Source: Streptacidiphilus carbonis (lineage in GTDB: Bacteria > Actinomycetota > Actinomycetes > Streptomycetales > Streptomycetaceae). From it: DNA of 35,928 bases. The DNA lies in contig NZ_BBPM01000013.1 of assembly GCF_000787775.1 (NCBI RefSeq), positions 22,785 to 58,712 on the forward strand, read 5' to 3'. Positions within the stretch are counted from its first letter, which is position 1. Every line of letters starts with the position of its first letter. This document shows positions 1-35,928 of the stretch, piece by piece. Made by a program: the position numbers and the translations under genes. The notes under the pieces were generated by a model. That model was not told where the DNA came from and searched no databases. It was given only the letters and a program-made list of their open reading frames with translations.

Positions 1-605
1 AGCCGGAGCACCCGGCCGGCCCGGCTCCCGCCGCCGCCCCCGCGGCCGGGCCCGCGCGCAGCGTCCGGACCGAGGCGCTGATCGCCGTCACGCTGCTCGC
101 GGGCTCCGCGCTGCTCGGGGTGCTGATGGGCTTCCTCTGGCACTGGCTGGCGCCCAAGGTGCCGCTCTACGCGGACAGTTCCGCGGTCTACCTCAAGGAC
201 CCCGAGGGCGAGCAGGCCATCGGCGCCGACGGCACCTTCGCCATCCTCGGCGCCGGGGCCGGACTGGTCGTGGGCGCGGTTGCCTACTGGCTCTCCCGCC
301 GCCGCCAGGGCGGGATCACCGTCGCCCTCGGACTGGCCGCCGGCGGACTGCTCGGCGCGTTCGTCGCGATGTGGCTCGGCACCGCGCTCGGCCCCGGCGG
401 GAACGTCATCGCGACGGCGAAGTCGGTGCCCGCCGGGCAGACCTTCTACGGCCCGCTGAAGCTCACCGCGAAGGGTGTGCTGCTCACCTGGCCGGCCTTC
501 GCCATGATCGCCCTGCTCGCCCTCACCGCCCTCTTCACTCCCAAACCGCAGGCCCCTCCTGTGGTCTGGCAGACACCTGCGCAGGACGGTCCCGACACGC
601 CCTGA
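1..605 (+). CDS. DUF2567-type membrane protein, 5'-truncated
   Basis: The reading frame is open from the window edge (first full codon at position 3) to the TGA at 603-605, so the start lies outside the window. The visible protein begins with a Pro/Ala-rich stretch and then has about four hydrophobic segments. One begins ALIAVTLLAGSALLGVLMGFL, two lie mid-protein (ILGAGAGLVVGAVAYWL and ITVALGLAAGGLLGAFVAMWLG) and one is C-terminal (WPAFAMIALLALTALF). A short polar tail follows. An extracytoplasmic loop, VPLYADSSAVYLKDPEGEQAIGADG in part, separates the first two segments. This pattern and the position just upstream of dnaE fit the DUF2567 family of uncharacterised actinobacterial membrane proteins. 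No function is known. The family call comes from memory of conserved gene order and the membrane pattern, not from a search. Confidence 0.7.
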   Translation, partial: PEHPAGPAPAAAPAAGPARSVRTEALIAVTLLAGSALLGVLMGFLWHWLAPKVPLYADSSAVYLKDPEGEQAIGADGTFAILGAGAGLVVGAVAYWLSRRRQGGITVALGLAAGGLLGAFVAMWLGTALGPGGNVIATAKSVPAGQTFYGPLKLTAKGVLLTWPAFAMIALLALTALFTPKPQAPPVVWQTPAQDGPDTP

Positions 606-619
606 GCGCGCGCTAGGGT
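592..619 (+). promoter_or_regulatory. Possible dnaE promoter
   Basis: A -10-like hexamer TAGGGT (614-619, TAnnnT form) lies 16 bp after CCGACA (592-597, four matches to TTGACA). Transcription would start near 626, giving a short leader before the dnaE GTG at 665. The site overlaps the stop codon of the upstream gene. This is pattern matching only. Confidence 0.35.
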
Positions 620-664
620 GGAGGCTTCCCGCACTCGCCCCCTTGCCCGAGGAGCGCCCGCACC

Positions 665-4219
<3,555 letters not shown>

Positions 4220-4245
4220 CACCTTCTACGGCGGCGTAGTTGCTC

Positions 4246-4411
4246 TAAGGGGCGCGGGGAACCTGTCCGCTGACAACAGCCCCTTACTACCTGGGGGCGC
4301 GGGGACTGCGCGACCAGCCCTCTACGGAGGTGCATGGTTGGCAGCGCAGTTCCCCGCGCCCCCAGGTGGTTGCAGGGCCGGCCATGCGCACAGGTCTCCC
4401 CGCGCCCCTTA
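4246..4411. repeat. Nested GC-rich inverted repeats (REP-like, two palindromes one inside the other)
   Basis: The outer palindrome has arms at 4246-4270 (starts TAAGGGGCGCGGGGAACC) and 4386-4411 (its complement, one or two mismatches). Within its loop sits an inner palindrome with arms at 4290-4319 (starts CCTGGGGGCGCGGGGA) and 4336-4366. The arms of both share the core GGGGCGCGGGGA. The inner element is nearly the same as the element at 19154-19233. The location between the convergent 3' ends of dnaE (+) and the M1 peptidase gene (-) suggests that it serves as a bidirectional transcription terminator. Similar GC-rich palindromes are common between genes in streptomycetes. Confidence 0.85.
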
Positions 4412-4429
4412 CGTTCTGCATGGTCCGGC

Positions 4430-5800
4430 TCAGTTCGCCAGTGCCGGCAGGGTCCCGCTGTACAGCCACTCCGTGAAGAAGGCGTGGAGGGGGCGGGGGC
4501 TGTGGTGCTGGGCCAGGGACGTGAAGTCGGCTGTGGTCACCACTGAGTTGCGGTGGGCGTCAGCCCATTCGCGGAGGAGGGTGAAGAACGGGCCCTCGCC
4601 CAGCACCCCGCGGAGGGCGTGCAGGACCAGGCCGCCGCGCTGGTAGAGGCGGTCGTCGAACATCAGGCTGCGGCCCGGGTCGGCCAGGACCAGGTCCTGG
4701 GGCAGGGCCCGCAGCTTCGCGTGGGCCGCCGCCGCGTGCCCCGCCGCGGCGAGCCCCCCCGAGCGCTCCGACCACAGCCACTCCGCGTACTTGGCGAAGC
4801 CCTCGTTGAGCCAGATGTGCCGCCAGTCCGCGACGGTGACGCTGTTGCCGAACCACTGGTGCGCCAGCTCGTGCGCGACCAGCCGCTCACTCCCGCGGCG
4901 GCCGTCGACATGGTTGGCGCCGAACGTGGAGAGCCCCTGGGCCTCCACCGGGACGTCCAACTCCTCGTCGGTGACCACCACCGCGTACTCGCCGAAGGGG
5001 TAAGGACCGAACAGGTCGGTGAACAGGCTCATCATGGCCGGCTGGTGGGCGAAGTCGTGCACACAGGAGCCGATCAGCCGGGCCGGGGCGTACACGGTCT
5101 GCGGGACGGGACCCGCGGAGACCGTGAGCTCCTGGTACTGGCCGACCTGAACGGTCGCCAGATAGCTTGCGGTGGGCACCGGTTGCTCATAGACCCAGGT
5201 GGTGCTGGAGGCCCTCGTGGTGCGGGTGAGCAGCCTGCCGTTGGCGACCACCGTGTAGGGGCTCGGCGCGGTGATCGACATCTGGTACGCGGCCTTGTCC
5301 GCGGGACGGTCGTTGCACGGGTACCAGGACGGCGCGCCGATGGGCTGGCTGGCGACCAGTGAGCCGTCCTCCAGTTCCTCCCACCCGAGCGTGCCCCACT
5401 CGCTGCGCACCGGGCGCGGGTTCCCGCTGTAGTGCACCTCGACGGTGAACGCCGCGCCGGGCCGCAGCGGCCGGGCCGGCCGCAGCCGCAGCTTGCCCGC
5501 GCGGTGCGTCCAGCGGACCGTGCGGCCGTCGACCAGGACCCGGGTGATCCGGAAGTCGGCGAAGTCCAGCACCACGTCGGCGAGCGGCTCGGGGCCGGTC
5601 AGGCAGGTGAGCCTGGCGGCCCCGGCCAGCCGGTTGGGCGCCGGGCGGTAGTCGAGGGTCAGCTCGTACCGGTGCACGTGGTAGCGGATGTCGCCGTGGG
5701 TCGGGAAGTACGGGTCGGTTGCCGACCGGGGACGGGGCGACGTCTGCTTGGCGCTCAATGCTGCTCTGCTCCAGTGCGGTTGGTGCGGTGCCGCCCTCAA
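4430..5800 (-). CDS. M1 family zinc aminopeptidase, candidate cationic-polymer-degrading enzyme
   Basis: This 456-residue protein is a zinc-dependent M1 (gluzincin) metallopeptidase. The zinc site is HELAH (H310, E311, H314) with the third ligand E333 in NEGFAKY. A catalytic Tyr is likely at Y386 (YQRGG). The exopeptidase motif GAMEN is replaced by VEAQG, with E286 as the probable N-terminus-binding glutamate. The N-terminal beta domain is present, but the long C-terminal domain of larger M1 enzymes is absent. No signal peptide or membrane segment is visible. The frame starts at a TTG (5800) without a good ribosome site; a second in-frame TTG at 5758 has GGAG 10 nt upstream and may be the true start. 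The gene begins 12 nt after the stop of the Pls-type synthetase, so the two are probably co-transcribed. From memory, epsilon-poly-lysine-degrading enzymes of streptomycetes are zinc aminopeptidases, which fits this pairing. The substrate is inferred; the peptidase class is secure. Confidence 0.88.
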   Translation of the reverse strand: MRAAPHQPHWSRAALSAKQTSPRPRSATDPYFPTHGDIRYHVHRYELTLDYRPAPNRLAGAARLTCLTGPEPLADVVLDFADFRITRVLVDGRTVRWTHRAGKLRLRPARPLRPGAAFTVEVHYSGNPRPVRSEWGTLGWEELEDGSLVASQPIGAPSWYPCNDRPADKAAYQMSITAPSPYTVVANGRLLTRTTRASSTTWVYEQPVPTASYLATVQVGQYQELTVSAGPVPQTVYAPARLIGSCVHDFAHQPAMMSLFTDLFGPYPFGEYAVVVTDEELDVPVEAQGLSTFGANHVDGRRGSERLVAHELAHQWFGNSVTVADWRHIWLNEGFAKYAEWLWSERSGGLAAAGHAAAAHAKLRALPQDLVLADPGRSLMFDDRLYQRGGLVLHALRGVLGEGPFFTLLREWADAHRNSVVTTADFTSLAQHHSPRPLHAFFTEWLYSGTLPALAN

Positions 5801-5812
5801 ATCGTCGGACCG

Positions 5813-8800
5813 TCAGACCCAGGGCGCGATCGGGTTCCCCAGCCAGCGGCTGTCCGCCGGGACGGACTCGCCGCGCATCACCAGGGACGCGGGTCCCAGC
5901 GTGGTGCGGGCCCCGACGGTGGTTCCGGGCAGGACGATACCGTGCGGGCCGAGGGTGGCACCCTCCTGGAGGGTGACAGTGTCCATCCGCATGATCCGGT
6001 CGTGGAACAGGTGGGTCTGCAGTACACAGCCGCGGTTGACGCTGACCCCGTCGCCGAGGGCGACCAGGTCTGCCTCGGGCAGCCAGTAGCTCTCGCACCA
6101 GACGCCGCGGCCGATGCCCGCGCCCAGGCCGCGCAGCCAGAGGTTGAGCAGCGGGGTGCCGGGCGCGGCGTTCAGCAGCCAGGGCGCGGCCAGCACCTCG
6201 GTGAAGGTGTCGGCGAGCTCGTTGCGCCAGACGTGGCTGCTCCAGAGCGGGTGCTCGACCGCCTTGAACCGGCCGATGAGCAGCCACTTCGCGGCCAGCG
6301 ACACCAGGCAGGCGGCCGCTCCCGCGGCCAGCAGCACCGCGCCGGAGCACAGCGCCGCCAGCGGCAGTCCGCCGACCTGTGCGATCTCGGCGAGGACCGC
6401 CAGCACGCACAGTCCCAGCGCGACGGACACCATCACCGGCACGATCCGGAACAGCTCCATGGCCGCCCGCATCACCTTGAGCCGGCGGGCCGGGGCGTAG
6501 GTCAGGCTCTGGTCGCCGTCCTCGGCGCGGCGCGGCAGCTTCATCGGCGGCATGCCGAGGTAGGAGCTGCCCTTCTTGGCCTTCTTGGGGGTGGCCGAGA
6601 GGACGCCGACCAGGCCCCGGTCCGGAACGCTGCGGCCGGGCGCGGTCATCCCCGAGTTGCCGAGGAAGGCGCGCTCGCCGATCTCCGCCTCGTCGATGCG
6701 CAGCCAGCCGCCGCCCAGCTCGTAGGGGGCGATCAGGGTGTCGTCGGCGAGGAAGGCGCCGTCGCCGACGGTGGTCATGCTGGGCAGCGCCAGGACGGTG
6801 GACGCCTCGACGCCCTGGCCGACCTTCATGCCCAGCGCCCGCAGCCAGGTGGGTGTGATCAGGCCGGCGTAGAGCGGGAACAGCGCGCCCCGGGCCAGGT
6901 CCATCAGCTGGATGACCGTCCAGGCCTGCCAGGCGGTGCGGCTGTGCAGCGGGTGGTGCCCGGCCCGCAGCCCGATCCCCAGCAGCCGGACGGCGACCAG
7001 GACCAGCAGGGCGTAGGCGAGGAAGCCGGTGGCGGTGGCCAGCGGGACGGCGATGAGCGCGTGTCCCAGGACCGCGCCGATCCCGCCCGGCTGGACGAAG
7101 GCGGCCAAGACGGCGATCGCGGGAAGGGCGGCGGCCAGCGGCAGCAGGCTCAGGGCCGTGCCGGCGGCCCCGTACATCGCGGCCCAGAAGCGGGTGCGGG
7201 CCGGGCGGTCCTTGGGCCAGGCGTGGTTGGCGCGGCCGGTCTTGACGGCCGGGGCCCCGGCCCAGCGCTGGCCGGTGGGGACCTGGCCGGTGACGCCCGA
7301 GCCGGGGGCGATCTCGGCGCGCTTTCCGACCCGGGCGCCCGGGAACAGGATCGAGCGGGTGCCGACCACGGCGCCCGCGCCGACCTTGACCGGGCCGAGG
7401 TGCAGCAGGTCGCCGTCCAGCCACCAGCCGCTGAGGTCGACGTCGGCCTCGACCGCGCAGCCCTTGCCGAGCTTCAGCATGCCGCTGACCGGCGGCAGGG
7501 TGTGCAGGTCCACGTCCGGGCCGACCTTGGCGCCGAGCGCGCGGGCGTAGCGGACCAGCCAGGCGCCGGAGAGGTCGGTGGCGCCGCTGAGCTCGGCCAG
7601 CCGCTCGGCCGCCCACAGCCGCAGGTGCACGCCGCCGCCGCGCGGGTGGCTGCCGGGCCGGACGCCGCGCAGCAGCAGCCGTGCGCCGCCCGCCGCGATG
7701 CCGATCCGCCCGAGCGGGGACCACAGCAGCACGGCGGCGGGCACCACGGCCCACCAGGAGGCGCCCGCGCCCAGGTTCCACCAGCCCAGGACGGTGGCGA
7801 GCGCGGCGAGCGCGACGGTCCAGCGCAGCCCGACGACGGTGAGCAGGGGGATCATCAGCAAGCTCTGCAGGGCCCCGGCCCGGCGCGGCGTCGGCTCGAT
7901 CTCACGGACCGAGCCGGTGCCCTGCGCGGACTTCTCCAGTCTGCGGGCCAGCTCGCGCAGGACCGGCGCCTGGTAGACGTCACTGACGGCGATGGCCGCG
8001 TAGCGGGCCCGGATCAGGGTGACCAGCCGGGCCGCGCCCAGGCTGCTGCCGCCGATGGCGAAGAAGTCGTCCTTGGCGCTGCCCACCGGCACGCCGAGCA
8101 CCTCGGTCCACTGCTCGGCGAGCCAGGCCTCGGTGCCGTAGAGCTGCTCGGCCGCGCCCTTGGTCTCCAGCTGGGCCAGCGGCCAGGGCAGCGCATTGCG
8201 GTCGACCTTGCCGGAGGTGCGCACCGGCAGGTCGTCGACCAGAGCGAGCAGCGGCACCATGGCGGCGGGCAGCTCGGCCCGCAGCTGCCGGACCGCCGCC
8301 TCCTGGTCGAACGGCTGCTCGGCGGACTGGTCGGTGACCAGGTAGCCGACCAGCAGCTGGTTGCCGCTGCGGGCGGTGCGCACGGCGGCTGCGGCGCCGC
8401 TGACCCCGGGCAGGGCCTGCAGCACGGCGTCGACCTCGCCGAGCTCGATCCGGCGGCCGCCGAGCTTGATCTGCTCGTCGGCCCGGCCCAGGAAGACCAG
8501 GCCCTCGGGCTGGGCCAGCACCAGGTCGCCGCTGCGGTAGGCGCGCTCCCAGCCGACCGACTCCAGCGGGGCGTACTTCTCGGCGTCCTTCTCCGGGTCC
8601 AGGTAGCGGGCCAGACCGACGCCGCCGATGACCAGCTGGCCGCTCTCGCCCATGCCGACGACCTGGCCCTGCTCGTCCACGACGGCGAGCTCCCAGCCGT
8701 CCAGGGGCAGGCCGATGCGGACCGGGGCCTCCCCGGTCAGCGGCGCGGCGCAGGCGACCACGGTGGCCTCGGTGGGGCCGTAGGTGTTCCAGACCTCGCG

Positions 8801-9715
8801 GCCCTCGGTGGCCAGCCGCTCGGCCAGTTCGGGCGGGCAGGCCTCGCCGCCGAAGATCAGCAGCCGGACGTCGCCCAGCGCGTCGGCGGGCCAGAGCGCG
8901 GCCAGGGTGGGAACGGTGGAGACCACGGTGATCTCCTGCTCGACCAGCCAGGGGCCGAGGTCGGCCCCGCTGCGGACCTGCGAGCGGGGGACGGTGACCA
9001 GGCAGGCGCCGTAGCGCCAGGCCAGCCACATCTCCTCGCAGGAGGCGTCGAAGGCGACCGAGAGCCCGGCCATCACCCGGTCCCCCGGGCCCAGCGGCTC
9101 CTCCTGCTGGAACAGGGCCGCCTCGGCGTCGACGAAGGCGGCGGCGCTGCGGTGGGTGACCGCGACGCCCTTGGGCTTACCGGTGGAGCCGGAGGTGAAG
9201 ATGATCCAGGCGTCGTCGGCGAGGCCGGGGCGGCCCTCCGTGCCCTGCGAGGACTGCGCGGCCTCCGTGCCCTGCTGGGCGTGCCCCGTCAGGGTGAGCG
9301 ACCGGTCGGCGCCGAGCACGGCGCGGACCCCGGCCTCGCCGAAGACCAGCGCGGCGCGCTCGTCGGGGTCCTCGGCGTCCACCGGGACGTAGGCGGCGCC
9401 GGCCGCGAGCACGGCCAGGATCGACACGTACAGGTCGGCGGTGCCGGAGGGCACCCGGACCCCGACCCGGTCCCCCCGGCCGACCCCGGCGGCGGCCAGG
9501 GTCCGCCGCAGCGCGTCCACCTCGGCGGCGAGCGCGCGGTAGGTCAGGTAGCCGCGGCCGTCGTCGAGCGCGGGCTCGTCGGGGTGGGCCGCGACGGTGG
9601 CGTCCAGGATGTCGAGAAGGGTGCGCGGAGCGTGTGCGGGGCGCCCGGGGAACAGCGCGAGCCCGCTCGGGGCTTCGGCGTTCTCCAGGTGCGGGGCGTA
9701 CACGGCCGTGGCCAT
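5813..9715 (-). CDS. Pls/PosA-type membrane non-ribosomal peptide synthetase (epsilon-poly-lysine synthetase-like)
   Basis: This 1300-residue protein is a single-module NRPS fused to a membrane part. The adenylation domain spans about residues 25-515: ATP motif FTSGSTGKPKG (173-183), WNTYGPTEA, YRSGDLV, GRADEQIKLGGRRIE and SGKVDRNAL. Aligning to GrsA by eye gives pocket residues D223, A224, E227, S266, I287, G289, T311, V319, V320 and K503, i.e. DAESIGTVVK, resembling lysine codes. A carrier domain follows (FFAIGGSSLG, phosphopantetheine Ser about S558). There is no condensation, thioesterase or epimerase domain. Instead three pairs of membrane segments (about 618-668, 845-912 and 1090-1147) alternate with three soluble domains (about 680-840, 915-1085 and 1150-1300) containing degenerate hexapeptide, left-handed beta-helix motifs. 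This is the known architecture of epsilon-poly-L-lysine synthetase and its relatives. ATG at 9715 has GAGG just upstream. The product could be poly-lysine or another basic homopolymer (beta-lysine, ornithine, diaminobutyrate). Function is inferred from architecture. Confidence 0.9.
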   Translation of the reverse strand: MATAVYAPHLENAEAPSGLALFPGRPAHAPRTLLDILDATVAAHPDEPALDDGRGYLTYRALAAEVDALRRTLAAAGVGRGDRVGVRVPSGTADLYVSILAVLAAGAAYVPVDAEDPDERAALVFGEAGVRAVLGADRSLTLTGHAQQGTEAAQSSQGTEGRPGLADDAWIIFTSGSTGKPKGVAVTHRSAAAFVDAEAALFQQEEPLGPGDRVMAGLSVAFDASCEEMWLAWRYGACLVTVPRSQVRSGADLGPWLVEQEITVVSTVPTLAALWPADALGDVRLLIFGGEACPPELAERLATEGREVWNTYGPTEATVVACAAPLTGEAPVRIGLPLDGWELAVVDEQGQVVGMGESGQLVIGGVGLARYLDPEKDAEKYAPLESVGWERAYRSGDLVLAQPEGLVFLGRADEQIKLGGRRIELGEVDAVLQALPGVSGAAAAVRTARSGNQLLVGYLVTDQSAEQPFDQEAAVRQLRAELPAAMVPLLALVDDLPVRTSGKVDRNALPWPLAQLETKGAAEQLYGTEAWLAEQWTEVLGVPVGSAKDDFFAIGGSSLGAARLVTLIRARYAAIAVSDVYQAPVLRELARRLEKSAQGTGSVREIEPTPRRAGALQSLLMIPLLTVVGLRWTVALAALATVLGWWNLGAGASWWAVVPAAVLLWSPLGRIGIAAGGARLLLRGVRPGSHPRGGGVHLRLWAAERLAELSGATDLSGAWLVRYARALGAKVGPDVDLHTLPPVSGMLKLGKGCAVEADVDLSGWWLDGDLLHLGPVKVGAGAVVGTRSILFPGARVGKRAEIAPGSGVTGQVPTGQRWAGAPAVKTGRANHAWPKDRPARTRFWAAMYGAAGTALSLLPLAAALPAIAVLAAFVQPGGIGAVLGHALIAVPLATATGFLAYALLVLVAVRLLGIGLRAGHHPLHSRTAWQAWTVIQLMDLARGALFPLYAGLITPTWLRALGMKVGQGVEASTVLALPSMTTVGDGAFLADDTLIAPYELGGGWLRIDEAEIGERAFLGNSGMTAPGRSVPDRGLVGVLSATPKKAKKGSSYLGMPPMKLPRRAEDGDQSLTYAPARRLKVMRAAMELFRIVPVMVSVALGLCVLAVLAEIAQVGGLPLAALCSGAVLLAAGAAACLVSLAAKWLLIGRFKAVEHPLWSSHVWRNELADTFTEVLAAPWLLNAAPGTPLLNLWLRGLGAGIGRGVWCESYWLPEADLVALGDGVSVNRGCVLQTHLFHDRIMRMDTVTLQEGATLGPHGIVLPGTTVGARTTLGPASLVMRGESVPADSRWLGNPIAPWV

Positions 9716-9822
9716 CGGTCCTCATCTCGTCGACAACCCGGTCGATGCTAGTCCGGCGAATGGCCCGGCGGTATTGGAGTCCGGGCCACCCCGGAGCTGC
9801 AATGGCCGTTTACCGCATGATT

Positions 9823-9902
9823 TCTGACGAGCCGTCAGTAGATAGGGGCACTGTCAGCCCTGGAATTTGACGAGCCGTCAGCAGAATCTGACGGCCCGTC
9901 GA
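9823..9902. repeat. Three similar palindromes TGACGrsCCGTCA upstream of the synthetase
   Basis: Copies are TGACGAGCCGTCAG at 9825-9838, TGACGAGCCGTCAG at 9868-9881 and TGACGGCCCGTCGA at 9889-9902. Each is a palindrome TGACG-n-CGTCA. Spacing between starts is 43 and 21 bp, close to four and two turns of the DNA helix, so bound proteins would sit on one face. A half site GTCAG lies at 9853-9857. They lie 110-190 bp upstream of the synthetase start codon and may be operator sites. Confidence 0.75.
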
Positions 9903-9971
9903 CACATTTTCGAAGTGAGACCGACGACACACGCCGGAGACGTGCTGACGGGTGCTTTGGGTGCATCATGC

Positions 9972-9986
9972 GTAACACAGTGTATC
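9972..9986. promoter_or_regulatory. Operator-like palindrome ACAC-n-GTGT
   Basis: On the minus strand this reads GATACACTGTGTTAC, with an ACAC/GTGT core around a single central base and a matching outer G/C pair. It resembles operators bound by TetR-family repressors in actinomycetes. It lies in the spacer upstream of the synthetase gene and just downstream of the lipoprotein gene. No regulator gene lies beside it, so the assignment is tentative. Confidence 0.35.
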
Positions 9987-10017
9987 AATCGCACCACTTT
10001 TCGCAGCCCCAGGAGCC

Positions 10018-10527
10018 TCAGGCGTACTGCCAGTGCGGGCGCCCGCTCTCCATGGCGCACTTCAGCAGCCTCCCGTTGGCGTCGTCGGTGGTCTTCCCCA
10101 GATCCGTGTTGCGGCAGAACTGGCCGGCTTTGTAGCAGTTGCCGGCATTGGAGACGATCGTGCAGGTGGCGGCCGGATGGGTGGCGGCCTTGGTGGCGGC
10201 GTGCGTGGGTGTCGGCGTGGTGGCCCTGGCCGCCGGCCTGGTGGCGGCTGCGGTGGCGTGGTGAACCGTCGGTGTGGCGCTCGGGCGGCGGGTGGCCGGT
10301 GCGGCGGTGGTGGGCGCGGCGGTCGTCGGCGCCGCGGTCGTGGCCGCCGGGGTGGACGGCGCGGCCGTCGCGGGGTCGGTGGTCACCGCGGTCACCGCGG
10401 TCGGTGACTGGTGCGAGGCCGACGCCGATGCCGAGGTCGGGCCGCAGGCGGCCAGCAGCGCCGTTGCGGCAAGGGCGGCGACACCGGCCGCGATGCGGCG
10501 GGCAGATCCGGATATGCAGGCGGGCAC
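10018..10527 (-). CDS. Small lipoprotein with Thr/Ala/Pro-rich linker and C-terminal Cys domain
   Basis: The start was placed at GTG 10527 because GGAGGA (10532-10537) lies 4 nt upstream; the frame extends further to 10563 without a ribosome site. The 169-residue product has a short basic N-terminus, a hydrophobic segment and a lipobox L-A-A-C with the lipidated cysteine at about residue 28, so it should be anchored to the outer face of the membrane after processing by a signal peptidase II such as the LspA encoded at 13935. A long linker with PTTAAPTTAAP-type repeats and His/Ala/Thr follows. The last 48 residues form a compact domain with four cysteines (CTIVSNAGNCYKAGQFCRN and KCAMESG), resembling Cys modules at the C-termini of secreted actinobacterial proteins. 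Function is unknown. Confidence 0.78.
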   Translation of the reverse strand: MPACISGSARRIAAGVAALAATALLAACGPTSASASASHQSPTAVTAVTTDPATAAPSTPAATTAAPTTAAPTTAAPATRRPSATPTVHHATAAATRPAARATTPTPTHAATKAATHPAATCTIVSNAGNCYKAGQFCRNTDLGKTTDDANGRLLKCAMESGRPHWQYA

Positions 10528-10669
10528 AGGGTCCTCCGAGGTGCGGACGGTCAGTGTCGCCACACGTTAGTCACCTCATCACTGCAGAACACACACAATT
10601 GGAAAATCCCCCACACCCGTCTCCCAGCCGCGCCACCGCAGGCGCCCTGCCCGGTCAGGACCAGGTCGC

Positions 10670-10690
10670 GGCACGGGAGTTGGACGTGCC
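10670..10690 (-). terminator. Possible terminator hairpin after the antiporter gene
   Basis: GGCACG (10670-10675) and CGTGCC (10685-10690) form a 6-bp stem with a 9-nt loop, immediately downstream of the antiporter stop on the minus strand. There is no U-tract, as is usual in streptomycetes. The stem is short, so the call is weak. Confidence 0.3.
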
Positions 10691-10695
10691 CCGGC

Positions 10696-12288
10696 TCAGT
10701 TCGGGGCGCTGCGGATGTCGAGTCTGCGGATCACCCGGTCGACCAGTTCCGGGTCGGCGCCGGGTTCCATCCGGGCGAACTGCATCTCGGCGCGGCCGGC
10801 GGCCAGCATCTCCTGTTCGACCTGCTGGAACAGCCGGACCTGACGGACCCGCTGCTTCAGTTCCGCGCGCTGGTCCTCGTCGTACATGTCCGGGCGGTTG
10901 CGGGCCAGGCGGTCGGTCTGACGCTGCTTCAGCCGGTCGACGAGTTCCTCCGGTAGGTCCTCGGCGTCGGCGAGCTCCTTGAGCCGGCGCAGCCCGGCCT
11001 TGGAGACCCGGTACCAGAGCGCCCGCTCCGCCGCGTCCTCGGCGTCCTCGTCGCGGCTCAGGTGCAGCCGCCGGACCACCCAGGACAGCGACATGCCCTG
11101 GACCAGCAGGGTGAACAGCACCACGCAGAAGGCGATGAAGACGATCTCGTCCCGGCCCGGGAAGGACTCCCCGCTGTGCACCCCGAGCGGGATGGCCAGC
11201 GCCAGCGCCACCGAGGCCACCCCGCGCATCCCGGACCACCACAGCACCACCGACTCGCGCCAGCTCAGCGGCGCGGCCTCCTCGCGCTCGCCGATGCGGC
11301 GGTCCCACTGCTGGGTGACCCAGGCGCCGGGCAGCAGCCAGAGGAAGCGGACGCCGACCACCACCACGATGACCAGGGCGGCGTCCCCGAGCATGCCGGT
11401 CCAGGCATGGCCCACCTCCTTGAGGACGCTGGCCAGCTCCAGGCCGATCAGGCCGAAGGCCATTCCGGAGATCAGCAGCTCCACCACGTCCCAGAAGGCG
11501 CTGCCGACCAGGCGGTAGCCGACGTCGTCGGCGCCCACCGTGCGGTCGTTGATCCAGAGGGAGCAGACCAGGACCGCGAGGACGCCCGAGCCGTGCAGCT
11601 CCTCGGCGAGGGAGTAGGCCGCGAAGGGGACCAGCAGGCTGAGCGCGACCTGCAGGGTCGGGTCGTCCAGCATGCTCATGATCTTGCCGCTGAGCCAGCC
11701 CAGGCCGACGCCGATGACCACGGCGAGCACGGCCGAGAGCACCAGCAGCCCGATCGCGTTCAGGGTCGAGAAGTGGCCGCTGACCACGGCGTCCACCGCC
11801 AGCCCGTAGACGACGAGCGCGGTGACGTCGTTGAACAGGCCCTCGGTCTCCAGGATGCCCATCAGCCGGCGCGGCAGGCCGACGCTGCCGGCCACCGCGG
11901 CGGCGGCGATCGGGTCGGGCGGGGAGATGATCGCACCCAGCGCGACGGCGGCGCCCAGCGGCAGCGCGGGCATGATCGAGCGCGCGGCCCAGGCCACCAC
12001 GGCGGTGGTGACCAGCACCAGCGCGACCGCGAGCAGCAGGATGACCCGGGAGTTCGCCTTGAAGTAGCGGGTGGTGGAGCGCTGGGCCGCCGCGTAGATC
12101 AGCGGCGGCAGCACCAACGGCAGGATCAGGTCCGGCTCCAGGGTGATGTTCGGGACGAACGGCAGCACCGCCATCACCATGCCGACCACGGTCATCATCA
12201 CCGGCTGCGGGAAGCCGATGCGCTCGGCGAGCGGGGTGGTGACGACCGACGCCAGCAGCACGACGAAGAGCAGCATCAGCTGGGTCAC
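10696..12288 (-). CDS. CPA1-family Na+/H+ antiporter
   Basis: This 530-residue membrane protein exchanges sodium (or another monovalent cation) for protons across the cytoplasmic membrane. The first ~410 residues contain about a dozen hydrophobic segments. The CPA1 signatures are visible: ISPPDPIAAAAV (D125) and EGLFND (N153-D154), the ion-binding Asn-Asp pair of electroneutral CPA1 antiporters. The C-terminal ~120 residues are hydrophilic and charged, with helical segments rich in Glu, Arg and Gln, as in cytoplasmic regulatory tails of this family. The GTG start at 12288 has only a weak ribosome site (GGAGGGG is about 15 nt upstream). The gene follows the GNAT gene with a 39-nt gap and could share its transcript. 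The closest characterised relatives are NhaP-type proteins; cation preference cannot be read from sequence. Confidence 0.92.
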   Translation of the reverse strand: MTQLMLLFVVLLASVVTTPLAERIGFPQPVMMTVVGMVMAVLPFVPNITLEPDLILPLVLPPLIYAAAQRSTTRYFKANSRVILLLAVALVLVTTAVVAWAARSIMPALPLGAAVALGAIISPPDPIAAAAVAGSVGLPRRLMGILETEGLFNDVTALVVYGLAVDAVVSGHFSTLNAIGLLVLSAVLAVVIGVGLGWLSGKIMSMLDDPTLQVALSLLVPFAAYSLAEELHGSGVLAVLVCSLWINDRTVGADDVGYRLVGSAFWDVVELLISGMAFGLIGLELASVLKEVGHAWTGMLGDAALVIVVVVGVRFLWLLPGAWVTQQWDRRIGEREEAAPLSWRESVVLWWSGMRGVASVALALAIPLGVHSGESFPGRDEIVFIAFCVVLFTLLVQGMSLSWVVRRLHLSRDEDAEDAAERALWYRVSKAGLRRLKELADAEDLPEELVDRLKQRQTDRLARNRPDMYDEDQRAELKQRVRQVRLFQQVEQEMLAAGRAEMQFARMEPGADPELVDRVIRRLDIRSAPN

Positions 12289-12327
12289 CCGCTGACCACC
12301 CCTCCCGCTCGCCGGCGCCGTTCCCGA

Positions 12328-12936
12328 TCAGCCTGCCAGGGATCGGGTCATCGTGCGGTGGGGGATACCGCCGTCCAGGTACTCCGGGCCCTCGGCGGTG
12401 TAGCCGAGGCGCTCGTAGAAGCCCAGTGCGTGGACCTGGGCGTGCAGTTCCAGCTCGACGGCGCCGCGGGCGCGGCCCTCGTCCTCGATGGCGCGGACCA
12501 GAGCCGCGCCCACGCCGGTGCCCCGAGCGACGGACAGTACCGCGAGGCGGCCGAGCAGTACGGTTCCTGCCCGGTCGACGGTTTCCCCGTCGTGACCCGG
12601 TGCGGTGTCCGCCCGCTGGACGTCCGCCACGTGGGGTTTGCGTGGGGGTACGGGGGGTCGCTCCCCGGAGAGTTGGCGTAGGGCCTGCTCGCCGTGGATC
12701 AGCCGGCCGGTGCCGAGCGGAGCGCCGTCCGCGCCGAACGCCAGCAGGTGCACCGAGGCGGCGTCGAGGTCGTCCCACTCCTCGTCCTCGGGGACGTTCT
12801 GCTCGACGATGAAGACCTCGCGCCTGATGGCGTGGACGGTCTCCAGGTCGGCGGGCGAGACGGCGACGCGTATCCGGGCCGCGGGACCGGACGCACGGTC
12901 GGGCTTCGGATCGGACGCCGGGTCAGCTGTCGGCAC
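12328..12936 (-). CDS. GNAT-family N-acetyltransferase (ElaA-like) with an in-frame insert
   Basis: This 202-residue protein is a GNAT acetyltransferase, transferring acetyl from acetyl-CoA to an amine. The CoA-binding motif A is [20 protein letters not shown] (R-G-T-G-V-G pyrophosphate loop). The C-terminal [24 protein letters not shown] matches the ElaA/YjcF-like subgroup. An unusual Pro/Arg-rich stretch of roughly 35 residues ([19 protein letters not shown] onwards) interrupts the fold before the motif A strand. It is encoded by a GC-rich palindrome-bearing segment (12642-12670) and looks like a repeat insertion. Start is GTG 12936, overlapping the 3' end of the pseudouridine synthase gene by 14 nt, which implies translational coupling. 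The substrate is unknown. Confidence 0.88.
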
Positions 12937-13861
12937 TGATGATCTCCAGGGCGCGGGCCAGGTCCTCGGGGTACTCGCTGCGGAACTCCACCCAGTCGCC
13001 GGTGCCGGGGTGCTCGAAGCCGAGCTGGACCGCGTGCAGCCACTGCCGGGTGAGCTTGAGCCGCTTGGCCAGGGTGGGGTCGGCGCCGTAGGTGATGTCG
13101 CCGACGCAGGGGTGCCGCAGCGCGGACATGTGCACCCGGATCTGGTGGGTGCGGCCGGTCTCCAGCTTGATGTCCAGCAGCGAGGCGGCCCGGTAGGCCT
13201 CGATCAGGTCGTAGTGGGTCACCGACGGCTTGCCGTTGGCGACCACGGCCCACTTCCAGTCGTTGCTGGGGTGCCGGTCGATCGGGGCGTCGACGGTGCC
13301 GGACATCGGGTCGGGGTGGCCCTGGACCAGGGCGTTGTACTTCTTCTCCACGGTCCGGTCCCGGAACTGCCCCTTGAGCAGCGAGTAGGCGCGCTCGGAC
13401 TTGGCGACCACCATCAGCCCGGAGGTGCCGACGTCCAGGCGGTGCACCACGCCCTGGCGCTCGGCCGCGCCGGAGGTGGAGATCCGGTAGCCGGCGCCGG
13501 CCAGGCCGCCGATGACGGTGGGACCGGTCCAGCCGGGGCTGGGGTGGGCGGCGACGCCGACCGGCTTGTCCACGACCACCAGGTCGTCGTCGTCGTAGAC
13601 GATCTTCATATTGTCGATGCGCTCGGCGACGATCTGCACGGGCGCGGGCGGTGCCGGGATCTCGACCTCCATCCAGGCACCGGCCATCACCCGGTCGGAC
13701 TTGCCCACCGGGGTGCCGTCCAGCGTCACCTTGCCCTCCGCGGCCAGCTCGGCGGCCTTGGTGCGGGAGAACCCGAACATCCGGGCGATGGCGGCGTCGA
13801 CACGCTCACCCTCAAGGCCTTCGGGTACGGGCAGGTTTCGGATCTGCGGAACGGTGCTCAC
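12923..13861 (-). CDS. RluA/RluD-family RNA pseudouridine synthase
   Basis: This 312-residue enzyme isomerises uridine to pseudouridine in RNA, most likely 23S rRNA. It has an N-terminal S4 RNA-binding domain (about 15-75, with [21 protein letters not shown]) and the RluA catalytic motif [15 protein letters not shown] with catalytic D143. The later [20 protein letters not shown] is also typical. The GTG start at 13861 encodes [22 protein letters not shown]. It lies downstream of lspA with a 73-nt gap holding a hairpin, an order that is common in actinobacteria and other Gram-positives (lspA-rluD). Which uridines it modifies (RluD-like 1911/1915/1917 positions or others) cannot be decided here. 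Confidence 0.93.
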
Positions 13862-13874
13862 CTGAACGAGTATG

Positions 13875-13893
13875 CCGGACCGGCCGGGTCCGG
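13875..13893 (-). terminator. Stem-loop between lspA and the pseudouridine synthase gene
   Basis: CCGGACC (13875-13881) and GGTCCGG (13887-13893) form a perfect 7-bp stem with a 5-nt loop. It could partly terminate lspA transcripts or stabilise a processed end. It has no U-tract. Confidence 0.4.
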
Positions 13894-13934
13894 CCCGCCA
13901 TCACGCCGTCGGCAGCGGGCGGACGGGAGCCGCG

Positions 13935-14660
13935 TCAGTCCTTGCCGTCGCCGTCCTCGGCGGAGTTCGCCTCGGCGGCGTCGGCGTCGGACCGGTCCGT
14001 GTGCTCGCGCATCGTCGTGCCGTCCGGGTTGGTGCCGAGGAAGGAGAGCAGCACCACCAGGATGCCGCCGCAGACGATCGCCGAGTCGGCCAGGTTGAAG
14101 ACGGCGAAGTGCTTGACCGAGATGAAGTCGACCACCGCACCGCGGAAGGTGGACGGCGAGCGGAAGATCCGGTCCGTCAGATTGCCGAAGGCGCCGCCCA
14201 GCAGCAGGCCCAGCGCGATCGCCCAGGGCAGGCTGTAGAGCTTGCGGGCGAGCCGGCAGATGACCACCACCACGGTGGTGGCGATGACGGTGAACACGAT
14301 GGTCATCGCCGCGCCCATGCCGAAGGCGGCTCCGGGGTTGCGGATGGCCTGGAGCATCACCCAGTCCCCGGCGATCCGGATCGGCTCGTGGTACTCCAGC
14401 CTGGCCACGACCAGCAGCTTGCTGCCGAGGTCCAGCAGGTAGGCGAGCAGGGCGACGGAGAGGAGTACGCCGATCCTGCGCCTGCGCCGCGCCACCTGTT
14501 CGCCGGCGGTCTCGGCGGAGTCGGCGGGCGCGGCAGAGTCAGCCGCCGGAGCCTTCTGGAAACCTGGGGTACTGATGATGCTCTCCGCTACACCGAGTGG
14601 GGTGGTCCTACGTCGAGCGTACGGTACGCCCACCGGGTGGCGCGGACTGGTCCGCGCCAC
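13935..14660 (-). CDS. lspA: Lipoprotein signal peptidase (signal peptidase II)
   Basis: This integral membrane aspartic protease cleaves signal peptides from prolipoproteins after the lipobox cysteine has been lipidated. Four membrane segments are visible, and the catalytic dyad is present: NLTDR (D163) and FNLADSAI (D192), counted from the 14660 start. Signature RNPGAAFG is also present. The C-terminal tail is acidic and hydrophilic. The start is uncertain: the frame is open to a GTG at 14660, inside a 30-bp palindrome at 14634-14663, with another in-frame GTG at 14633, and neither has a good ribosome site. In related streptomycete proteins the N-terminus seems to begin near the AESIISTP segment, where the aligned codon is GTA. 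The gene lies downstream of the DksA-like gene and upstream of the pseudouridine synthase gene. The small lipoprotein encoded at 10018 is a likely client. Confidence 0.93.
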
Positions 14661-14663
14661 CCG
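14634..14663 (-). terminator. Perfect 14-bp palindrome after the DksA-like gene
   Basis: CGGGTGGCGCGGAC (14634-14647), a 2-nt centre, then its exact complement (14650-14663). It sits 10 nt beyond the stop codon of the zinc-finger gene on the minus strand, where a terminator is expected, and overlaps the upstream start candidate of lspA. It may uncouple the two genes or attenuate read-through into lspA. Confidence 0.6.
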
Positions 14664-14673
14664 TCACTTGCCG

Positions 14674-15282
14674 CTAGCGCCGCTCCTGCTTGGACTTGCA
14701 CTGGACGCAGAGGGTGGCCCGGGGGAAGGCCTGGACCCTGGCCTTGCCGATCGGCTCCCCGCAGGACTCGCACAGGCCGAACCCGGTGCCGTTGAGCCGG
14801 GCCAGCGCGCGCTCGGTCTGGGCGAGCATGTCGCGGGCGTTGGCGGCCAGCGACATCTCGTGCTCGCGGGAGATGTTCTTGGTCCCGGCGTCGACCTGGT
14901 CGTCCCCGGCGCCGTCGCCGGAGTCCCGCATCAGGCCGCTGACGGCCTCCTCGGAGGCGGCGATCTCGGCGCTGAGCCCGGCCGCCTCGGTCTCCAGCTC
15001 CTGCCGGAGCTCGGCGACCTCCTGCTCGGTCCAGGGATCCTCGCCGGGCCGGACCGGCAGCGCTCCGGCCGCGACCGGCGCCCCGGGCGGGGCCGGCTCC
15101 GCGGCTGGGGTCGCGGCCGGAGCGGTCCTGGCCCTGCTCCCGCTCGGCCGGGCGGTGGTCGGCCGAGCGACGGCCTCGGTCTTGCGTCGGACCACGGTCC
15201 CCTCCCCCACGTCTCCGGGTCCGGCCACGGACGTCTCCGCGCGGCGTGCGCCCGCGGCACCGCTCCTTGCCTTGTCCGCCAT
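14674..15282 (-). CDS. TraR/DksA-type C4 zinc-finger protein
   Basis: This 202-residue protein has the DksA/TraR zinc finger at its C-terminus: C171-E-S-C174 and C192-V-Q-C195 within GFGLCESCGEPIGKARVQAFP. An acidic helical region (about 84-165) precedes it, as in the DksA coiled coil. The N-terminal 80 residues are Ala/Pro/Arg/Thr-rich and probably disordered. DksA-type proteins reach into the RNA polymerase secondary channel; streptomycete homologues are less characterised, so the regulatory role is inferred. The ATG at 15282 (MADKARSG) was chosen over upstream in-frame starts because AAAGGGG lies about 9 nt before it. A promoter is visible about 130 nt upstream. Gene order DksA-like gene next to lspA and ileS is conserved in streptomycetes as far as I recall. 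Confidence 0.9.
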   Translation of the reverse strand: MADKARSGAAGARRAETSVAGPGDVGEGTVVRRKTEAVARPTTARPSGSRARTAPAATPAAEPAPPGAPVAAGALPVRPGEDPWTEQEVAELRQELETEAAGLSAEIAASEEAVSGLMRDSGDGAGDDQVDAGTKNISREHEMSLAANARDMLAQTERALARLNGTGFGLCESCGEPIGKARVQAFPRATLCVQCKSKQERR

Positions 15283-15320
15283 GCGTCTGACCCCTTTGCG
15301 AGTAAGCGTCTGCGACTGTC

Positions 15321-15360
15321 GTCTGCGTGCCTCTGTGTGCCTCTGCCTGCCTCTGCGAGC
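15321..15360. repeat. 10-bp tandem repeat, four units
   Basis: Four consecutive 10-bp units resemble CTCTGCGTGC: GTCTGCGTGC, CTCTGTGTGC, CTCTGCCTGC and CTCTGCGAGC. They lie in the presumed 5' leader of the DksA-like gene (minus strand). Confidence 0.8.
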
Positions 15361-15410
15361 TGCGACTGAGCTGCTGGTGGCGCAACGCTGTGCCGAAGCA
15401 TGGTGCCGGA

Positions 15411-15439
15411 ACGATAATGCGTACCGAATCCATCCACAA
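15411..15439 (-). promoter_or_regulatory. Promoter of the DksA-like gene
   Basis: On the minus strand, TTGTGG (15439-15434) and TATCGT (15416-15411) are separated by exactly 17 bp. These match -35 TTGnnn and -10 TAnnnT patterns of the main vegetative sigma factor. The predicted start near 15404 gives a leader of about 120 nt that includes the 10-bp tandem repeat. Confidence 0.55.
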
Positions 15440-15519
15440 TGGGACATACCGCAACAGGGGCGACGGGTTACCGACTCATGTCCGGCTCCACGGATGTGTG
15501 CCCAGAACGTGACGGGCTA

Positions 15520-15630
15520 ATCGCCTTCCGTCAGCGTTACTGGAGCGTCGGGCCGCGCCGCGGGGGCGCGGGGGGTCGCCCCCCGAACGGTCGGACCATC
15601 GCCCTGTGTCAGCGTTACCGGCGGGTCGGG
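15520..15630. repeat. 33-bp imperfect direct repeats flanking a GC palindrome
   Basis: Copies at 15520-15552 and 15598-15630 match at 27 of 33 positions and share the exact block GTCAGCGTTAC. Between them lies CGCGGGGGGTCGCCCCCCG (about 15568-15585), a palindrome similar to segments inside the GNAT gene (12642-12670) and murD (28761-28800). Confidence 0.7.
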
Positions 15631-15675
15631 GGCGCGCGGGTGGCGGCGGAGGCGGATAATCTGGTTGCCGGGCGC

Positions 15676-15683
15676 TATAGACT
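15676..15683 (+). promoter_or_regulatory. Possible -10 element of the ileS leader
   Basis: TATAGACT lies about 20 nt before the first conserved T-box sequences and contains a TAnnnT hexamer (TAGACT). No good -35 hexamer is seen at 16-18 bp upstream, so this is tentative. Confidence 0.35.
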
Positions 15684-15694
15684 CGGGCCTGCAA

Positions 15695-15975
15695 GGCGTG
15701 GATGGGGACGAGTACCGCCGAACGCAGCCGAGAGCGACCCGGGGTTGGTGGAAGCCCGGGGGTGTGCGCGTCGGGAAGATCACCCCGGAGCCGTCGGAGG
15801 AAAGGCGCCGCCCGCACGGGCGGAGCCGAGTAGAACCGGCAGCAACCCCTAACGAGGGGGCTCGGCGCGTCCGCGTGCCGCAGCCAAGAAGGGTGGTACC
15901 GCGGGGCCGCAGCACTGGCCTCGTCCCTTCGTCGGAAGCCGCACAGCTCGACGCGCCCGCCGGAGGCACCTCCTG
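15695..15975 (+). promoter_or_regulatory. Isoleucine T-box riboswitch upstream of ileS, probably translational
   Basis: The leader has T-box landmarks in order: GGGACGAGTA (15705-15714), GAGAGCGACCC and GGGGTTGGTGGAAG (15730-15754), a specifier region GAAGATCACCCCGGAG with AUC (15779-15781, Ile), and the T-box AGGGTGGTACCGCGG (15890-15904). The UGGU within it (15894-15897) can pair with an uncharged tRNA ending ACCA, so it matches a discriminator A. No U-tract terminator precedes the gene. Instead GGAGG (15962-15966) is followed at once by a complementary CCTCC, so the ribosome site can be masked, as known for translational ileS T-boxes of actinobacteria. Uncharged tRNA-Ile should raise ileS expression. 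Confidence 0.93.
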
Positions 15976-19143
<3,168 letters not shown>

Positions 19144-19153
19144 CCAGGCAGTA

Positions 19154-19233
19154 CCCAAGGGGCGCGGGGAACTGCGCGACCAGCCCTCTACGAAGGTGCA
19201 TGGTTGGCAGCGCAGTTCCCCGCGCCCCTTAGG
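19154..19233. repeat. GC-rich inverted repeat, second copy of the dnaE-downstream element
   Basis: Left arm 19157-19185 starts AAGGGGCGCGGGGAACTGCG; right arm 19202-19230 is its complement with few mismatches. The loop region (CAGCCCTCTACG-A-AGGTGCATGGTTGG) is nearly the same as in the inner palindrome at 4290-4366. It lies 13 nt beyond the ileS stop, in a convergent junction with divIVA, as the first copy does for dnaE. Confidence 0.88.
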
Positions 19234-19283
19234 CAGTAACGGGTGCCCGTCAGCTCACCAGTGCCCGTTCCCGAACGCAGAAA

Positions 19284-19327
19284 CACCGCGGGCCCCTGCG
19301 GGAACGTTCCGGCAGGGGCCTGCGGTG
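19284..19327 (-). terminator. Strong terminator hairpin downstream of divIVA
   Basis: Arms of 22 nt (19284-19305 and 19306-19327) pair with only two mismatches around a GGAACGTTCC centre. It lies 28 nt past the divIVA stop on the minus strand and can also serve ileS from the other side. Confidence 0.8.
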
Positions 19328-19355
19328 GTAGGGCTCAGGGCGGTGGGGGCTGGGA

Positions 19356-20615
19356 TCAGCCCTCGTCGTCCTGGTCGATCAGGAAGCCCCGCATCGGCTG
19401 CGGGGCCTGCTGCAGCGGCGGCTGCGGCCGCACCGCGGCCATCGGCTGCGTCATCGCGGCGGGAGCCATCTGCTGCTGGCCGCCCGCGCTCTGGTGCTGC
19501 GCGCCGGGGTTGAAGCTGTTGCCGCCGAAGCTGGGCTGCTGCTGGCCGCCGCCGAAGCTCTGGCCGTTGCCGCCGAAGCTCTGCTGTCCGCCGAAGGTCT
19601 GCCCGCCCATGGGCGACGCGCCGACCGGGGTCATCGACGGCTGCGACATCGAGGGCTGGGACATGGAGGACGGCGGGAGCGACGCGGTGGCCGGCTGGCG
19701 CGGGGGCGCCAGCGAGTCGTCCGCCTGCGACTCCAGCTGCCGCAGCTGGGTCTCCAGGTAGGACTTGAGCCGGGTCCGGTACTCGCGCTCGAACGCACGC
19801 AGGTCCTCGACCTTGCGCTCCAGCGTGGCGCGGGCGGACTCCAGCGAGCCCATGGCCACGCGGTGCTTCTCCTGCGCGTCCCGCTCCAGCGCGTCGGCCT
19901 TGGCGCGGGCGTCCCGCTCCAGACCCTCGGCGCGGCTGCGGGCCTCACCGACGATCTTGTTGGCCTCGGACCGCGCCTCGGCGATGGCCTGGTCCGCGGT
20001 CTGCTGGGCGAGCGCCAGCACCCTGGCGGCGCTGTCGTTGTTCTGGCCCTGCTGCTGCTGCGGGAAGTGCGGCTGCTGCATCTGCTGCAGACCGCCCATG
20101 TGCTGCGGCGGCTGCATCTGGCCCTGCTGCATCTGGCCGGGCTGCTGCATCTGCTGGCCGAAGCCCTGCTGGCCGCCCATGGTCCCACCCTGGAGCTGGG
20201 GCGGGCCCTGGAGCTGCGGGGCGCCGCTCGGCAGCTGCGGCGGGCCGGGGTGGCCCATCTGCTGCTGCTGGGGCGGCTGGCCCTGCATCTGGCCGGGCTG
20301 CTGCATCTGTCCCTGCTGCTGGAGCTGGGGCGGCATGCCCTGCTGCGGCACGGGCGGACCAGATATGGCGGCCGGCACCGGAGGGCCGGGGCGCTGGTGC
20401 TGGTCCTGCTCCTTGCGCATGTTCTGCTGGTTCTGCGCGGCCGCGCGAGTCGCCGCGGCCAGCTTGGCGCGCAGGTCCTCGTTCTCGCGGAGCAGTCGGG
20501 TCAGCTCTCCTTCGACCTCGTCGAGGAAGGCATCGACCTCGTCCTCGTCATAGCCTTCGCGGAGGCGGACGGTCGTGAACTGCTTGTTCCGCACGTCCTC
20601 GGGGGTCAATGGCAT
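19356..20615 (-). CDS. divIVA: Polar growth protein DivIVA (Wag31)
   Basis: This 419-residue coiled-coil protein marks growing hyphal tips and directs polar wall synthesis. The N-terminal DivIVA domain (about 1-70: MPLTPEDVRNKQFTTVRLRE and DAFLDEVEGELTRLL) includes the membrane-binding region. A Pro/Gln/Gly/Met-rich insert (about 75-190) follows, then a long second coiled coil (about 192-310, with EARSEANKIVGEARSRAEGLERDARAKADALERDAQEK) and a low-complexity Ser/Gly/Gln tail with FGG and SMSQP repeats. The end is acidic (DQDDEG). This two-coil layout with a PQG-rich linker is typical of streptomycetes. The ATG start at 20615 has GAGGTGA 4 nt upstream. It is the last gene of the division cluster on this strand, 46 nt after yggT. 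Confidence 0.97.
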   Translation of the reverse strand: MPLTPEDVRNKQFTTVRLREGYDEDEVDAFLDEVEGELTRLLRENEDLRAKLAAATRAAAQNQQNMRKEQDQHQRPGPPVPAAISGPPVPQQGMPPQLQQQGQMQQPGQMQGQPPQQQQMGHPGPPQLPSGAPQLQGPPQLQGGTMGGQQGFGQQMQQPGQMQQGQMQPPQHMGGLQQMQQPHFPQQQQGQNNDSAARVLALAQQTADQAIAEARSEANKIVGEARSRAEGLERDARAKADALERDAQEKHRVAMGSLESARATLERKVEDLRAFEREYRTRLKSYLETQLRQLESQADDSLAPPRQPATASLPPSSMSQPSMSQPSMTPVGASPMGGQTFGGQQSFGGNGQSFGGGQQQPSFGGNSFNPGAQHQSAGGQQQMAPAAMTQPMAAVRPQPPLQQAPQPMRGFLIDQDDEG

Positions 20616-20661
20616 CTCTTCACCTCAACGTGATCGTCGGACAATCGGCGGCCTGCGGGGT

Positions 20662-20949
20662 TCACATGGCCCCCTGCACGACGGAGATCAGGATCGAAAC
20701 AATGATGATCAGTACGAGGAAGGACAGGTCGAGCGCCACGCCCCCGAACCGAAGCGGCTTGATGTAGCGCCGCAACAGTTTGAGTGGTGGATCGGTGACG
20801 GTGTAGATGCACTCCAGCACAACGATCATCCCGCGGCCGGGCCGCCATTCGCGGGCTAGTTGTTGCACCCAGTCCATCACAAGCCGGGCCAGCAGGATGA
20901 CGAAGAAAACCATCAGCACGATGTACAGCACCTGCCATACAACGTTCAC
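20662..20949 (-). CDS. YggT family small membrane protein
   Basis: This 95-residue protein has two hydrophobic segments (about 4-26, LYIVLMVFFVILLARLVMDW, and 71-92, ALDLSFLVLIIIVSILISVV) separated by a conserved loop with TDPPLKLLRRYIKPL. It belongs to the YggT (Ylm G) family, usually found between sepF and divIVA in Gram-positive division clusters. Its biochemical role is not known; an effect on septum or wall formation is inferred from gene order. The GTG start at 20949 follows GAGGGGA at 6 nt spacing. Confidence 0.93.
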   Translation of the reverse strand: MNVVWQVLYIVLMVFFVILLARLVMDWVQQLAREWRPGRGMIVVLECIYTVTDPPLKLLRRYIKPLRFGGVALDLSFLVLIIIVSILISVVQGAM

Positions 20950-21045
20950 CGCTCGTCCCCTCGAACTCGTCCTGCTGCCTGCCCGCCGGGAGCGGAAGCC
21001 CCGCTACCCGGCGTCACGTGGTCCACACGTATCGTCCCGCTCTGG

Positions 21046-21633
21046 TCAGCTCTGGTTGAAGAACCCACCCTCGGCGATCCTGGCCTTGTCCTCCGCCGTT
21101 ACATCGACGTTAGCAGGAGACAGAAGGAACACCTTCTGAGTCACACGTTCGATGCTTCCGTGGAGGCCGAAGACCAGTCCAGCCGCGAAGTCTACGAGGC
21201 GCTTGGCATCCGTGTCGTCCATCTCCGTGAGATTCATGATCACCGGAGTGCTCTCACGGAAGTGTTCCCCGATGGTACGGGCCTCGTTGTAGGTTCGGGG
21301 ATGAAGTGTCGTGATCCGGTAGGGCTCCCGCTCGGAGGCGGCCTTGGGCATGATCACCGGGGCACTCTTCTCCACGTGACGACGTTCAGGTGTGATGGAC
21401 GACACTGGCGCCATCCTTGGCTCCGACCGCATCGGGGCGACCACCGCCGCCGGCGCCGGCTGCGCGACGGGCGCGGGGGCGGGGCGGGGGACCTCCTCGG
21501 TGCGGGCGGTGTTGCGAAGCGGTTCGGGCTCGGGGCCGTAGTCCTCGTCGTCCGGGTCGTAACCCTGAACGTCGTAGCGTTCGTCCTCCACGAGGCCGAG
21601 GTATTCCGCCATCCTGCGCAGTGCGCTGGCCAT
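21046..21633 (-). CDS. sepF: Cell division protein SepF
   Basis: This 195-residue protein is the FtsZ-binding, membrane-associated division factor of Gram-positive bacteria. The ATG at 21633 ([18 protein letters not shown]) was chosen because GGAGGACAGGAG precedes it directly; an upstream in-frame start at 21690 has no such site. The N-terminal amphipathic helix (about 1-15) fits membrane binding. A Pro/Ala/Glu-rich linker (about 35-80) follows, then the SepF domain (about 100-185, [29 protein letters not shown] and [21 protein letters not shown]). It lies 96 nt upstream of yggT and 155 nt after yggS. Actinobacteria lack FtsA and ZipA, so SepF is the likely membrane tether for FtsZ. Confidence 0.96.
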
Positions 21634-21788
21634 ACTCCTGTCCTCCGCTCTGTGGTGGATCGGGTCCGTCACCGGCACACCCCCGCTCACGCGAGGTGGT
21701 TCTACGATCCACGGTCTGACCCCGCGATGCAGGGGAGATTCCTACTTGTCCTGATTTGTTCTGCGATCTGATCTTCTAACCGGTGACG

Positions 21789-22544
21789 TTACCCGAGGGG
21801 CGGCCGGACACCCAGTACCGCCGTACCGACGCGCACATGTGTCGCTCCGGCTGCGATGGCCTGTTCCAGGTCGCCACTCATTCCTGCGGAGACCATGGTG
21901 GCAGCCGGATGCTGACGGTGCACCAGAGATGCGATTTCCGCGAGGCGCGCGAAAGCACCGGCGGGGTCACCGGCGTACCGGCCGCGCAGCGGCGCCACGG
22001 CCATCACTCCGTCAAGTCGCAGCCCAGGCGCATCGGCCAGGGCCTCGGCGAGCGGGAGCACCTGATCGGGCAGGGCACCGCCGCGGTGGGTCGCCCCCGG
22101 CTCGGGACCGCCTTCCAGGGCGACCTGGATAAGGCATCCCAATTCGGGGCGTTCCGACTTCTGGACTTCAACGGAGAGAGCGTCGACCAGTCGGATCCGG
22201 TCCACCGAATGCACCATGTCGGCGTACTTCAGAACAGAACGGACCTTATTGGTCTGCAATTGGCCGACGAAATGCCAGGCGAGTGGCAGGTCGTGGCATT
22301 CCGCCGCCTTCGGCCCGGCGTCCTGGTCCCGGTTCTCGGCGACGTCGCGCACCCCGAGCGAGGAGAGCAGCCGGACGTCCGAGGCCGGGTAGGTCTTGGT
22401 CACCACGATCAGGGTGACCCCGTCGCGGGCGCGACCGGCGGCGGCGCAGGCGTCGGCCACCCGCCGCTCCACGGTGGCGAGGTTGGCGCGCAGCTGCGCC
22501 AGCCGCTGGTGCTGTTGGTGCTGCGGGTCGGCGGCGCCGGTCAT
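21789..22544 (-). CDS. YggS family PLP-binding protein
   Basis: This 251-residue alanine-racemase-fold protein binds pyridoxal phosphate. K50 in VVTKTYPASD is the predicted Schiff-base lysine. Other family motifs are ENRDQDA (normally ENRVQE), WHFVGQLQTNK, SVDRIRLVDAL and GMSGDLEQAIAAGATHVRVGTAVLG. YggS/PLPBP proteins control PLP homeostasis and do not show racemase activity. Its conserved place in the division cluster is known but not explained. The ATG start overlaps the pgeF stop as ATGA, so the two are probably coupled. The 155-nt gap to sepF holds no clear gene; a separate sepF promoter is possible, but no convincing hexamers were found. Confidence 0.93.
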   Translation of the reverse strand: MTGAADPQHQQHQRLAQLRANLATVERRVADACAAAGRARDGVTLIVVTKTYPASDVRLLSSLGVRDVAENRDQDAGPKAAECHDLPLAWHFVGQLQTNKVRSVLKYADMVHSVDRIRLVDALSVEVQKSERPELGCLIQVALEGGPEPGATHRGGALPDQVLPLAEALADAPGLRLDGVMAVAPLRGRYAGDPAGAFARLAEIASLVHRQHPAATMVSAGMSGDLEQAIAAGATHVRVGTAVLGVRPPLG

Positions 22545-23299
22545 GCGGGGGTTCCGTTCAGCCAGACGTAGCCCGCGAGGCGGCCGGTGCGCTGCTCGCG
22601 GCGGTAGGAGAAGTGGTCCGGCGATTCCATCGTGCAGATGTGCGGGAGGTCGGCGACGGTGACGCCGAGCGCGGCGAGTTGGGCCCTGGCCCCGGCCGGG
22701 AGGTCCAGCGCCGGGGTGCCCCGGCTGGTCTCCGACCAGGTCGCCGGCTCGACCGCGGCAACCTCGTCGCGAAGACTCACAGGCACTTCATAACATGTAC
22801 CGCAGACCGAGGGCCCGATCGCGGCGGTGATCCGGCCCGCCTCGGCGCCCAGCGCGACCATCGCGGCGACGGCCGCCGGGACCACTCCGGCGGCCAGTCC
22901 GGGACGGCCGGCGTGGGCGGCGCCGACGACTCCGGCCACCGGGTCGGCCAGCAGCACCGGCACGCAGTCGGCGGTGAGCACCGCGAGCGCCCGGCCGGGA
23001 CCGGCGCCGACCAGCGCGTCCGCGGTGGGGGCGGTGCCGTCGGGCTGCCGTTCGGTCACCTCGGCGACCGCCTTGCCGTGCACCTGGTTCATCCAGGCCA
23101 CGGCGGCCGGGTCCAGGCCCAGGCCGTCGGCGGCGAGCCGGCGGTTCTCCCGGACCGCCGCGGGGTCGTCGCCGACCGCGCCGCCGAGGTTCAGCTCCTG
23201 GAACGACGAAGTGCTCACCCCGCCCCACCGGTCGGTGAAGGCGAAATGAGCACTGTCGTGGGAAGCGCTGCCGGGGAGGGAGAGTCGCTGGCCGATCAT
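22541..23299 (-). CDS. pgeF: Peptidoglycan editing factor PgeF (YfiH/YlmD family)
   Basis: This 252-residue protein belongs to the multicopper polyphenol-oxidase/laccase-fold family once called YfiH, of which E. coli PgeF has been described as removing misincorporated amino acids from peptidoglycan precursors. Conserved metal or active-site residues are present: NQVHG (H74), LTADCVPVLL (C112) and GAAHAGRPGL (H129). Length and motif order are typical. Start is ATG 23299, with no strong ribosome site, 25 nt downstream of the ftsZ stop codon, so the gene is very likely on the ftsZ transcript. The stop overlaps the yggS start by 4 nt. A role in editing the peptidoglycan precursors made by this cluster is plausible, based on the family. 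Confidence 0.9.
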   Translation of the reverse strand: MIGQRLSLPGSASHDSAHFAFTDRWGGVSTSSFQELNLGGAVGDDPAAVRENRRLAADGLGLDPAAVAWMNQVHGKAVAEVTERQPDGTAPTADALVGAGPGRALAVLTADCVPVLLADPVAGVVGAAHAGRPGLAAGVVPAAVAAMVALGAEAGRITAAIGPSVCGTCYEVPVSLRDEVAAVEPATWSETSRGTPALDLPAGARAQLAALGVTVADLPHICTMESPDHFSYRREQRTGRLAGYVWLNGTPA

Positions 23300-23324
23300 G
23301 ATGATCAGCCTAGTGCGGCGCCGG

Positions 23325-24548
23325 CTACTTCAAGAAGTCCGGGACGTCCAGCTCTTCGGCCGGGCTCTGCACGTAGATCGGCCGGGTCTCCGGGACGTGC
23401 GGCGTCAGCGGCGGGGCCGGCGGCTCGGTGTGGTGGCGGGACTCATCGGGGCGCGGGACGCTGCCGATGGTGTGCACGCTGCGCCCGGCCGCGGTCGAGC
23501 CCGCCCGGTTGTACTCGCCGGGCCGGTCCGCCGGCGGCTGCGGCGGCGGGGTGGCCGAGTTGGTCGAGCGGACCACCGGCTCGCGGACGATGGTGGGCGG
23601 CGCGCCGCCGTCGAAGCCGGCCGCGATCACGGTGACCCGGACCTCGTCGCCGAGCGCGTCGTCGATGACCGCGCCGAAGATGATGTTGGCCTCGGGGTGC
23701 GCGGCCTCGCTGACCAGTTGCGCCGACTCGTTGATCTCGAACAGGCCGAGGTCGGAGCCGCCGGAGATGGAGAGCAGCACACCGCGGGCGCCGTCGATCG
23801 AGGCCTCCAGCAGCGGCGAGGAGATCGCCATCACGGCCGCCGCCTTGGCGCGGTCCTCGCCCCGGGCGGAGCCGATCCCCATCAGCGCCGAACCGGCGTC
23901 CGACATGACCGACTTGACGTCGGCGAAGTCCAGGTTGATCAGGCCGGGGGTGGTGATCAGGTCGGTGATGCCCTGGACGCCGGAGAGCAGTACCTGGTCG
24001 GCGGAGCGGAACGCGTCCAGCACGCTGACCTGGCGGTCCGAGATGGACAGCAGCCGGTCGTTGGGGATCACGATGAGGGTGTCGACCTCTTCGCGCAGCT
24101 GTGCGATGCCGTCCTCGGCCTGGTTGGCGCGGCGCCGGCCCTCGAAGGTGAAGGGGCGGGTGACCACGCCGATGGTCAGCGCGCCGAGGGTGCGGGCGAT
24201 GTTGGCCACCACCGGCGCGCCGCCGGTGCCGGTGCCGCCGCCCTCGCCCGCGGTGACGAAGACCATGTCGGCCCCCTTGAGGACCTCCTCGATCTCCTCG
24301 CGGTGGTCCTCGGCGGCCTTGGCGCCGACATCGGGGTTGGCGCCGGCTCCGAGGCCGCGGGTGAGTTCGCGGCCGACGTCGAGCTTGACGTCGGCGTCGC
24401 TCATCAGCAGGGCCTGTGCATCGGTGTTGATCGCGATGAACTCGACGCCCTTGAGCCCGACCTCGATCATCCGGTTGATGGCGTTGACGCCACCGCCGCC
24501 GATGCCGACGACTTTGATGACTGCGAGGTAGTTCTGGGGTGCTGCCAC
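23325..24548 (-). CDS. ftsZ: Cell division GTPase FtsZ
   Basis: This 407-residue tubulin homologue polymerises into the division ring; in streptomycetes it forms the ladders of sporulation septa. The GTP-binding tubulin signature GGGTGTG is at residues 103-109, and the catalytic T7 loop (NLDFADVK) follows in the second half. GVNAINRMI and the C-terminal DVPDFLK are also present, the latter being the conserved tail that SepF and other partners bind. The variable linker (about 315-395) is Pro/Thr/Arg-rich. The GTG start at 24548 ([13 protein letters not shown]) has GAGAGG about 8 nt upstream. A promoter and GACAC motifs lie in the 296-nt spacer before it. Confidence 0.98.
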
Positions 24549-24649
24549 GTCGAAGGCCTCTCGCCTCGGATGTACGGTGCCGAAGGGGCGGGAACTCTGA
24601 AGCCGAGACCCTGACCCGAACCCTGAACCTGAGGCTTAGGGTTAATGCT

Positions 24650-24716
24650 GTGTCACTCTTCCATCATCTACTGTCACAGGACACTAGGTCTCTGGGCCTG
24701 CCCGTTCAACGGACAC
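24650..24716. promoter_or_regulatory. Possible WhiA-binding GACAC motifs
   Basis: GACAC occurs on the plus strand at 24680-24684, overlapping the promoter's -10, and at 24712-24716, just upstream of the -35 on the minus strand. A third copy reads GTGTC at 24650-24654. WhiA of streptomycetes binds GACAC and directly activates ftsZ. Five-base motifs are frequent, so this is only suggestive. Confidence 0.4.
24681..24709 (-). promoter_or_regulatory. ftsZ promoter
   Basis: On the minus strand, TTGAAC (24709-24704) and TAGTGT (24686-24681) are 17 bp apart, close to -35 TTGAC and -10 TAnnnT. Transcription would start near 24674, giving a leader of about 125 nt before the ftsZ GTG. Confidence 0.65.
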
Positions 24717-24844
24717 GCCGAGCCTGCGCGTTTTTCTTGTGATGCTATGTGATCAATGTGCCGGACTTTCACCCGGGGTGGCCACCCAGATTCGGGGAGG
24801 AACTGGCCCTCCGTCAACACCGCGACCACGCCCGGTTCCCGGGC

Positions 24845-25654
24845 TCATTGCCGCACGGCGGGGTCGTCAGGGGCGCTGACGTCGTACGACGTGCCCTTCT
24901 GCCGCAGCAACGCGGTGAGCACGACGGCTTTTCGCTGGTCCTGTTCAGAACTTCCCCACAGCACCCTGGAACCGTCCGCGAGTTGCAGTTCCAGATCGTC
25001 GTACGAATGCACCACGACCGATCTGGTCCGCTTGGCCACGGAAACCGGAAGGGCTTTGGCGACATCCACCGCCGCCGCGACCAGGGCCTGCTCGGGGAAG
25101 ACCGCGAGCGCGCCCCGTCCTGCGGCGGAGAGCGACAGTTCGACCACCGGCACACCGTTCGGGACCTGACGGCCGGTCGCGAACCGCACCCCGGCCGCGT
25201 CGACCTGGGTGTAGCTCCCGTTCGACTCCTTGATGGCGGCGATGGCCTGGCGTTCGGTGATCCGGATCTGCACGGTGTGCGGCAGCGAGGTGCCGACCTG
25301 CGCGTCGGCCGCCCGGGGCAGCGCCTTGAGCACGCGGGCCCGCACCGCCCCGGTGTCCAGCCGCTCCAGCGGCCCGCCCAGCGGGACGTCCGCCGCCGCC
25401 AGCACCTGATCCGTGGTCAGCACCTTGGTACCGCTGACCCTGACGGTCCGGACGTCCAGCACCGAGGAGAACCAGACCAGCCAGCAGACCGTGCCCAGCA
25501 CGGCCGCCAGCAGCAGCCCCAGCACCAGGAAGCCCCGCTGGGACAGCCGCAGCGGGACCCGCGGCGGAGCCGCCGGGGCCTCCTCGGCCCCGGCGGCGTC
25601 CGACTGCTCGGCGTCCGCCTGCTCCTCGGTCGCCGAGGACTTCGCCTCAGGCAC
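24845..25654 (-). CDS. ftsQ: Divisome protein FtsQ
   Basis: This 269-residue bitopic membrane protein links early and late divisome components. The cytoplasmic N-terminus (about 1-38) is Ala/Glu-rich; one membrane segment follows (about 42-63, [21 protein letters not shown]). The POTRA domain (about 65-135) begins with [10 protein letters not shown] and includes [10 protein letters not shown], and the FtsQ beta domain follows. The start at GTG 25654 ([12 protein letters not shown]) overlaps the murG stop by 8 nt; no strong ribosome site is seen, so it may be translated by coupling. The gene is the last before the ftsZ spacer. Confidence 0.95.
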
Positions 25655-26741
25655 GGCGGTGCGCGGAGATGGCCTCGTAGACCATCCCCACCAGCAGCTC
25701 GTCGGCGTCGCGGCGGCCGAACTCGGCGGCCGCGCGGCTCATGTCCCACAGCCGCTGCGGGTCCGTCAGCACCGGCAGCAGATGCGTGAGCACCCAGTCC
25801 GGGGTCAGTTCGGCGTCGTCCACCAGCAGTCCGCCGCCGGCCCGGACCACGGGCTGGGCGTTCAGCCGCTGCTCGCCGTTGCCGATCGGCAGCGGGACGT
25901 AGGCGCCGGGCAGGCCGACCGCCGAGAGCTCGGCGACGGTCATCGCGCCGGCCCGGCAGAGCATCATGTCGGCGGCGGCGTAGGCGAGGTCCATCCGGTC
26001 GACGTACGGCAGCACCCGGTAGGGCGGCATGCCCGGGACGTCCTCGATGGCCGGGAGTTCGTTCTTGGGACCGACGGCGTGCAGGATCTGCACCCCGTAC
26101 TGCTGCAGCCGCGGCGCGATGGCCTGCACGGTCTCGTTGAGCCTGCGGGCGCCCTGGGAGCCGCCGGAGACCAGCAGCGTGGGCAGCCGCTGGTCCAGGC
26201 CGAAGTAGGCGCGGGCCTCCGGGCGGACCGCGTTCCGGTCCAGGGTGGCGATGGTGCGCCGCAGCGGGATGCCGATGTAGCGGGAGTCCCGCAGCTTGCT
26301 GTCCGGGGTGCTGACCGCGACGAAGTCGCTGTAGCGGGCGCCGACCTTGTTGGCCAGCCCGGGACGGGCGTTGGCCTCGTGCACCACGATCGGCACCCGG
26401 GCCCGCTTGGCGGCCAGGTAGGCCGGCATCGCGACGTATCCGCCGAAGCCGACCACCGCGTCCGCCTTGGTGCGCTCCAGGATGTCCTGGACCGCCTTGA
26501 CCGTTCCGCGCAGCCGGCCCGGAACGGTGATCAGCTCCGGGGTGGGCTTGCGCGGCAGCGGTACGGCGGGGATCAGTGCCAGTTCGTAGCCGCGCTCGGG
26601 GACCAGTCTGGTCTCAAGACCGCGTTCCGTGCCCAGCGCTGTGATCCCGATCGTGGGGTCGTTCCTGCGCAGTGCGTCCGCAAGGGCGAGCGCGGGCTCG
26701 ATGTGACCGGCGGTCCCCCCGCCGGCGAGTACGACATGCAC
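25647..26741 (-). CDS. murG: UDP-GlcNAc:undecaprenyl-pyrophosphoryl-MurNAc-pentapeptide transferase
   Basis: This 364-residue GT28 glycosyltransferase adds GlcNAc to lipid I to give lipid II on the inner face of the membrane. The glycine-rich N-terminal loop [18 protein letters not shown] (7-24), [28 protein letters not shown] and the UDP-GlcNAc site [13 protein letters not shown] and [10 protein letters not shown] are all clear. Start is ATG 26741 (MHVVLAGGG). The gene is 6 nt after ftsW and overlaps ftsQ by 8 nt, so it lies in a tightly coupled unit with both. Confidence 0.97.
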
Positions 26742-26747
26742 CGAAAT

Positions 26748-28100
26748 TCACCGCTCCCTGCGCTGCCGGGCCTTCCCGAGCCGCGCGATGGTCCGTTGGG
26801 GCAGACCGATGAGTCTGCCCAGGGCGTTCTTGCGTGTCCGCTTGCTCCGGGCGGCCAGAGCAGCCCTGGCGGCGGGTTCGCTGCGTGCGAAGCAGAGCAG
26901 CATCCCCACCGCGAACATGGTCGGCAGCAACGCCGAACCCCCGTAGGAGAACATCGGGAGCGGGACTCCCGCGATGGGAAGGAGTCCCAGCACCGCACCT
27001 ACGTTGATCATGGCCTGGGCCATGATCCAGGTGGTGGCGCCTCCCGCTGCGTACCTGATGAAGGGGTCCCTCGTGCGTCCGGCCACGCGGATACCCGCAT
27101 ACCCTAGTGCCGCGAAGAGGGCGAGTACCGACAGCGTCCCCAGCAGGCCCAGCTCCTCGCCGGTCACCGCGAAGATGAAGTCCGTGTGGGGTTCCGGGAG
27201 TTGGCCCCATTTCTCAACGCTGGCACCCAGTCCGCGACCGGTCAGGCCACCGCCCGCCAGTGCGTACACTCCTTGAACGGCCTGCCAACAGGAGCCGTCC
27301 GAGGGGACACTGGTCGCCCCGATGCACTGGATCCGGCCGAGCCGGTGCGGCACCAGCGCGATCAGCAGGGTGCTGAAGCCCAGCGCGATCGCGGCGGCCC
27401 CGCCGAACAGCCGCATCGGCGCCCCGGAGATCCAGAGCAGCCCGAACATCAGCGCACAGATGATCATCGCGGTGCCCATGTCGCCGCCGGCCAGCACCAG
27501 GGTGAGCAGCAGCACGGCCATCGGCACCAGCGGGATCAGCAGGTGCTTCCACTGGTCCAGCATCTTCATCTGCTGCTTGCGGGCCAGCAGGTCGGCGCCC
27601 CACAGCACCAGCGCCAGCTTGGCGAACTCGGAGGGCTGGATCTGGAACGAACCGCCCAGGCTGATCCAGTTCTGGTTGCCGTTGACGGCCTTGCCCACCC
27701 CCGGCACCGCGACCAGCAGCAGCAGCCCGAGCACCGCGATCAGCAGCGGATAGGCCAGCGCGCGGTGCAGCCGCACCGGCAGCCGGGCGGCGACGTACAT
27801 CAGCACGCTGCCCAGGGCGACGGCCGAGAGCTGCTTGGTGAAGAAGAAGGTGAAGGACAGCCCGAGGGTCCTGGCCTCGATCTGGGAGGCGGAGAACACC
27901 ATCACCAGGCCGAGCACCAGGATCAGCGCCGAGGAGCCGAGGATCAGGTAGTACGGCGTCAGCGGCCGCTCCAGGCCCCGCTGGAAGCGCCCCAGCGCGG
28001 TGCCGGGACCGGTGAAGCGGCTCTTGGAGCGGAAGACCGCTACCGAGGTCGCCCCCGGCCGCGCGGGCCGGGCGGCGGGCCGTGCCTTGGTACCGGCCAC
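26748..28100 (-). CDS. ftsW: SEDS-family septal peptidoglycan polymerase FtsW
   Basis: This 450-residue protein with about ten membrane segments is a SEDS glycosyltransferase that polymerises lipid II during division together with a class B PBP, here FtsI. Motifs include NGNQNWISLGGSFQIQPSEF, TDFIFAVTGEELGLLG and GVPLPMFSYGGSALLPTM. The long extracellular loop has two Cys residues (IQCIGATS and SCWQAVQG), possibly a disulfide. The N-terminus is basic and Ala/Pro-rich, and the C-terminus is Arg/Lys-rich. Start is GTG 28100, 53 nt after murD. Because murG follows after only 6 nt, the two are probably translated together. Confidence 0.96.
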   Translation of the reverse strand: MAGTKARPAARPARPGATSVAVFRSKSRFTGPGTALGRFQRGLERPLTPYYLILGSSALILVLGLVMVFSASQIEARTLGLSFTFFFTKQLSAVALGSVLMYVAARLPVRLHRALAYPLLIAVLGLLLLVAVPGVGKAVNGNQNWISLGGSFQIQPSEFAKLALVLWGADLLARKQQMKMLDQWKHLLIPLVPMAVLLLTLVLAGGDMGTAMIICALMFGLLWISGAPMRLFGGAAAIALGFSTLLIALVPHRLGRIQCIGATSVPSDGSCWQAVQGVYALAGGGLTGRGLGASVEKWGQLPEPHTDFIFAVTGEELGLLGTLSVLALFAALGYAGIRVAGRTRDPFIRYAAGGATTWIMAQAMINVGAVLGLLPIAGVPLPMFSYGGSALLPTMFAVGMLLCFARSEPAARAALAARSKRTRKNALGRLIGLPQRTIARLGKARQRRER

Positions 28101-28153
28101 GACGGCCCCCTTCTCCCCAGGTGCTGCTGACTGCTGCTGCGCCGCTTCGGCTC

Positions 28154-29680
28154 CTAGCCGGCCTCCGCGAGAGCGCGGGCCGCCGCGGCGAAGAGGTCGC
28201 CGCGCTCACCGTAGTTGGTGAACATGTCCATCGAGGCGCAGGCCGGGGCGAGCAGCACGGTGTCGCCGGGACGGGCGAGCCCGGCGGCTGCGCGTACCGC
28301 CGCGTCCATGGCCGGGGCACCAGTCTGACCGTCCTGGAGCTCGATCACCGGTACCTCGGGCGCGTGTCGCGCCAGCGCCTCCCGGATCAGCGCCCGGTCG
28401 GCGCCCATCAGCACCACCCCGTGCAGCACCTTGGCCGCGCCGGCCACCAGGGCGTCCATGTCCGCGCCCTTGGCGAGGCCGCCGGCGATCCAGACGACCG
28501 AGGGGTAGGCGGCCAGGGAGGCGGCCGCGGCATGGGGGTTGGTGGCCTTGGAGTCGTCGACATAGGTCACCCCGCCGGTCTCCACCACGGTGGCGATCCG
28601 GTGCGCGTCCGGGCGGAAGGCCCGCAGGCCGTCCCGGACCGCCCGCGGCTCGACGCCGTAGGCCCGCGCCAGCGCGGCGGCGGCGAGGGCGTCGGCGATG
28701 TTGTGCGGGGCACTCGGCTGGACGTCCTCGACGGAGGCCAGTTCAGTGGCGGTGTGCCGCGGGGGGGGTCCCCCCGGACGGAGTCTGGGGGAGGCTCGAA
28801 CAAGGGTGGTGGCGGGCGACGGGCGGGCGTTCTTGTGGCGGTCCGTCACGAAGGCGCGGTCCACCAGCAGTCCGTCGACCACGCCGAACTGGGAGACGGC
28901 GGGCGGCCCCAGGGTGAAGCCGATGGCGCGGCAGCCCTCGGCCACGTCGGCCTCGCGGACCAGCGCCTCGGTGGCGGGGTCGGCGGTGTTGTAGACGCAG
29001 GCGACCTGGTTGCCCTCGTAGATCCGGCCCTTGTCGGCGGCGTAGGCCTCCATGGAGCCGTGCCAGTCGAGGTGGTCGGCGGCGATGTTGAGCACCACGG
29101 CCGAGTGCGGGCGCAGCGAAGAGGACCAGTGCAACTGGTAGCTGGAGAGCTCTACGGCGAGGACGTCGTAGGGCTCCTCGGCCAGCACGGCGTCCAGCAC
29201 GGAGACGCCGACATTGCCCACCGCCGCCGTGCGGAGGCCCGCCGCGGTCAGGATCGACGCCAGCATCTGGACCGTGGTGGTCTTGCCGTTGGTGCCGGTG
29301 ACGGCCAGCCAGGGTGCGGGCTCGCCGGTGGCCGGATGCGGCCGGCGCAGCCGCCAGGCCAGCTCCACATCGCCCCAGACCGGCACCCCGGCCTCGGCCG
29401 CGGCCAGGAAGAGCGGGCTGTGCGGCGGCCAGCCCGGCGAGGTGACGACCAGTCGGGCGCCCTGGGGCAGGCTCTCCCCGTCCCCGAGCACCACCTCGAC
29501 GCCCAGCGCCCGCAGCTCGTCGGCCTGGGCCCGCTGCCGGGGGCCGTCCCCTCCGTCCACCACGGTGACCCGGGCCCCCAGGCCGTGCAGCACCCTGGCC
29601 GCCGGGACGCCGGAGACGCCCAGGCCGGCCACGGTGACCGGCAGGCCGGTCCAGTCGGGGGCGTCGCCCGTCGTCATCAT
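28154..29680 (-). CDS. murD: UDP-MurNAc-L-alanine:D-glutamate ligase, with an in-frame repeat-like insert
   Basis: This ATP-dependent Mur ligase adds D-Glu to UDP-MurNAc-L-Ala. The N-terminal Rossmann-like domain ([17 protein letters not shown]), the P-loop GTNGKTTT (129-136), [39 protein letters not shown] and [12 protein letters not shown] (375-381) show the family clearly. Start is ATG 29680, overlapping the mraY stop as ATGA; the frame is open further upstream but that part lies inside mraY. At 508 residues it is longer than usual. About 27 residues (285-311, [19 protein letters not shown] onwards) have no counterpart in the usual alignment and are encoded by a palindromic GC-rich repeat (about 28749-28828). 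The insert lies before the C-terminal half of the central domain and does not touch catalytic motifs. Confidence 0.94.
28749..28828. repeat. GC-rich palindromic insert within murD
   Basis: The core at 28761-28800 has GGGGGGTCCCCCC followed by a second hairpin, CCCCCGGAC-GGA-GTCTGGGGG. It stays in frame (no stop) and encodes a Pro/Arg-rich stretch. The flanking sequence and motif positions indicate that it interrupts an otherwise standard MurD. It resembles the segments at 12642-12670 and 15568-15585. Confidence 0.6.
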
Positions 29681-30804
29681 GTGGCGGTCACCCAGCCCGC
29701 GTAGAACAGGCCGAGGCCGACCGCGACGCAGAGGCCCTGGATGATCCAGAAGCGGACCACGATCAGGACCTCGGACCAGCCCTTGAGTTCGAAGTGGTGC
29801 TGCAGCGGCGCCATCTTGAAGACCCGCTTCCCGGTCATCCGGAACGAGCCGACCTGGATGATCACCGACAGGGTGATCAGCACGAACAGGCCGCCCAGGA
29901 TGGCCAGCAGCATCTCGGTGTGCGAGCAGATCGCCAGGCCGGCCAGCGCCCCGCCGAGGGCCAGCGAGCCGGTGTCGCCCATGAAGATCTTCGCCGGCGA
30001 GGTGTTCCACCACAGGAAGCCGAAGCAGGCGCCCATCAGCGCGGCGCCCACCACGGCCAGGTCCAGCGGGTCCCTGACCTGGTAGCAGAGCGGTCCGGCG
30101 CTGGCGGCGGATCCGCAGGTCTGCCCGTACTCCCAGATGCCGATGAAGACATAGGCGCCGAACACCATCACCGAGGCGCCGGTGGCGAGACCGTCCAGAC
30201 CGTCCGTCAGGTTCACCCCGTTGGACATCGCAAGGATCATGAAGATGGCCCACAGCGCGAACAGCACCGGGCCCAGCGACCAGCCGAAGTCGGTGACGAA
30301 GGACAGCTTGGTCGAGGCGGGGTGGACCCCGGCCGAGTCGGCGAAGTTCAGCGCGCCGATGGCGAAGAGCACACCGACGATCAGCTGACCGGCCATCTTG
30401 GCCTTGGCCCGCAGGCCGAGCGAGCGCTGCTTGACGATCTTGATGTAGTCGTCCAGGAAGCCGACCAGGCCCATTCCGGTCATCAGGAACAGCACCAGCA
30501 GCCCGGAGGCGGTCGGCGCGGTGCCCACCAGCAGCTTGGTCATCGCATAGGCGACCAGGGTCGCCAGGATGAAGGCGATGCCGCCCATGGTGGGCGTGCC
30601 GCGCTTGCTGTGGTGGGTCTTGGGGCCGTCGTCGCGGATCATCTGGCCGTAGCCGTGCCTGGCCAGGATGCGGATCAGGACCGGGGTGCCGACCAGCGAG
30701 AGGACCAGCGCGAAGACCGCGGCGAACAGGATCTGACGCATCGGCGAGCTGCTGGTGGAAGCCAGCTGCACCGTGGCGGCGTGATCCATCAGGGTCGGAT
30801 TCAC
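29677..30804 (-). CDS. mraY: Phospho-MurNAc-pentapeptide translocase MraY
   Basis: This 375-residue membrane enzyme transfers phospho-MurNAc-pentapeptide to undecaprenyl phosphate to make lipid I. About ten membrane segments are visible, with the conserved aspartates in [19 protein letters not shown] and [12 protein letters not shown], and [13 protein letters not shown], typical of MraY. The start at GTG 30804 overlaps the murF stop (GTGA). It gives 21 residues before [13 protein letters not shown]; an in-frame ATG at that point is the more usual family N-terminus, so the true start may be there (about 30741). The stop overlaps the murD start by 4 nt. Confidence 0.96.
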
Positions 30805-32249
30805 GCGTTCACTCCGTTCGAGCCGACGCCGTTCGAGCCGACGCCGTTCGAGCCGCCGTCAGCGAGCAGGGCCTCGGCGACCCGCTCCAGGCCGACCGAG
30901 CGCGACGCCTTCACGAGCACCACGTCCCCCGGCGCGACCTGCTCGCGCAGCAATGCGATCGCCGCATCCACATCGGACACCAGCACCGATTCCTCACCCC
31001 ATGAACCTTCGTTCCTCGCGCCCAGCTCCATGCAGGCCGCTTCCCGGCCGCCGACAGCCACCAGGGTCGCGATGTCCAGCCGAACCGCCAGCCGGCCCAC
31101 CGCGTCGTGCTCGGCGAGGGAGTCCTCGCCGAGTTCCCGCATCTCCCCCAGAACCGCCCAGGTACGGCGGGCACCGGGCCCTCTGCCGCCGATCGCGGCG
31201 AGCGCGCGCAGGGCGGCCCGCATCGAGTCGGGGTTGGCGTTGTAGGCGTCGTTGATCACCGTGACGCCGTCCGGACGGTCCGTCAGCTCCATCCGCCAGC
31301 GGGACAGGCTCCCGGCCTCCCCCAGCGCGACGGCGATCCGCGTCACGTCCATGCCGCACTCGGTCGCCACGGCTGCGGCGGCGAGGGCGTTGGAGACATG
31401 GTGCTCACCGTAGAGGCGGAGCTGAACGGGCGCGGAACCGGAGGGGGTGACCAGGGTGAACCCCGGACGACCCGATGCGTCCAGGCGCACGTCCTCGGCC
31501 CGGACCTGCGCCTCGGCGGACTCGCCGAAGTAGAGCACCCGCGCCTGCGTACGCGCGGCCATGGCCCGCACCAGCGGATCGTCCGCGTTGAGGACCGCGC
31601 AGCCCTCGGGCGGCAGCGCTTCCACCATCTCGCCCTTGGCCTCGGCGATGCCCTCGCGGCTGCCGAACTCGCCGATGTGGGCGGTGCCGACGTTCAGCAC
31701 CAGGCCGACGGACGGGCGGGTGATCCCGGTCAGGTGGGCGATGTCGCCCTTGTGCCGGGCGCCCATCTCCAGGACCAGGAAGCGGGTGGAGTCGGCGACC
31801 TTCAGCGCGGTCAGCGGCAGCCCGATCTCGTTGTTGAACGAGCCCTCGGTGTAGACCGTGGGGCCGAGCACGCCCAGCAGTTGGGCGATCAGGTCCTTGG
31901 TGCTGGTCTTCCCGGCCGAACCGGTCAGGGCCACCAGCGTCGTGCCGGTGGCCCGGACGGTGACCTCGTGCGCCAGCAGGCTCAGCCCGGCCACCACGTC
32001 GTCGACCACCACGGCCGGGACGCCGACCGGACGCGAGGCCAGCACCGCGACGGCCCCCTCGGCGACGGCGCGCGCGGCGTAGTCGTGCCCGTCCACCCGC
32101 TCGCCGGCCACGGCGGCGAACAGTGCGCCGGGGACGACCTGGCGCGAGTCGTGGACCACCGGGCCGGCCACCAGGGCCTGCGGGTCCGGAACGTCGTGCA
32201 GCTTCCCCCCGGTGGCACGGGCCACCTCGGCGAGGGTCAGAGGGATCAC
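30801..32249 (-). CDS. murF: UDP-MurNAc-tripeptide:D-Ala-D-Ala ligase MurF
   Basis: This 482-residue ligase adds D-Ala-D-Ala to UDP-MurNAc-tripeptide, the last cytoplasmic step of precursor synthesis. The GTG start at 32249 ([15 protein letters not shown]) has AAGGAG 10 nt upstream; the longer open frame above it lies inside murE. The P-loop is [11 protein letters not shown] (110-120), with [14 protein letters not shown] and [13 protein letters not shown] also typical. The C-terminus ends in a repeat of SNGVG units encoded by three 15-bp tandem copies (30814-30858), with no visible function. The gene starts 7 nt after the murE stop and overlaps the mraY start as GTGA. Confidence 0.96.
30814..30858. 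repeat. 15-bp tandem repeat at the 3' end of murF
   Basis: Three consecutive copies of CCGTTCGAGCCGACG (30814-30828, 30829-30843, 30844-30858, the last with one change). On the coding strand they give a Gly-Val-Gly-Ser-Asn-type pentapeptide repeat at the MurF C-terminus. Confidence 0.9.
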
Positions 32250-32256
32250 GTTGGCT

Positions 32257-33918
32257 CTACTCCTTGGCGTCGCCGTCGCGATGCGACGCGAGGATCGCCT
32301 CGCCCAGCACGGCACGGTCGTCGAAGGGTCGGATCTCGTCGCGGACGTACTGGCCGAGCTCATGGCCCTTGCCCGCGACCAGGATGCAGTCGCCGGCGTG
32401 GGCCAGGGCGACGGCGGCGGCGATGGCACGGGCCCGGTCGGGCTCGACCAGCACCGCGCCGCGCTCAGCCTCGGGCACCTCGGCGGCGCCGCCGAGCATC
32501 GCGTGCAGGATCGCCAGCGGGTCCTCGGAACGGGGGTTGTCGCTGGTCAGGATGGCGGTGTCGGCGAACCGGGCGGCGATCGCGCCCATCGGTCCGCGCT
32601 TGAACGGGTCACGGTCGCCGCCACAGCCGACCACCACGTGCACCCGCCCCTTGGTGACCTCGCGCAGCGAGCGCAGCGCGGCCTCCAGGGCGTCCGGCTT
32701 GTGGGCGTAGTCGACCACCGCGACATAGGGCTGGCCCCGGTCCACCCGCTCCATCCGGCCGGGGACCCCGGGGACGGCGGCGATGCCGGCGGCGACCTCG
32801 TCCAGCGGTAGTCCTGCACATGCCAGGGCGGTGATCGCGGCGAGGGCGTTGGCGACGTTGAAGGGACCGGGCAGCGGCACCGCGGCGTCCACCGAGACAC
32901 CGTCAGGACCCACCGCGCGGAAGCTCGATCCGGCCGGGCCCAGGTGCACGGCCTCGGCCCGCCAGTCGGCGTCGGGGTCGCCGGCGGCCGAGTAGGTGAC
33001 CACCGGGATCTCCGCCTCGGCGGCCAGCCGGCGGCCGTAGCGGTCGTCCAGGTTGACCACGCCGAGCCTGGCCCTGCGCCTGCTGAACAGACCCGCCTTG
33101 GCCCGGTAGTAGTCCTCCATGTCCGGGTGGAAGTCGAGGTGTTCCGGCGTCAGGTTGTTGAACACGGCCACGTCGTAGACCACTCCGTCGACCCGGCCGA
33201 AGACCAGGGCGTGGCTGGAGACCTCCATCACCACCGCGTCCGCGCCGCGCTCGGCCATCACGGCGAGCACCGCGTGCAGGTCGGTGGCCTCGGGGGTGGT
33301 CCGCTCGCTCTTGATCCGCTCGCTGCCGACCCGCATCTCGACGGTGCCGACCAGGCCGGTCTCCCGGCCGGTGCCGCGCAGACCGCCCTCGACCAGGTAG
33401 GCGGTGGTGGTCTTGCCGTTGGTTCCGGTGATGCCGATCATCAGCAGCCGTTCGGCGGCCCGGCCGTAGAGGGCTGCCGCGAGGGCGCCCATCCGGCTCC
33501 TGGGCTGGTCCACCACCAGCAGCGGCACCCCGCAGTCGGCGGCGCGGTCGGCCCCGTCGCGGTCGGTCAGCAGCGCCACGGCGCCGTTGGCGACGGCCTG
33601 CGCCGCGAAGGCGGCGCCATGGGCGTTCGCGCCCGGCAGGGCCGCGTAGACGTCGCCCGGGCGGACCGCCCGGGAGTCATGGGTGATGCCGGTGACCGCG
33701 CCGGGCCACGGAGCCGAGGCGTCCAGCCCCAGCAGGGCCGCGACCTCGGCGAGCGGGGTCGCGGGCAGTCCCTGGGGGCGGGGCGGGGCCGCCGCTCCAC
33801 GTACCGGGGGCGGGGTCTCCTGATCACTTCGGTGCACGGCGGTGAGGTTACCGGTACCGCCCTGCCCGGGGCCAAGCGAGGGTGCGTGCGAAGCCTTGGG
33901 ATCGGTGGGAGGGGTCAT
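32257..33918 (-). CDS. murE: UDP-MurNAc-dipeptide:diaminopimelate ligase MurE
   Basis: This 553-residue Mur ligase adds the third stem-peptide residue. The P-loop GTNGKTT is at 165-171; TTPEATDL, EVSSHAL and KAGLFS (K274, likely the carbamylated Lys) follow. The acceptor motif is DNPRSEDP (460-463 DNPR), which marks diaminopimelate rather than lysine enzymes; in streptomycetes this would be LL-DAP. The start at ATG 33918 has AAAGG about 10 nt upstream. The open frame continues much further upstream, but that part lies inside ftsI. The first ~50 residues are Pro/Gln-rich and not part of the fold. It starts 14 nt after the ftsI stop. Confidence 0.96.
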   Translation of the reverse strand: MTPPTDPKASHAPSLGPGQGGTGNLTAVHRSDQETPPPVRGAAAPPRPQGLPATPLAEVAALLGLDASAPWPGAVTGITHDSRAVRPGDVYAALPGANAHGAAFAAQAVANGAVALLTDRDGADRAADCGVPLLVVDQPRSRMGALAAALYGRAAERLLMIGITGTNGKTTTAYLVEGGLRGTGRETGLVGTVEMRVGSERIKSERTTPEATDLHAVLAVMAERGADAVVMEVSSHALVFGRVDGVVYDVAVFNNLTPEHLDFHPDMEDYYRAKAGLFSRRRARLGVVNLDDRYGRRLAAEAEIPVVTYSAAGDPDADWRAEAVHLGPAGSSFRAVGPDGVSVDAAVPLPGPFNVANALAAITALACAGLPLDEVAAGIAAVPGVPGRMERVDRGQPYVAVVDYAHKPDALEAALRSLREVTKGRVHVVVGCGGDRDPFKRGPMGAIAARFADTAILTSDNPRSEDPLAILHAMLGGAAEVPEAERGAVLVEPDRARAIAAAVALAHAGDCILVAGKGHELGQYVRDEIRPFDDRAVLGEAILASHRDGDAKE

Positions 33919-33932
33919 GCCATCACTGCCTT

Positions 33933-35928
33933 TCACCAGTTCACCGGCAGGTTCGCCGCCGCCGCGCCGGTCGGCGCCACTTGGAGGGTCTTCAGGGCGA
34001 ACTCCATCACCTGCTTGAACACCGGGCCGCAGAGCTCGCCGCCGAAGTGCCCGTTGACCGGGTCCTGGATCACACAGGACACGGTGACCCTGGGCTTGTC
34101 CGCGGGCGCGAACCCGATGAAGGAGGAGGTGTAGCCCGAGTACCGGCCGGTCGCCGGGTCGACCCGGTTCGCGGTACCGGTCTTGCCGGCCACCAGGTAG
34201 CCGGGGATCTGCGCCATCACGCCGGTGCCCTCCTGGCTGGCGACCACCGACTGGAGCATCTGCGCCAGGGTCTTCGCGGTCTGCGCGCTGACCACCCTGG
34301 TCTGCTTGGGGGCCGCGGCCGGAACGTAGCGCCCGTCCGGACCGGTGGTCCCGGCGACCAGGCTGGGCTCGATCCGCACCCCGCCGTTGGCGATGGTCGA
34401 GTAGACCGAGGTGGTCTGCAGGGCGTTCACCGACAGTCCCTGGCCGAACGGGATGGTGTACTGCTGCGACCCGGACCACTTGCCCGGCTGGGCCAGGATG
34501 CCCTGGGTCTCGCCGGGGAAGCCCAGGCCGGTCGGCTGGCCGATGCCGAACTTGGTCAGGTAGTCGTACAGCACCTGGTCGGCCTGCTTCTGGGTGGAGC
34601 CCAGGTGCTCGGCCGCCAGCATGGTGCCGATGTTGGACGACTGGGCGAGCACGCCGTTGAGGGTGAGCTGCTCGGTGCCGTGCGCCACGTCGTCGTGGAA
34701 GACCCGGTCCGCGCGCGGCAGCGTGCCAGGGACGGTGACATGGGTCAGCGGGGTGGCCACGCCCTGCTGCAGCACCGCGGCCATGGTCATCAGCTTGCTG
34801 ACGCTGCCCGGCTCGTAGGCGTCCTGGAGCGCGGCGTTGCCCAGGTCGGCGGGGTCGGCGTCGGCCAGGTCGTTGGGGTCGAAGCCGGGGGAGGCGGCCA
34901 TCGCCAGCACCTTCCCGTTGGTGACGTCCTGGACGATCACATACCCCCGCTGGGCGCCGGCAGCCTTCACCTCGTCGGTGATGGCCTGCTGGGCGTCCCA
35001 CTGGATGTCCCGGTCCAGGGTGAGCCGAAGGCTCGACCCCGGCACCGCGGCGGTCTCCCTCTGCCCCGCGGTGGGGACCTCGCGGCCGCCCGACTGGGCG
35101 TAGGTGACCTTGCCGTCCTTCCCCTTGAGCAGCGAGTCGTACTGCTGCTCGAGGCCGCCCCTGCCCACGCCGTCGCTGTTGACGAAGCCGATGACGTTGG
35201 CCGCCAGGGTGCCGTCCGGGTAGACCCGCTTGGCGTGCTTGGCATGGAACACCCCGTTCAGCACATTGGCGCAGGCCTCGTCGACCCGGCCGGCGTCGCC
35301 CGCCTTCAGCGCCAGGTTGTTCTCGGTCAGGCAGTGGCCGCTCCAGGCGGACTTGGTCAGCTTGGCCTCCAGGGCGGTGATCTGACTCCAGGTCTGCGGC
35401 GACTGCTGCCTGGCCAGCAGGGCGTAGCGGTCGCTCCTGCCGGTGGAGGTCAGCGCCTTGGCAAGGGTCGCCACCGGGACGCCGACGATCGGCGACAGCA
35501 GCTGGGCGGCCTGGGCCGGGGCGTCGTCGACATGGGCCTGACCCGGCGTGAACATGTAGGGATCGGCGGTGATGTCGTAGGCGTCGACGGTGGTGGCCAG
35601 CACCCGGCCGTCGGCGTCGGTGATCGAGCCGCGCGGGGCCGGCAGCGGATCGGTCCGGTAGAGGCTGACGGTGGCGGCCGCGGCGAGCGTGGAGGAGTCC
35701 ACGAACTGGAGTTGGACCAGCCGGCCCACGAACAGTGTCAGCACCGTGCCCAGGGCCACCACCATCAGCCGCAGCCGGCGGCGAGGGGTGGCCAGCCGCA
35801 CCCGGGCCGGGGGCGGGGGCGCCGGGCGCCGGGAGGCCGGACGGGCGCTTTGGCGGGAAGCCTGGCCGGCCGGGGGCCTGCCGGAGGGGCGCACGCCGGG
35901 GTGCGGCGGGCGCTGCCGGGGGGGGGGG
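33933..35928 (-). CDS. ftsI: Class B penicillin-binding protein FtsI (PBP3), start probably outside the window
   Basis: This septal transpeptidase cross-links peptidoglycan made by FtsW. A membrane segment (about 43-63, counting from GTG 35894) follows a basic, Pro-rich N-terminus. The dimerisation domain and the transpeptidase domain are present with S364-V-S-K367 (SxxK), SSN (419-421) and KTGTA (571-575). The frame is open to the window edge with a Pro/Arg-rich sequence that resembles the rest of the N-terminus, and GTG 35894 has no ribosome site, so the true start is likely beyond the window. Two Cys pairs (about residues 188/208, and one in VSCVIQDP with one in GGELCGP) could form disulfides. 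The gene is upstream of murE by 14 nt. Confidence 0.94.
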   Translation of the reverse strand, partial: PPPRQRPPHPGVRPSGRPPAGQASRQSARPASRRPAPPPPARVRLATPRRRLRLMVVALGTVLTLFVGRLVQLQFVDSSTLAAAATVSLYRTDPLPAPRGSITDADGRVLATTVDAYDITADPYMFTPGQAHVDDAPAQAAQLLSPIVGVPVATLAKALTSTGRSDRYALLARQQSPQTWSQITALEAKLTKSAWSGHCLTENNLALKAGDAGRVDEACANVLNGVFHAKHAKRVYPDGTLAANVIGFVNSDGVGRGGLEQQYDSLLKGKDGKVTYAQSGGREVPTAGQRETAAVPGSSLRLTLDRDIQWDAQQAITDEVKAAGAQRGYVIVQDVTNGKVLAMAASPGFDPNDLADADPADLGNAALQDAYEPGSVSKLMTMAAVLQQGVATPLTHVTVPGTLPRADRVFHDDVAHGTEQLTLNGVLAQSSNIGTMLAAEHLGSTQKQADQVLYDYLTKFGIGQPTGLGFPGETQGILAQPGKWSGSQQYTIPFGQGLSVNALQTTSVYSTIANGGVRIEPSLVAGTTGPDGRYVPAAAPKQTRVVSAQTAKTLAQMLQSVVASQEGTGVMAQIPGYLVAGKTGTANRVDPATGRYSGYTSSFIGFAPADKPRVTVSCVIQDPVNGHFGGELCGPVFKQVMEFALKTLQVAPTGAAAANLPVNW

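Follow-up and report, generated by a model that had tools for sequence, protein, structure and literature searches.

The synthetase family considered here is known and widespread, 730 clusters having been published from Streptomyces, and its lysine members have been studied thoroughly. In Streptomyces albulus, the gene pldII (1404 bp) adjoins pls and is reported to be required for self-protection (PMC9223678). A corynebacterial homologue is reported to have produced epsilon-poly-lysine in S. coelicolor (PMC8117764); the trees discussed below were built without the Corynebacterium variabile protein, which is known here from that paper alone.

Other members of the family use other substrates. 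According to PMC10522769, the delta-poly-L-ornithine synthetase PosA has the pocket code DMEHNGTVSK, the beta-lysine code is DGESISVVNK, and the diaminopropionate enzymes have a Phe at pocket position 2; a lysine-2,3-aminomutase gene is described as a neighbour of the epsilon-poly-beta-lysine synthetase. The same source reports that the substrate of PosA was not predicted by the available tools, the nearest code being that of lysine and the real substrate ornithine. A pocket reading can thus fail. The importance of polycationic isopeptides in the biology of bacteria has been described as unclear (PMC9606270).

The window analysed here is a stretch of 35,928 nucleotides from Streptacidiphilus carbonis. 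We conclude that it very probably carries a gene for an epsilon-poly-L-lysine synthetase (Pls), followed by one for a PldII-type aminopeptidase that degrades the polymer.

Domain organisation of the synthetase

The open reading frame that a first-pass annotation had listed at 5813..9715, with no strand, is present on the minus strand, with 1300 codons and an ATG start. The plus strand is likewise free of stop codons over this interval, and the minus strand was assigned on the basis of codon-position GC (0.76/0.53/0.97) and homology. The gene and its domains are as follows.

5813..9715, minus strand: pls-type synthetase, 1300 aa, ATG start (open reading frame; TIGR02353, 779.6 bits; 7WEW, 658 bits)
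8174..9625, minus strand: adenylation (A) domain, about residues 31-514, lysine-type pocket (Pfam; alignment to 1AMU; pocket the same as in 7WEW)
7937..8125, minus strand: carrier (thiolation) domain, residues 531-593, GGSS motif (PF00550; sequence)
5828..7873, minus strand: Pls/PosA C-terminal polymerisation region, three hydrophobic pairs and three soluble parts (TIGR02353; hydropathy)

Pfam identifies one A domain (AMP-binding, 38-370; AMP-binding_C, 427-503) followed by one carrier domain (PP-binding, 531-593), as in Pls, and finds neither a condensation nor a thioesterase domain in the synthetase. The sole further match at E 0.01 is a hexapeptide repeat. Ser558 of the carrier domain is the likely phosphopantetheine site. 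TIGR02353 is matched over its full length at residues 615-1296, against a cut-off of 423.1 bits. A hydropathy profile averaged across 67 aligned rows shows six peaks, arranged as three pairs at about 614-649 with 652-673, 854-870 with 893-909, and 1091-1107 with 1122-1138, of which the first pair is the weakest, being broken into several overlapping blocks. Together, the TIGR02353 match and the hydropathy profile give the six membrane segments, in three pairs with three soluble parts, that characterise Pls. Soluble parts one and three show weak similarity to hexapeptide (left-handed beta-helix) proteins, and H1235, D1239 and R1240 belong to the invariant residues of the C-terminal region. The layout originally proposed from the sequence (A domain, carrier domain and three membrane-pair/soluble repeats, with no condensation or thioesterase domain) is therefore borne out.

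Substrate pocket

The pocket was mapped by alignment on GrsA (1AMU positions 235, 236, 239, 278, 299, 301, 322, 330, 331 and 517). It reads D-A-E-S-I-G-T-V-V-K, corresponding to D223, A224, E227, S266, I287, G289, T311, V319, V320 and K503 of the window protein, which is exactly the set of ten residues previously read by eye. The same residues are found at 10/10 positions in the A domain of the S. albulus epsilon-poly-L-lysine synthetase (PDB 7WEW). This domain is 68% identical to that of the window protein, and is the top match among solved structures (658 bits, the next being 424). The code is common to 187 of the 195 distinct homologous rows of at least 900 residues, 7 shorter rows having been omitted from the count. 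With 7WEW as best match and an identical code, the A domain does not lie away from the Pls enzymes for basic amino acids, and the earlier best guess of a basic amino acid is supported.

Polymers of ornithine, diaminobutyrate, diaminopropionate and beta-lysine are all reported as products of the Pls family (PMC10522769), and the layout is common, so that one of these diamino acids might be the substrate here. We consider this very improbable. The published ornithine, beta-lysine and diaminopropionate pockets all differ from the present one, which agrees with 7WEW throughout. At position 2 PosA has Met and the window protein Ala224; at position 9 PosA has Ser and the window protein Val320. Nor is the pocket of the window protein the DGESISVVNK of the epsilon-poly-beta-lysine synthetase. 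No aminomutase domain is found among those window proteins that were given to Pfam, which represent part of the window's open reading frames. PosA of Acinetobacter baumannii does resemble the window protein in its layout, its Pls/PosA C-terminal region and its acidic pocket Glu; it differs in its code (DMEHNGTVSK, as against DAESIGTVVK here) and is described as a single-gene operon (PMC10522769).

The M1 peptidase partner

The gene following the synthetase, with which it forms a pls-pldII-type pair absent from the first-pass annotation, is listed below.

4430..5800, minus strand: M1 zinc peptidase, pldII-like, 456 aa, TTG start (HELAHQWFG...WLNEG intact)

A gap of 12 bases separates it from the pls stop codon, and its product keeps an intact HExxH...E. 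The protein is 47% identical to the M1 peptidase of Streptomyces sp. NBC_01454 whose gene comes directly after one annotated 'epsilon-poly-L-lysine synthase Pls', and 44-47% identical to the peptidases of eight S. albulus-type loci. An M1 gene lies just downstream in 80/80 of the closest named relatives. In one small-genome genus, the window M1 was matched just downstream in only two of the 20 best loci, which counts against the reading. The position that pldII holds beside pls is occupied here by this M1 gene, which encodes a putative polymer degrader, and as judged from sequence the two genes are in the pls-pldII arrangement. The predicted product, previously left open, can be narrowed to epsilon-poly-L-lysine, since the code differs from the ornithine and beta-lysine codes and the gene sits in such a pair.

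The locus thus resembles that of S. albulus in its domain layout, its ten pocket residues, and the same-strand M1 gene directly downstream. An S. albulus-type protein (L147), which stands in for S. albulus Pls and has an A domain 93% identical to 7WEW, is only 58% identical to the window protein overall and belongs to a separate clade, beyond a deep split, which likewise tells against the reading. The compared members of the window's own clade are all without a known product.

If the enzyme works as S. albulus Pls does, its A domain would activate L-lysine with ATP, and the lysine would then be loaded onto the carrier-domain serine. The membrane-bound C-terminal region would form the bonds between lysines at the epsilon amino group, no condensation domain being involved, to give a polycation that is presumably exported. 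Outside the membrane, the M1 peptidase would trim or remove the polymer and so protect the producer. Accumulation of the polymer at acid pH would be expected, as reported for S. albulus.

Genomic location

The gene had been noted as lying among housekeeping genes, and this is the case. Its neighbours include dnaE, rluD, lspA, ileS, divIVA, pgeF, ftsZ, ftsQ, murG and ftsW, together with a murD-like ligase, mraY, two more Mur ligases (murF and murE, named by gene order) and a penicillin-binding protein. Unlike S. albulus Pls, the synthetase, with its M1 partner, sits between dnaE and rluD-lspA, and has palindromes upstream. A secondary-metabolite cluster was considered and rejected: no wider cluster was found, because the scanned genes around the pair are mostly concerned with division, wall synthesis and replication.

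Distribution and descent

The window-type synthetase is present in all 14 Streptacidiphilus genomes, with the frame broken near residue 243 in G012 and the gene in pieces in G013, a genome that is 76% complete. The synthetase-peptidase pair, or its remains, occurs in every genus genome examined (n=14). In the source's taxonomic family, 212 of the 394 genomes sampled carry a member of the synthetase family; in another family of actinobacteria, the synthetase is present in 276 of the 301 sampled. Presence throughout the genus and in the latter family, and the housekeeping location, would also suit a short lysine isopeptide or a lysine-decorated envelope component, with a physiological and not an antibiotic function, in place of a free 25-35-mer; the sequence gives no chain length. 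The code and the peptidase partner fit a free-polymer system, and we regard the short or envelope-bound product as unlikely.

The same genome encodes a second full-length synthetase (C103, L005), with the same pocket code and layout. This second type is likewise found in 14/14 genus genomes, being fragmentary in G002. The deep split separates C103, which falls with S. albulus, from the window protein. The neighbours of C103 include GH3, transport, sigma-factor and antiporter genes, with no M1 peptidase in the 20-kb stretch read, and no M1 partner of the second synthetase was found in the eight genomes where its surroundings were read.

It could be argued from this second synthetase, from the damaged orthologues in G012 and G013, and from a dN/dS above that of dnaE, that the window gene is a silent or decaying copy whose function has passed to C103. 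Comparison with its two closest orthologues gives the window synthetase dN/dS values of 0.213 and 0.245, and two orthologues further away give 0.42 and 0.41; the values for the neighbouring dnaE are 0.09 and 0.33-0.36. The synthetase is therefore under purifying selection, weaker than that on dnaE. Given these values for the closest orthologues, an intact window frame, a window-type synthetase in every genome and a second synthetase that lacks the M1 partner, there is little chance that the copy is silent or decaying. The window pls gene looks intact but ordinary, in an acid-loving soil bacterium.

In 7/14 genus genomes, the copy lies at another site and is of different descent, as indicated by the synthetase tree, the AU test of genus monophyly (p 0.0002) and the different genomic site. 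DnaE (identity 91-92% for group II versus 85-86% for group III) was tried as a species-tree marker for a conflict between synthetase and species trees, and this argument was dropped because the family has two DnaE types. With IleS, three group II genomes show 87-88% identity and two group III genomes 89-92%.

Possible role

The present analysis extends the prediction of epsilon-poly-lysine to Streptacidiphilus. The literature searched included no paper with both 'poly-L-lysine' and 'Streptacidiphilus', and the word 'lysine' is absent from the main text of a Streptacidiphilus genome-mining paper (PMC7601586). On distribution in Mycobacterium and Corynebacterium, or on the role in the producer, only reviews and S. 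albulus work were found. Streptacidiphilus offers a natural test of the polymer's role, as it lives at a pH close to that of polymer accumulation in S. albulus, and as all 14 genomes have the pair or its remains.

One speculative proposal, which we think improbable, is that epsilon-poly-lysine in this genus is a constantly present, pH-gated polycation, on the surface or extracellular, and not an occasional antibiotic. It derives from the presence, across 14 genomes, of two types of synthetase that share a lysine pocket. If it is true, the polymer would survive the PldII-type partner at the genus's pH 3.5-6.5 and be removed by it when the pH rises, and selection for function would explain the copy of different descent seen in half of the genus. 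S. albulus PldII is reported to prefer neutral pH; S. albulus Pls is reported to do likewise (PMC9223678), which counts against the proposal, as does the broken G012 copy.

Upstream region

The following features lie upstream of pls.

9825..9837: palindrome TGACGGCTCGTCA, candidate operator (motif count)
9868..9880: palindrome TGACGGCTCGTCA, second copy (motif count)
9889..9901: palindrome, third copy, one mismatch (motif count)
10018..10563, minus strand: small lipoprotein-like open reading frame in the antiporter-pls gap, LAAC lipobox, Thr/Ala/Pro-rich linker (locus search)
10696..12288, minus strand: Na+/H+ antiporter (near dnaE in 14/14 genus genomes)

A link between antiporter and synthetase was considered and rejected. 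The antiporter gene stays near dnaE even in genus genomes that have no pls at that site, so its position next to pls is probably accidental. The lipoprotein-like frame was matched only in G000, G010 and G004 (36 loci searched). No RNA families were found at 3500-14000, and no sigma-70-type promoter or terminator near the gene, which says little for a high-GC actinomycete. The palindrome, through which expression of pls may be regulated, has 11 matches in the window, compared with 1.39 expected (both strands, at most one mismatch).

Domain organisation of the synthetase

The plus strand of the synthetase gene is likewise without stop codons, and the gene is placed on the minus strand on the basis of codon-position GC and homology. 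The features recognised in the gene and its product are:

5813-9715, minus strand: pls-type synthetase, open frame of 1300 codons, start at 9715
Residues 38-370: AMP-binding domain (Pfam)
Residues 427-503: AMP-binding_C domain (Pfam)
Residues 531-593: single PP-binding domain (Pfam)

Beyond these, Pfam (E 0.01) matched a hexapeptide repeat and no further domain, in agreement with the first-pass annotation of an A domain and a carrier domain with no condensation or thioesterase domain. TIGR02353, the Pls/PosA terminal domain, matches at full length (residues 615-1296, 779.6 bits; cut-off 423.1 bits), and the mean hydropathy of 67 aligned rows resolves the hydrophobic peaks of the C-terminal region into three pairs, the first being the weakest. 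This agrees with the three membrane-pair repeats proposed earlier.

A profile built from 66 homologous C-terminal regions showed that soluble parts 1 and 3 are weakly similar to hexapeptide acyltransferases and gamma-carbonic anhydrases of solved structure (best E 3.2e-7). Among the residues invariant in all 66 rows are H1235, D1239 and R1240 (H636, D640 and R641 in row 1 of the alignment), which may form part of the polymerising site.

Predicted substrate

Alignment to GrsA (1AMU) gives the pocket residues D223, A224, E227, S266, I287, G289, T311, V319, V320 and K503, the same ten that had been read by eye. The top match among solved structures is the A domain of S. albulus epsilon-poly-lysine synthase (7WEW), with 658 bits against 424 for the runner-up; the two A domains are 68% identical and share all ten pocket letters. 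Among distinct homologous rows of at least 900 aa (7 shorter rows being excluded, 2 of 163 and 5 of 86), DAESIGTVVK is present in 187 of 195, the other eight comprising DAESIGTVIK (three), DAESVGTVVK (one) and four rows that are frame-broken, partial or unalignable at the pocket. In contrast, the pocket of PosA, the delta-poly-L-ornithine synthetase of Acinetobacter baumannii, is DMEHNGTVSK and that of beta-lysine enzymes is DGESISVVNK, while position 2 is described as occupied by Ala in enzymes that use lysine and by Phe in the diaminopropionate enzyme (PMC10522769). Since the pocket equals that of 7WEW and differs from the ornithine, beta-lysine and diaminopropionate codes, lysine is by far the likeliest predicted substrate. 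The earlier guess of a basic amino acid is thus supported, the first-pass annotation being right in both observation and direction.

The adjoining M1 peptidase

Directly after the synthetase lies a second gene on the same strand:

4430-5800, minus strand: M1 peptidase gene, TTG start 12 bases past the synthetase stop codon

Its product contains the motifs HELAHQWFG and WLNEG. Streptomyces sp. NBC_01454 has a gene annotated as epsilon-poly-L-lysine synthase Pls, and the M1 gene directly after it encodes a product 47% identical to the window M1. The pldII gene of S. albulus (1404 bp) adjoins pls, to which it is reportedly coupled in translation, and its product is described as located outside the membrane and required for self-protection (PMC9223678). 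A peptidase gene alongside the synthetase is also described in C. variabile (PMC8117764). An M1 gene lies just downstream in all of the 80 named relatives considered (the best 80 of 595 confirmed in the genome scan), in 28 loci among the best 30 from another actinobacterial family, and in all eight S. albulus-type loci L147-L154 (44–47% identical to the window M1). Unlike these eight, locus L155 has no such gene there. In g165, a small-genome genus within that other family, the window M1 was matched in just 2 of the 20 best loci (about 1.5 kb downstream searched) and in none of seven wider stretches (L266-L272); this argues against a universal pairing, at least at the search sensitivity used.

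By analogy with S. albulus Pls, for which the sequence prerequisites are present here, it is likely that the pair works in a similar way. Lysine would be adenylated by the A domain and loaded onto Ser558, and the membrane C-terminal region would repeatedly form isopeptide bonds and release a polycation; the external M1 peptidase would control the polymer and protect the producer. In S. albulus the polymer accumulates once the pH is down to 4.0 (PMC9223678), and Streptacidiphilus in general grows at pH 3.5–6.5 (PMC7601586). It might thus be supposed that such an acidophile is permanently within the pH range of accumulation. We consider this improbable, in part because Pls itself, like PldII, reportedly prefers neutral pH (PMC9223678).

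Distribution of the synthetase family

All 14 Streptacidiphilus genomes carry the window-type synthetase (identity at least 73%); in G013, a genome 76% complete, it is in pieces, and in G012 the reading frame of the orthologous gene (locus L166, about 8000-11900) is broken near residue 243. A second synthetase type was also matched in all 14 (about 52–70%; fragmentary in G002), with no M1 gene alongside in any of the eight genomes whose surroundings were read, G004 included. The second synthetase of the window's own genome (locus L005, 8393-12892) has an identical lysine code and no adjoining M1 gene; GH3, solute-binding, DAG-kinase and sigma-factor genes lie around it. An antiporter gene other than that of the window lies some 5 kb from the second synthetase in loci L005, L159, L163, L165 and L182-L184.

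More widely, the 7WEW A domain was matched in 212 of 394 genomes of a wider-family sample (E 1e-100), and the window protein in 276 of 301 sampled genomes of the family of Rhodococcus opacus B4 (E 1e-150) and in 78 of 101 g165 genomes. A phylum-wide draw gave matches in 10 of 198 genomes, including the window's own, and the sole match among 14 named control genomes was Corynebacterium glutamicum. Among known Streptomyces clusters, those for epsilon-poly-L-lysine are listed as some of the commonest (730; PMC11734326); Kitasatospora setae is predicted to carry one (PMC11117518), and Pls is reported in most cheese and skin isolates of Corynebacterium and Brevibacterium (PMC8117764). In view of these broad matches and published clusters, the gene family is already known. 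Full or partial synthetases of the Pls family occur in 18 plasmid records, some of them from Streptomyces, Rhodococcus and Mycobacterium; the gene may therefore be mobile.

Descent and genomic location

The trees show a deep separation. On one side are the window gene, the majority of actinobacterial copies sampled and the main g165 type; opposite them are S. albulus Pls, the second copies of Streptacidiphilus and the other g165 type (L266, L270). Within Streptacidiphilus the window-type copies form two sets by location: seven genomes (G000, G004, G010, G001, G011, G012 and G013) carry the gene between dnaE and the antiporter gene, and the other seven carry it elsewhere. Four dnaE regions of the latter, read through to rluD and lspA, contain no synthetase, and the copies of these seven genomes cluster with Streptomyces copies. 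When 12 genus rows were tested against 17 others, with G012 and G013 excluded as broken or partial, a single clade for the genus was rejected (p-AU 0.0002). Given this rejection and the two locations, it would appear that either the synthetase was exchanged or ancient copies were lost differently, each genome keeping a copy in both cases.

The DnaE encoded at 665-4219 shares 84% identity with one from genome G015 and about 59–60% with those of most other sampled genera of the family, and several genomes have both types. Streptacidiphilus seems to have swapped its replicative polymerase subunit for a second type.

Upstream region

9825-9901, ahead of the synthetase start (9715): tandem palindromes TGACGGCTCGTCA / TGACGGNNCGTCA, two perfect and one mismatched

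The window contains 11 palindrome matches at up to one mismatch against 1.4 expected (both strands counted), six of them on these three sites. All seven copies at the dnaE site have the pattern TGACG-N2-4-CGTCA in the 700 bases before them, against none of the seven other window-type copies of the genus. Among the 80 named relatives (best 80 of 595), three have it upstream (L037, L039 and L040), as do 2 of 14 second-type copies examined; the backwards pattern is found in none of all 160 upstream stretches. Allowing up to one mismatch, the palindrome is matched 261 and 254 times genome-wide (7 and 10 times for the control), and on account of this abundance the palindrome looks like a candidate for a common type of repressor operator; that it is TetR-like is a guess.

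Between the antiporter gene and the synthetase there is also a lipoprotein-like ORF (10018-10563) with a long Thr/Ala/Pro linker; of the loci searched, only those from the three closest genomes gave a match to it.
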